A DNA stretch of 44,958 bases from a virus: the IMG/VR virus record IMGVR_UViG_3300044815_000084, positions 1-44,958 of that record, one strand, 5' to 3'. Shown here in pieces: positions 1-44,958 of this stretch. A program made the translations under genes and the position numbers. The first letter of the stretch is position 1. Each line of letters opens with the position of its first letter. The notes below the pieces were generated by a model. That model saw only the letters and a list, made by a program, of their open reading frames with translations, had not been told where the DNA came from and ran no database searches.

Positions 1-152
1 CTCTCTCGTCCTCTGGTTGGCGCGTTTCCTTGACGATGGCTTCGATGCGGTCGAGCGTCTGATCGGCGGTCAGTTCGTCGTCCGTGAGGAGGTCGGCGAT
101 GTCATCCAGCTTCGCCAGTTCCGCTTGGTCGATGGCGTCGAAGAGCGGCGTC
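1..152. repeat. Left copy of the 152-bp terminal overlap
   Basis: Bases 1-152 match 44807-44958 in the same orientation with four mismatches, at 119, 137, 140 and 146 (partners 44925, 44943, 44946 and 44952). Three changes are silent in the spanning gene and one is a Glu/Asp exchange. This fits a circular or circularly permuted genome assembled from a mixed population better than an exact packaged terminal repeat. Confidence 0.9.
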
Positions 153-544
153 GGGCGGTCCCCAAACACGCGCTCAGGTGACCACGTCGCGCCGCATCGC
201 TCGCACGTAAGCGTTTCAACGGCGGCATCGAGGACGGGGGCGATCTTGTCGCTCTTGCCACACCACCGACACGGCTCCTCCCCTACTGGTTCCAGAGCTT
301 GGTGTGGGACCTCTTGGGCATCGAGGGCGGCGCGGAGCTTGTCGTGGGCGTCGTTGATGCCGGGGTCGGCAAGCAGCGTCAGAGCGCCCTCGCGGTCGCC
401 CTCGGCGAGCCGTTCAGCGATGTCGGCGAGTTCAGTGACGGGAGAACCATCGCTGTCCAGACCATGGCCTTCAGGGAAGTCGGAGTCGATAGCTCCGACA
501 ACGAATCTGGCGAACACCTGCGTGATCGTGACCATGTCAGACAT
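1..544 (-). CDS. Zinc-knuckle small accessory protein, 5' part (gene spans the contig ends)
   Basis: This is the N-terminal part of a gene that continues across the end of the contig to position 44775; joined through the terminal overlap it gives 191 residues. The start at 544 is chosen because AAGGAGG lies 5 nt upstream of the ATG; a second ATG four codons in has no such site. The middle holds two CxxC pairs (CRWC and CERC), a zinc-ribbon pattern, followed by an acidic helical tail rich in Asp, Leu and Glu. It overlaps the preceding gene by 8 nt, so it is probably translationally coupled within the accessory operon. No enzymatic motif is visible and the function is unknown. Confidence 0.75.
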   Translation of the reverse strand, partial: MSDMVTITQVFARFVVGAIDSDFPEGHGLDSDGSPVTELADIAERLAEGDREGALTLLADPGINDAHDKLRAALDAQEVPHQALEPVGEEPCRWCGKSDKIAPVLDAAVETLTCERCGATWSPERVFGDRPTPLFDAIDQAELAKLDDIADLLTDDELTADQTLDRIEAIVKETRQPEDER

Positions 545-896
545 CGGTTCCTCCTTTGAGGGTGGCGAGCTTGCGACGGATGACTCCGAGCGACGAGAGG
601 GCGGCGCGAGCTTCGCGGACCTCGACCCGGTCGTAGCCGTTGATCAGGCTGATGCCCTTGCATTCCGCTTCCTCTGCCGTCAGCGCCTCCTCTACTTCGG
701 CGATCACCGATTTGTGGATGAGCGGCACGACAGCAGCGACAGCGGCTTCGAAGTCCAGATCGTCGCCGTGAAACTCCTCGCCTTCGTTCAGGTGCTTACC
801 TGCGGCGGCATCCATCGCGGCGTCGACCCACTCCTGCGGGATCTCAGACGCGAACCGCGTTTCGGGTCCGAACGCCTCAGCGCTTCGCTGTCCCAT
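537..896 (-). CDS. Acidic hypothetical protein, 119 aa
   Basis: Not recognised. The protein is acidic and mostly helical, with Glu/Ala-rich stretches and no cysteine pairs typical of its neighbours. The start at 896 overlaps the stop of the preceding gene (TGATG), and its own stop overlaps the next gene by 8 nt, so it is part of a coupled chain of small accessory genes. The last codons carry the strong AAGGAGG ribosome-binding site of the next gene. Confidence 0.75.
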   Translation of the reverse strand: MGQRSAEAFGPETRFASEIPQEWVDAAMDAAAGKHLNEGEEFHGDDLDFEAAVAAVVPLIHKSVIAEVEEALTAEEAECKGISLINGYDRVEVREARAALSSLGVIRRKLATLKGGTDV

Positions 897-1189
897 CAGC
901 TTCCCTCCTGGTCTGAGTCGAGTGAGGCGAGGGCAGTGGATAGGCGCGCTGCCGGGGCGTCCGTCTCGTAGAGGTCGGGATGCGTTTCGCCGTGTTCGGC
1001 CCGAAGCCAGAGGCGCGCCGCCGTCACAACCTCAGCCAGCCGCTCCCTCTCCTCAGACCGTCCCTTTTCTTCTGCTGCGACGAGAGCGGTGAGGTGGTCG
1101 GGGTGGACGCGCTTGCGAAAGGCTTCGGCGTCGCCCTGCATGTAGTCCGTCTCGGCCCCTGAGAGATGGTCGGTGGTCTGGTCAGACAT
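896..1189 (-). CDS. Hypothetical protein, 97 aa
   Basis: Unrecognised, charged and predicted helical. The middle is Glu/Arg-rich (EEKGRSEERERL), suggesting a short coiled coil. It is embedded in the accessory operon, overlapping the upstream gene by 8 nt and the downstream gene by 1 nt. Only coding potential and position support it. Confidence 0.7.
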   Translation of the reverse strand: MSDQTTDHLSGAETDYMQGDAEAFRKRVHPDHLTALVAAEEKGRSEERERLAEVVTAARLWLRAEHGETHPDLYETDAPAARLSTALASLDSDQEGS

Positions 1190-1457
1190 CCTCGTCTCCC
1201 TTCAGCATTTGACGGACGCCGCGAATGCCTACCTCGGTGAGACGAAATATGAGTCCACGATCAGGGTCGTCGTCCTTCATTTCCATCCGGCCGTCGAGGA
1301 CGTTCTCTAATAGCGCCTCGGTGGTCTCGTCGAGCGGCTTACATCGACGGCAGAACGGCCCATGGTCGTAGGCGATGCACCACCACCGTCCGTACTCGCC
1401 GTTGGTCCAGACGTGGAGAGTCTGCTTGTCGGTGATCTCGTAGGTCCCGTCAGTCAT
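1182..1457 (-). CDS. Hypothetical protein with CRRC motif, 91 aa
   Basis: The start at 1457 (MTDGTYEI) is preferred over a longer frame because the upstream extension is Arg/Pro-rich shadow sequence, and the preceding gene ends at 1450, giving the usual 8-nt overlap. A tryptophan-rich stretch (EYGRWWC) is followed by CRRC, possibly half of a metal site, and a C-terminal helical part. Function unknown. Confidence 0.7.
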   Translation of the reverse strand: MTDGTYEITDKQTLHVWTNGEYGRWWCIAYDHGPFCRRCKPLDETTEALLENVLDGRMEMKDDDPDRGLIFRLTEVGIRGVRQMLKGDEDV

Positions 1458-1623
1458 CTCGCTCCTCCCCTTGGGCCAGCTTGCGACTCTTGGGCACCCA
1501 GACTTTCCAGAGGCCGCAGCCGGGACAGCGCGTGGCCTTGTGCGTCTTCGACTTCTCTTCGGCCCAGCTATGCCAGGCGAGATAGCCATCGGGGCAGGGC
1601 GTGTGGGCAGCGCAGGAATTCAC
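1450..1623 (-). CDS. Small zinc-knuckle protein, 57 aa
   Basis: A GTG start at 1623 overlaps the TGA of the preceding gene (GTGA), the coupling pattern seen throughout this operon. Four cysteines lie as C-x4-C near the N-terminus and CPGC in the middle, consistent with a small zinc-binding fold, followed by a basic tail. It may bind nucleic acid or a protein partner, but this is inference from cysteine spacing only. Confidence 0.65.
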   Translation of the reverse strand: MNSCAAHTPCPDGYLAWHSWAEEKSKTHKATRCPGCGLWKVWVPKSRKLAQGEERDD

Positions 1624-2237
1624 GGCGCGCCGCCGATGAGACCGCCGTCGACCTGGTCCTTGATGTCGAGCCGGATTCCCGGGATCTCGGCCGCTGGATT
1701 GTTCGCGTAGCCCAGCGTCTGGATGACCGCCTCCCAATCCTCACGGGTCCCCGAGACGAGGATCTGTGGTCGCCCCTTCAAGTGATCCGGTAGCCGCTCC
1801 TCATCACCTAGGACCGGTGAAGCTGGACCGTCTGGTGTGCAGTCGGGGCACGGTTCGTACTGCGGTTCGTCAGCTATGTACGGCTCGGGGCGGGGCACCT
1901 CACGGCTGCCGCCGCACGTCTTGCACGGCTCCTCCTCCCCGTCTGGTGTGGGGTGGGATGCCAGGGTGGCGACTACGGCAGTGAGGATCGCGGTGGTCCA
2001 GCCCTTCTCCGTCTTCTCGCGGACGTTGTGGTACCGCATGTAGGCGTCGTAGACAGCGCCTTTCGCCTCGTCACTCAGTAGCTGGGCCTCCAGCTTGGCT
2101 CTCTCCTCCGCCCGCGCCGTCTCGATGCGGGCCTCGACGGCAGGCTCCAGCTTCCCGATCACGTCACGTGCCTGGTCCTCCCGTAGTCCTAGTCGCGCCC
2201 ACATCAGCCGCTCTACTCCCTCGTCCAGATACGTCAT
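1620..2237 (-). CDS. Coiled-coil protein with DnaJ-type zinc motif, 205 aa
   Basis: The N-terminal 90 residues are helical and rich in Glu, Ala and Arg. The middle carries CKTCGGS and CPDC, the CxxCxG-type half-sites of DnaJ-like zinc fingers, about 24 residues apart. The C-terminal third is mixed. It overlaps both neighbours by 4 nt. This kind of zinc knuckle is common in small phage accessory proteins; no partner or substrate can be assigned. Confidence 0.75.
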   Translation of the reverse strand: MTYLDEGVERLMWARLGLREDQARDVIGKLEPAVEARIETARAEERAKLEAQLLSDEAKGAVYDAYMRYHNVREKTEKGWTTAILTAVVATLASHPTPDGEEEPCKTCGGSREVPRPEPYIADEPQYEPCPDCTPDGPASPVLGDEERLPDHLKGRPQILVSGTREDWEAVIQTLGYANNPAAEIPGIRLDIKDQVDGGLIGGAP

Positions 2238-2722
2238 GAGTGCCCTCCCTCGTCTGCCTTGTGGTAGCTGAAAAGCCTGTCTTCGAGGTCGTAGCGGCGA
2301 CGAGCCTCCTCTTCCGAGAGCATCGAAGCGCTGACCGTCAGCAGTCGGGCCTCGTCGGGAGACAGGACCCCCGGGTGGTCTGCGGGGTAGTAGCGGCAGG
2401 AGATCGTGGCGTTGGCCCTCTCCCAGCCGGGTGGCGCGCTCATTGGCGCGAACCGGAGGTTCCGGCTACCCGGCGGCTTCATCAGCGTGACCACCGGCCA
2501 GCGATCCTCTACCTGGTCGGGACGCAGCTCGACGACATCACCGGAGCGGTCCAAGCCGTCATCCCAGACAACCTCGTCACCTGAGCGTTCCAGCTTCTCG
2601 GCGCACTCTTCGCAGTAGCGGCCTTCGATGGGCTGGCCTCCGGCGCGTTTCCACTTCGCCGTCGCGCGCGCGGTCCTCTCGCACTGGATCGTCGCGCACG
2701 GCTTCTCTGGGCTAGGAGACAT
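2234..2722 (-). CDS. Zinc-finger hypothetical protein, 162 aa
   Basis: The first 45 residues contain four cysteines (C9, C14, then CEEC at about 37-40), a likely treble-clef or ribbon site. The rest is unrecognised. It overlaps the next gene by ATGA and the preceding one by 11 nt. Its place between other CxxC proteins suggests a block of metal-binding accessory proteins. Confidence 0.75.
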   Translation of the reverse strand: MSPSPEKPCATIQCERTARATAKWKRAGGQPIEGRYCEECAEKLERSGDEVVWDDGLDRSGDVVELRPDQVEDRWPVVTLMKPPGSRNLRFAPMSAPPGWERANATISCRYYPADHPGVLSPDEARLLTVSASMLSEEEARRRYDLEDRLFSYHKADEGGHS

Positions 2723-3071
2723 GGTTCACCTCGTCTGCTTCGTAGTCGGGGTTTAGAGCGACGGAGGCGGCGGCTTCAAGCTGCTCCTCGGTGAGGTGTG
2801 GACCGGGGCCGTAGCCGGGCGTGGCGGGACCGAGCCAGGCGGAGCGGACGCTGCCCCAGACCTCGATGACGCTCCCCTCCTTCTCACCTTGGGTTTCGGT
2901 GCGCAGCTTCACGATGCTCGGTTCACCAATCGCATCGAGGATGAAGTCGGACTCCGAATCGAACTCGCTCCGGAAGCCAGCAAGGGCGCCGCCGGGAAGC
3001 ATGTCCTCCGTGTACAGCGACGGCAACTCGATGGTCAGGAAAACGTGGGTCGGGGCTACTGGGTGGTTCAC
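2712..3071 (-). CDS. Hypothetical protein, 119 aa
   Basis: A GTG start at 3071 overlaps the TGA of the upstream gene (GTGA), giving MNHPVAPTHVFL. Beta-rich N-terminal half, acidic C-terminal helix. No known motif. The upstream extension of the frame is Arg/Pro-rich shadow sequence and was not used. Confidence 0.7.
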   Translation of the reverse strand: MNHPVAPTHVFLTIELPSLYTEDMLPGGALAGFRSEFDSESDFILDAIGEPSIVKLRTETQGEKEGSVIEVWGSVRSAWLGPATPGYGPGPHLTEEQLEAAASVALNPDYEADEVNHVS

Positions 3072-3268
3072 GATGAGGCCTCCTCGGCGTTGAACGGCTC
3101 TCCGGAAAGGGCGGTGGCAAGCTCGTGGATCTCGTCCGGAGCCAGGTAGGTGGTCACGCCGCGCGCACCGAACGACAGGACCTTGAGGCACATCTCCTCG
3201 TCGCCATCCGTCAACTCGATTACGGCTCCCGCTCGCAGCCGAATCGTCTTGGTCTTCTGCTCGGGCAT
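3068..3268 (-). CDS. Hypothetical protein, 66 aa
   Basis: A small acidic protein (MPEQKTKTIRL start) placed directly after the cytosine methyltransferase; its ATG overlaps that gene's TGA. No motif recognised. The position suggests co-expression with the methyltransferase, but no functional link is visible. Confidence 0.65.
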   Translation of the reverse strand: MPEQKTKTIRLRAGAVIELTDGDEEMCLKVLSFGARGVTTYLAPDEIHELATALSGEPFNAEEASS

Positions 3269-3984
3269 CAGGCCAGTTCCTTTCTCTCGTTCTGTGGTGA
3301 CTGGTTCAGCAGGTGGTCGGCAAGCTGTTCGCCTACGCAGCGCGTGAACGCGGGAGGAATCGCCTCGCAGACCTCGACGATCGACTTCATCCACGGGACG
3401 CCCATCTCCTCGGCCGCCTTCTTCTGCCAGGCCTTCGAGTGCTTCCCACCGTGGATCGACATGAACTGATCGTCGTCGGGGAAATAGCCGTTGCGGGCGC
3501 ACTTCGCGACGTGTCGAAGGTGAGGCGGCTGGGTGATCGGGAACGAGGTCTCGAAGCCGCGGTGGCGATAGAGACGCAGGCCGAACATGTGGCCGCAGAG
3601 CGTGATCGGGTCATCGAGCGGAGCCTGTGGGACGTTCTCGATGACGTAGGGCAGCCCGGCCGCTTTCAACAGCTCGCGGACGGGACCGACGAGGTCGGGG
3701 TATTCCTTGCGGTTGTAGGCGTTCAGTGGGGAGTACGCCTGGCACGGTGGCGATGCATGGATCGCGTCGAAATCACGGAGGCGCCACGCCGAGCCTCGGA
3801 CGTTTCCCCTCAGGTCGCCGATCAGGAGTTCGAGGACCGATAGAGCGTCGGCTTGTACGAACTCGTCTCCCGCGTAATTGGGCATCGGGTGGCGATCGAC
3901 GCCGATGACATAAAAACCGGCGTCCTGATAACCGCGAGCGCAGCCGCCAGCCCCCGAAAAGAGATCGAGCATGACCGGCTTCAC
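3268..3984 (-). CDS. C5-cytosine DNA methyltransferase
   Basis: A 238-residue C5-cytosine methyltransferase that should transfer a methyl group from S-adenosylmethionine to cytosine in DNA. Motif I is FSGAGG (9-14), motif IV is SPPCQ with catalytic Cys at about 81, motif VI is ENV at about 116-118, and the C-terminus has an EAIPPAF...GEQL stretch resembling motifs IX-X. It is shorter than typical bacterial enzymes, so the target-recognition part is minimal. No cognate restriction enzyme is evident; the neighbouring HNH gene overlaps its start by 4 nt. The usual role in phages is protection from host restriction. The target sequence cannot be read from the protein. Confidence 0.92.
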   Translation of the reverse strand: MKPVMLDLFSGAGGCARGYQDAGFYVIGVDRHPMPNYAGDEFVQADALSVLELLIGDLRGNVRGSAWRLRDFDAIHASPPCQAYSPLNAYNRKEYPDLVGPVRELLKAAGLPYVIENVPQAPLDDPITLCGHMFGLRLYRHRGFETSFPITQPPHLRHVAKCARNGYFPDDDQFMSIHGGKHSKAWQKKAAEEMGVPWMKSIVEVCEAIPPAFTRCVGEQLADHLLNQSPQNERKELA

Positions 3985-5081
3985 GACGCCAAGCTCTCCA
4001 CGTACGCACTGGGTGCCAGGCGACGACGGGCTATCTCAAGCGATCCGCAATCTGAGACGGCGAGAAGAAACAGTTCGAGCGTCTCGCCGGGAGGACGCTT
4101 CTCCGCCGTGAGTTCCATGAAGGTTTCGCGATGCTCACCGAGGTAGTGAGGCATCGCCTCGTAGGCCATTTCGATGGAGCCGGTAGCCCTGACGAGATCG
4201 GCCTGTTCTTGGGTCGAAGGGATCGGATAGTTGCGCTCGACCCAGATCGCATCCGTGAGGGCCACGGCGGCCTGCATCTCCGGCACCCGCAGGCAGGTGA
4301 TCGGGATAACTACGCGCCGGTCGTGCCAACCACGATGGCATTCGAAGCAGAGTGGAATCCCGTTGTCGAAGTTCCCTGCGCCCTCCCTCGACTTCGAACG
4401 AGGAACGACATGATGGAGGTGGCTCGCAGGGCGATGGCAGTTCCGACAATCGCTCTCGCCCTTGGCCTTGCAGCCCCAATTTGATGGGGCATTCGTCACT
4501 TTCCGCTTGGGCCTGCGGACCGAGATGCCGAGACATTTGCGAGAGCAATATTTCTGTTCGGACCGCGTCGATTCGAAAGCTTCTCCGCACTGGGCGCAGG
4601 TCGGAAGAACCTTCGGAGGAGCTTGGTCGCGCTTGGTCCGGCCGGCCATCTTCCTCCCGCACGCCCTCGAGCAACAGCGGCGGAGCGTTTCGCCCATCCA
4701 GTAGTTGTAGGCGTCACCGCACCAGTCGCAGCGCCTCTCGCCCTGCTCACCCCGTCGCCCGCAGACCTTCGAGCAGTATTTAGAGAACGACCTTTTCGGT
4801 TTGAAGTCCTGGCCGCAGCTCACGCATGGTCGCGGCGACATATCCCCATATCGGAGCTTGGGCTCGGAGCGCTTCTTGTAGCGGCGACGGGGAGCGCTCG
4901 AATCGACGCCGAGGGAAGGAGAAGTGCGAACAAGTCCACCCTCGACGCCGACTCCAACGCTCCGTAGTTCAGCTTCCGTCTGAAACCGATTCCCGCATTC
5001 GCATGGCTCCGTGGGTCGCTTCCCACCCGTCCCCGTGATGATGTCTGGGCACTCGCAGTCCTTGGTTGCGTAGCGGGTCAT
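3981..5081 (-). CDS. HNH endonuclease with tandem treble-clef zinc fingers
   Basis: A 366-residue protein. After a short N-terminal CxC region come three similar zinc fingers of the form CxxC...CxxxC at about 86-107, 118-141 and 162-183. An HNH nuclease domain at about 212-253 follows: CRNC, LHH, N at about 240, then CFEC-H. The C-terminal 110 residues are helical and unrecognised. HNH domains cut DNA using a single metal; the fingers probably give DNA or protein binding. It overlaps the methyltransferase start (ATGA). It could be a homing-type or packaging-related HNH enzyme or half of a modification-linked pair; the finger array in front of an HNH domain is unusual. Confidence 0.85.
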   Translation of the reverse strand: MTRYATKDCECPDIITGTGGKRPTEPCECGNRFQTEAELRSVGVGVEGGLVRTSPSLGVDSSAPRRRYKKRSEPKLRYGDMSPRPCVSCGQDFKPKRSFSKYCSKVCGRRGEQGERRCDWCGDAYNYWMGETLRRCCSRACGRKMAGRTKRDQAPPKVLPTCAQCGEAFESTRSEQKYCSRKCLGISVRRPKRKVTNAPSNWGCKAKGESDCRNCHRPASHLHHVVPRSKSREGAGNFDNGIPLCFECHRGWHDRRVVIPITCLRVPEMQAAVALTDAIWVERNYPIPSTQEQADLVRATGSIEMAYEAMPHYLGEHRETFMELTAEKRPPGETLELFLLAVSDCGSLEIARRRLAPSAYVESLAS

Positions 5082-5515
5082 CCGACCGGCTCCGCAAAGG
5101 GACGCTCACGCTCGCCGTCCTCCAGCTTGCGACCGCTCCAGCGGCCCTCTCGGCGTCCACAGTCAGGGCATTTCCACTCGCTGACGCCGTCGTAATGCTC
5201 GGGCCAGTCGTAGGGGTACTGGACACCGACCGGAGTCAGTTCGCGCTCGCAGTCGATGCACCAACCGCAACCAAGGATCTCGTCGCGCCGCCGATTCACG
5301 ACGCACCACCCGACTTGCTTCTCGGTGTCCTCACGTAGGTCCCAGGCGGCGAACGTGACGATCAGGACGCGCTTACCTTCACGGCGAGCGGCGTGGATGG
5401 CCTGGTGCGTGACCGGGATGCCGGGGAGGCCGAGAACGACGGTGCGCGTCGTCGTCTCCCTTTCGGGGCGTTCTGCGGCGGGACCGGGCAACGGATGGAG
5501 GACGTTGCCGCTCAC
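5078..5515 (-). CDS. Zinc-ribbon hypothetical protein, 145 aa
   Basis: The middle and C-terminal half contain several cysteines, including GCGWCIDC and CPDC about 40 residues later, consistent with a zinc ribbon. The N-terminal 60 residues contain GLPGIPVTHQA and a hydrophobic strand (KRVLIVTFAAWDL) resembling a beta-alpha unit, but no full nucleotide-binding motif. It overlaps both neighbours by ATGA. Function unknown. Confidence 0.75.
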   Translation of the reverse strand: MSGNVLHPLPGPAAERPERETTTRTVVLGLPGIPVTHQAIHAARREGKRVLIVTFAAWDLREDTEKQVGWCVVNRRRDEILGCGWCIDCERELTPVGVQYPYDWPEHYDGVSEWKCPDCGRREGRWSGRKLEDGERERPFAEPVG

Positions 5516-6135
5516 GACTCGTCACCGCCACCCGACTGCATATCCGTAAACGAAGCTGGCGGATCGATGACCTCGTACTCCTTGCGGATGACACCCGAGT
5601 GCTTCTCGTGCTCGGCATTGAGGGCGAAGTCGATGACCTCCTCGTCGGTCCACGTTCGGTTCGCGGGAGGGTCGGTGTCCTCTGATGCTGCGTCTAAGAC
5701 AGCGAGGGTCTCCGGCTGCGTGGCGGCGAGAATCTTGCGCTCGGCGCGGTCGGCGGCCTCTCCCCAGAACTCCTCCGCTTCCAGCACGCGTTCCGGTTTT
5801 ATGAGCGCCATCGCCTCGACCAAAGGCAGCGTGATCGTGGAGGGCGCACCCGATTGCTCAGATGCGCCCTCAGCTACGTGCCTCCCGTTTCGGGAATCGT
5901 GGGCATCACCTCCCTCGGTGTCCTCTGATGCGTCGAGTAGCTGTTGAAGGCGGTCGGCGGTAAGCAGCGAGCGGTCCCACCGACGGCTGTTGATCGGGGT
6001 CCTGCGAAGCTGCTCGACCTCAGCCTTCAGCCCCGACCGTAGGGTCTCCAGCTTCGCCTCTGCTGCCTCGGCTCGTCTCAACGCTCTCTGTTCTCCGTTG
6101 AGGCGCCAGCCGTCGATGCGTTTCTCGTCGTGCAT
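5512..6135 (-). CDS. Coiled-coil hypothetical protein with segment shared with the gene at 40352-40774
   Basis: A 207-residue protein. The N-terminal 70 residues contain KLETLRSGLKAEVEQL and later RLQQLL. The 40352-40774 protein has the matching order KLRILRSGLNAEVERL then RLQQLL, so the two genes share a domain. The rest is acidic and unrecognised, with an AATQPETL segment. It is probably a helical dimerisation or scaffold domain; no catalytic motif is visible. Confidence 0.75.
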   Translation of the reverse strand: MHDEKRIDGWRLNGEQRALRRAEAAEAKLETLRSGLKAEVEQLRRTPINSRRWDRSLLTADRLQQLLDASEDTEGGDAHDSRNGRHVAEGASEQSGAPSTITLPLVEAMALIKPERVLEAEEFWGEAADRAERKILAATQPETLAVLDAASEDTDPPANRTWTDEEVIDFALNAEHEKHSGVIRKEYEVIDPPASFTDMQSGGGDES

Positions 6136-6375
6136 CTAGCTGCGCTCGGCTTTCGGGCAGACGTAGCGGTAGCAGTCCGGCATCTGGGTCAGCCGCTCCT
6201 TGAATCCCTCGAAGTCGGCGACGGGGATGACCTCGACCTCTTCGGCCTTGACCCTGACGTGCATCGGGCGATCGCTGAAGACACCTCCCGTGCATATCGC
6301 GTCGGAATCCCATAGCTGCTCGCCACACTCAGGGCAGACGAAAACTTTCAACGGGGGACGAGGGGGGGCGCTCAT
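6136..6375 (-). CDS. Small zinc-binding protein, 79 aa
   Basis: The first gene after the integrase/attP region in the leftward direction. It has its own ribosome-binding site (GAGGGG about 7 nt before the ATG), so translation does not need coupling. Cysteines occur as CPEC at about 14-17 and two more near the C-terminus. Its TAG is directly followed by the ATG of the next gene. Function unknown. Confidence 0.7.
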   Translation of the reverse strand: MSAPPRPPLKVFVCPECGEQLWDSDAICTGGVFSDRPMHVRVKAEEVEVIPVADFEGFKERLTQMPDCYRYVCPKAERS

Positions 6376-6384
6376 GCGGTTGCC

Positions 6385-6586
6385 CCTCGAGCTTGTGTCT
6401 CAGACGAGGACGCCGCTTGTGTCTGATTTGTGTCTAGGTCGGTGCGGAACGGTGCGAACTCAGGCGTGTCCAGGCGAGAGACACCCCGGCTGGACGCCTG
6501 AGTCTCAAAATGCGGCGGATTGACACAGGTCGGCTTGTCAATGCCGATCTGAGAGATGTTCGTGTCGCGATTGTGTCGGATCGGTT
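6385..6586. other. Candidate phage attachment site (attP) region
   Basis: About 200 nt directly downstream of the integrase gene. A core-like inverted repeat ATTGACA (519-525 of the 6 kb block, i.e. 6519-6525), 10 nt, TGTCAAT (6536-6542) lies between direct repeats TTGTGTC at 6393, 6417 and 6428 on one side and 6571 on the other. That is the layout of core sites flanked by arm-type sites for tyrosine integrases. A second, longer inverted repeat (6459-6473 with 6490-6502) could be an accessory-protein site. The exact crossover and attB cannot be deduced here. Confidence 0.6.
6459..6502. repeat. Imperfect inverted repeat in attP region
   Basis: CTCAGGCGTGTCCAG (6459-6473) pairs with CTGGACGCCTGAG (6490-6502), a 13-bp stem with a 2-nt bulge and 16-nt loop. 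There is no T-run after it on either strand, so a classical terminator is less likely than a protein-binding or structural site in attP. Confidence 0.6.
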
Positions 6587-7612
6587 TCAACCTTCAGCCA
6601 CTTTCAGGTGCCGGACGTTGTCGTTGTACTCGCGCTCGAGCTGGTCAAGGGCACCGACGGAGCCGTGTCCGTAGAGGTCTTCGACGAGACGTGGTCCAGA
6701 GTGCCCGAGCTGCTCTGCGACGACCCGAGCTTCCATCCGTTTCGTCACGTAGAGATGATGGCCTGCGAAGTGCCGTAGCTCGTGAGGCGTGACTTTCTCG
6801 CCGTAAGCAGCCACGATCTTCTGCCAGTAGTAGGTCAAGGTCGATTGCATCAACTGACCGCCGCGTTTAGCCGGGAATACCCACTGCGTCGAGCGGTCCA
6901 GAGGAAGCAGTGCGTCTCTCGCCTCGGGCAGCAGGACGACTTCACGTTTCTTGTTTGACTTCGGCAGATCAAGCGTCCCGCGATAAAGGCGGCGGTTGAC
7001 CATGACGCGATTGCGGGCGAAGTTGATGTCGCTCCATTCGAGAGCAAAGACCTCGCCCACGCGCAGGCCGGTATAGGCGGTGAAGGTGACGAAGGATTTG
7101 AAGGTCGCTCCGTGCTGATCCCCGGCGATCGTCGCAAGCTTCTCGACCTGCTCAGGCGTGAGCGGCTCGAGGTCGGCGCGACCTCGGCTCTTGCGACTCT
7201 GACCGCGCATCTCGTTGCGATCGACAACGCGCTCCTCAACTGCGGCGTTGAGCATCGTGATGACCGGCGGGACGGCCCAGCGGTGATCTGCCGCCCAGTC
7301 GATCGACTCTTCGCGCTGAATGGATTGGAGCGTCCGGTTGCCGAACTCCTTCAGCCACTCGTCGATCCCGCTCTTGGCTTGGTCGTAGCTCGACTTCTTG
7401 TGCTTCTCCCCATATTCACGGAGGTAGCGCTTGGCGAAGATCTTGGCCTGCACCTTCTCAGGAGTCCGGCGAGACAGTTCCCACTGGGCCTCGTCGTGCT
7501 TGGCCTCCTTGCGGGTATCCCGCGCCTCCAGCAGCTTGTACTTGCCGTCTCCGAGATGAACGCGGGCGGCGTAGCGTTTGCCCTTCTTGGTCTTGGTGAC
7601 GCGGATGCTCAT
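6587..7612 (-). CDS. int: Tyrosine-family site-specific integrase
   Basis: A 341-residue tyrosine recombinase that should insert the phage genome into, and excise it from, the host chromosome. The C-terminal catalytic domain carries Arg184 (TGLRVGE), a beta-hairpin Lys region around 218-222, His277-x-x-Arg280 (HELRH), His304 (LGHS) and the nucleophile Tyr314 (DLYGH). The N-terminal part shows a strand-rich arm-binding region (about 1-50) and a helical core-binding region (about 55-135). It overlaps the excisionase-like gene by ATGA and lies next to a site with attP architecture. This marks the phage as temperate. Confidence 0.95.
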   Translation of the reverse strand: MSIRVTKTKKGKRYAARVHLGDGKYKLLEARDTRKEAKHDEAQWELSRRTPEKVQAKIFAKRYLREYGEKHKKSSYDQAKSGIDEWLKEFGNRTLQSIQREESIDWAADHRWAVPPVITMLNAAVEERVVDRNEMRGQSRKSRGRADLEPLTPEQVEKLATIAGDQHGATFKSFVTFTAYTGLRVGEVFALEWSDINFARNRVMVNRRLYRGTLDLPKSNKKREVVLLPEARDALLPLDRSTQWVFPAKRGGQLMQSTLTYYWQKIVAAYGEKVTPHELRHFAGHHLYVTKRMEARVVAEQLGHSGPRLVEDLYGHGSVGALDQLEREYNDNVRHLKVAEG

Positions 7613-7806
7613 CCGTCCTCCTTTACGAAACCCTCTTTTTCAAGCCAATCCAAGCACCTGGAGACCTGAAATCGGGGAGCCGAGCCGAAGAGTTTGCAGG
7701 GCATCCCGTCCTTGCGGCGGTATTCCAGCCAGCGACGGGACATGTGGATGTGCGCGGCGAGTTCCTCGATGCCGACGAAGGGCTCGATCTGCGTCACGGT
7801 GGTCAT
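7609..7806 (-). CDS. Excisionase-like helix-turn-helix protein, 65 aa
   Basis: A short MerR/AlpA-type winged helix-turn-helix: GIEELAAHIHMSRRWLEYRRKDGMPCKLFG is the typical order of a helix-turn-helix followed by a wing. Proteins of this size next to an integrase usually direct excision (Xis) or regulate integrase. It overlaps the integrase start by 4 nt, so both would be made from the same leftward transcript. Confidence 0.75.
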   Translation of the reverse strand: MTTVTQIEPFVGIEELAAHIHMSRRWLEYRRKDGMPCKLFGSAPRFQVSRCLDWLEKEGFVKEDG

Positions 7807-8006
7807 CGCTCGTTCTCCAGAAGCGCGGCTCGGGCGAGTTCTCCTCGCCGTTCGAATGCATCCGCGCAGCCGGGGAGCGAGCCGTCACTGCGCTCATCGA
7901 CGATTCGCTGGAGATATTCCCGCAGACGTTTTACCTCGGCCTTCGCCTTCCGCTCGCCCTCCGGTACCGGGACTTCGACCATCGGCGTCGACCATTCGCG
8001 GCTCAT
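7803..8006 (-). CDS. Hypothetical coiled-coil protein, 67 aa
   Basis: Small and charged, with a heptad-like stretch (KAKAEVKRLREYLQRIV). ATGA overlaps on both sides place it in the replication/integration operon. No known family. Confidence 0.65.
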   Translation of the reverse strand: MSREWSTPMVEVPVPEGERKAKAEVKRLREYLQRIVDERSDGSLPGCADAFERRGELARAALLENER

Positions 8007-8206
8007 GAAAGCGCTCCCTTGTAGATCTCTTTAGCCGCTGCGGCACACTGATCGCAGAGCATCAGCACGTTGCCGCTGTACTTCGTTTCAGGGGGCACCG
8101 GGTATCCGGCGATGTACATCTTGCGGCGCCCCTTGCGGATGCAGCCTGCTCCTTCACAGGTCGATGAGCCGTCCTTGAGGCGCTTGTCCAGGTCGAGGGC
8201 GGTCAT
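8003..8206 (-). CDS. Small zinc-binding protein, 67 aa
   Basis: The start at 8206 overlaps the stop of the helicase-loader gene (ATGA). Four cysteines in two pairs (C-x4-C near residue 20 and CDQC near residue 52) suggest a small zinc finger. It is translated directly after the DnaC-like ATPase and could be part of replication, but this is only positional. Confidence 0.65.
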   Translation of the reverse strand: MTALDLDKRLKDGSSTCEGAGCIRKGRRKMYIAGYPVPPETKYSGNVLMLCDQCAAAAKEIYKGALS

Positions 8207-8922
8207 GCGACCCGCCAGTCCTGGCCCTCGACACGGACGCTCCGGCAGTAGCCGACAAGCCTGCTCATCAGTGGATCGCCGTAGCGCTCGCCGATCTCCG
8301 AGGGCGTGAGGTTCGTGGTCACGAGGAGCGCCGCCCCGGCCTGCTCGCGGGCATCGACCGCGGCAAACAGTTGCTCCATCCCGAACTCCGTTGGCCGCGT
8401 CTTGTCGAGGTCGTCGAGGACCACGGCGCCGTTGCCGGAGAACATCCTGACCGCCTCCGCCCGACCCTCGTCCGTGAAGCTCCCGCCCAGCTTCGCCATC
8501 GCACGGGCCACCGAGGCGTAGGTGCAGGCGAAGTGTTCGAGCCGGGTCCAGCAGGCGGCGGCGGCGATGCGGGTCTTCCCCACTCCGGTCTCCCCGGTGA
8601 GCATCAGGCCACCGGGACTCTTCGTGGCCGCCCACTCCTTCGCGGCGGCAACTGCTGCCTGTTGGCCTGATTTCGCCGGAAGACGATCCAGCGACTCGCC
8701 CTGCAACCGGTTCGGAAGCTGGGAGCGATTGCGCCGGGCGACTCTGGCCGACTGACGCTCGCGCTCCTTTTCGGCATCCTCGTTTGCGTCGAAGCATCCG
8801 TCGCAGCGGGGTTCACGCTTCATCAGCGCCGAGACCCAACGGTGTCCGGCGGTTCCCTCGGTCGGTAGCTCAACCGTGAATTCCCGGCCGCAATCCATGC
8901 AGTTGACCTCGACTGCGCTCAC
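8203..8922 (-). CDS. DnaC-like AAA+ ATPase (helicase loader)
   Basis: A 239-residue ATPase of the DnaC/IstB type, expected to load the host replicative helicase at the phage origin. Residues 8-11 and 40-43 (CxxC pairs) form an N-terminal zinc site; Walker A is GETGVGKT at 110-117, Walker B VVLDDLD at 167-173, sensor I TTN at about 202-204, and a sensor-II/arginine stretch follows (SRLVGYCRS). It follows the helix-turn-helix replication gene with an ATGA overlap, the usual initiator-plus-loader pair of temperate phages. The phage encodes no DNA polymerase or helicase that I can see, so it should depend on host replication. Confidence 0.9.
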   Translation of the reverse strand: MSAVEVNCMDCGREFTVELPTEGTAGHRWVSALMKREPRCDGCFDANEDAEKERERQSARVARRNRSQLPNRLQGESLDRLPAKSGQQAAVAAAKEWAATKSPGGLMLTGETGVGKTRIAAAACWTRLEHFACTYASVARAMAKLGGSFTDEGRAEAVRMFSGNGAVVLDDLDKTRPTEFGMEQLFAAVDAREQAGAALLVTTNLTPSEIGERYGDPLMSRLVGYCRSVRVEGQDWRVA

Positions 8923-9689
8923 GACGCTGCCTCGACTTTCGCGTCGTAGATGCTGCGGTCACGGGTCCCGGTCGTAGCCTTCTTCGCCGATCCGCCGCGT
9001 TTGGCGGTCAGCAGAAGTTGGTCGTACTTCTCGCGGAACTTCGGCAGCGAGAGGACGTTGGCCCGCCAGAACTCATTCGCTGCCGTCCAGCGGATCAGTC
9101 GTTCGGCCTCGGAGCGGTCCCGGCCGTCCTTGTCGAGCATCAGCCGTTCGGCGTCGATCCAGGCCTTGGAGATCGTCGGAGCTTTGCCGGTGTTCTCTGC
9201 GACGAGAGAGGCGAGAAGGTCAGAGAGCGGCGCGTCGGGAATCTCGATTCCCGACCTTCCCTTTCCTCTTCCATTCCCTTTCCCTTCCTCTTCCCTTTCC
9301 GGGTGGGAGTCCTCCGGTAGGACTACGGGAGTAGTACCGGAGTCCACAATCCCCGCATCAGGAGCGGGAATGTCAGACTCTCTCGGCTTATTTATGACCT
9401 GATGCTCGGTGAAGTTCTGGCACGCGATGTAGCGCTCTCCGTCGACCTCATAACGGACGATCAAATCGGCGTCGTGAAGGCTCCCTAACCACTCCCGTAG
9501 GACTACGGGAGTCACGTCCTCATCGGTCGGGAAGACCTCGCCGATGATCCACTGAGGAAGCTCTTGAAGACGCCCCTCATCGTCAGCCAGGTTCCACAGG
9601 TGGATGTTCAGCAACCGCGCATCGCGGGATACCGAGCGGACCTTCCGATTCTTCGGATAGGCAGGCTTCACGGTGCGAATCCGCGGCAT
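8919..9689 (-). CDS. Phage replication protein with N-terminal winged helix (initiator-like)
   Basis: 256 residues. The N-terminal 110 residues (VKPAYPKNRKVRSVSRDARLL... LLNIHLWNLADDEGRL... YIACQNFTEHQVINKPRES) match the widespread phage replication-protein helix-turn-helix seen in front of DnaC-type loaders. The middle is a low-complexity Gly/Glu linker, and the C-terminal part (about 155-230) is helical, as in DnaD-like domains. It lies directly upstream of the DnaC-like loader. It probably binds the origin, which in such phages often lies inside this gene; I did not identify iterons. Confidence 0.8.
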   Translation of the reverse strand: MPRIRTVKPAYPKNRKVRSVSRDARLLNIHLWNLADDEGRLQELPQWIIGEVFPTDEDVTPVVLREWLGSLHDADLIVRYEVDGERYIACQNFTEHQVINKPRESDIPAPDAGIVDSGTTPVVLPEDSHPEREEEGKGNGRGKGRSGIEIPDAPLSDLLASLVAENTGKAPTISKAWIDAERLMLDKDGRDRSEAERLIRWTAANEFWRANVLSLPKFREKYDQLLLTAKRGGSAKKATTGTRDRSIYDAKVEAAS

Positions 9690-10024
9690 TACGCCGCGTC
9701 CTCCCAGACTTCATTGGCGTAGAAGTTTGCGGGCGGAGCCTCGGCCGGGGCGAGGGAGGAAGCCGAGTCTGCAACGCCCGAATGGATGCTGGCGGTCTGA
9801 CTTTCCCCCGCCTGTTGGCGAGAGCAACCAGCATCCACCCCGACGTTCAGGGTCCAAACCACGTACTTACCGTCCGGCTCGCTCGAGATGTCCCAGCCTT
9901 CTTCTCGAAGCTCTTGGACACGCGCTGCGGCCCTCGGCATGAAGTCCCTGATGTAGACATCGGAACGTACGCCGAGTCCTCCTGCGGCTTTGAGGGAGTT
10001 CAGGATGCGCTCCTTCTGGGTCAT
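9689..10024 (-). CDS. Winged-helix DNA-binding protein, 111 aa
   Basis: The start at 10024 (MTQKERIL) is chosen because it overlaps the preceding TGA (ATGA); a start seven codons further up is less likely. Residues 1-55 read as a phage winged helix (RILNSLKAAGG, AAARVQELREEGWDI, then a wing), the HTH_39-like pattern. The C-terminal half is low-complexity and acidic. It may regulate early genes or assist replication. Confidence 0.7.
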   Translation of the reverse strand: MTQKERILNSLKAAGGLGVRSDVYIRDFMPRAAARVQELREEGWDISSEPDGKYVVWTLNVGVDAGCSRQQAGESQTASIHSGVADSASSLAPAEAPPANFYANEVWEDAA

Positions 10025-10431
10025 GACGCTTTCCTCGGCGCCCACTCACCGGCACGGGCGGGTATGTAGGGTTCGGTCTTGACGGCCTCTTTGTGGGCCG
10101 AGAGGATGGAGCGGACGTTGTCGGAGCGGCGGTCGATGGCCTTGGCGAGGGTCTTGTGACTCTCGACCTTCCCGACCAGTCGCTCGATGCGCTCGGCAAG
10201 TCCCTCCTCTACCTGCTCCACGGCGGCGTGTGCGGTCGCCTGACGCTCCTCGGCGTTCTTACCCGACGTATTCCTCATCGCGGCCTGGTAGTAGCGCTGG
10301 TAGCGCTTTTCAAGTTCCTTCAGTTCACCGGTTTCGGTGGCCCATGCGGGAGCGAATTCGGAAAGCTCCTGGTTGCAGGTCGCAAGCTCTCTCATGCAGC
10401 CGGGGATCGAGTCGAGGCGAACGTCGGTCAC
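10021..10431 (-). CDS. Coiled-coil hypothetical protein, 136 aa
   Basis: Almost entirely helical and highly charged, with repeated Glu/Leu/Lys heptads. ATGA overlaps on both sides place it between the SSB-like gene group and the replication genes. Possibly a recombination or replication accessory protein; no family recognised. Confidence 0.7.
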   Translation of the reverse strand: MTDVRLDSIPGCMRELATCNQELSEFAPAWATETGELKELEKRYQRYYQAAMRNTSGKNAEERQATAHAAVEQVEEGLAERIERLVGKVESHKTLAKAIDRRSDNVRSILSAHKEAVKTEPYIPARAGEWAPRKAS

Positions 10432-10787
10432 TTCAACGCCTCCAAGATGCGGTCCTTCAGCGCCTTGCAGACCCAGTCGGCGAAGCCCTCGGCAGGGTCG
10501 GTCTGACGTTCGCCGCCGCCGTAGTTATATGAGAAGAATGCTTGCCGGATGAGACCCATTTCGGAGGTTTCGTGAACGTTGGCACGAACGTTGGCGTTGG
10601 CCTCCGCGACAGACGATGGACGAGGACGCTCGAAACCACATCGTTCGGCGACCTCGCGGATGTCCTCACCCTCGATGATTGCTTTCAGGGCGAAAGCGGC
10701 GAGGAGTTGCACGGCGTTCTCACGCTGCTCCATCGCCCGCTGACGGGATTCCTCGATCACGTCGAGCATCGAAAGCGGATCGGTCAT
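10428..10787 (-). CDS. Hypothetical protein, 119 aa
   Basis: The start at 10787 (MTDPLSMLDVI) overlaps the upstream stop (TGATG). The N-terminal half is helical; residues about 40-55 (IREVAERCGFERP) resemble a short recognition-helix region but do not form a clear helix-turn-helix. The C-terminus is acidic and helical. Function unknown. Confidence 0.65.
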   Translation of the reverse strand: MTDPLSMLDVIEESRQRAMEQRENAVQLLAAFALKAIIEGEDIREVAERCGFERPRPSSVAEANANVRANVHETSEMGLIRQAFFSYNYGGGERQTDPAEGFADWVCKALKDRILEALK

Positions 10788-10960
10788 CAGTACTCCTCGC
10801 CTTCCCGCTGCCAAGGGGTCTCCATCTTTTCCATGTAGTCGAGGTCGCGTTCGCACTTCTCGGGAGTACGGTCGATGCCGTCGTTCCCCGGCTCCTCGAA
10901 CTGCATATAGGCCTTCTGCTCGAAGCGGAGCATCTCTTCGTATTCGGAGCGACGGAACAT
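10787..10960 (-). CDS. Small acidic protein, 57 aa
   Basis: Begins MFRRSEYEEML. There is a 14-nt gap after the previous gene and no clear ribosome-binding site, so the start is uncertain. Acidic and helical with no motif. Included because it is coupled by TGATG to the next gene and fills an otherwise empty interval. Confidence 0.5.
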   Translation of the reverse strand: MFRRSEYEEMLRFEQKAYMQFEEPGNDGIDRTPEKCERDLDYMEKMETPWQREGEEY

Positions 10961-10974
10961 CAGCCGAGAGGTGC

Positions 10975-11178
10975 CTAGCTCACCAAGGCAGTCGCGACGG
11001 GCTGGTACTCGGTGGTTTTGCCACCTTCGGACCAAGCCTGTGCAGCGGCGGCGTTACCGACGACGGCATCGATGTCCTCGTCGTCCTTCTTCCAGTACGC
11101 GGCGAAGGGGTACTCCACGATCTTGCCGTCAGAACCCTGAAGGGTGACGGTCCATTCGTTTTTGGTGCGAGCGTTCAT
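10975..11178 (-). CDS. Hypothetical protein, 67 aa
   Basis: Strong ribosome-binding site (AAGGAG, 4 nt, ATG at 11178). The sequence is a short beta-type protein (EWTVTLQGSDGKIVEYPFAAYW) with a helical tail. It directly follows the SSB-like gene and may belong to the same DNA-metabolism group. Function unknown. Confidence 0.65.
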   Translation of the reverse strand: MNARTKNEWTVTLQGSDGKIVEYPFAAYWKKDDEDIDAVVGNAAAAQAWSEGGKTTEYQPVATALVS

Positions 11179-11186
11179 GTGTCTCC

Positions 11187-12062
11187 TTAAAATGGGATTG
11201 AGTCGTCGAAGCCGTCGGCGGTCGGGAGCGGACCTTTGATCCACTCTTCGGTCTTGGTCTGCAACTGAGCCAGAGCGTTGCCCTGACGATCGAGGTCCTG
11301 AAGAGCCGAGAGAGCTGCGTCAGAGCGTCCTTCGACCAACAGAGGGCCGGTGATGTAGTCGGCCACTTTCTCCCTCGCAGGAGCGTGTACAAGTCCTGCG
11401 TAGTCGAGGAGCTTCAGTACCTCGTCGCGGTCGGTTACACCGGGTTCGGTCGTTCTGGCGCCCGAGAGGTCGACTGAGGACGAGTCAGGGGCAGCACCAA
11501 GGGGAGGCGACTCTTGCGGTGAGCTGGTCGCTGGTACTGCACCCTGACTCGCCTTCTGGCCAGCGGCGATGGCGTCGGCGTCGAACTCATCGGCAAGGAA
11601 GGCAACATCTCGCAGGATGTCGGAGGTTCCCTTGGAGGGCCAGCCGATGATCGCCATCGTCCGCAGCGCCATCTCCTGCGAGTGCTGCCTACGAATTTCC
11701 CCGTTCTTGCGGTCCCAGTCGACTTCTCCCGAAGACGCGGGCTTGGAGTTGTTCGACGTGCTGGTTTCGGAGGAGGAGCCGTGGGAGAACTGCTGCGGAG
11801 CGCCGCCCTGCTTCATCGCCTCATAGTCGAGCTTGAGTTTCCGCTGGCCTTTCGGCATCGGGAGGAGATCCCCCCAGACCACTTCCTGTTCCTGCGGTTC
11901 CTTGTGGGTGCCGTCGTCCTTGATCTTGCGGTTGGAGACGATGTCCTGAACGACCGAGCCGTCTTCAAGCTGAAGGTCGAGCGTGTAGGACTGGTTACGC
12001 CCGTAGTCGTTCCCCCACTCGTCGCCCTGCATGACGCGGGTGATCGTCATCTGCTGGCTCAT
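11187..12062 (-). CDS. SSB-like protein ending in DDSIPF
   Basis: 291 residues. The extreme C-terminus is FDDSIPF, nearly the acidic tip (DDDIPF) by which bacterial SSB recruits replication and repair proteins. The N-terminal 70 residues are strand-rich (VMQGDEWGNDYGR, YTLDLQLEDGSVVQDIVSN) and could be a small OB-type fold. The middle is a long Ser/Pro/Ala-rich flexible region with a helical part at about 210-275. The order folded N-terminus, linker and acidic tip is that of SSB, but the N-terminal fold is not proven. Its place upstream of the replication genes fits. Confidence 0.6.
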   Translation of the reverse strand: MSQQMTITRVMQGDEWGNDYGRNQSYTLDLQLEDGSVVQDIVSNRKIKDDGTHKEPQEQEVVWGDLLPMPKGQRKLKLDYEAMKQGGAPQQFSHGSSSETSTSNNSKPASSGEVDWDRKNGEIRRQHSQEMALRTMAIIGWPSKGTSDILRDVAFLADEFDADAIAAGQKASQGAVPATSSPQESPPLGAAPDSSSVDLSGARTTEPGVTDRDEVLKLLDYAGLVHAPAREKVADYITGPLLVEGRSDAALSALQDLDRQGNALAQLQTKTEEWIKGPLPTADGFDDSIPF

Positions 12063-12259
12063 CGTTCGGACCGCCGGACCTCTTCGAGATTCTCCAAAGA
12101 AGCGTCCAAGCGGCAGTACGTCTCCGAACTCAGTGCGTGACGGTCACGGTGCCTGCGAACCCAACCTTCAATCGCCTCCAGGGAAGGCGGCGGCGGGATG
12201 AGGGTCTTGCCACAGATCTCGTCGTAGAGCGAGTTCAGCTTCTCCAGATCGGCGTCCAT
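12059..12259 (-). CDS. Hypothetical protein, 66 aa
   Basis: A small helical protein with a Pro-rich patch (LIPPPPSLEAIEGWV). Coupled by ATGA to the SSB-like gene and by TGATG to the small membrane-protein gene upstream. No known family. Confidence 0.6.
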   Translation of the reverse strand: MDADLEKLNSLYDEICGKTLIPPPPSLEAIEGWVRRHRDRHALSSETYCRLDASLENLEEVRRSER

Positions 12260-12423
12260 CAGCGATCACCCGTCTTCGATACCGGCGGATGCCATTTCTT
12301 CGGCCAGAGCCAGTCGGTCGAGGACTTCGGCGTTGGATGCTGAAGCTGCTTCTCGGCTTTCTTGAAGGCGATCACCGCAAGCACCGCAGGGGCACCGATG
12401 ATGAGAATTGGCAGGGAGTTCAC
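12259..12423 (-). CDS. Small membrane protein, 54 aa
   Basis: GTG start at 12423 (GTGA overlap with the preceding gene) with AGGAGG 7 nt upstream. Residues 2-20 (NSLPILIIGAPAVLAVIAF) form one hydrophobic helix followed by a basic, tryptophan-containing tail, so a single-span membrane protein with the tail probably inside. Small early membrane proteins of phages often alter the host envelope or exclude other phages; nothing more specific is visible. Confidence 0.6.
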   Translation of the reverse strand: MNSLPILIIGAPAVLAVIAFKKAEKQLQHPTPKSSTDWLWPKKWHPPVSKTGDR

Positions 12424-13115
12424 GAAGGGACCTCCTCTTTCTCGACGAGGCCGATCTCCGTCAGGTCGACCTCTTTGACGATGCGGCAGCGGTGGACGCG
12501 GAACTTGCCGTTACCGTTGGGAAGGGCAGCGATGTCAGAGGCCTTGAACTCGGCGAGCAGTATGCGACGGCCAGGGTGCCATTCGCTGATGCACCATGAG
12601 AGCGTGGCCAAGTTGATTCCGGAACCACACTGCGCGTCATCGGAACAGTTGGCGTCGGTGACTTCGTAGTCGCCCTTGACCTCGTATTTGATGGTGCCGA
12701 CGAACGGTCCCTCACCGTCCTCGTTGACCAGCTTGTAGGCCCTGATTTTCCCGACCTGGTCCTTCATCATCAGAAGGTCGTTGGTCAGGTAGGGGTTCAG
12801 GCCCTCGGCACCGCGGAGGTTGGCATCGCGGAGGTCGGCATCGCCGAGGTCGGCATCGCCGAGGTTGGCATCGCGGAGGTCGGCATCGCCGAGGTCGGCA
12901 CCGCGGAGGTCGGCACCGCCGAGGTCGGCATCGCCGAGGTTGGCACCGCCGAGGTCGGCATCGCCGAGGTTGGCACCGCGGAGGTCGGCACCGCCGAGGT
13001 TGGCACCGCTCGCCACCGCCGCTTCGACGGCGGCTCGCACATCGGCCGCTCCCTTCGCGACGTACAGCACCTTCGACTTGTCGTAACGCGAGACGATCTT
13101 GATCTCTTTCGGCAC
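12420..13115 (-). CDS. Pentapeptide-repeat protein with C-terminal domain
   Basis: 231 residues from a GTG start at 13115. Residues about 30-105 are nearly perfect pentapeptides of the A(D/N)LxG type, which fold into a right-handed square beta-helix. The C-terminal 125 residues are a separate domain with paired cysteines (NCSDDAQC, then SWCI) seen in other phage pentapeptide proteins. Some pentapeptide proteins mimic DNA and protect gyrase, but that is only a family-level possibility. The repeat block is encoded by 13 copies of a 15-bp unit and may vary in copy number. Confidence 0.85.
   Translation of the reverse strand: MPKEIKIVSRYDKSKVLYVAKGAADVRAAVEAAVASGANLGGADLRGANLGDADLGGANLGDADLGGADLRGADLGDADLRDANLGDADLGDADLRDANLRGAEGLNPYLTNDLLMMKDQVGKIRAYKLVNEDGEGPFVGTIKYEVKGDYEVTDANCSDDAQCGSGINLATLSWCISEWHPGRRILLAEFKASDIAALPNGNGKFRVHRCRIVKEVDLTEIGLVEKEEVPS
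12816..13010. repeat. Tandem 15-bp repeat inside the pentapeptide gene
   Basis: Thirteen copies of a 15-bp unit of the form GAGGTyGGCAyCGCs begin at 12816 and recur every 15 bases to 13010. They encode the pentapeptides on the minus strand and leave several other frames open, which makes false ORFs. Variation is mainly at three positions per unit. Confidence 0.9.
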
Positions 13116-13116
13116 C

Positions 13117-13263
13117 TCACTGCCCCCGTTTCAGACGCTGATTTTCAATTTCGAGAAAGCGACGTCCCTGCTCAAGGTCTTGCTGGGATGCGTCACCCGC
13201 TGCCGTGGCGATCACGTAGCCGAGGACGAAGGCGAAGAGCGCGACTCCTGCGATGAGGACCAT
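13117..13263 (-). CDS. Small membrane protein, 48 aa
   Basis: ATG at 13263 overlapping the upstream stop (TGATG). Residues 2-22 (VLIAGVALFAFVLGYVIATAA) form a hydrophobic transmembrane helix, followed by a charged helical tail rich in Gln, Glu and Arg. The layout of one membrane span with a short coiled-coil tail resembles early phage inner-membrane effectors. Too short for a standard ORF cutoff. Confidence 0.6.
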   Translation of the reverse strand: MVLIAGVALFAFVLGYVIATAAGDASQQDLEQGRRFLEIENQRLKRGQ

Positions 13264-13415
13264 CAGCGCTTCACGTCCTTGACCTGCGGCACCGAGTAGA
13301 GAGGTAGGAAGACGCGCTGCTTGGCTTCGGCCTTTTCGGCGAGGCGCTGCGTCAGTCCCTTGTGACCGATCTTGGTCGACATGGGCTCGAGCGGATAAGG
13401 GTTGGCGCGGCTCAT
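13263..13415 (-). CDS. Small basic protein, 50 aa
   Basis: Start at 13415 chosen because it overlaps the preceding stop by ATGA; a second ATG 11 codons in is possible. Basic (Lys/Arg-rich) with the tail LPLYSVPQVKDVKR. It directly precedes the small membrane protein. No family recognised. Confidence 0.5.
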   Translation of the reverse strand: MSRANPYPLEPMSTKIGHKGLTQRLAEKAEAKQRVFLPLYSVPQVKDVKR

Positions 13416-13882
13416 GCGCCTTCTCGCATGTAGGACCGCTGGAGTTCGGCGTGTTCCGAAAGAAGCCGGTCGTACCTTGACCCCGAGGCGTACTTCAGTT
13501 CCTCGGCGATCTGCGCCATCGTCTTCTTCTCGCGGGGTTCCTCGGCCTCGGCTACCTGCTTCGGCGGAGAACTGAACTTGCGGGCGCTTCGCCCAGCCTC
13601 GTTCCGCTTGCGCTTCCTCTTCGGCGCCGCACTCGACCGCTCTTTCAGACCAAGCTCTATCTGCACGTCTCGTTTCGTGCTGCCGGTCTTCTTCGCGATC
13701 TCGGCGAGGGTCGCTCCAAGTCCCGAGTGCTTGGGCGTCGAAGAGATTTCGATCTGTTCGTACTCGGGATGCTTGAAGACGAAATGTCCCCGTGGAGCGC
13801 CGACGCACTCCCAACCGAAGTGACGCAGCCAGGCGGCCTTTTCCTTCGCGACCGTGTTCGGGAACTTGACGGTGCTACTCAC
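13412..13882 (-). CDS. HicA-like domain protein, 156 aa
   Basis: Residues about 15-70 (AWLRHFGWECVG... RGHFVFKHPE... LGATLAEIAKKTG) follow the order of HicA-type mRNA interferases: GW near the start, a (G)H in a beta-hairpin, HP, then a terminal helix. HicA toxins cleave mRNA using a His in that hairpin. Here the glycine-serine-histidine is RGH, and a 90-residue basic, helical extension follows, so it is longer than a standalone HicA (about 60-80 residues). No HicB-type antitoxin follows. It may be a phage-modified RNA-binding or toxin-fold protein rather than an active toxin. Confidence 0.5.
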   Translation of the reverse strand: MSSTVKFPNTVAKEKAAWLRHFGWECVGAPRGHFVFKHPEYEQIEISSTPKHSGLGATLAEIAKKTGSTKRDVQIELGLKERSSAAPKRKRKRNEAGRSARKFSSPPKQVAEAEEPREKKTMAQIAEELKYASGSRYDRLLSEHAELQRSYMREGA

Positions 13883-14142
13883 GAGCGGAACGCCCCGCTG
13901 GTCTTGGGCGACCCCGGCTCCATCTCGCCTGCCATCTCCTGTCGACCGTCAGCGAAGAGACCTTCGGGACGAAGAAGATGCTCGGGACCGTTCAGGTCGG
14001 CCGAGAGGCGAGCGGTGAGGTAGGCCTGATCGCCTTCGGCCCAGGCCCGCTGCCGTTGACCAGCTTTCGCCTGAATCTGTTCTTCGATCCGAAGAGATCG
14101 ACGGCGGCGCTTACTCGGCGTCTGCTTGCGCGTCCTGCTCAT
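13879..14142 (-). CDS. Small basic hypothetical protein, 87 aa
   Basis: Start at 14142 (MSRTRKQTPSKRRRRSL). The N-terminus is strongly basic, then helical and Gln/Ala-rich, with an acidic tail. The second gene of the leftward operon after the Cro-like gene. A 16-codon frame ends in its ATGA (14140-14190), possibly a coupling leader. Possibly RNA-binding or antiterminator-like given its arginine-rich start and its place at the operon front; inference only. Confidence 0.55.
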   Translation of the reverse strand: MSRTRKQTPSKRRRRSLRIEEQIQAKAGQRQRAWAEGDQAYLTARLSADLNGPEHLLRPEGLFADGRQEMAGEMEPGSPKTSGAFRS

Positions 14143-14194
14143 CGGGGCTCGACCTTTCGGGAACCCGCACTGAGGTTGTCGGAGGCCATGTGCC

Positions 14195-14437
14195 CTAGGC
14201 GGCCTTCTCCGTCTCGCGGTAGAGGGCGCCGATGTCGCCATCGAAGAGCACTTCTGCAAGTGCGGGCTGCTGGCGGCGACTCGGCATATGAAGCCCCCGC
14301 TCCCAACCCGAAACGCGAGAGGTCGACGTGCTCAATTCGGCCGCGAGCTGAAGCTGCGTGATGCCCTTCCGTTCGCGGGCCGTGGCGATGTTGGCGCCGA
14401 CGACCTTGGACAAATGGTTAGTTGCGTGGGTTGCCAT
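14195..14437 (-). CDS. Cro-like XRE helix-turn-helix regulator
   Basis: About 80 residues starting MATHATNHL; upstream in-frame ATGs (to 14458) overlap a likely -10 box and are less probable. Residues about 15-70 are an XRE helix-turn-helix (VGANIATARERKGITQLQLAAELSTSTSRVSGWERG). It is the first gene of the leftward lytic operon, divergent from the repressor, the usual position of Cro. It should bind operators at 14.41-14.50 kb and repress the repressor promoter or modulate its own. Confidence 0.75.
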   Translation of the reverse strand: MATHATNHLSKVVGANIATARERKGITQLQLAAELSTSTSRVSGWERGLHMPSRRQQPALAEVLFDGDIGALYRETEKAA

Positions 14438-14500
14438 TTCCTGTGCCATCATACACATTTAATGGCTACCCGCAAACAGACAACCCAAATGGCAATGACA
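14412..14500. promoter_or_regulatory. Genetic-switch operators and leftward early promoter
   Basis: On the minus strand a -10-like TATGAT (plus 14448-14453) follows TTGCGG (14470-14475) by 16 nt, giving a leftward promoter for the early operon. Around it lie AAATGG at 14412-14417, its inverse CCATTT at 14434-14439, and AAATGG at 14487-14492. TAATGG overlaps the repressor start at 14460-14465. Extended matches such as GGAAATGGCAAC and CCAAATGGCAAT suggest repressor/Cro half-sites. The assignment is by eye. Confidence 0.55.
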
Positions 14501-15001
14501 ACCCGCTCTGCCGTCCTTAGCTTCCAGCTTCAGATGTCGGAGCAATCACGCAAATTCGGGCACCGCGTCAGAGAGCGCCGGGAGGAACTCGAACGCGACG
14601 AACCGGGCCGCTGGCAGGCCAAACACGTCGTCGCGCGCATGCACGACCACGGCGACCTGGCGATCAACACGAACCAGCTATCGCGTTACGAGAGTGGGAA
14701 CGGTCCCTTCCCGAGAGAGAACAGGCAGGAGGCTTTCGCCTACGCGCTGAAGACGACCGCCGGTGACCTAATCGCCGGTCCCTTGGCGGAGCGCCTCAAT
14801 CAGGAAGAGAACGTCGGCGACCTCATGGAGTCGCTGAGCGATGCCCAAGGTCAGGCGGATCTTCAGCAACAAGTCGCAGAGTACTTCGAGGCCCTCCGCG
14901 CCGAACTCGGGGAGAAGCTGGACAAGCTGAATGACGAAGTAAAAGCGCTTCGGCAGAGTGCAGAGTCATCTGGCCGTACTCGGAAATCGTCCGGCAAGTA
15001 G
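14462..15001 (+). CDS. CI-like XRE lysogeny repressor
   Basis: 179 residues on the plus strand, divergent from the Cro-like gene. Residues about 30-85 contain a helix-turn-helix (FGHRVRERREEL... NTNQLSRYESGNGPFP), and the C-terminal half is helical and acidic with a coiled-coil, suiting oligomerisation. There is no peptidase (LexA/Ser-Lys) domain, so cleavage by RecA-induced self-proteolysis is not expected. The ATG at 14462 has no ribosome-binding site, consistent with a leaderless message; a later ATG at 14537 is an alternative. It should hold the leftward promoter off in the lysogen. Confidence 0.75.
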   Translation: MATRKQTTQMAMTTRSAVLSFQLQMSEQSRKFGHRVRERREELERDEPGRWQAKHVVARMHDHGDLAINTNQLSRYESGNGPFPRENRQEAFAYALKTTAGDLIAGPLAERLNQEENVGDLMESLSDAQGQADLQQQVAEYFEALRAELGEKLDKLNDEVKALRQSAESSGRTRKSSGK

Positions 15002-15200
15002 CCGCCCGCCTCACCGCCACCAGCGCCGCCGCCAGCGTCTCCGCTTCATCTGCTGCTGTCAATTCGCCGTCTCCTGGCTTTGCAGTTCCCGCTCCGGACT
15101 CTCCCCGATAAATGGCCAATTTCGCAATCGGGCGTCCGTCCAGTAAATCGGACGAAAACCGGGAATTGCGTCAAGGGATTTGCGCGCTTAGGATGGCGCG
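15002..15200 (+). promoter_or_regulatory. Intergenic region with leaderless-type promoter for the metalloprotease
   Basis: No gene is visible in these 199 nt. TTGCGT (15166-15171), a 17-nt spacer and TAGGAT (15189-15194) form a good vegetative promoter. TAGGAT is followed by GGCGCG and then the ATG at 15201, so transcription would start at or next to the start codon. Upstream are AAATGG within a near-palindrome (15110) and a hairpin CGTCCG/CGGACG (15133-15154), possible operator sites. Confidence 0.6.
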
Positions 15201-15743
15201 ATGAAGAGGTTGCTGTTACTCGGTATCGCGCTGTTCTTCCTGGGGACCGCGAGCGCTCAGGCTCGGCCCTTCGGGCCTGTCGAAGAAGCGGACTACGCCT
15301 ACGCGCAGGCCTTCTGGGACGTGCAGTCTCCGCCGCTCTGTGGCGAAGTCGTGAAGACGGTCGAACCGACCGCGCTCGGGACCCCGGGGGATGCGACGAT
15401 GCCGACCACCTTCACCCCGACCTGCGTCATGCAGATCTCCGAAGAACCGGTCGAATCGAACGGACCCGGGATCGTCTGCATCGCGATTATCCACGAGTAC
15501 GGGCATCTGCTGGGACTCGCGCACTCCCCTGATCCCGGTTCGGTGATGTATCCCGAACCCGCCACGTCGTTGGTCCCCTACTGCCTTGAACAGGAAGAAG
15601 CTGCCGAAGCAGCCTGGAACAGGCTCTTCTGGACCCACTTCCGCGAACACTGCGACGCCATCGCCGCCGTCCGGCCTCAGACCAAGCGACTGCACAAACG
15701 CGCCTTCTACTGCCGCAGGCAGATCAATCCGCGCTGGTCGTAG
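15201..15743 (+). CDS. Secreted matrixin-like zinc metalloprotease
   Basis: 180 residues with a signal peptide (hydrophobic 4-20, predicted cleavage after AQA at about 20-22). The zinc motif HEYGHLLGLAH (98-108) gives the three zinc ligands H98, H102 and H108 with catalytic E99, followed by SVMYP with Met116 as the Met-turn, the metzincin/matrixin signature. Seven cysteines suggest disulfides. It should act outside the cell as a peptidase. It is oriented with the repressor, away from lytic genes, on its own promoter, the position of lysogenic-conversion genes. The substrate is unknown. Similar small secreted proteins are known to me mainly from actinobacteria. Confidence 0.85.
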   Translation: MKRLLLLGIALFFLGTASAQARPFGPVEEADYAYAQAFWDVQSPPLCGEVVKTVEPTALGTPGDATMPTTFTPTCVMQISEEPVESNGPGIVCIAIIHEYGHLLGLAHSPDPGSVMYPEPATSLVPYCLEQEEAAEAAWNRLFWTHFREHCDAIAAVRPQTKRLHKRAFYCRRQINPRWS

Positions 15744-15773
15744 GATGGCGCCATTCAATCGAAGGGGAGACGG
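15741..15773 (+). promoter_or_regulatory. Second copy of TAGGATGGCGC promoter-like motif
   Basis: TAGGATGGCGC at 15741-15751 repeats the -10 region at 15189-15199. A transcript starting about 7 nt later would carry a short leader with the Shine-Dalgarno AAGGGGAG 5 nt before the ATG at 15774. No convincing -35 hexamer is seen at the expected distance. Confidence 0.45.
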
Positions 15774-16124
15774 ATGAAGCTCAAGGTTCTGGCGGTCTCG
15801 TTGCTGGCGTTCTTCGTGCTGGCGGGTAGCGCGCAGGCCGTCAATTGGCATCTAGGGGTGCCGCTGGCTCGGCACGAAACGGAAAGCTTCATGAAGAGCT
15901 TCTGCGAAGAACAGAGCGAATGCTTGGCGTGGGCCGGATCAAAGTGCCTGCGCATCTCGGAACGTCAGGTTGATTGCCGGGGAGCGTCTTGGTGGCCCGG
16001 TGAAAGCGTCGAAGTAGAAGAAGAGTGCTACCTCACCTTGTACTGGGGCACGAGTTCGACCGGCGTCATCGCGCTGAAGAATCACAGCTCCCCGAAGTGC
16101 ATTACCGTCGAAGCGGTGGAATAG
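15774..16124 (+). CDS. Secreted six-cysteine protein
   Basis: 116 residues with a clear signal peptide (LAVSLLAFFVLAGSAQA, cleavage near 22). The mature 94 residues have six cysteines (about 44, 50, 58, 68, 85 and 109), enough for three disulfides, and aromatic-rich strands. No enzymatic motif. Good ribosome-binding site (AAGGGGAG). It sits 30 nt after the metalloprotease and shares its promoter-like motif, so the two are probably expressed in the lysogen. It may be a partner, inhibitor or substrate of the protease, or an independent surface protein; none of these is shown by sequence. Confidence 0.75.
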   Translation: MKLKVLAVSLLAFFVLAGSAQAVNWHLGVPLARHETESFMKSFCEEQSECLAWAGSKCLRISERQVDCRGASWWPGESVEVEEECYLTLYWGTSSTGVIALKNHSSPKCITVEAVE

Positions 16125-16180
16125 CCCCCTAGAACGACAAAAAGCGCCGCCACCAATGAAGGCGACGACGCTCAGGGGGC
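16124..16180. terminator. Hairpin between convergent operons
   Basis: GCCCCCT (16124-16130) pairs with AGGGGGC (16174-16180), with an inner stem AGCG (16143-16146) / CGCT (16169-16172). It lies between the plus-strand conversion genes and the end of the late operon, the place for a bidirectional terminator. There is no strong T-run, so efficiency is uncertain. Confidence 0.5.
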
Positions 16181-16208
16181 GGCAAGGGGATGGACCCCGC
16201 ATTTCAGT

Positions 16209-16532
16209 CTATGACGAAGGCCACTGCTTCCAGTTGATGAACTCCATTTCCTTCCTCGGGGGCCAGAAGACGAGATACGGTTCCAACCCCGCTTTCGCCG
16301 CGGCGTCGTAGAGAGCTTCACGCTTCTCCGGTCCGAATGAGTGATAGGGACCGGCGGTCGTGCTCTTGACCTCCAGCATCAACCCCCGCTGGCCGGCTTT
16401 CAGGGCGACGAGATCGGCCTCTCCGAGCGAGCCACCGGCTTTGATGACGAAGAAGCCTTCGGCCTCGAGCTGCTTCTTGACTTCCCGCTCTCTCGACCGT
16501 CCTCTTGCGCTCGCTCCCTTGGTGCTAGCCAT
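16209..16532 (-). CDS. Small Hjc/VRR-type nuclease
   Basis: 107 residues of the PD-(D/E)xK small nuclease style found in archaeal Hjc resolvases and VRR-NUC proteins: GRSREREVKKQLEAEGF, then GGSLGEADLVALKAG (catalytic E/D) and LMLEVKST (ExK), with a final helix. These enzymes cut branched DNA. It is the last gene of the late operon, so a role in resolving branches before or during packaging is plausible. The ATG overlaps the previous gene by 8 nt. Confidence 0.8.
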   Translation of the reverse strand: MASTKGASARGRSREREVKKQLEAEGFFVIKAGGSLGEADLVALKAGQRGLMLEVKSTTAGPYHSFGPEKREALYDAAAKAGLEPYLVFWPPRKEMEFINWKQWPSS

Positions 16533-16689
16533 CGACCTTCGGCAATTCGGGGACCGGCATGTAGGCGACGGCCTCCTCGTCGGGAGGCATTAGGGCCAGC
16601 TCGTAGGCGATGCCCTTCTCGAACCTGACGGGGCGTACCCAGACCAGGTCGGGCATCGGAGCCTTGGGGGTGTCCGTGGTCGTGGCCAC
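16525..16689 (-). CDS. Small hypothetical protein, 54 aa
   Basis: GTG start at 16689, the only start after an in-frame stop except an internal ATG. A mixed sequence with several prolines (PVPELPKVDG tail). No motif. Overlaps the nuclease gene by 8 nt. It was found by reading between the nuclease and holin genes. Confidence 0.5.
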   Translation of the reverse strand: MATTTDTPKAPMPDLVWVRPVRFEKGIAYELALMPPDEEAVAYMPVPELPKVDG

Positions 16690-16704
16690 TCCCTGAGTAT
16701 GCGT

Positions 16705-16782
16705 CTACCGCAGGACGTGAGAGACGATCAGGAGCAACAGGTGGTGGGCGTGGAGCCAGTGCATCTAGCGGTACCGGCCCAT
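16705..16782 (-). other. Two tiny frames after the holin
   Basis: After the holin stop the minus strand reads TAG-ATG, five codons, TAG-ATG, then MHWLHAHHLLLLIVSHVLR and stop. The second frame (19 aa) is hydrophobic and could be a tiny membrane peptide, but it is too short to support and has no clear ribosome-binding site. Confidence 0.2.
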
Positions 16783-16980
16783 CTACTTGCCCTTCCCTAC
16801 GGCGCTTCGAGAGAGGCCGAGGACGCCTGCACCGCCGAGGACGATCCCCGCGTCCTGACACAGCTCCGAGAAGCTCAGAACGTCGGGATGCAGGACGGCG
16901 ATGACGCAGCCGGTGATGACGATGGGGATGGCGGTGAGGGTGGCGACCGGGGTCGCGGACTCGATTTCCTTCAGGGTCAT
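16783..16980 (-). CDS. Holin
   Basis: 65 residues with two hydrophobic segments (about 11-30 and 45-58) and a charged GKGK end, the size and layout of small two-span holins. It lies 2 nt after the amidase gene. AAAGG sits 7 nt before its ATG, inside the end of the amidase gene. It should form pores in the cytoplasmic membrane that let the amidase reach the wall. Confidence 0.75.
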   Translation of the reverse strand: MTLKEIESATPVATLTAIPIVITGCVIAVLHPDVLSFSELCQDAGIVLGGAGVLGLSRSAVGKGK

Positions 16981-16982
16981 GT

Positions 16983-17600
16983 TCAGCCTTTCAGGGCGGT
17001 TATGCCGTGGCGCTTACGGGTCTTGTTGACCTTGGTCCTGAGCGAGGCGGTCGTCTTGCTTTTCTTGTCGTTGTGGAAGGCGACGAAGTAGCGGGCCAAC
17101 AGTTCGACGTAGGCCTGCGGGTAGCCCGGGCCGCAGTCGACGTGACCGCATCCCATCGTCCCGAAGTCCTTGTGCTGGAAGACGCCGTCACGGGTGATCG
17201 CCCCGCCGGAGCACTTGCCCTTGCGGATCGGGACGCCGTACTTTTCGTGGCCGTACTGGAGGAACTCGGCGGCGCCCTTGAGTTGGTCGTGGCGCTTGAA
17301 CCAGTCCGCAGTCGAGAACGCGGCGAAGCCGATCTGCTCCAGCGAGAGGGTCATCGCGTTGAAGTTGCAGACCGCCCATGCCTTCTGGGAGTCCTCGACG
17401 TAGCGGCCGAACTTCCCATCGACATTGACGCCGACGTGGGCCGAGGCTTCCTCGCCGTCGAAGACGCTGCCGAGGGTGTGGAGGTCGGCGTCGGCGCTTG
17501 GTGAGTCGCCCCCCTCCGTCGTGTGCAGGACCAACCCGTGGATGCGGGCTCCCTCACGCGACGACTGGTGGTCGGTGATGTGCGTGTACGCGATCTTCAC
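16983..17600 (-). CDS. N-acetylmuramoyl-L-alanine amidase endolysin
   Basis: 205 residues of the amidase_2/PGRP family. It should cleave the amide between MurNAc and L-alanine of peptidoglycan. LHTTEG near 25-30 carries the first zinc histidine, SLEQIGF fits the middle strand, and HKDFGTMGCGHVDCGPGYP near 143-161 carries the C-terminal ligands. The basic C-terminal tail may bind the wall. No signal sequence, so it should need the holin. GTG start with AAGGAG 7 nt upstream. Part of the lysis set with the membrane protein and the XhlA-like protein. Confidence 0.92.
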   Translation of the reverse strand: MKIAYTHITDHQSSREGARIHGLVLHTTEGGDSPSADADLHTLGSVFDGEEASAHVGVNVDGKFGRYVEDSQKAWAVCNFNAMTLSLEQIGFAAFSTADWFKRHDQLKGAAEFLQYGHEKYGVPIRKGKCSGGAITRDGVFQHKDFGTMGCGHVDCGPGYPQAYVELLARYFVAFHNDKKSKTTASLRTKVNKTRKRHGITALKG

Positions 17601-17630
17601 GCGGACACTCCTTCCTATGTAGGCCCGTAA

Positions 17631-18008
17631 CTAGGGCTTGGGTGGGTACTGCGCGCGGCAGTCGATCGGCTGCAATTTCCCGATCCGTTCGCGGTGTTCG
17701 GCGTTGCCTTCGGCGACGATCCTCTGGATCACCGGCTGCGGCACGTCGGGAAGAAGGGCGTGGATTCGAGGGTCGTGGGGACTCTCTATCGCCGCTTCCT
17801 GTTCTTCGATCAGGACTTCACGAAGGGGATTGCCGTTCTGCTGGCAGTTTTCGACGAGCCCGTCTCTCAGTTCCGTGGCGAAGTCGGCGTTGTTGGTGGT
17901 CTTGCTGGCGAGGACGAAGACGGTGATCCCTCCCACGGCGAGCAGGAGGACGAGGCTCAGCACGAATGCTGCTGCCGCCAACTGCGTTCCCTTGACCCTC
18001 CCTCCCAT
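17631..18008 (-). CDS. Single-span membrane protein in lysis cassette, 125 aa
   Basis: Residues about 7-33 (GTQLAAAAFVLSLVLLLAVGGITVFVLA) form one transmembrane helix near the N-terminus, followed by about 90 hydrophilic residues, presumably outside. Two cysteines lie in the external part. It may be a lysis regulator or accessory holin. Gram-positive phages do not need spanins, so that role is unlikely. No family recognised. Confidence 0.65.
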   Translation of the reverse strand: MGGRVKGTQLAAAAFVLSLVLLLAVGGITVFVLASKTTNNADFATELRDGLVENCQQNGNPLREVLIEEQEAAIESPHDPRIHALLPDVPQPVIQRIVAEGNAEHRERIGKLQPIDCRAQYPPKP

Positions 18009-18029
18009 GAAGCGTGGCTGGTCGATAGT

Positions 18030-18305
18030 TCAGCCCTGCCCGCTCAGACTCAGGAGGAGGGACGCCGCGGCGACGAAGAACATCAGGAAGGTCCCGGCTG
18101 CTGCCCAGAGGCCTCGCTTCACCCAGGTCAACTCTTTGCGGATTTCGGAGAGGTCCTCCCGGGTTTCCCGAAGCTCGGTCCGCATGACCGAGATTTCGGT
18201 GTCGTGACGCCCTGAGGTATCGCGCAGTTTGGCGAGGGAGTCGTGGTTCGCGGTGATCCGGTCTTCGTGGTTGCGGAGGCGGATGTCGACCGCCGATGCC
18301 TCCAT
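18030..18305 (-). CDS. XhlA-like coiled-coil membrane protein, 91 aa
   Basis: Residues 1-65 form a heptad coiled coil (RLRNHEDRITANHDSLAKLRD... MRTELRETREDLSEIRKEL), then one transmembrane helix (about 69-87). This is the layout of the XhlA proteins of Bacillus phages, which assist holin-driven lysis. It lies upstream of amidase and holin in the same operon. Confidence 0.7.
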   Translation of the reverse strand: MEASAVDIRLRNHEDRITANHDSLAKLRDTSGRHDTEISVMRTELRETREDLSEIRKELTWVKRGLWAAAGTFLMFFVAAASLLLSLSGQG

Positions 18306-18475
18306 CAGCCGTCCACGCAGTTGACAGGGTGCTCGAGCGGGCGTACAAGGGCGATATGAGACCGGCAGCCAGAAAGCAGACGCGAGAAGAATTCTTCGGG
18401 CTTGCTGCCTTCTTCGGCTTCGTTCTTGTGGTCACAGCCGTTGTCTACGGCATCACGCTTCTTCACTGAGATCAT
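18305..18475 (-). CDS. Hypothetical protein, 56 aa (start coupled; antisense to a small plus-strand ORF)
   Basis: The ATG at 18475 overlaps the stop of the giant virion gene (ATGA), and its stop overlaps the next start (TGATG), the pattern of real genes in this operon. The composition is odd for this genome, with no hydrophobic core. The opposite strand carries a 37-codon membrane ORF with a strong promoter (18356-18469). Both cannot easily be fully constrained, so at least one is uncertain. Confidence 0.4.
   Translation of the reverse strand: MISVKKRDAVDNGCDHKNEAEEGSKPEEFFSRLLSGCRSHIALVRPLEHPVNCVDG
18321..18355 (+). promoter_or_regulatory. Candidate leaderless promoter on the plus strand
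   Basis: A perfect -35 TTGACA (18321-18326), a 17-nt spacer and TACAAG (18344-18349), followed by 6 nt GGCGAT and the ATG at 18356. This is the same geometry as the metalloprotease promoter (17-nt spacer, 6 nt to ATG). The -10 lacks the final T, so strength is uncertain. Confidence 0.45.
18356..18469 (+). CDS. Candidate 37-aa membrane peptide, antisense to the late operon
   Basis: The frame begins MRPAARKQTREEFFG and continues with a strong hydrophobic helix (about 16-35: LAAFFGFVLVVTAVVYGITLL), ending LLH. A positively charged N-terminus and one membrane span look like a real small membrane protein. It is preceded by a promoter-like sequence with leaderless geometry and by AAGGG close to the ATG. 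It is one of few plus-strand frames and would be expressed independently of the late operon, perhaps in the lysogen. Confidence 0.45.
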   Translation: MRPAARKQTREEFFGLAAFFGFVLVVTAVVYGITLLH

Positions 18476-21400
18476 CGGGCTTCCGATAGCGCTTGGGAGA
18501 AGGAATTGGTCGTCGGTCCACCGGCCGTCTGCGAGAGAGCCTGCGAGAAGGAGTTCTTCGCGGTTTCTCCCTTCGATGCCTGAACGGCTTCGCTGAAGGA
18601 GTTGCCTGAGCCTTCTTCCGATTCGCTCGGCCCGGTCTGGTAGGCGTCTTCCCATCCCTGCTGGAATTCTTCCTGCTCGGGAGACAGGCCTTTGTCACCC
18701 GGCAGGAAGGGTTTCTCGGCAGCCTTGACGCCTGCGCTGCCTTCTTCGGATTCGTGGACCTTCTTGATCGCGGCCCGCTGTTCCGCCGGGGACTTGATGC
18801 CCCCGTTCTTCCCTCCGAACATGATTTCGTCGAAGAGCTTCGAGTCGTAGGGACCTGGCTGGTGGCCTTCGCCGTACTTCAGATCGAAGTTCTTTTCCAG
18901 TTCCTTCGTCTTGCCGTACTGTTCCGCCGTCTGCCCGATGTAAGGGTCTGCAAAGGAGCGCCACTTTGCGAGAGGGTCCTGCGCGTGGAAGGTCTTTGCA
19001 GCCGTCGATTCCTCCCCGGTGAGCCCTAGGAAGAGGCGCATACCGGGATTGAGTTCAGCGACCGACCGACCGATGTAGGCCCAGCCGTTTTCGCCAAGTT
19101 CCTGCCCCGTGTAGGAGGACTTCCCCAGTGCCGCTTCAACCGGGATCGAGAGATACGGAGGAGCCTCACCGAGGAGCTGGGAGGGTTTGCCGGTGACCGC
19201 TGCCTGGGCCGGGGTCGAGAGACCGGGGAAGGTCCTTTTGCCGTAGGTCCCGATGCCCGGTTCCTTGCCTGCCCCCTTCGAATAGACCGGCATCGTGTAG
19301 TCGAGCGGTGCGGGGACGTTGCCGTGTTCGGCAGCGATCTTCTGAAGCTCTTTCGAGTTGACCGCTCCGAGCATCGTCAGCGCCGTCGCAGCTATCGGAT
19401 GGTCTAGCGGGAACTGCCAGAGAAACCAGAGGGCGGAGTAACGCTGAAAGCTGTAGAACATCGTCAGCGGGGAGACAGATTTCTCGAACTTCGTGAAGCT
19501 GTCCCAGTTGCCCATCATGCCGTGGGCGGCTTTGTGGAAGCGGTCTTCTAGCTCGGGGTGGTGAGCCATGTAGGCATGGCGTTCGTTCACGTCCATGTCC
19601 TTCATATCCTCGACGGCTTTCCCCATGTCTTTGTAGAGATTGTTGGCCGATCTGCGCCAGACGTTGAAGCCCTTCGAGGCTTTCTTGAAGTCGCCGATCT
19701 CCTTCGCAGACAGACCCATCTCCCTCATCACGCCTGCGCGGTGCAGATCGAATTCACTGAGGTATTTGCCGTTGACGAGGTTCCACGCTTTGCGCCATAC
19801 CTCCGGCTTCGCGGCAAGACGGATCGGGTCGAGGTATCCCTCGGCGCTCATCGCACGACGGGTCGGCGTCCCCATCAGTCCGGCCGAAGAACTGGCGACT
19901 GCCTTCCAGTCCGCCACCTCCTCGGGAGTTATCTTGCCTTCCTCGACCCCTTTCGCTGCCACTTTCATGGCTTTGTAGGCCTCGGGAAGGTGGACGACAT
20001 TCCTCGCCAGCGCCGCGGCGGCGGGGATACCTTCCTGAGCGAACTGGATCGCCTCGAAGGCAGGGCTGTTCAGGATCGCCCGTGAGGCGTAGCGCGTGGA
20101 GTTGCCAAGGAAGGTGTTCAACCCCCCCAGCGGTTTCATGTGGTCGAGGAACTCCCGCATGTAACTACCGTCGACCGGCGCCAGTTTTTCCCCCGGTAGA
20201 TGTTCTACCTCGGCGAGATCAGACTTTAGTTGGTCGGACACAGGAAGCTCGTCGATCGGCGTCGGCTTCTCGCCGTTGGCGATCCGCGCCCCGTTGTCCA
20301 TCTCCGCTTCGAAGACGCCTCGTATCTCCTCGGGGCTGATCGAGTGGTCTTTCGAGAGAACGGCCTTGAAGATCCCGGGCCTGGCCCAGACGGTGTCGTC
20401 GGGAACTTTGTGCTGGTTGATGAGGCGTCGGGCCTCGTCGTCGGTGAAGGCGCGCTTGCCCTCGACCTGACGACTTGCTTTGTCGATCAGGACGCCTACA
20501 CCCTTGGCCATCGCCGCCTTGTGGCGGGGCGCCTCGACAGAGTTCTGGATGAAGTTCTCGAAGTCAGAGAGGGCATTTCCGCTTTTGGCCGCTTTGCCCT
20601 GCGAAGCCCACTCCTTCGCCGTGGGAAGCTGAGACTTGAAGTTCGGCAGCTTCTCCTTCAGCGGGTCCGGGAGACGGTCGGCGACGTAGGCAGCGGGCGC
20701 ACGGAGGCCCCGTCCGCTCTCCTCCTTATGCGCGGCATCCACGTAGGTCTTTGCCATCTCCGGGGTCCAGCGGACCGACTGCGTGGTGGAGACACCATGA
20801 GCAGGCCCTCCATGCTCGGGCGGCAGCATTAGCTTCTTGCCGTTCTCGTCTACGAGCGTGGCTTCGATCTGCTTGCGAAGCGCGTCTCCCTCGGGACCGT
20901 GGAGCTCTTTGGCGTAGTCGAGGACGGTTTTCCGCGTCCACGGCTCTTTCAGCGGACCTTTGACCAAGGTCCCCATCAGATCCTCGGTCTGTTTGGGGAC
21001 CATCTCCTCGGGCGCGGGGAGGCGGTGTTTTCCCTCCGCTTCACGGAGCGGGTTGATGATGTTTTCCACAGTCGCCCGGTGCTGGTTGACCGGCGAGGTG
21101 CCTACCTGTTCAGCCTTCTTGTCGAAGTCCTTCACGGCTTTCGCAAGGTGCGGATCATCGAAGGCCTCGGGGTGGTCGAGCAGCCATTTGGTCGCGTGGC
21201 GATCGACGATCTCCCCCGCCGGTACCGCGCCACTCTCGGCTTTCGGCCAGTTCTTGTGGAGCATCCGAGTGAAGGCCTCACCCCCGTCTTTGTTCAGGGG
21301 AAGGCCGTACTTGTTGAAGAGGCGCTGAACGTCCCCGATGTTCATGTCGCTGCGGGTGGCGAGCTTGGACTTGCGTAGCTCCTTGATGATGTCCTGAGAA

Positions 21401-22863
21401 GCCGCCTTGGCGGCGTGGTTACCACTCTGTTCGATACGCGAGACGATCCGCGAGACCTCGTGACGGCCTTTCTGATGCTCGATAAACTTGCCGAGTGGGC
21501 GATTGATGTACGGCTGCCCGGTCCGCGTGTCTTCGATCGGAGCCTTGATCTTCTTCGCGTGCTTGTGGGAGACGTAGGCGCCTTCGTCCTCTGCGGCCTT
21601 GGCGTCTTCGATCAGGCGGTTGCGCTTCACCGCTCGTTTGTCCTCGACCTTCCCACGCAGATCGCCGACGAGGCCGGTCACCTCGTCCGAGTTCTTGACG
21701 CTTTTCAGGACATGAGGAACGGGGATAAAGGGCGTCGCGCCGATTTCATGGCGGAAGGTCTGTTCGACTTCATGCGGGTCCCCGGAGACCAGTTTCTTAC
21801 CGATGTCCTCGATTCCACCCGCGAGCGTCCCAAGCTCGTCGGTGAGAGGACCGATGTTCCCTTGCTTCGCAGACTCGACCGCAGAAGCCGAAACGGCCAG
21901 CGGAGCAGTGAAGGCACCTAGGCTCGCGTGGAGCGTCGCCGTAGCCATGTCGCCCGGATGCTGCACTGCCTGATAGAGACCCGTCAGAAGCGCTCTGGCG
22001 CGGTCTGGGACGCCTCCTGGAATAGCGCCGGGAGGAAGGATCGCTGCGGCAGGGACGCCGACTTTGATCGGGTGCTTGGCAGCCGTCTTCCCTGCGGATT
22101 TCGCAGCTGCTCTCCGTGCATCGGGGGTCTCGAGCGCTTCGCGTACGTCCTTCGGAAGTTCCTTGACCCGGCCGGGGAATTCTTTGGCTTTGGTCGGCGC
22201 ATCCTTGACGGCCTGGACGGCGCGCTGGGGAGCGGTGCGGATGTCCTCTGCCTTGCGGGCGGTTTCCTCCGCGCCTTTGGCAGCCGCTTTCGCGACCGCG
22301 CCTTTTCCTACGTCTGCCGCCTCCTCGACGATTCTCGCGTCTCCTGCGACCGGAGCCGTGATTGCTGCTGCTGCACGAGCTTCAGAAGACGACGGGAGCT
22401 TGACGATGCCTCTGGCTTCCCTACCGGGCGTGACGCTCTGCTTGGCGACCTTGACGACGTTCTTCGCTTCGCTCTCGACGGCAGATCGGATCGGTGCTGA
22501 CGTGGGGTCCTGGCGCTCGAGGGTCTTGACGACCGATTTGATCGCGGCGGGGACCTTGTCGATCGCAGGAGTGCCTTTGGCCGGGTTGACCTCGACGCCA
22601 GCTTTGGTGACCTTGGTCTTCGCGTTCTTGGCCCTGACGCGGACGAGGGACTTGCGAGCTTCGGCTGCGGCGTCCCTGGCTTCGGGACCGACCGCAGAGA
22701 CGTGGCCGGTCGAGGAGACGGTGACGACGGTCTTTTCACCGCCTGCACTGTTGCGAGGACCGGCGGGAACCGAAGGTTGCGATACGCGGCCCTCGTGTTC
22801 GGTGACCGGAGTACGAGGGACCTTCCTGACGGGGGTTCTCTTGCCACCTTCGAGAGTAGCCAT
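18472..22863 (-). CDS. Giant internal virion (ejection) protein, 1463 aa
   Basis: The largest gene. The first 250 residues are Ala/Lys/Pro-rich and helical; a Gly/Ala/Pro-rich hydrophobic patch lies near 263-300; the middle is long and helical. Around 1133-1154 there is an aromatic stretch (MFYSFQRYSALWFLWQF), and the C-terminus is Ser/Gln-rich with near-repeats NSFSQAL. Giant helical proteins after the nozzle and before lysis are typically packaged in the head and ejected into the cell, as with T7 gp16 or P22 gp16/gp20. No lysozyme motif found here. An N-terminal TVVTVSSTGHVS segment resembles one in the virion hydrolase. Confidence 0.8.
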   Translation of the reverse strand: MATLEGGKRTPVRKVPRTPVTEHEGRVSQPSVPAGPRNSAGGEKTVVTVSSTGHVSAVGPEARDAAAEARKSLVRVRAKNAKTKVTKAGVEVNPAKGTPAIDKVPAAIKSVVKTLERQDPTSAPIRSAVESEAKNVVKVAKQSVTPGREARGIVKLPSSSEARAAAAITAPVAGDARIVEEAADVGKGAVAKAAAKGAEETARKAEDIRTAPQRAVQAVKDAPTKAKEFPGRVKELPKDVREALETPDARRAAAKSAGKTAAKHPIKVGVPAAAILPPGAIPGGVPDRARALLTGLYQAVQHPGDMATATLHASLGAFTAPLAVSASAVESAKQGNIGPLTDELGTLAGGIEDIGKKLVSGDPHEVEQTFRHEIGATPFIPVPHVLKSVKNSDEVTGLVGDLRGKVEDKRAVKRNRLIEDAKAAEDEGAYVSHKHAKKIKAPIEDTRTGQPYINRPLGKFIEHQKGRHEVSRIVSRIEQSGNHAAKAASQDIIKELRKSKLATRSDMNIGDVQRLFNKYGLPLNKDGGEAFTRMLHKNWPKAESGAVPAGEIVDRHATKWLLDHPEAFDDPHLAKAVKDFDKKAEQVGTSPVNQHRATVENIINPLREAEGKHRLPAPEEMVPKQTEDLMGTLVKGPLKEPWTRKTVLDYAKELHGPEGDALRKQIEATLVDENGKKLMLPPEHGGPAHGVSTTQSVRWTPEMAKTYVDAAHKEESGRGLRAPAAYVADRLPDPLKEKLPNFKSQLPTAKEWASQGKAAKSGNALSDFENFIQNSVEAPRHKAAMAKGVGVLIDKASRQVEGKRAFTDDEARRLINQHKVPDDTVWARPGIFKAVLSKDHSISPEEIRGVFEAEMDNGARIANGEKPTPIDELPVSDQLKSDLAEVEHLPGEKLAPVDGSYMREFLDHMKPLGGLNTFLGNSTRYASRAILNSPAFEAIQFAQEGIPAAAALARNVVHLPEAYKAMKVAAKGVEEGKITPEEVADWKAVASSSAGLMGTPTRRAMSAEGYLDPIRLAAKPEVWRKAWNLVNGKYLSEFDLHRAGVMREMGLSAKEIGDFKKASKGFNVWRRSANNLYKDMGKAVEDMKDMDVNERHAYMAHHPELEDRFHKAAHGMMGNWDSFTKFEKSVSPLTMFYSFQRYSALWFLWQFPLDHPIAATALTMLGAVNSKELQKIAAEHGNVPAPLDYTMPVYSKGAGKEPGIGTYGKRTFPGLSTPAQAAVTGKPSQLLGEAPPYLSIPVEAALGKSSYTGQELGENGWAYIGRSVAELNPGMRLFLGLTGEESTAAKTFHAQDPLAKWRSFADPYIGQTAEQYGKTKELEKNFDLKYGEGHQPGPYDSKLFDEIMFGGKNGGIKSPAEQRAAIKKVHESEEGSAGVKAAEKPFLPGDKGLSPEQEEFQQGWEDAYQTGPSESEEGSGNSFSEAVQASKGETAKNSFSQALSQTAGGPTTNSFSQALSEAR

Positions 22864-24155
22864 CAGGGACGGATATTTTCGGCTGCTTTGACGACGGGCG
22901 CTGCGGCTTCAGCTTTCCGTTTCAGTTCAGCCACAATCCTCGCCGCCACGGCAGGATCGATCCCGGCCCCTGGTTCTTTCCCAGTCTTCGGGGCGGTCAG
23001 GTGCTGTTCGAGTTCGAGCCATTCGGCTTCGGTGTACTGGGCCGGGGATTTGTGCGAGGCCGTGCGCTTCGCGTTGATGGCCGTCGCAGCCGCAGCGGAA
23101 GCATTCTGCGCGCTTTCTTTTTTGCTGTTCTGTTCGCTCGTCGAAGGTTTGCCTTCCTTCTGGAGCGCGGCGACTTCCGCAGGGGTGCGGCCGTTGTGGT
23201 TCTTTTTGTAGCGCCGTTCGGCAGCGAATTCCTGAGCGTTGATCGCGGCGTTCTTGGCCGAGGCGTTGGCAGAGACAGTCGATGCGGCGGTGCTGGCCGC
23301 GCTCGAGGCGGCCGTGCGCTGGGAGTTCGCACGGGAGGTCGCGGCACTGCGCTGGCTCGACGCTTCCTGCTGCGCCAGCGCTTCTTGGTTGTGTTTGACG
23401 GTCGCCGCGGCTTCCTGACCTTCGAGAGCGAAGGCCGCTTTGTCGAGTTCGCTCTTCCTCGCCGATTCCCGCTCTTCGGCCAGTCTCCCGACGTAGGCCT
23501 GACCCTTCTGCTTCTGGGCTGCGAGGAGATCCTGGCCGACTTTCTTGCGTTCTCCGAGGAGGCCCTGTGAGACTTCGTGACCGCGCTCTTTCGATGCGAT
23601 ACCGAGGCGGTTCGTGAGCGCTGCCTGGTTGTAGGCGGCTCCGAGGGTGGGAGCGTTGAGAGCTACCGCGTTGGCGGCTCCTACGTTGGCTCCTGCCGCC
23701 GCGGCCTGTCCTTCGGAGGCAGCCATAGGGGTTCCCGTGAGAGCGCTCTGTGCGGCCTGCGCCTGCTGCTGGGAGGCAAGGTATGCGGCGTTCTGGTTAT
23801 TGGCCTGAGCGAGCTGCTGAGTCAGGCTGGAGGCGAACTGATTGGCGCCGCCGAGTTCTGACTGCGCCGCCGCCGCCTGTTCGGAGCCGAGCTGGTTGTA
23901 CCACTGGCTCGCCTGCCCGGCCTGTTTGCGCAGACCGGCCTTTTCCTCACGGATGCCACGGATGGTCGGGTTGTATTCGACGTTCGCGGCGGCTTTGGCC
24001 TGATGACGGGCCTGTTTCCCCGTGGGAGATTGCGTGAACCGTTCCCGTTCTTTGCCTTCGCGTTCTTCCCGGTGGGCCACATGGTTTTCGTGGCGCTGGG
24101 CGAGACGCTGGCGAAGCTGCGCTTTCGGGTTGTTCTGTCGCTGAGGCTGAGCCAT
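22863..24155 (-). CDS. Ala/Gln-rich internal virion protein, 430 aa
   Basis: Start at 24155 with AAAGG 6 nt upstream (MAQPQRQNNPK). Very helical and rich in Ala and Gln (AAAAQSEL, QQQAQAAQSAL), with long coiled-coil stretches and a basic N-terminus. Position directly before the giant ejection gene and composition fit a second ejection protein (like T7 gp14/gp15 or P22 gp7/gp20). No enzymatic motif. Confidence 0.7.
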   Translation of the reverse strand: MAQPQRQNNPKAQLRQRLAQRHENHVAHREEREGKERERFTQSPTGKQARHQAKAAANVEYNPTIRGIREEKAGLRKQAGQASQWYNQLGSEQAAAAQSELGGANQFASSLTQQLAQANNQNAAYLASQQQAQAAQSALTGTPMAASEGQAAAAGANVGAANAVALNAPTLGAAYNQAALTNRLGIASKERGHEVSQGLLGERKKVGQDLLAAQKQKGQAYVGRLAEERESARKSELDKAAFALEGQEAAATVKHNQEALAQQEASSQRSAATSRANSQRTAASSAASTAASTVSANASAKNAAINAQEFAAERRYKKNHNGRTPAEVAALQKEGKPSTSEQNSKKESAQNASAAAATAINAKRTASHKSPAQYTEAEWLELEQHLTAPKTGKEPGAGIDPAVAARIVAELKRKAEAAAPVVKAAENIRP

Positions 24156-24157
24156 CT

Positions 24158-24895
24158 CTAACCTTTCACCAAGTGCCAGTGCGAACCGTTCCAGGCCCAC
24201 TTTTTGTTGGCCGGTGCGGGATAGGGGATCTTTTCTTTGCCGCCACCCGAACCGCCGTTGGAGTTCCCGCCGTTGCCCAGCGGGACTTCAGGCGGAGTGG
24301 CTTCGAGGGCGCGCTGGATGGCGCCTTCTTTCGCCGCGTTGACCGCTTCCTGCTCTGCGACTTCGGCTGCTTTTTCTTCCGCGTTCCAGTTGGCGTTCGC
24401 GCGGGCGTCTTCGTTGACGATGCCCTGATGGGCCTGGTTCGTCCGACCGGACTCGATCGTCTGGGCGTTGCCGGTCTGCCCTGAGTAGAGAGCCTGTCCT
24501 GCCGTCGTGTTGATTCCACGGGAGTTCGATTCGTGGTTGTGCTGGAGGATGGCTGCCTGCGAATAGGGGTTGTTTTTGTAATCGTTGTAGGCGTAGCCGT
24601 TGCCACCCATTCCTTCGCCGACCCCGAATTCAGATTCACCGAGCGCGCGGTTTGAGGCGTTCTGGGCGATGGAGTTGTTGTAGCCCACTCCTGCGGTGGC
24701 TGCCTGACCTTCGGCAACCGAGTCCCAAGGGAGCGGCGCGGACCCCGGCGCAGGGGGCTGCACGTACCCGGCTCTGTGCTGAGGTTTGGCGTTGAACTCC
24801 GCGTCGAAGCCTTTGGGTTTGACGAGACCACTGGGGTTCGCACGGAAGGCTTTCCCGTAGCCGATCCCGCTCGCAGGTTTGACTTTCGTCGCCAT
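24158..24895 (-). CDS. Gly/Asn-rich internal virion protein, 245 aa
   Basis: Low-complexity sequence rich in Gly, Asn, Ala and Gln, with a Gly/Asn linker before a short C-terminal tail (KIPYPAPANKKWAWNGSHWHLVKG). It lies between small tail/virion genes and the ejection genes; its TAG is separated from the next ATG by 2 nt. Probably an internal virion protein. The tryptophan-rich C-terminus may be a binding tail. Confidence 0.6.
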   Translation of the reverse strand: MATKVKPASGIGYGKAFRANPSGLVKPKGFDAEFNAKPQHRAGYVQPPAPGSAPLPWDSVAEGQAATAGVGYNNSIAQNASNRALGESEFGVGEGMGGNGYAYNDYKNNPYSQAAILQHNHESNSRGINTTAGQALYSGQTGNAQTIESGRTNQAHQGIVNEDARANANWNAEEKAAEVAEQEAVNAAKEGAIQRALEATPPEVPLGNGGNSNGGSGGGKEKIPYPAPANKKWAWNGSHWHLVKG

Positions 24896-25270
24896 CTACT
24901 TGGCCGTGGTCCCACCGTTGCGAAGCTGACGGCCTGCGATCGGAGACTTCGGCATCGACGGCTTCAGGGTGGTCTTGGCTTCCGTGCCGCCGTTGACGTT
25001 CAGTTTGTTCTTGGCCTGCTGGATGGCTTTCGAGCGGAGGGAGTTGACTTCAGAGCCTCCTGAGATGCCGTAGCTCGGCAGCGCTTTCGCCCCGCCTTTG
25101 CCGTAGACCTTGACCCGCCAGTTGTCCCCGAAGGCGTTCTGGAGGAGTTTGCGCTGGTCTGAGGTTTTGCTTGCCTGTTTGCGGGTGATCGCCCCGCTCT
25201 CGACCTTGTTGGTGAGCTGCTTGCCGAGACTTGCGATCACCCCGTTGTCTACTGCTGGTTTGTTTGCCAT
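24896..25270 (-). CDS. Small basic virion protein, 124 aa
   Basis: Start at 25270 with AAAGGA 4 nt upstream (MANKPAVDNG). Basic, helical and Lys/Gln/Ala-rich, with a Gly-rich patch. Sits in the late operon after the 136-aa protein. Likely a minor virion or tail-associated protein, judged by position only. Confidence 0.55.
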   Translation of the reverse strand: MANKPAVDNGVIASLGKQLTNKVESGAITRKQASKTSDQRKLLQNAFGDNWRVKVYGKGGAKALPSYGISGGSEVNSLRSKAIQQAKNKLNVNGGTEAKTTLKPSMPKSPIAGRQLRNGGTTAK

Positions 25271-25278
25271 TTCTTCCT

Positions 25279-25689
25279 TTAGCTGATGGCGAACCAGTCG
25301 AAGGCGACTGCGCCGGTATGGGTTCCACTGAGGACTTGGAGGGCGACCGAAGCCACCGTTTTGGATTTCGCGAAACACGCCGCGTTGTAAAGCGAGTCGG
25401 AGGCCGTGATCAGGACAACCCTGGGCACGACGCCCAGTTCGTGTGAGACTTCTGCCGTGGCCGTCGCGCCGCCTGCGAAGGTCGCGCTTCCCGTCCCAAA
25501 ATTCGCCATATGAGTGCCCGAGACAGCCCTGATGAAGGGGGTTGACCCCATATTTTCCAGAGTAAGAGGGAACTTCTCGTAGAGGTCTTCCAGGTTCCGC
25601 GTGATCGCGTCGAAGAGTTCTTCCTGCTTTTTCTTCGTCAGGTTTTCGTGAGGATTGAGGCGCGTGTTGTTGAACGGAGGGATCGCCAT
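25279..25689 (-). CDS. Small tail or virion protein, 136 aa
   Basis: Residues about 1-50 are helical (KKKQEELFDAITRNLEDLYEKF), then a beta-rich part (MGSTPFIRAVSGTHMANFGTG... GVVPRVVLITASDS). The C-terminal beta domain resembles short phage tail-fibre or cap proteins in style, but no family is recognised. It follows the nozzle gene by TGATG overlap, where a tail-tip or receptor-binding component would be expected. No larger tailspike is found in the window. Confidence 0.55.
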   Translation of the reverse strand: MAIPPFNNTRLNPHENLTKKKQEELFDAITRNLEDLYEKFPLTLENMGSTPFIRAVSGTHMANFGTGSATFAGGATATAEVSHELGVVPRVVLITASDSLYNAACFAKSKTVASVALQVLSGTHTGAVAFDWFAIS

Positions 25690-27827
25690 CAGGAAGGATC
25701 GCTCTGCGAGCCGGAGGTCGCGGTGGTCCTCAGGTAGCGGACGAATTTCTGGATCGAGGCTTTCCCGGTCCCTTCGAAGCGGTGGGAGAAGAGAGTGGCT
25801 TTGTCGGAGATGTTCTGGGCCTTCTGCGTGGTGTCTTCGCCGAGTTCGAAGGTGTGGCGCGGTTCGATTCCCCTGAAGTCCTTGGAGGTGGCGACTTTGA
25901 CCGTGCCAGCGCCCCAGAGCTTCGCGAGAACAAGCTCCTTCTCGTCCTCGCTGCTGAGGTCGTACAGGCCGCTCTGCCATGCCCAGCCGGGGAAGGTCGC
26001 CTGTTCTTCTGCGTTGGGGCCGGTCCAGAAGACGGTTTTGGTCTGGGAACAGAAGAGGCGCGGGCGTACGCCGGATGAGGATTCGGCGGTGAGGTAATAG
26101 ACGCGCATCTGCGCCCCGAAGAACCTGAGAGAGCTTCCTTCAACCGGGGCGGTCGCAGAGACAGCAACGCCGAATCCTGCTGCGTTCACATCGGAGGGTG
26201 CCCACGAAAGTCCCCAAAGGTCTTCGGTCCCTCCATACGCCTGTGGGGTAGGGAGTCCTGATTCTGGAGTCACGGGCCAAGGAGTTGCAGACGCTCGATT
26301 GACGGTCGTCTGGACGATTCCTCCTTTGACGATCCGCACGGAGCCATCCAAGATCGCCGAGGTCGCCGAGTTTTTACTACGCCAGGCGGTCGGTTCGATG
26401 CCGACGACGATCGCGCCGGTCGGAACTGCCAGCCCAAAAGTCTTGAGGAGGATGTAATGCGAGGTGGGATTCGCTGGCGTGATGAGGCTGATGGTCGAGA
26501 ATTTCCCGGCCGCCGGGGTTCCGACTGCTTCGGCAGGAGAACTCCAAGCTTTGGTGCCTACGCCTGAGTTGTCTTCCGCCGCTCCGGCGAAGGCCGAAAC
26601 CGTTTCCGCACCCCCGCCCGTCAACCCGGTCCAGATCGCCATCGAGACCGAGGGCATCTTCCAGCACGTCCAGACTTCGACGTTGATGTCGTAGACGAAC
26701 ATGAATTCGTAGCGCTTGACGAAGATCCGTCTGCCGAGGATGCAGATGCCGGTGGCGGGCCAGCGGAAGGATTCGACAGAGCCGTTGAGGAATTCGGCCA
26801 TCGGCCCTTCGAAGGGCACGGTCTCCTCGAGCGGCTTCAGTTGCATGGAGAGCTTCGAGGGCTGTGAGCCGGTGGTCTGGTAGACGCCGTCCGTGGTGCA
26901 GAAGAAGACACCATCCTGCGAGGCCCAGCAGATCCGGTCGGAGGTCTCCTTCAGTTTTTCGGTGAGCACCTGCTTGATGTGGGTGCCCTGCCCCAGTGAG
27001 ACTTCCCTGAAGCTGAAGACGGGCTGACCGTGTTCGTTGGTCGAAGGCGGAGAGACAACCCAGAATTTCGTTTCCTTGAAGACGTAGAGCTGTGCCGCGT
27101 AGACGCAAAGGCCGGTGATTTCCTCCCCGTCACCTACACCCAGACGGATGAAGGCGGTTTCTTCGAAGGCTTCAGGGGCGCCAGGCCTGGAGAACCAGAC
27201 GTGCGAGTTGGTGGAGGCCGCTCCGTTGGGACCTCCCGTCGTCCCAGGGGTATTGGCAAAGACAAGGACATTGGAGGCGTCGGGCCAGCCGACCATGTGC
27301 CTCGCGAGAGGGAAGGCTTTCCCGGTTTTCGGCGCTTCTTTTTCCCCCGTTTCGGTGACGTTTTCGATAGTCGCCGTGACCCCTTTGAATTCCGAGCCAT
27401 CGAAGCGGAGGACTTTGAAGACCGGGTTGACGATCCTCATGTAGGTGTAGGAGGCGGTCGGGGTCCCGATGGAGGCGAAGGTGGAGGGAGCTTCGCCGGT
27501 CGCCGCTTCTTCAAGTTTGAAGGTGGTTTTCTCGGTACCTTCCTTATCGATTGCAACTACGTAGGCTTCCGTCGCTTTGATCCGTTTGACGGCGAGCAGA
27601 CGAAGGGCCGAGTGCGAATAGAGCCCTTTGTATTCCCCCGTGGCTGCGGAGGCATTCAGTTTCTGAAAGCCGTCACGTGACCTGAAGCGCCCCGTCGAGC
27701 CGTCACGGTCCACGTCATGCTCGTAGATCGAGGCGTTGGCTCCGACTTCGTCTAGGGACTGATCGAGCCGTAGACCCCCGAAGGTCGGGAAGCCGATGGC
27801 AGTCATTTCGGTCTTGGGAGCAGCCAC
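25689..27827 (-). CDS. Nozzle-like tail protein, 712 aa
   Basis: 712 residues, overwhelmingly beta, with many Gly/Thr/Phe repeats and few helices. It follows the adaptor gene (27828) immediately and is of the size of the T7 gp12/P22 gp10 tail nozzle class that closes the portal channel. The fold is assigned from position, size and beta-rich composition, not from a sequence motif. Confidence 0.65.
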   Translation of the reverse strand: MAAPKTEMTAIGFPTFGGLRLDQSLDEVGANASIYEHDVDRDGSTGRFRSRDGFQKLNASAATGEYKGLYSHSALRLLAVKRIKATEAYVVAIDKEGTEKTTFKLEEAATGEAPSTFASIGTPTASYTYMRIVNPVFKVLRFDGSEFKGVTATIENVTETGEKEAPKTGKAFPLARHMVGWPDASNVLVFANTPGTTGGPNGAASTNSHVWFSRPGAPEAFEETAFIRLGVGDGEEITGLCVYAAQLYVFKETKFWVVSPPSTNEHGQPVFSFREVSLGQGTHIKQVLTEKLKETSDRICWASQDGVFFCTTDGVYQTTGSQPSKLSMQLKPLEETVPFEGPMAEFLNGSVESFRWPATGICILGRRIFVKRYEFMFVYDINVEVWTCWKMPSVSMAIWTGLTGGGAETVSAFAGAAEDNSGVGTKAWSSPAEAVGTPAAGKFSTISLITPANPTSHYILLKTFGLAVPTGAIVVGIEPTAWRSKNSATSAILDGSVRIVKGGIVQTTVNRASATPWPVTPESGLPTPQAYGGTEDLWGLSWAPSDVNAAGFGVAVSATAPVEGSSLRFFGAQMRVYYLTAESSSGVRPRLFCSQTKTVFWTGPNAEEQATFPGWAWQSGLYDLSSEDEKELVLAKLWGAGTVKVATSKDFRGIEPRHTFELGEDTTQKAQNISDKATLFSHRFEGTGKASIQKFVRYLRTTATSGSQSDPS

Positions 27828-28505
27828 CTAGAACCAACTGCCGATGCCGTACGAGTAACTGCCCTGCGTTCTGATGATCCGCTTGGCCCGATCGTGGTTG
27901 GTGTTCAGGAGAGCCTGTTCCATCTGCTTCAAGCCTTTGGTCACCCGGGCTTCGACCAGTTCCGCGGCCGAGTAGGCGTCACGACTCATGTAGGCCTGCA
28001 CGACGGTCCCGAGAACGATCAGGTGCTGGAAACGCGCAGGCATCCGTGGTTTGGTCGACGCGGTGCTGAGTTCTTCCGGCACCGTCATGAAGCGCACCCT
28101 GAAGGTTTCGCTCGGGGCTTTGGGATAGACGGCGATCTTGGCCGTGCTTTCCTGATACCAGTATTCGGCTATCGCGTTCCCGGCTTCTTCCAGCGTCGGG
28201 TTCCAGCGGATCAACTGCCTGCGGTCGACGGGGCGAAGGTTCACGCGGTTGTTGATCGAGGAGACGTCGAGGACGTGGCCGAGGTTTTCAAGAGTGAACG
28301 GGAGGACGCCTTCGTATTCGGATTCGAGGAACGGCCAGTCTTTCTCCAGGGCGATTTCCTGGTAGGCCTGGTTCATCCACGTGACCATCTGCGCTTCCTT
28401 TTCGGCTTCGCCTTTGAAGTCGTCGAAGCCCCGGGCGAACACTTCCTGAAGGAGTTCTTCACGGGTCTTGCCGACAGGCGCTTCCGGTTCGAGGATGATC
28501 GTCAT
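27828..28505 (-). CDS. Head-tail adaptor protein, 225 aa
   Basis: Helical N-terminal half containing WMNQAYQEIALEKDWPFLE, the motif seen in P22 gp4/T7 gp11 adaptors (the first ring under the portal), then a beta region and a long C-terminal helix. Lies between the head genes and the nozzle. The stop is followed directly by the next gene. Confidence 0.75.
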   Translation of the reverse strand: MTIILEPEAPVGKTREELLQEVFARGFDDFKGEAEKEAQMVTWMNQAYQEIALEKDWPFLESEYEGVLPFTLENLGHVLDVSSINNRVNLRPVDRRQLIRWNPTLEEAGNAIAEYWYQESTAKIAVYPKAPSETFRVRFMTVPEELSTASTKPRMPARFQHLIVLGTVVQAYMSRDAYSAAELVEARVTKGLKQMEQALLNTNHDRAKRIIRTQGSYSYGIGSWF

Positions 28506-28994
28506 CTAGTGCGCTGCTTCCTTCAGCAGCTTCTCGTCGCCCTTGACCCGCTTGGCGGCCCTGTAGGCAAGAGCCATTTCGTCGGCGATCTGTTCCTTTT
28601 TCAGCTTGGCCGCGTCCTCTTTGGCGCGCACCTGACGCTCGCGCTCGGCGAAGAGACGCTCCATAGCACCGTCGCGCCAGAGGTCGGCACGCTTCATGTC
28701 CTCGACGATCTGCATTTCGGGGTTGCGGTACTCGAGGTTCGGCCCGACGATCGGCAGGTAGTGGTCTAGCTGGTTCTCGAACTCGCCCTGTTTGACGATG
28801 TGCCAGCGGTTGCGGACCATGCCGGGGGAGAAGTGATCGGGAGGGATGTCCCCGACGAAGCGGACGACAAGCTGAGGGTCGAGCGTCTGCAGCTCGCGTT
28901 CCAGCGCTCGACCCTGCTCACTCGCCTGGGTGAGTTCCGCCCGCAGACGATTCATCGCCGAGGCTTTGGTCTCGACCACGAGAAGCTCGCTCAT
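28506..28994 (-). CDS. Head-completion hypothetical protein, 162 aa
   Basis: Start at 28994 overlapping the 112-aa gene's stop. Helical at both ends with a C-terminal Arg/Lys/Ala-rich coiled coil, and a central mixed region (GDIPPDHFSPGMVRNRWHIVKQGEFENQLDHYLP). Located between the capsid accessory gene and the adaptor; probably a head-to-tail connector or minor head protein. Not a known family to me. Confidence 0.6.
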   Translation of the reverse strand: MSELLVVETKASAMNRLRAELTQASEQGRALERELQTLDPQLVVRFVGDIPPDHFSPGMVRNRWHIVKQGEFENQLDHYLPIVGPNLEYRNPEMQIVEDMKRADLWRDGAMERLFAERERQVRAKEDAAKLKKEQIADEMALAYRAAKRVKGDEKLLKEAAH

Positions 28995-29332
28995 CAGTAG
29001 TAGACGATCGGGATTTCGACTTCGGCGGCGGCGACCGAGGAAGCGTTGACGAGCTCTGCCCCGGTGATCGGGTTGATGAAGTGGAGCGATATTTTGGTCC
29101 CGCTCGATTCCACTTTGCAGAAAGGGTTGAGGACCGGGACGGTGGCCGAGGCGACCGACTTGATGACGGTCGGATTTCCGACCGAGACGATCCTCCGAGC
29201 GCCGCATTCTTTGGCGGTGACGACTTCCCCGGCCGGGTTTGCATAGGTGCCGGAGAGGACCGCGAGGACGGTTTTCCGTTTGGCTTTGCCTTCGACGCTG
29301 CCTCGGGGTTTGGTGACGCTTGCTACGGCCAT
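28994..29332 (-). CDS. Capsid decoration-like protein, 112 aa
   Basis: Beta-rich, with a short basic N-terminus (MAVASVTKPRGSVEGKAKRK) and a core with V/I/A strands (KISLHFINPITGAELVNASSV). It is the first gene after the major capsid protein, a usual place for small decoration or head-stabilising proteins. No motif proves it. Confidence 0.55.
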   Translation of the reverse strand: MAVASVTKPRGSVEGKAKRKTVLAVLSGTYANPAGEVVTAKECGARRIVSVGNPTVIKSVASATVPVLNPFCKVESSGTKISLHFINPITGAELVNASSVAAAEVEIPIVYY

Positions 29333-29359
29333 TCGATTTGCTCCTTCTCAGGGCTTGAT

Positions 29360-29383
29360 CCCCCCGGCAGGATTGCCGAGGGG
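29360..29383 (-). promoter_or_regulatory. Stem-loop after the major capsid gene
   Basis: On the minus strand CCCCTCGGCA pairs with TGCCGGGGGG around a 4-nt loop (ten pairs counting one G-U), in the 64-nt gap between the capsid gene (stop 29397) and the next gene (29332). It has no following U-run, so it may be an mRNA stabiliser, RNase stop or weak attenuator that sets capsid excess over downstream proteins. Confidence 0.55.
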
Positions 29384-29396
29384 CGACAACGGCTTT

Positions 29397-30617
29397 CTAG
29401 GTGAGAGCCGTGAAACCGGCCGAGGTGTTGCGACGCGTCATACCGAGCTGGAGCCGGTAGACGATCGCACCCTTGACGCGGGTGGTACCGACCACGTACT
29501 GGACCGGGTTGATGTGTCCGTACTCCTGGTCGGCCCAGACGGGTCCACCGGGTTTACGGACGCTCATCAGGTCTGCCTTTCGCAGGAACCAGATGTTGTT
29601 GCCCAGCACGTCGGGATCTTTGATGATCGGGGCCGTGCCCAACAGGATGCTGTTGCTGTTACCACCCTGAAGCCCACCGTCGCCGCTGTAGCGGACCTGG
29701 TTCTGGAGTTCGAGGTAGTAGTTGCGGTACTGCTTGACACCGGCGACGATGGTGTCCGGTTCCTTGCCCGAGACCTGCTTGCAGGCATCCAGCCGTTCCA
29801 TCATCGCTTCGAGCGACAGCGTGGTCGTGGTGCTGTCGATGTTGCTCTTCCACTTGGTCGTGGTCGCCGGGTTGACGTTGCCGAGTTTCGAGGTTTCCGA
29901 AACCATGAAAGGCAGGCCGTTCATCTCGAATGCGGTTTCCCCGACACGAGCGCCCTGGATCGACAGGAATTCACCGGCAGCCGTGGTGACGTTGGCTCCG
30001 CTGATTTTGATTTTCGGTTCGGTCGCGGACGGGATGACTTCCGTGATTTCCCGTTTGCCGAACGAGTTTTCCGCTGCGCCTGCGGTACCGACCATGACGA
30101 TCAGCCCCGGGAAGATGAGTTCCCTGATGAGCAGTTCGTTGGCCGCTGCCTTCAGTTTCAGCGTGACCGTGGTCGTGTTGATTTCGGTTTCGGCGATCAG
30201 CGCGCCCTGGGTGGCAACGATCTGCCGGGTGAGCTGACGTTTCAGGTCGTCGAGACAACCTTCCATCTCGAAGTTCGCCGCCTTGGCGACCGCGAGATCC
30301 GAACCCGAAGATTCGTCGATGACGGCGGACTCGAGTTCCACCTGGTACCAGTGATGCGTGTAGGTGTATTCGGCCTGTTTGACGCCCTGCTTTCCGGCAG
30401 CGTTGAGTTCGTTGGAACCTTCTTTGCTGACGGCGGTGTAGCCGCCGTTCCGTTCCGTGTGGATCGGGACCAGTGCGACGTTACCGACTTCCTTCTGGGG
30501 CTCGACTTTCTCGAAGAGACTCAGCAGCTCGTTTTCCTGGTAGAGCTGCTCCTCGATCGTGTCTGAGACCCAGACCTGCTTCAACGCGGCGATGAATGAG
30601 ACGCCGGTCTGTGCCAT
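29397..30617 (-). CDS. Major capsid protein (HK97-fold), 406 aa
   Basis: 406 residues, near the 430 of P22 coat. The N-terminal helix (VWVSDTIEEQLYQENELLSLFEKV), long mixed core and beta-rich C-terminal part (ADLMSVRKPGGPVWADQEYGHINPVQYVVGTTRVKGA) suit an HK97-fold. It follows the scaffold gene by 16 nt. It is assigned from position between scaffold and connectors, size and composition. Confidence 0.85.
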   Translation of the reverse strand: MAQTGVSFIAALKQVWVSDTIEEQLYQENELLSLFEKVEPQKEVGNVALVPIHTERNGGYTAVSKEGSNELNAAGKQGVKQAEYTYTHHWYQVELESAVIDESSGSDLAVAKAANFEMEGCLDDLKRQLTRQIVATQGALIAETEINTTTVTLKLKAAANELLIRELIFPGLIVMVGTAGAAENSFGKREITEVIPSATEPKIKISGANVTTAAGEFLSIQGARVGETAFEMNGLPFMVSETSKLGNVNPATTTKWKSNIDSTTTTLSLEAMMERLDACKQVSGKEPDTIVAGVKQYRNYYLELQNQVRYSGDGGLQGGNSNSILLGTAPIIKDPDVLGNNIWFLRKADLMSVRKPGGPVWADQEYGHINPVQYVVGTTRVKGAIVYRLQLGMTRRNTSAGFTALT

Positions 30618-30633
30618 GGGTTACTCCTTGGAT

Positions 30634-31485
30634 TTACCGGGGTGCGTTGACCCCCCGCACTCCTTCGAGCGCAAGCGCGTCACGACCCTCTTTGGCGGAC
30701 GTGTCGAAACGCTCAGATCCCGGTACACCCTGAGTGGCTGCCCGTGGCCCCTGACGAGAGGCCAGCCACTTCTCTTGTTCTTCGGCAAGCTCCTGCTTGT
30801 ACGTGGCGATCGCGGTTTTCATATCCGGATTGCCAAGCTGGTCAGGATTGTCGATCGCATCGTTGAAGATTTCCTTCTGTCGTCTCTCCGAAGGCAATTC
30901 GTCTCCGAAGACACTCTGAAGTTCCTCTTCCATGCGGGTTCCTACTTTGTCGGCCTCGGCTTCTGCTTCTTTGGCTTCTTCTGCCTCGGCCTCTCGCTGG
31001 CGCTGCTGGGCTTTTTCTTCTTCCCATGCGTCAACACGAGGATCACGAACGACGGTCGGATCGAACTCATCCAACTCTGGCTCTTGATCTGCTGCTGCTT
31101 CGGCGGCTTCCTGCTGCGCTTCTTCGAGTTCAAAAGCCTCGAAGAACGCTTCTTTGGTCATGCCTAGCAGCGGTAGGAGAGAACGGCGGGTTTCAGCGTC
31201 ACCGTTTCGTATGCCTTCTACGATCTGGTTGAGCTGGTCACGGTCTCTGCGCGTCTGCCCGAAGTCCTGGAGTTTCTGCGTGTAGTCCCGATTCATCTGG
31301 TCGTAGCGTTGCTTCAACCACTCGGGACTTGCTCCACTCTCGGGGATCTCGGACGGATCGAACTCCGTAAAGGAATCCGTTCCTGAACTCTGCTCCGCCT
31401 GATCGGGGGCTCCCGGGGCTTCGGCGTCGTTGTTCGGCTGATCCACTACCTCTGGGGCCGCTGCTTCGGTTATCTCGTCAGACAC
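30634..31485 (-). CDS. Capsid scaffolding protein, 283 aa
   Basis: 283 residues, highly acidic N-terminus (EAAAPEVVDQPNNDAEAPG) followed by long helices rich in Glu, Gln and Ala (EELEEAQQEAAEAAADQEPEL) and a basic C-terminus. The acidic disordered start plus basic helix-turn end is the scaffold layout of P22-like heads (gp8 is 303 aa). GTG start with AAGGAG upstream. Directly precedes the capsid gene. Confidence 0.8.
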   Translation of the reverse strand: MSDEITEAAAPEVVDQPNNDAEAPGAPDQAEQSSGTDSFTEFDPSEIPESGASPEWLKQRYDQMNRDYTQKLQDFGQTRRDRDQLNQIVEGIRNGDAETRRSLLPLLGMTKEAFFEAFELEEAQQEAAEAAADQEPELDEFDPTVVRDPRVDAWEEEKAQQRQREAEAEEAKEAEAEADKVGTRMEEELQSVFGDELPSERRQKEIFNDAIDNPDQLGNPDMKTAIATYKQELAEEQEKWLASRQGPRAATQGVPGSERFDTSAKEGRDALALEGVRGVNAPR

Positions 31486-31550
31486 GACGATCTCCTTCGG
31501 TTACAGAATCCGACTGGCCGGTCGGGTGGCTCTGTGTTTGTAAAGGTGTG

Positions 31551-33734
31551 TCAGGCAGGCTGAGGTTCGGAAGGAGCTTCCGTGCCTGCCGAAGAAGGTG
31601 AAGGCATGTCAGGCATGGTCTTCGGTTCGCCAGCTTTCGCGGCGTTCGCGGCTCCTGCCTGTTCTGCCATCTGGGTCTGGAGTTCGTTGCGGCGCTGGGC
31701 CGCCTTGGTTTCCAGATCGAGGAGGGCTTTGTAGTAGAGCATTGCTGCCTGCTTCGACTCTTCGTCCAGTTCTTCGTAGTCGCTGGTCTTCATCCAGGAC
31801 TCGAGGATCTGCTTGTGAAGGTCGGCGTTGTCAAACGGCCTCGGCATCCAGCCCGGGACACTCGTCATCTGGAACGGCTCGCCGGTCCTGTAGTCGATGA
31901 CAGGTTCTCCGGTGACGGGATCGAGGAGAGGCGCTTCCTCGCCCGGCACGAGAGGCCGCGGAGGGACTTTCCAGAAGGCTCCCGATTTGATCAGGGCGAT
32001 GATCCGGTAGGCCCTGATTTCGTCCTTTTCGTAGCTTTCGACGAGGCGCTCGGGCTGGGCGGAGTTCAGGGCCGCTATCACGACCGGCGGCGGGAAGTAG
32101 CCCGGGAACATGTTGTTGATCGAGACGATTTTGTTTTCGAGGGCTACGCGGGTCCGTCCTTCGAGGGAGCCGGGGAGAACCTGGACGTCGGTCTGCCCTT
32201 TGATGTCGGCCCCTCGGAATTCGGCGAGGTTTTCCCAGCCTGCCGCGCCTTTGAACTTGAGTAGGCGCTGTTCTGAGTAGTAGCGCTGGACGAGCGTCAG
32301 GCAGTCCCTCATGAGCGCTGCGTGGACTTCTGCGAGGTCGGCGATGAAGTCCGCCCATGAGGCTTCGTTTCGTTCGAAGATCGCGGCGATGGCCTGGGCG
32401 CTGTGGAGGCCGGAAGGGACTTCGTAGTCGAAGGAGATCCGTTCGAGCTCGGTGGAGGCGTTTTCCTGCTGGCGGTAGATGTCGCCGGGGACCTGGTAGT
32501 CCTGCTTCCATTTCGGTTCGGCGTTCGGCGAGACCATCGGGTCGTATTCGATGACGATCCCCGGCTCATCCGTGACCGGCGTCTCCTCACTCAGCGCGCC
32601 GATCGGGACCATGAGCTGCGGGTTCATCCCGAGTTCGACGCCTTCTTCGGCCTTGTTCGCCGCCTGGTCGTAGGAGCGCATCGGGTCGATCAGGGAGATG
32701 ACCAGACCTTTGTTGCGGTCGGAGGCCGCGTCCACCGCGTAGAAGAGACGGTGAAGGGCCGGTTCGTCGACCACGTTGCCTTCGTTGTCCACGCAGGGGT
32801 AGGTCTCTTCGGGGAAGATCTGGCGGCCGTTGGCGTAGATCAGCCTGCGCCCCATCGGCCATTTGTTGCAGGGGCGCTCCAGGTATTCGGTGACCATCAC
32901 CATTTCGGTCCCGGTTCGAAGTCTCTGTGGCTTCGGGACGGAGGAGGTTTCGGCGTCGGCCTTCAGTTTGGTGCCGGTGACGATGAAGCTTTCTTCTTCT
33001 TCCACGAGCGAGACGGGACGTGCCGTGTCGATCCCCATCCAACGGGACTCCTCGAACTCCACGCCCGGTTCCCAGAGAACCTCAAGGCCTCCGTAGACGA
33101 CGATCTTGATCTCGCCCTTGCCGATGTACTGCGGGTTGTCGGGATCGGGCTGGGTGGGATCTTCGGGGTGCTGGGAGACATCGACGTAGGGGCCGATGCT
33201 CGAATCCCACCGCGCCCCGATGAAGCCTTCGTCCGTGACGAGGGCGTTCCAGAGGAGCCGCTTGGTGGCCCGTTTGATTTCCCACTTCTCGTAACCCGCG
33301 TAGGCGACTTTTTCGGCCACCTGAGAAGCGAGGAAGGCTTCCTCGCCATCGGTCGAGGGGATGATTTCGTAGCCGGGGATCTTGGCGGTGGAGGCCGCGA
33401 TCTTGCGCTTGATGATCGGACCGAGAAGATCGTGGGAGCGCCTGATCCTGTGGTCGGGCATCCCGCCGCCGTTGGAGAAGGTGACCGTCGAGGACTGGTT
33501 ATAGGTGACCTGATCCTCGCCGATCCACCCGTAGTGGTTGCCGTTGGTGAAGTCGCTGGAGAGTTTGCGGCGGGGAGCGACCTGTTTCAGACGTTCGCGC
33601 CCGCGGTCGATCCGTTTCTGGACGTCCTTCGGCGGCTTGATCGGAGGACTGATCTTCTTCGTCGGCTGCGCTTCCGGATCGGAGGCGACAGGTTTCCCCA
33701 TCACCTTCGATGCCATCTCGGTCAGGGACGCCAC
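31551..33734 (-). CDS. Portal protein (P22-sized), 727 aa
   Basis: 727 residues, close to P22 gp1 (725). The first 70 residues are a basic N-terminal region (PPKDVQKRIDRGRERLKQV); the main body has the helix-sheet mix of P22-class portals, and a long C-terminal helical region ends in Pro/Ala-rich tail (GEPKTMPDMPSPSSAG). It forms the dodecameric ring through which DNA enters. It lies downstream of the large terminase with five small genes in between and just before the scaffold. Confidence 0.85.
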   Translation of the reverse strand: MASLTEMASKVMGKPVASDPEAQPTKKISPPIKPPKDVQKRIDRGRERLKQVAPRRKLSSDFTNGNHYGWIGEDQVTYNQSSTVTFSNGGGMPDHRIRRSHDLLGPIIKRKIAASTAKIPGYEIIPSTDGEEAFLASQVAEKVAYAGYEKWEIKRATKRLLWNALVTDEGFIGARWDSSIGPYVDVSQHPEDPTQPDPDNPQYIGKGEIKIVVYGGLEVLWEPGVEFEESRWMGIDTARPVSLVEEEESFIVTGTKLKADAETSSVPKPQRLRTGTEMVMVTEYLERPCNKWPMGRRLIYANGRQIFPEETYPCVDNEGNVVDEPALHRLFYAVDAASDRNKGLVISLIDPMRSYDQAANKAEEGVELGMNPQLMVPIGALSEETPVTDEPGIVIEYDPMVSPNAEPKWKQDYQVPGDIYRQQENASTELERISFDYEVPSGLHSAQAIAAIFERNEASWADFIADLAEVHAALMRDCLTLVQRYYSEQRLLKFKGAAGWENLAEFRGADIKGQTDVQVLPGSLEGRTRVALENKIVSINNMFPGYFPPPVVIAALNSAQPERLVESYEKDEIRAYRIIALIKSGAFWKVPPRPLVPGEEAPLLDPVTGEPVIDYRTGEPFQMTSVPGWMPRPFDNADLHKQILESWMKTSDYEELDEESKQAAMLYYKALLDLETKAAQRRNELQTQMAEQAGAANAAKAGEPKTMPDMPSPSSAGTEAPSEPQPA

Positions 33735-33946
33735 TAGTTATCCACCGGCATCTGGCCGCGCGACTGCATCAGCTTCTTGTACTGATCGTCGGACCAGACT
33801 TTCGTCGCAGGCTCGTGCTTCTTGGATTCTTCGACCACGACCTGCTGAGGGGAGGCGATGCGACGGGTCAGCTTCTCCCGCTCGCGCCAGGCGAAGTACG
33901 ACTGCGCCACCAAGGCGATGACCAGTAGAGCGCAGACGAAGATCAT
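33734..33946 (-). CDS. Small membrane protein in head operon, 70 aa
   Basis: Residues 2-18 (IFVCALLVIALVAQSYF) are a hydrophobic helix followed by a charged coiled coil (REREKLTRRI) and a hydrophilic tail. Stop and start overlap neighbours. A membrane protein among head genes is unusual; it could help membrane-linked assembly or be a lysis or exclusion protein. Unknown family. Confidence 0.55.
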   Translation of the reverse strand: MIFVCALLVIALVAQSYFAWREREKLTRRIASPQQVVVEESKKHEPATKVWSDDQYKKLMQSRGQMPVDN

Positions 33947-34281
33947 CAGCTTCCTTCCACCGTCACGAGTCGGTTGCCCGAGTCGCGGAGGAAGTTGCCC
34001 TTGTTGCGGACCCCGGTGTTCGTGGAGACGACCACCCGACCTTCTGCATCGAGAGGGAGAGCGAAGCGGACCTTCGAGATGGTCGAGCCTGCCGAGACGC
34101 AGACCTGTCCTTTGGAGGTCAAGGGCCAGCCGTTGGTCCTACGCGCCACGGTTCCCCCGACGACCGTCGCCAAGCTCCCCGCTGACGTGCGGGCGAGTCC
34201 TTCGCGGCGCCTGCCTTCGCCACTCGGTTTGATGACCAGCTTCCCGCTTTCGCGTTTGAAGCCGCCGGGGTCCAGAGACAC
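33946..34281 (-). CDS. Beta-rich head protein, 111 aa
   Basis: Ends GNFLRDSGNRLVTVEGS. Mainly strand-forming with Gly-rich turns (VGGTVARRTNGWPLTSKG). Its style resembles short capsid or tail-surface proteins; position is between the terminase cluster and the portal. Function not assigned. Confidence 0.5.
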   Translation of the reverse strand: MSLDPGGFKRESGKLVIKPSGEGRRREGLARTSAGSLATVVGGTVARRTNGWPLTSKGQVCVSAGSTISKVRFALPLDAEGRVVVSTNTGVRNKGNFLRDSGNRLVTVEGS

Positions 34282-34284
34282 GGA

Positions 34285-34725
34285 TCACTCGCCTCGGAGC
34301 GCGGTGATCAGCTCGGCCTTGGAGTCGCCGGAGTGAACGTCGAGGTTCCGCTCTTTCGCCAACTCGTAGAGGTCGACCTTTGAGCGCGACTCGTAGGAGC
34401 CGGTGGCCTTGTCGTCAGCGGGGTCGTTGTCGCCTCGGACCTCCTCGGTGCCAAGCTGTTCGGCCGAGCCGGGGGTGTCCACCATCTGACCGGAGGTGCG
34501 GTTCTCCAGCGTGCTTTCGTAGAAGATCCGCGAGCCGTCGATGTCGAGGATCGTCAGACCGGCTTTGCCTTCGGCGTCGTAGACGTCGTCGGGGTTGAGC
34601 GTGGTCGTGGTCGCGGGTTCCGTGGTCTTGTCCACGATGACGACCTGACCGGCCTGGCAGGTGATGAACTTCACCGGCCCCGGCAGGGTGTTGGCGCTTC
34701 CCGTGTTTCCTTCAAGAATCGGCAT
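34285..34725 (-). CDS. Head protein with C-terminal SAP-like motif, 146 aa
   Basis: Start at 34725 (MPILEGNTGSANTL) with AGGAGG 9 nt upstream. The C-terminal 30 residues (KVDLYELAKERNLDVHSGDSKAELITALR) match a SAP/Rho-N-type helix-turn-helix that binds DNA. The N-terminal half is beta-rich. It may bind packaged DNA or the portal. Overlaps the upstream gene by 14 nt. Confidence 0.65.
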   Translation of the reverse strand: MPILEGNTGSANTLPGPVKFITCQAGQVVIVDKTTEPATTTTLNPDDVYDAEGKAGLTILDIDGSRIFYESTLENRTSGQMVDTPGSAEQLGTEEVRGDNDPADDKATGSYESRSKVDLYELAKERNLDVHSGDSKAELITALRGE

Positions 34726-35152
34726 TGACGATCTCCTCCTTGGTTGGCTCGACGAGTTCCTCGGCTGCGGCGATGATCTCCACGTCCGGAAGGTCGATGT
34801 CTGGGTAGTGCTGGGCGATGACTGCTGACGCTGCTGCCGCACCCGCGTAGGCGAATGCCGCCGACTCCGCTTTGGACTGGATGCGGGAAGACTTGTTCTC
34901 GGAACGCGCTTCACCGAGTTCGGCGATGAGCTTGGTGCGTTCCTCCTGAAGCTCGTTCACCTCCGTCTCGGAGAGCATCCCGCAGACCTTTCCTGCCTTT
35001 TCAATGATGCTCCGCTTGAAGTAGAGATGCTGAGAGTCACGGCCGCCGCTCTCTGCTCCCATGTCCACGATCTCGCCGTCTGCGCGGCCGGTGACCAAGC
35101 ATTTCTTCGGGAGGAACGGGAGAGGCTTTTCGATGATGCGTATCTGTCCCAT
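34712..35152 (-). CDS. Coiled-coil head-operon protein, 146 aa
   Basis: The N-terminal part (KPLPFLPKKCLVTGRADGEIVDMG) is beta-like, then a helical coiled coil (VNELQEERTKLIAELGEARSENK) and an Ala-rich region (AFAYAGAAAASAVIA). It follows the large terminase with a 1-nt overlap. Role unknown; head assembly is likely from the context. Confidence 0.6.
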   Translation of the reverse strand: MGQIRIIEKPLPFLPKKCLVTGRADGEIVDMGAESGGRDSQHLYFKRSIIEKAGKVCGMLSETEVNELQEERTKLIAELGEARSENKSSRIQSKAESAAFAYAGAAAASAVIAQHYPDIDLPDVEIIAAAEELVEPTKEEIVNADS

Positions 35153-36726
35153 CAGGAGTATTTGCCGCCTATTCCTTTGCTGGTTCGTTTACGGGGTTTG
35201 AAGGGCTCTGCGGTGCCAGGCACCCAGCGGTCTTCTCTTGCCGCCACGCGAGTTCTCCTGCGCTCTCTGGCGATCTGGTGGGTCATCGCGATGTAGCGCA
35301 TCACGTCACAGAAATGGTCGTTCTTCTTGACCACACCGAAGGAGCCATCCGCCTTTGGTTCGAGGCGGTACTTGCCGATCTCTTTCAGAAGGTGGGTGCA
35401 GCGGGAGGAGATCAGGATCAGGGGGGCCGGGTCGCCTTCGCCGTCCTTGTGGTCCATGCGGCGCAGGACCTCGAAGATCCCCGCTTCGACTTCGTTCTGG
35501 GCCGGGATTACTTTCATCCCCGCTTCCCGCCACGCCATGTCGATCCGTTTGCCGGTCGCCAGTTCTCGGGTCCAGGCGGAGGGATCGATGATGCGGTACT
35601 TCGGCTCCTTCGGAAGCCCCCACTTTTCCCTGATGTCGAAGATCCGTTCGGCGCAGTTGGTGGGGATGGCGGATGCGCCGGACGCTTTGTACTCGTCATA
35701 GATCAGCATCCGACCTTCCTGATCGAAGCCCGCGAAGAGGACGGCGGTGGTCTGCTGACCGGGGTCGATGCCGTCCACCTGAGCCAGAGGCTTGATCCGC
35801 TCGGTGTCGATCAGCGATTTGTCGACCACATGGATTGCCGCCGAGAATTCCGGATAGACGAGGCCTTTGAAGTGCGTGTAGTTCCCCTCCGCGTAGCTCG
35901 CCCTGACGGCCTCTGGGATTTTGGCCAAGGCCCCTTCCAGCCCCTCTTTCGACAGGTAGGGGTTGTCGTAGATCGAGGAGCGGACGACGATCAGTCCGTT
36001 GGGGTAGTCCTCGGACTTCTCCTCCTCCCAGACCTGCGGGGCCTTTTCAGGGCCCTTTTTCTCCTCGAACTCGTCGTGGGTCCAACCGAGCCCGTGGATC
36101 GGGGAGTAGGCGAAAAGCTCTTCCCCGTTCACCTCCGCCAGACGCATCGAGGTGTTCCAGCGGATTTCTTCGCCCTTGTCGCCTTTGGGTTCCTCGTCGT
36201 AGAGGACGATCTGGCGGGTGACGCCGCCGAACTTGTTCACGTCCTGCTCGAGCGTGAGGAAGTCGATCATCGAGCCGTTGGCGAAGTGGAGTTGGTGGTC
36301 TTTCTCCTTCCACGCCTTTTCCCAGGAACCGGAGCGAAGCTGGGACTCGGGAACCCATTTGTGGAGGGTTTCCAACACCGACATCAGAGTGGCCCCGAAG
36401 TCCGGCATGATCACCCTCGCCTTGACCGGAGCCTTCCAGCGCTTGTAGGCCTTCAGGTGATCGGGGACCATGTCGTCGTCCACCAACTGGATCACCAGGT
36501 AGACGACTCCGGCCGTGGACTTCCCCGAACGCGTCCCCCCCATGTAGACCTTCGTCTTCGCCTCGGAGGCCATGAAGGCGACCTGCTTGGCGTGAGGGCG
36601 GAACTTCTGGAGCGGGTTCTCGTCGAGCGTCGACATGACCTCGGCGAGGAGCTTCTGAACCTCCGGGTCCCTCAGTTGCTCTGGAGTCGCCTCGATCTTG
36701 AGGCCACCCGGAAGCGTGATGCTCAA
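35152..36726 (-). CDS. terL: Terminase large subunit
   Basis: 524 residues. ATPase part: Walker A GGTRSGKS at 63-70, Walker B IVLYDEE at 173-179. Nuclease part: an RNase-H-type fold starting near IDPG (D321), with further acidic residues at about 343-345 (IYDEY). It packages DNA into the prohead through the portal using ATP. TAG of the hydrolase gene is followed directly by its ATG. The candidate small subunit is about 4 kb away, unlike the usual adjacent pair. Confidence 0.93.
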   Translation of the reverse strand: MSITLPGGLKIEATPEQLRDPEVQKLLAEVMSTLDENPLQKFRPHAKQVAFMASEAKTKVYMGGTRSGKSTAGVVYLVIQLVDDDMVPDHLKAYKRWKAPVKARVIMPDFGATLMSVLETLHKWVPESQLRSGSWEKAWKEKDHQLHFANGSMIDFLTLEQDVNKFGGVTRQIVLYDEEPKGDKGEEIRWNTSMRLAEVNGEELFAYSPIHGLGWTHDEFEEKKGPEKAPQVWEEEKSEDYPNGLIVVRSSIYDNPYLSKEGLEGALAKIPEAVRASYAEGNYTHFKGLVYPEFSAAIHVVDKSLIDTERIKPLAQVDGIDPGQQTTAVLFAGFDQEGRMLIYDEYKASGASAIPTNCAERIFDIREKWGLPKEPKYRIIDPSAWTRELATGKRIDMAWREAGMKVIPAQNEVEAGIFEVLRRMDHKDGEGDPAPLILISSRCTHLLKEIGKYRLEPKADGSFGVVKKNDHFCDVMRYIAMTHQIARERRRTRVAAREDRWVPGTAEPFKPRKRTSKGIGGKYS

Positions 36727-38709
36727 CTAGACCGCTCCGACCTTGTATTTGGCTTCGAGGGCGGCGAGCTGAGAGTGCAGCGAGGAGTCGCCCGGTTTGT
36801 TCGCCGCTTCGGCTTTGGTTTCTTCACCAGGTCCGGCAATTTCCGTCCCGAGACGTTTGAGTTTGTTGACGTTCTGGCGGATCTGCTGAAGGGGGGTGAG
36901 TTCTTTCTTGGGCTTCGCTTCGCCTTTGCTCTTCTGACCTTCGGTGGTGGTCGGAGGCGTGGAGACGGCGCTGATGATCGCCGGGGCCGCGCTTTCGGTG
37001 AGCGAGCCGGTCGAGGACGTGGTGCCGGGGAGGGCGGTCGTTTCCTTGACCTTGATCCAGCCGCCCTTGTAATGCGGGCGGATGATCATCGAGAGGTTGG
37101 CGTGGGCGGAGACGGGAGTCCTCTCGACTTCGTCGGAGAAGTTGCCCGAGATCATTTCCCCGTTGCCCGCGTAGGTCGCCGTGTGTTCGCCGGAGAAGGT
37201 GAGGATGTCGCCCTTTTTGGCCTTGTCGATATCGGCTTCGCTGGTACCGACGACCGAGGCGTACTTGCCTTCCTGTCCCCATTCTTCGTATGAAGGCGTG
37301 TAGTTGGGGTTGGCCGGAAGTTCGGCGGTCTTGAAGCCTCGACGGGCGAGGTTGTTGGAGGCGAGGTTGGCGCACCACGGTTCGGTGACGGTGTTCAGTC
37401 CGAAGTTCTCGCCGAGACGTTGGATCTTCGCCCCGGTCTCCTGTTCGCCGATATTCGCTTCGAGCCACTGCACACCGGCCTCGGCCGTGGCCTTGACCTT
37501 GATCGTCTTCGAGGCAGGTTCTGCGCGGATGTCCGGCGGCGGGGGACCAACCTTCAGACCGAGGCTCTTGGCCTTCTTGATCGCGACCTTGTAGTTCTTG
37601 ACCGCCTGCGGGTCACCCGGCTTCACCTGCACTTCGCCGGACTGGAGGATCTTCTGAAGCATCGAGCCTTGGTAGTGACCGCCGTCCCAGGGAGATTCTT
37701 GGATCGCCGCGAGCTGAGCTTCGACCGACTGGCCCTTGGTTGCACGAACCCCGGCGTAGTTGCTGCTGGCGGTGTTGTTGAAGTTGGCGGCCGTAGCGGC
37801 TGCGCCTTCCTGCGGCGTCGAGAAGTGCTGGCCGGGTCCGAGGTTCAGGAAGTTGTTCTCGCCCTCGGCTTCGTAACCCGCTGCCGGTGAGCCTGCACCA
37901 TGGCCCTCCTCGGCGATCGACTGGATCGCGATGGTCTTCGGGTTGAGCCCGGTTTCCTTCGCGGTCTGTTCGATGAACTGCTTCTGGGCAGGGCCGAAAT
38001 CTCCGAGCAGTTCAGGCTTGGCTTTGGCGACCTGCCGCTTTGCGGTGACGAGTTGCCTGCGAGCCTGGACCCGTTCCTGTGGAGTCCCTTTGAGGCCGTT
38101 GGCTTCCGGTCCTTTGACCTGCTGGCCTGGTTCGGGAGCGCTCTGGGCCTGCTTGTCCTGCCGAGCTTCGGCTTTGCTCAGCGGCTTGCCACTCGCCAGC
38201 ACGGCCTTTTCAGCGGCGGTGTAGGTCGGAAGGGCGCGTTGGTGTTTCGCGACGGACACCGAAGGTTTCGTGGCTCCCGGCAGCGCCCGCGTGTGGGCGG
38301 CGACGGTGACGGGCTTCGGGGAAGCTGCTTTGTCGAGGAAGGCTTTGGAGACGTGGACTTCCCGCTTCGGAGCCAGTTCCGTGTCTCGCTGCCTGACGTA
38401 GGTCCTGACCTTCTGGACGCGGCGCTGAGAGTCCTTCTCACGCTGAAGTTCTCTGGTTCCCCGCGCGTTCAGCCTTTCGGCGCGCTGAGGAGTGACCTTC
38501 CCTGCGACGGGAGCTTGGTGATACGTGACCTGCCCCGTGGGAGAGACGGAGACCGTCGGAGCCGTGGCGGCGGTTACTTCGACACTCCCCGCCGCCTTGT
38601 TCCCACCCCCACCCTTCTGGGCCGTGGGACGGACTACCGGAGTCTTCGACGGGGCGACCTGGGTAGGCCTGCGGTTCCCCTTGGATGGGCCGAAGATCCG
38701 GGTGGCCAT
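36727..38709 (-). CDS. Virion-associated peptidoglycan hydrolase (lysozyme-like + CHAP/NlpC-like)
   Basis: 660 residues in three parts. Residues 1-230 are Ala/Lys/Gln/Pro-rich and unstructured. At about 240-350 is a lysozyme/glucosaminidase-like domain (FIEQTAKETGLNPKTIAIQSIAEEGHG with probable catalytic E268, then NFLNLG near 286-291). At about 405-545 is a CHAP/NlpC-type domain with Cys446 (EPWCANL) and His509 (GEHTATYAG). Two activities in one virion protein would open glycan and peptide bonds during entry. Placement before the large terminase, away from the other internal proteins, is unusual. Its N-terminal TVSVSPTGQVT resembles the giant ejection protein. Confidence 0.82.
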   Translation of the reverse strand: MATRIFGPSKGNRRPTQVAPSKTPVVRPTAQKGGGGNKAAGSVEVTAATAPTVSVSPTGQVTYHQAPVAGKVTPQRAERLNARGTRELQREKDSQRRVQKVRTYVRQRDTELAPKREVHVSKAFLDKAASPKPVTVAAHTRALPGATKPSVSVAKHQRALPTYTAAEKAVLASGKPLSKAEARQDKQAQSAPEPGQQVKGPEANGLKGTPQERVQARRQLVTAKRQVAKAKPELLGDFGPAQKQFIEQTAKETGLNPKTIAIQSIAEEGHGAGSPAAGYEAEGENNFLNLGPGQHFSTPQEGAAATAANFNNTASSNYAGVRATKGQSVEAQLAAIQESPWDGGHYQGSMLQKILQSGEVQVKPGDPQAVKNYKVAIKKAKSLGLKVGPPPPDIRAEPASKTIKVKATAEAGVQWLEANIGEQETGAKIQRLGENFGLNTVTEPWCANLASNNLARRGFKTAELPANPNYTPSYEEWGQEGKYASVVGTSEADIDKAKKGDILTFSGEHTATYAGNGEMISGNFSDEVERTPVSAHANLSMIIRPHYKGGWIKVKETTALPGTTSSTGSLTESAAPAIISAVSTPPTTTEGQKSKGEAKPKKELTPLQQIRQNVNKLKRLGTEIAGPGEETKAEAANKPGDSSLHSQLAALEAKYKVGAV

Positions 38710-38712
38710 GGA

Positions 38713-38919
38713 CTACGCCGAGACGCCGGTTTCAGCTTCGCGTTCGCGCTGCCGTTTCCGTTCGCCGGGAAGTTTGCCGGTATAGGCTTTGCTGCCCTCG
38801 GCGGCGATGCGCGCGGGACCAGGGCGTCCCTGGTTTTTCGTCGCTCCGACACTGTTCTGGCCCTGGTGCATCCGCTGCTGGGGTTCACCGATCATCTTCG
38901 CTGCGATTCCTTTTGCCAC
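38713..38919 (-). CDS. Small basic protein, 68 aa
   Basis: GTG start with AAAGGAG 7 nt upstream. Rich in Gly, Arg and Gln, with GRPGPARIAAEGSKAYTG. Probably disordered and nucleic-acid- or head-associated. Sits between a short coiled-coil gene and the virion hydrolase. Confidence 0.55.
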   Translation of the reverse strand: MAKGIAAKMIGEPQQRMHQGQNSVGATKNQGRPGPARIAAEGSKAYTGKLPGERKRQREREAETGVSA

Positions 38920-38938
38920 GGTCCTGCTCCTTTGTCGT

Positions 38939-39232
38939 TTAGTCGATTTCCAAGATCCCCCTCGCCCTACGGTCTGCCTCATCGGTGGGGAAGCCTTTTG
39001 CTTCGAAGAGCTTGCGCTGGGACTCCAGTTCTCTGTCCACGGTCACGGGCGCCTCGATGTAACGGGGTGCCGCAGGCGTCGAGGAGGGATCGATCATCTT
39101 CTGATCGGGCTCGTAGAAGTCCTTGGTCAACTCGTGAATCTGGGAGAGGACCGCTTCGACCCTCTCCTTCTCCGCTCGTTCGTCGGAGATCAGACCGGCG
39201 ACCATCTGCTCGAGAGCCTTAGGAATCTGCAT
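38939..39232 (-). CDS. Hypothetical protein, 97 aa
   Basis: Start with GGGAGGA 5 nt upstream, inside the regulator gene. A helical N-terminus (ALEQMVAGLISDERAEKERVEAVLSQI), then a Pro-rich linker and a helical C-terminus. Second gene of the late operon; function unknown. Confidence 0.6.
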   Translation of the reverse strand: MQIPKALEQMVAGLISDERAEKERVEAVLSQIHELTKDFYEPDQKMIDPSSTPAAPRYIEAPVTVDRELESQRKLFEAKGFPTDEADRRARGILEID

Positions 39233-39566
39233 CGAGTTCCTCCCGGACCTTCCGTTCAGCGAACTGGAGCGGCAGATGCCCGTGGCGTTGTCTCGCCAGC
39301 GTGGTTATTTCCTTCGCACCCATCTGAGCTTCCGAAGTACCGGCGACGACCTCGACGACGGTCTCAGGGGTCATCTCGCGAGCCGCTGCTTTCACTCGGG
39401 CTCTAGAGGGATCGTCCTTGATCGGCCAGAGCGCCAGCGCCGCTTCACGGAGCAACGAGGCGACGGACTGTTCGCGGCCCTTGGCCATCTTCGCCAGCCG
39501 TTCATATTCGGAACTCGGGAGACGCATCTCAAAGCGCTTGTCCTTGTCCATTACGTAAACGTACAT
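39219..39566 (-). CDS. Ribbon-helix-helix regulator, 115 aa
   Basis: The start at 39566 or, five codons in, at 39551 (MDKDKRF); neither has a ribosome-binding site, which may again mean leaderless start. Residues about 8-52 (KDKRFEMRLPSSEYERLAKMAKGREQSVASLLREAALALW) are a ribbon-helix-helix (CopG/Arc) DNA-binding fold. It is first in the late operon, with palindromes just upstream, so it probably controls its own promoter and late genes. The C-terminal 60 residues are helical and basic. Confidence 0.75.
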   Translation of the reverse strand: MYVYVMDKDKRFEMRLPSSEYERLAKMAKGREQSVASLLREAALALWPIKDDPSRARVKAAAREMTPETVVEVVAGTSEAQMGAKEITTLARQRHGHLPLQFAERKVREELDADS

Positions 39567-39801
39567 CTTGAGTAAGACAGACTGAGATTATGTACGTACA
39601 AGACTGGTAGGGCTGAAATTCCGCATGTGGGACGCATATCTATGAATCAGGCGCCGAGTCTTCGAGCCACTCCCCCGTCCCCCTTGGCCTGATTCAGGCA
39701 CGGATGGTTCGGGATCGGTTCGAGGTTCAGACATCCACGTAGACACGACTGGCAGGTAGATGGCTTGCTAGAGCCATGTACGTGCAGTGATGTGCACTGC
39801 A
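39551..39801. promoter_or_regulatory. Palindromic operator candidates upstream of the late operon
   Basis: TTACGTAA (39551-39558) overlaps the internal ATG; TGTACGTACA is a perfect palindrome at 39591-39600. TGTACGT recurs, as its complement ACGTACA, at 39559-39565, and again at 39777-39783, the last abutting TGCAGTG/CACTGCA (39783-39801). A CATAAT next to the second palindrome on the minus strand could be a -10. These sites suit autoregulation by the ribbon-helix-helix protein. Confidence 0.5.
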
Positions 39802-40075
39802 TGAGTGCAAGACAGACGGTCTTGACGTCACCGCAGTTGGCGCTGTGTGCGTGTGGTGGATGCGCTACCGCAATGGCGCTTAGGACCCACCGCAGACGAC
39901 TATCGATGCCCATCAACAGCGCTGACACAGACGACTACAGCAATGGATCTACTGATCCAGAACGTACGAAGAAGAAGGTTGGGATGGACTACCAGGCGTT
40001 GCGCTCTACCTTGAACGCTTCTCGTCTGTCGATGGGTGCGAGAGACGAAGACGTTGCGGCTGAAGTGCGGTCGAG
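39567..40075. other. About 500-nt gap with regulatory palindromes and no well-supported gene
   Basis: Between the ribbon-helix-helix gene and the gene at 40076 lies about 0.5 kb of less gene-like sequence. It holds the palindromes described separately. A minus-strand frame (39647-39928) ends in a Cys-rich segment with LNLEPIPN resembling the end of phage HNH nucleases, possibly a decayed gene. A plus-strand frame ends at 40079 (57 codons from 39906) and overlaps the stop of 40076-40297. Neither is firm. Confidence 0.5.
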
Positions 40076-40297
40076 CTAAGCCTTGAACTGCTCGACTACC
40101 AACCGTGCTCGCTGTACTCGACTGTCGGTTGCCTTGTAACTGTCGGGCATCCCGGCGTCATCGGCGAGGGAAAGAAGGTCTTCGGCCAGCTTGAGAGCGA
40201 CGGAGGCGGGAGCCCAACGTGAGTCGCCGTCCAAGGAACCGCCCTCATAGAAGTTGTGGATCTCCTCGGCGGTCGGAATGTCACTCAGCGGCTTCAT
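40076..40297 (-). CDS. Hypothetical protein, 73 aa
   Basis: A helical, acidic protein (MKPLSDIPTAEEIHNFYEGG). Last gene of the accessory operon before the gap. A 54-nt space separates it from the next gene upstream. Unknown function. Confidence 0.6.
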   Translation of the reverse strand: MKPLSDIPTAEEIHNFYEGGSLDGDSRWAPASVALKLAEDLLSLADDAGMPDSYKATDSRVQRARLVVEQFKA

Positions 40298-40351
40298 ACG
40301 CCCGATCCTAAGGGCCAGGGAGGATCGTCTGGATGTAAGGGCATGTGGGAT

Positions 40352-40774
40352 TCAGGACGAAATTCCGAGTAGCTGCTGGAGGCGCGGGATCTCTTCTTCT
40401 GCACCGATGCGGCCGTAGACGGAGCCACCGACCGGATGCGGGAGATGGTCGTAGTCCCAGATGACCTTTTGCAGTCGCTCGACCTCAGCATTCAATCCCG
40501 ACCGCAGGATTCTCAACTTCTTTTCGGCTTCATCTCGCTCAGCACAGACGGTCTCGAAGACATCCATGTCGACGCTACTGGTGACTGGCTCGATCACGGG
40601 CGTTGTCTCCTCCAATTTGAGGGGCTGCCGGGTGCGAGCGGTTCCAAAATCCCCGTCGTTGATCTCATCTGCCGACCAAGTCGTTTCCCACGTATCGCGA
40701 TCTGGTAGGTCGTCGACCACTTCGGCTTCGATGATAGGCCCAACGCGCTTGATGATGCGGATCGACTGAGCCAT
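40352..40774 (-). CDS. Coiled-coil protein sharing a segment with the gene at 5512-6135
   Basis: 140 residues. The C-terminal half has KKLRILRSGLNAEVERL and RLQQLL, matched in the 207-aa protein at 5512-6135 in the same order. The N-terminal half is a beta/acidic region (IKRVGPIIEAEVVDDLPDRDTW). Its ATG is directly preceded by the TAG of the putative small terminase. The shared segment implies duplication of a domain within the phage. Confidence 0.65.
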   Translation of the reverse strand: MAQSIRIIKRVGPIIEAEVVDDLPDRDTWETTWSADEINDGDFGTARTRQPLKLEETTPVIEPVTSSVDMDVFETVCAERDEAEKKLRILRSGLNAEVERLQKVIWDYDHLPHPVGGSVYGRIGAEEEIPRLQQLLGISS

Positions 40775-41314
40775 CTACGCGTTCGACTCCTCCAACTCGT
40801 GTATCGGTTCCTCCACTGCTTCGCCTTCGATGCTGAGCTTCACGCCGTGGCGTTCCATCAAGGCTTTCTGGAGGTCGGGGAAGTCGAGGCGCGTGATCTG
40901 CGTGGGACGGCCGCCGATCGCCATCGCTTTGCCGAGGGAGATGTCGAAGCTGACCGCGGACTCGTGCATGACCTTGATCAGGTCTGCGTCCTTCATCGCC
41001 TTGATCATCTGCTCGTCGTCCAGGCGCTCTGACAGCTCGCTGGCGGCTTTCGACCACAGGCCTACGGCAGACTCTGCCAACCCCAGCGCGTTGTCCTCCA
41101 TGGCGCCGTAGACGGTCCCTGAAAGCTCGGACTTGACCTGTTGATGGAGGTCGCGTTTTGCCGTGTACGCCCAGTACTTGACGGTGGCGTAGGGGACGAT
41201 GACCTCTGGATGGCTCTCCTGGAGGCGTGCGTAAGGCTTTGGTTTGGCGGAGGCCAGCACAAAGAGCGCGAGAGCTTCACGCTGTTCTGAGTCGCTATAG
41301 GGGCTACCGGGCAT
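40775..41314 (-). CDS. Putative terminase small subunit / helix-turn-helix protein
   Basis: 179 residues. The N-terminal 60 residues (ESHPEVIVPYATVKYWAYTAKRDLHQQV) form a likely helix-turn-helix; the middle is helical and acidic, and the C-terminal part has SIEGEAVEEPIHELEES. DNA-binding N-terminus with a helical oligomerisation region and acidic tail is the layout of small terminases, but it is far from the large subunit and no family signature is certain. Alternatively a DNA-binding regulator. Confidence 0.4.
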   Translation of the reverse strand: MPGSPYSDSEQREALALFVLASAKPKPYARLQESHPEVIVPYATVKYWAYTAKRDLHQQVKSELSGTVYGAMEDNALGLAESAVGLWSKAASELSERLDDEQMIKAMKDADLIKVMHESAVSFDISLGKAMAIGGRPTQITRLDFPDLQKALMERHGVKLSIEGEAVEEPIHELEESNA

Positions 41315-41512
41315 CTAGTTCTCGTTGCGACCGATGATGTCTTTGAAGGGAGCGGAATACGCGGCGATGAGCGGCGAGACGGTGCGTGGATCGATGCGCT
41401 TGCCGGTGACATCGACGAACTGCGTGCCGTAGAGATAGGAGTCGCGGAAGAGCTTCTTCGCGTTCTCGACTTCAGCCTTGGCGAACTCGATTTCCTCGTC
41501 GTGCTTGCTCAT
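41315..41512 (-). CDS. Hypothetical protein, 65 aa
   Basis: A small charged protein (MSKHDEEIEFAKAEV), helical at both ends with a central strand (YLYGTQFVDVTGKRI). TAG is followed directly by the ATG of the next gene. No motif. Confidence 0.6.
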   Translation of the reverse strand: MSKHDEEIEFAKAEVENAKKLFRDSYLYGTQFVDVTGKRIDPRTVSPLIAAYSAPFKDIIGRNEN

Positions 41513-41706
41513 CTGTGGCGCTTTACCTCTCGGAGTCGTTTGAGTTCGGCGTCTACTTGCTCCGTGGTGGGATGGCGACCGAGATCCGCGAAGGAGACGA
41601 GATTGTTCATTTCCCAGGCGAACGCGGCGAAGTCTCGCTCTGCGCCTTTCATCTCTTCGGCGAAAGCCTTCTCGAAGGCTGATTCAGCCATAGCGAGTTC
41701 AGCCAC
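41509..41706 (-). CDS. Hypothetical coiled-coil protein, 65 aa
   Basis: Acidic at the start and basic at the end (LKRLREVKRHR), helical. Overlaps both neighbours. No recognised family; supported by packing and coding sense only. Confidence 0.55.
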   Translation of the reverse strand: MAELAMAESAFEKAFAEEMKGAERDFAAFAWEMNNLVSFADLGRHPTTEQVDAELKRLREVKRHR

Positions 41707-42226
41707 CCGAGCTAATCACCGCGTCAGCGGGTCCGGCAGGGCTGATGGGAAGTATGCCAGCTACGGACGACGTTTTCGCTGCAAGGGAGCGGGAATGACG
41801 AGCAATCGCACGTTCGGCACGCGATGAACTGCCCACACGCTGTTCCTTGCGCACGGTTTTGGCTTCGTGGCGATGTTCTGCACGGATCAGACGAGATCCG
41901 TAGTCGTTGACTTCGCACAGTAGTTCTTCGTACTTTTCATCCACGCGCTCAGGCTCCGTCTCGTAGCTGCCGTCCTCGAGCCTCACACCGTTGATCCCGA
42001 TCATCGGTAGAAACGGATCGTCGTCGACCCTGACGGTCGCCTTGGTTTCATACGGGGAACGCTTCAGACGCTCCACACGGACCGAGAAGAGCTTTTCGTC
42101 GTCCTTGTTCACGACCTTGTACCGCTTGCCGTTACGTGGGCTGGGAGCGTCTTCAGGCCAGATGATCTCCACCATCGCTCCCTTGGCCTTGTATAAACGT
42201 TCGCGATCGGTCTTCTTCAGCTTCAT
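41699..42226 (-). CDS. Hypothetical protein, 175 aa
   Basis: The N-terminal 100 residues look like a beta-rich domain (KGAMVEIIWPEDAPSPRNG... LFSVRVERLKRSPYETKATVRVDDD), followed by an Arg/Ser/Ala-rich, helical tail (RVGSSSRAERAIARHSRSLAAKT). The basic tail may bind DNA. It overlaps the next gene by 8 nt and the upstream one by 1 nt. Confidence 0.65.
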   Translation of the reverse strand: MKLKKTDRERLYKAKGAMVEIIWPEDAPSPRNGKRYKVVNKDDEKLFSVRVERLKRSPYETKATVRVDDDPFLPMIGINGVRLEDGSYETEPERVDEKYEELLCEVNDYGSRLIRAEHRHEAKTVRKEQRVGSSSRAERAIARHSRSLAAKTSSVAGILPISPAGPADAVISSGG

Positions 42227-42444
42227 CAGCTCTCTTCTCTCTCTTTTTGCCCGGGAATAGTCCAGTCCACGGCGTTGAGGGCGGCGACGATGAGCGGGAC
42301 GCGGCGCTCGACCTCATCATGTTCCACGTCATCGAAGTCCACGTAGATCATCTGCGGGTAGAAGCCGTCGCTCGGTCCTTCAAGCTGGATCGTCTTGTCG
42401 GCGCCTGCGTCGTACGGGAGCGCTTTCCAGTCTCCGTCGCTCAT
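42226..42444 (-). CDS. Hypothetical protein, 72 aa
   Basis: ATG at 42444 with GGGAGAG about 4 nt upstream (MSDGDWKALPYDAG). Acidic, with a strand segment (FYPQMIYVDFDD). Unknown function; part of the coupled accessory block. Confidence 0.6.
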   Translation of the reverse strand: MSDGDWKALPYDAGADKTIQLEGPSDGFYPQMIYVDFDDVEHDEVERRVPLIVAALNAVDWTIPGQKEREES

Positions 42445-42626
42445 GCGTCTCTCCCTGCTTTGTCTTGTTCCCCGGATATAACGACGGTGCTTCGAAGGCA
42501 GAAGGGGTCGCCACACGTCCAGCCGCGTATCGTCCATCCCAAGGGGCCGAAACGGGAGGCTGACGTGTGGCAGCAATGGCAGCGCAGCTTGGGGTCCGTC
42601 GTGTATTTCGTCTGCTTTTCACCCAC
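42441..42626 (-). CDS. Small zinc-finger protein, 61 aa
   Basis: GTG start at 42626 with GAGGAGGG 5-7 nt upstream. CHCC near residue 16 and a later C-x4-C pair around FC suggest a zinc site, with tryptophans between. A competing frame upstream is Arg-rich shadow. Overlaps the next gene by ATGA. Confidence 0.6.
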   Translation of the reverse strand: MGEKQTKYTTDPKLRCHCCHTSASRFGPLGWTIRGWTCGDPFCLRSTVVISGEQDKAGRDA

Positions 42627-42975
42627 CGGAGCCCTCCTCTTTGGAGAAGGCGGCGTCCAGTGCTGCGATGACGACGACCTCAGCAAGTTCACGAGCGCGA
42701 TCCTCAACATAGGTGCCGCCGTAGTAGTGGATTTCAGCGTTGCCGGGATCGAGCCGCTCGGCTGCTTCCTTCAACGCCTCACCGCTGGTCAGTCGCTCCC
42801 TGATGACCTGTAGGGGCAGATAGCGTTCGAACGGAACGTCGGGCGTCGAGCCAGCGTTCAGGAGTACCAAGCGTTCTGCTCGGTCCTTGAACCCCCGCTT
42901 CTCGGCTCCGACAACATCGGCGATGACAACCTCCGGCCATGGCTTCTCTCCGGTGTCCTTTGAGTCAGGCGGCAT
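42619..42975 (-). CDS. Hypothetical protein, 118 aa
   Basis: Start at 42975 (MPPDSKDTGEKPWPEVV). A mostly helical, acidic protein (LKEAAERLDPGNAEIHYYGGTYVEDRARELAEVV). Overlaps the coiled-coil gene upstream by 11 nt. No motif. Confidence 0.6.
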   Translation of the reverse strand: MPPDSKDTGEKPWPEVVIADVVGAEKRGFKDRAERLVLLNAGSTPDVPFERYLPLQVIRERLTSGEALKEAAERLDPGNAEIHYYGGTYVEDRARELAEVVVIAALDAAFSKEEGSGG

Positions 42976-43282
42976 GTGGCTCGGTTTCCTTGTCGCTGTC
43001 TTCGGGAGCGTCGGGCTGGAACGTGGCTTCTTCCAGTTCACGCTCGGCCCTGAACGCCCGTTGCCGCCAGCGCTCGGTGTTGGCGTGGAGAAGCTGGACG
43101 CGCTCCTGTAGGTCGAGCCAGCGCTTGTCGAACTTCCCGACGCCGATCTGCTGGCTGTTCGGCCGCTCGATCCCGTAGTCGTCGAGCAGGGTGTGCGTAC
43201 TCGCGTACTGCTTCGTCACACGCCGCTGCGCTTCCCTCTCGGCGTTCGGTCCAGCTTGCATCGCCTGCGTCTCGTTACTCAT
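42965..43282 (-). CDS. Coiled-coil hypothetical protein, 105 aa
   Basis: Helical with heptads (KRWLDLQERVQLLHANTERWRQRAFRAERELEEATF) and an acidic tail. Directly follows the adenine methyltransferase with an 8-nt overlap. Function unknown; it may be an accessory of the methyltransferase only by position. Confidence 0.6.
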   Translation of the reverse strand: MSNETQAMQAGPNAEREAQRRVTKQYASTHTLLDDYGIERPNSQQIGVGKFDKRWLDLQERVQLLHANTERWRQRAFRAERELEEATFQPDAPEDSDKETEPHAA

Positions 43283-43844
43283 CGTTCGTCTCCTCTTCTC
43301 CAGCTACCCCCTGGTATGGAGGGGTGTGGTCTTTGGGTTGCCCTACGGGAAGCGAGACGCCGAGGCCGCAGTTGAGGACGGCTCGGGCACACTCGGCACC
43401 GAAGGCGATAAGCATCGATCCGTTGGCGGCGTTGTGACCCTTGCGCTCTCTACCGGCGCCGTCGATAAAGCTGAGACGGCCGCGGATCAGGCAGATGGCA
43501 GAGGCTCGGGTGATGGCGTCCTGGCACCACTTCGCATCGGCGCGGTTGAACACGAGCGCGATGCCGTCGCCGTGGTCCGCCAACTTCGCCACCCACGCGG
43601 CGGCTTCGCGACCGTAGGGAGGATTGAGCCAGACCCGACCGAACCACGGCGCTTCGAGTCCGTCGCCGGGGAGGCAGATCCTCTCGGCAGTCGGGAGCCA
43701 TGGTGCGGCAGGCGGCATCGGAGCGCAAGGGTCGAGGTCGAAGCCGATTCCCAGGGCGTCGAATATCTCCGGAGGCGTCCACCACTCGATCGAGGACCCC
43801 GAGTTGAGCGCGCCACCCATTCCGATTTCAGGAGTCGTAGCCAT
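43275..43844 (-). CDS. Phage-type DNA N6-adenine methyltransferase
   Basis: 189 residues of the phage Dam type. WWTPPEIFDAL near 21-31 and FDLDPCA near 36-42 form the first motifs, NPPYG at about 74-78 is the catalytic motif IV, and an SAM-binding strand region follows. It methylates the N6 of adenine in DNA, probably to resist host restriction or to mark phage DNA. With the C5 enzyme the phage carries two base modifications. No restriction partner is nearby. Confidence 0.9.
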   Translation of the reverse strand: MATTPEIGMGGALNSGSSIEWWTPPEIFDALGIGFDLDPCAPMPPAAPWLPTAERICLPGDGLEAPWFGRVWLNPPYGREAAAWVAKLADHGDGIALVFNRADAKWCQDAITRASAICLIRGRLSFIDGAGRERKGHNAANGSMLIAFGAECARAVLNCGLGVSLPVGQPKDHTPPYQGVAGEEETNDE

Positions 43845-44018
43845 CTACTGCTCTCCCCTACTGGTCAGCTTCAGCTTCATGAAGCGCCTTGCGTTCTCCA
43901 GGTCGGCTCCGGTAGGGAGCGGCGAGGGAGACGGATGCTCGGCGGGGATCACCGGTGCAGGGCGCGTCTCTCCGGCTCGTACGATGAAGGAGCGGCGTGA
44001 TCTCGCGGGCAGCTTCAT
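43845..44018 (-). CDS. Small basic protein, 57 aa
   Basis: ATG at 44018 overlapping the preceding TGA (ATGA), and TAG directly before the methyltransferase ATG. Basic at the start (MKLPARSRRSFIVRAGETRP), Pro/Ser-rich, with a helical C-terminus. Not a known family, but the packing supports it. Confidence 0.6.
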   Translation of the reverse strand: MKLPARSRRSFIVRAGETRPAPVIPAEHPSPSPLPTGADLENARRFMKLKLTSRGEQ

Positions 44019-44191
44019 GGCTCTTCCCTACTGGTCTCGGGCTGGGCCTCTCGGTGGGCCTCCGTCTCATGCTCCATCCACTGCGAGAGGGCGTGGGAGC
44101 GGAACGCCTCAAGGAGGCCGGTCCACCCGCAGGTACACCACGGCAAGAACCACTGGCCGTCCGGCTCGCAGCGGAATTCGTGGCCGCTCAC
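44015..44191 (-). CDS. Small zinc-knuckle protein with QPET tail, 58 aa
   Basis: GTG start at 44191 (GTGA overlap). Sequence starts MSGHEFRCEPDGQWFLPWCTCGW; the CTC and earlier C suggest a metal site. The tail AHREAQPETSREEP shares AQPET with the gene at 44390-44782. Shorter than a usual ORF cutoff; coupled in both directions. Confidence 0.6.
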   Translation of the reverse strand: MSGHEFRCEPDGQWFLPWCTCGWTGLLEAFRSHALSQWMEHETEAHREAQPETSREEP

Positions 44192-44397
44192 CGCTCACCC
44201 CCTGACGTGGTCTCGGGCTGGGGGTCTGAAGCAGCGGCGATGGACCAGCACGTCTGGCAGAGCCGGTGATTTGCAGGCTCGGCGGCGGACGGCCGGTAGC
44301 TGGACTTCGTTCGCCCGCACAAGGTCACGGCACCGATGCGGCGGATGTGGGCCACCTTCGACGTAGGGCCGAGCAGAAACATCGTCGGCTCAGCCAT
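44188..44397 (-). CDS. Small cysteine-containing protein with QPET tail, 69 aa
   Basis: ATG at 44397 overlapping the upstream gene by 8 nt. The sequence (MAEPTMFLLGPTSKVAHIRRIGAVTLCGRTKS... CQTCW) has a CxxC-type pair and a hydrophobic front. The tail DPQPETTSGGER repeats the PQPETT of the neighbours. Function unknown. Confidence 0.6.
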   Translation of the reverse strand: MAEPTMFLLGPTSKVAHIRRIGAVTLCGRTKSSYRPSAAEPANHRLCQTCWSIAAASDPQPETTSGGER

Positions 44398-44782
44398 CGT
44401 TCTGCTCCGTGGTCTCGGGCTGGGCTGCGAGGATCGCGAGGGATCGCTCGTAGCCTTCGACGAGACCCGTGAAGCGCATGCGGTCGTCCCGATTGGCCGC
44501 CCCGGCCAGCAGCGCTTTGGCCTGGACCCACGACGAATAGATGCCGTCCTTGGCCCGCTCACGTACCTCTTCGTCTCTGGAGGAGGGCTGGGCTGCGGCT
44601 TTCTGCTCGGCGTCCATCTCGGCAAAGCTGCGCGGGCGCTCACCGCCGAGCGCCGTGTCGATCAGTACGAACTCGCGTTCGGGGAACTCGCCTTCGGTCG
44701 ACCGAGCTTCCTCTTGCAGGAACCGGCGGAACTCCGTCGCCTCGCCGAGCGACATCCAGACGGGGATGAAGGACTCAGGCAT
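44390..44782 (-). CDS. Hypothetical protein, 130 aa
   Basis: Helical and acidic, with a tail AAQPETTEQNDG. Its stop overlaps the next ATG by 8 nt, and its ATG overlaps the wrap-around gene's stop. No motif recognised. The shared QPETT tails suggest that neighbouring small genes swapped or duplicated their 3' ends. Confidence 0.65.
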   Translation of the reverse strand: MPESFIPVWMSLGEATEFRRFLQEEARSTEGEFPEREFVLIDTALGGERPRSFAEMDAEQKAAAQPSSRDEEVRERAKDGIYSSWVQAKALLAGAANRDDRMRFTGLVEGYERSLAILAAQPETTEQNDG

Positions 44783-44958
44783 TCGGCTTCCCCTCCTCGG
44801 TGGACTCTCTCTCGTCCTCTGGTTGGCGCGTTTCCTTGACGATGGCTTCGATGCGGTCGAGCGTCTGATCGGCGGTCAGTTCGTCGTCCGTGAGGAGGTC
44901 GGCGATGTCATCCAGCTTCGCCAGATCCGCTTGGTCGATGGCATCAAAGAGGGGCGTC
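44775..44958 (-). CDS. Zinc-knuckle small accessory protein, 3' part (gene spans the contig ends)
   Basis: The C-terminal part of the gene that begins at 544; the stop TGA at 44775-44777 overlaps the next ATG. The joined protein ends PEDERESTEEGKPNA. Within the 152-bp overlap the encoded sequence differs from the left copy by one Glu/Asp exchange, so the joined protein has two variants. Confidence 0.75.
   Translation of the reverse strand, partial: TPLFDAIDQADLAKLDDIADLLTDDELTADQTLDRIEAIVKETRQPEDERESTEEGKPNA
44807..44958. repeat. Right copy of the 152-bp terminal overlap
   Basis: Matches 1-152 with four mismatches. The mismatches cluster in the last 34 bases, and none occurs in the first 118. 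Confidence 0.9.

Follow-up and report, generated by a model that had tools for sequence, protein, structure and literature searches.

A predicted secreted matrixin-like protease and a six-cysteine protein as probable separate cargo behind the putative repressor of a short-tailed, temperate-type phage

What are two genes for secreted proteins doing between the repressor and the late genes of a phage, and do their products belong together? The question is raised by a soil bacteriophage contig from IMG/VR, which was analysed over its whole length of 44,958 bases (the window). A sequence-only reading had placed two plus-strand genes with signal peptides between the repressor and the minus-strand lysis and late genes, and their coordinates, strands and signal peptides are as it described. 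It regarded them as a lysogenic-conversion module consisting of a secreted protease and a disulfide-rich partner. The analysis presented here favours, with a probability of roughly 0.6, a slot for lysogenic cargo (a 'moron' site) that follows the repressor and holds two independent secreted proteins, the protease among them acting on the host surface. The genes that define the region are the following:

6587-7612, minus strand: tyrosine integrase (E 1.9e-25)
14195-14458, minus strand: Cro-like HTH gene, divergent from the repressor (Pfam HTH_31 1.3e-8, HTH_3 1.9e-8)
about 14474-15001, plus strand: putative repressor, assigned by position and direction (HTH_31 4.7e-4)
15201-15743, plus strand: gene 1, predicted secreted minimal matrixin-like metalloprotease, 180 aa
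15774-16124, plus strand: gene 2, encoding a secreted protein of 116 aa with six cysteines and preceded by a Shine-Dalgarno leader
16209-16532, minus strand: Hjc-like Holliday-junction resolvase, the neighbour that bounds the slot (Pfam Hjc 2.4e-10)
16983-17600, minus strand: endolysin (Amidase_2, Pfam), outside the slot

The tyrosine integrase and the divergent HTH genes support a temperate phage, and a P22-like portal (Pfam match), a match to an internal virion protein and the absence of a tape measure among the window proteins scanned support a short-tailed one, in agreement with the earlier description. Terminase and capsid matches are also present. Portal and capsid show distant matches to Arthrobacter and Microbacterium phages, which suggest an actinobacterial host; integrase similarity gave no host. 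The putative repressor, whose start codon is uncertain, has an HTH N-terminal part and a coiled C-terminal part. Its HTH_31 match of 20.8 bits lies under the Pfam cut-off of 27, and HTH genes are found at the same place in relatives.

Several further observations concern the genome around the slot. Close to where the repressor gene begins (window 14480-14520), the direct repeat GACAACCC-N10-GACAACCC forms a candidate operator pair for the lysis/lysogeny switch. A small minus-strand ORF (14823-15062, beginning LTAADEAETLAAALVAV...) runs antisense over the 3' end of the repressor gene and may be a real conserved gene, since two phages referred to here as A (IMGVR_UViG_3300049259_000187) and B (IMGVR_UViG_3300020034_000064), as well as L016 and L018, show a similar beginning, ADEAEILAAAL. 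A pentapeptide-repeat-like protein with GANLGGADLRGANLGDADL repeats is encoded at window 12420-13115 on the minus strand. The terminase ORF of phage A (contig 35446-37950; L010 15446-17950) encodes 834 aa compared to 524 aa in the window; the two are 93% identical over 473 aa, and the insert of about 310 aa in phage A is perhaps an intein or a nested endonuclease. In L009, a tRNA-like sequence is found between two copies of CTACCGCAGGACG (17078-17229), and the element TCTACCGCAGGACGTGAGAGA of the same stretch recurs at window 16704-16724 (0 expected by chance), with its core in phage B.

Three elements lie within the reading frame of gene 1:

15201-15263, plus strand: signal peptide of gene 1
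15492-15524, plus strand: zinc-binding and catalytic motif HEYGHLLGLAH, residues 98-108 (H98, E99, H102, H108)
15543-15554, plus strand: Met-turn VMYP, residues 115-118 (M116)

The N-terminus reads MKRLLLLGIALFFLGTASAQA and is followed by the mature part, with cleavage, judged by eye, likely after AQA (residue 21). The full metzincin signature claimed for this protein, HEYGHLLGLAH-SPDPGS-VMYP, is indeed present, and Pfam Peptidase_M10 matches at 30.4 bits (cut-off 24), covering only the 23 residues from 96 to 118. A chance motif is ruled out by shuffling and by dN/dS. A shuffled version of the window would be expected to contain the 11-residue motif 0.01 times, and not one of 200 shuffles produced it together with the Met-turn. 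Furthermore, gene 1 and its homologue in phage A share 86% protein identity with a dN/dS of 0.12, which indicates purifying selection on the protein.

Matches of gene 1 among PDB sequences are mostly MMPs, and its AlphaFold model (pLDDT 84.8, pTM 0.72) agrees with this: the top 50 PDB matches of the model are MMP-type catalytic domains, the best one superposing residues 21-130 with a Z of 8.4 over 98 residues at 2.8 A. Foldseek returned E-values above 0.001 and TM-scores of about 0.4 over the whole chain, and a viral fold library returned general metalloproteases only. The model beyond residue 130, which consists of C-terminal helices, lies outside the MMP match, and the similarity covers the catalytic core only. 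On this predicted fold, gene 1 encodes a matrixin-type catalytic core. It shares the HEXXHXXGXXH motif and Met-turn with the matrixins (PF00413; MMPs and bacterial karilysin), but differs from them in a mature part of about 159 residues that is cysteine-rich, lacks a pro-domain and carries basic C-terminal helices of its own. As the mature part begins directly behind the signal peptide and a pro-domain with cysteine switch is absent, the protein is not filed as an animal-type MMP. The mature part contains six cysteines (47, 75, 93, 128, 151, 171) that the sequence-only reading had overlooked, and its C-terminal 30 residues carry a charge of +7 compared to -15 for the remainder.

The position of gene 1 is best understood from the DNA that surrounds it:

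15133-15154, no strand assigned: inverted repeat CGTCCG-N10-CGGACG, with its centre 45 bp ahead of the -10 box
15166-15194, plus strand: slot promoter TTGCGT - 17 bp - TAGGAT (CGCTTAGGATGG)
15189-15199, plus strand: 11-bp direct repeat TAGGATGGCGC, copy 1, one base before the gene 1 ATG
15741-15751, plus strand: TAGGATGGCGC, copy 2, in which TAG is the gene 1 stop codon and TAGGAT a -10-like box before gene 2
16142-16173, minus strand: terminator-like hairpin with T tail serving the minus-strand genes, which insulates the slot

The promoter core CGCTTAGGAT is found behind the repressor in the window, in phages A and B and in L018, each time followed by cargo: gene 1 in the window, gene 2 in phages A and B, and a gene for a 103-aa protein with two TM segments in L018. 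In L016 and L017 the slot is empty. TANNNT located 12 bp before a start codon marks leaderless genes, which are common in actinobacteria (PMC3160421). Both in the window and in L018, TAGGAT lies exactly 12 bp ahead of the cargo ATG, so that the gene 1 mRNA is probably leaderless. The hexamer occurs three times on the two strands of the window, namely in front of genes 1 and 2 and of a 73-aa gene starting at 40297. The -35 box of the slot promoter is poor, and a sigma-70 scan finds no promoter there.

The inverted repeat is a second shared element. Measured from TAGGAT, its centre lies 45.0 bp upstream in both the window and phage A and 44.5 bp upstream in L018 (positions about 15602-15617 in L009 and 13023-13041 in L018); its arms differ in phage A, and it is absent in phage B. 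Each genome stretch searched contains one copy of a GTCCG-type dyad, and the chance of each coincidence within seven positions is about 5.5%. By its position at -45, the dyad would suit an activator site.

Phage morons and repressor-adjacent superinfection-exclusion genes typically have their own promoter, exchange their cargo, encode membrane or secreted products and are insulated from the late operon. The window slot has the same traits, its cargo here being a predicted protease: as read from the DNA, it has a promoter of its own, lies on the repressor side and is insulated from the late operon. The lysogenic-conversion part of the earlier claim is upheld to the extent that a secreted metzincin and a six-cysteine protein occupy a lysogenic-cargo position, whereas 'module' is not, as the two genes prove separable.

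The direct repeat hints at how gene 1 arrived. Exact 11-bp repeats flanking gene 1 were reached in 1 of 2000 shuffles. When gene 1 is removed, 16 of 30 promoter bases agree with phage A, compared to 5 of 30 for the sequence actually preceding gene 2. The simplest reading is that a promoterless ORF, gene 1, was inserted between the promoter and gene 2, duplicating (or using) 11 bp of the -10 region. In phage A, the same protease gene lies inverted on the far side of gene 2; the gene has therefore moved at least once.

Gene 2 carries its own export signal:

15774-15839, plus strand: signal peptide of gene 2

This signal peptide ends in AGSAQA, the mature part starts at residue 23, and the six cysteines reported for it are confirmed at residues 44, 50, 58, 68, 85 and 109. 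The only homologues found are those in phages A and B; the spacing of the last five cysteines is near-identical in all three proteins. The window and phage A proteins are 44% identical with a dN/dS of 0.48 at a dS near saturation, and gene 2 changes faster than gene 1. No convincing match of gene 2 to a known family was found in Pfam, PHROGs, NCBIfam, PDB sequences, phages or plasmids.

A possible precedent for a protease with a dedicated partner is the Mtz-Tim system of Listeria, a phage-derived secreted metzincin and a TIMP-like lipoprotein adjoining a CI/Cro-like switch, a system that prophages also carry close to holin-lysin genes (PMC8235301). The window is similar in that genes for a secreted metzincin and a small secreted protein adjoin each other next to phage regulators. 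Following this precedent, gene 2 could be the cognate counterpart of gene 1, inhibiting it, activating it or serving as its substrate, comparable to TIMP or Listeria Tim: both genes are adjacent, secreted and cysteine-rich in the window and both are present in phage A, and another form of control would be useful for a protease without a pro-domain. However, phage B has gene 2 and no gene 1 homologue, neither at the slot nor elsewhere on its contig, a 25-kb fragment, while no gene 2 is detectable in any of the other protease carriers searched. Gene 1 and gene 2 occur together only in the window and in phage A, several of the records being fragments, and in phage A they are convergent on opposite strands. 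Moreover, gene 2 lacks an N-terminal Cys-x-Cys, its first cysteine, residue 44, coming only after some 21 residues of the mature part, and it lacks a lipobox, as there is no cysteine at the cleavage site; its model, built from three sequences, has a pLDDT of 49.6 and is too poor for fold comparison. Absence of a lipobox is also seen in relatives of Tim in other Firmicutes (PMC8235301). By its motifs and gene order, gene 2 differs from Listeria Tim in that its product is no lipoprotein, has six cysteines and shows no obligate pairing. In addition, the window promoter is separate and on the repressor side, whereas Mtz-Tim lies downstream of the Cro-like gene. A regulatory role for gene 2 is rated as quite improbable.

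A functional pair that travels together, as the sequence-only reading had envisaged, is consequently rejected as a rule, and the separate occurrence and convergent order of the two genes indicate that both are cargo rather than parts of a fixed module. The proposal of a new kind of conversion module is also superseded, the phage-derived metzincin and TIMP-like partner of Listeria having been characterised before (PMC8235301). Among open-access papers, no phage-borne secreted protease other than that of Listeria was found in the published literature.

Homologues of gene 1 define a family of about 13 phage-borne minimal matrixins with four core cysteines and no pro-domain. A search with a DNA pattern covering the motif and the Met-turn identified 21 viral contigs, about a dozen of which encode homology beyond the motif, and a profile search added one member in the phage of L016 (G003; L054). 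Across 12 aligned rows, W39, C47, C75, C93, H98, E99, G101, H102, G105, H108, D111, P112, M116 and Y117 are invariant, although motif conservation is circular for the rows recruited by pattern, which include most of the distant members. The 12-protein phage profile also keeps P44 and A65. The zinc motif, on whose retention in related phages the conversion proposal depended, is kept, also in phage A and G003, which were recruited without the pattern; the G003 member has SIMN at the Met-turn with the Met retained. No family member has fewer than four cysteines, six are present in the window, phage A, L025, L026 and L054, and most members combine an acidic body with a basic or histidine-rich tail. 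Beside the family member in L036, and directly upstream of it, a 248-aa secreted-looking protein with eight cysteines is encoded (3872-4618, minus strand), possibly a further secreted cargo gene.

The family is distributed over dissimilar phages. Portal homology unites the window with G001, G002, G004, G009, G010, G011 and G016, while no portal match to the window was found in G007, G008, G013, G014, G015 and G017, several of which are fragments; most likely, therefore, the family has crossed between unrelated phages. The family tree is weakly resolved with poorly supported forks, and the short-tailed carriers form one group in 0 of 200 bootstrap trees. No PHROGs model matches the family, and INPHARED phages contain no true relative. 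The matrixins of Acinetobacter 'phages' in INPHARED were set aside, as they lie beside grpE-dnaK and are probably chromosomal rather than phage-borne. Two scans of bacterial genomes gave no full-length chromosomal homologue, with patterns that would miss most family members.

Such a spread, together with secretion, would also suit a generally useful enzyme, by which the lysogen digests extracellular proteins of competitors or of the soil for nutrition. However, the basic tail points to a cell-bound enzyme, and a shared product would profit the virus little, which makes a public-good or attack enzyme a doubtful alternative with only a slight chance.

The settings of the family members bear on when the protease is used. 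In L025 and L026, which are long-tailed phages with tape-measure proteins, the protease is a lone antisense gene amid structural genes, an arrangement that fits morons, and in L036 and L054 it likewise lies among apparent structural genes. In L024, L027, L028 and L030 it is part of an early-region operon, and in L041 its neighbours are a small membrane protein on one side and, directly downstream, an NlpC/P60 endolysin. Lysogenic use is therefore not general, as the early-operon and L041 settings imply lytic expression. The protease could be an accessory lysis factor that weakens the wall or strips envelope proteins, sensitising its own or neighbouring cells to endolysin. The L041 arrangement and the adjacency of the slot to the window lysis genes speak for this, as does Listeria Mtz, which together with Tim raises sensitivity to phage lysis and wall drugs (PMC8235301). 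On the other hand, the gene faces away from the lysis or structural genes in the window and in the phages with antisense placement, and the window copy is served by a promoter of its own, with the late-strand terminator in between. Lysis assistance is unlikely on this evidence, yet ranks second on account of Mtz-Tim and the L041 arrangement. A change of the host surface is ranked first because all three kinds of cargo are envelope-directed: both secreted proteins carry signal peptides, and the third is a TM protein.

For the favoured reading, surface-directed cargo expressed in the lysogen, the following course can be envisaged. Gene 1 would be transcribed from the leaderless promoter of the slot, possibly with the aid of a protein that binds the -45 dyad, and the lysogen would make its product while the late genes are silent. 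After export by Sec, disulfides would hold the fold of what is presumably a zinc-binding, active endopeptidase, and the basic C-terminal tail may retain it on the envelope of the cell, which is negatively charged. There, it would most likely trim surface proteins of the host itself, which could alter phage adsorption or the response of the wall to lysis. Gene 2 would be separate cargo that uses the same slot in relatives, and no obligate partner.

A wider proposal is more tentative, and the odds are judged to be somewhat against it: temperate soil phages may share a standardised cargo slot, composed of the -45 dyad, the leaderless TAGGAT promoter and the late-strand terminator, in which envelope-directed genes are exchanged at the promoter and leave an 11-bp duplication, with the minimal matrixin spreading through unrelated phages as cargo that remodels the host surface.

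The protease fold as such was already known; new are the spread of the family among phages, the absence of an obligate partner and a slot defined by its promoter and a flanking repeat. An odd gene pair thereby becomes a testable system, consisting of a recurrent family of predicted phage-borne secreted metalloproteases and a slot that differs between close relatives. Lysogens that differ only in the content of the slot would reveal the effect of surface-directed cargo, and the promoter and dyad provide a handle for finding more cargo genes in uncultured phages.
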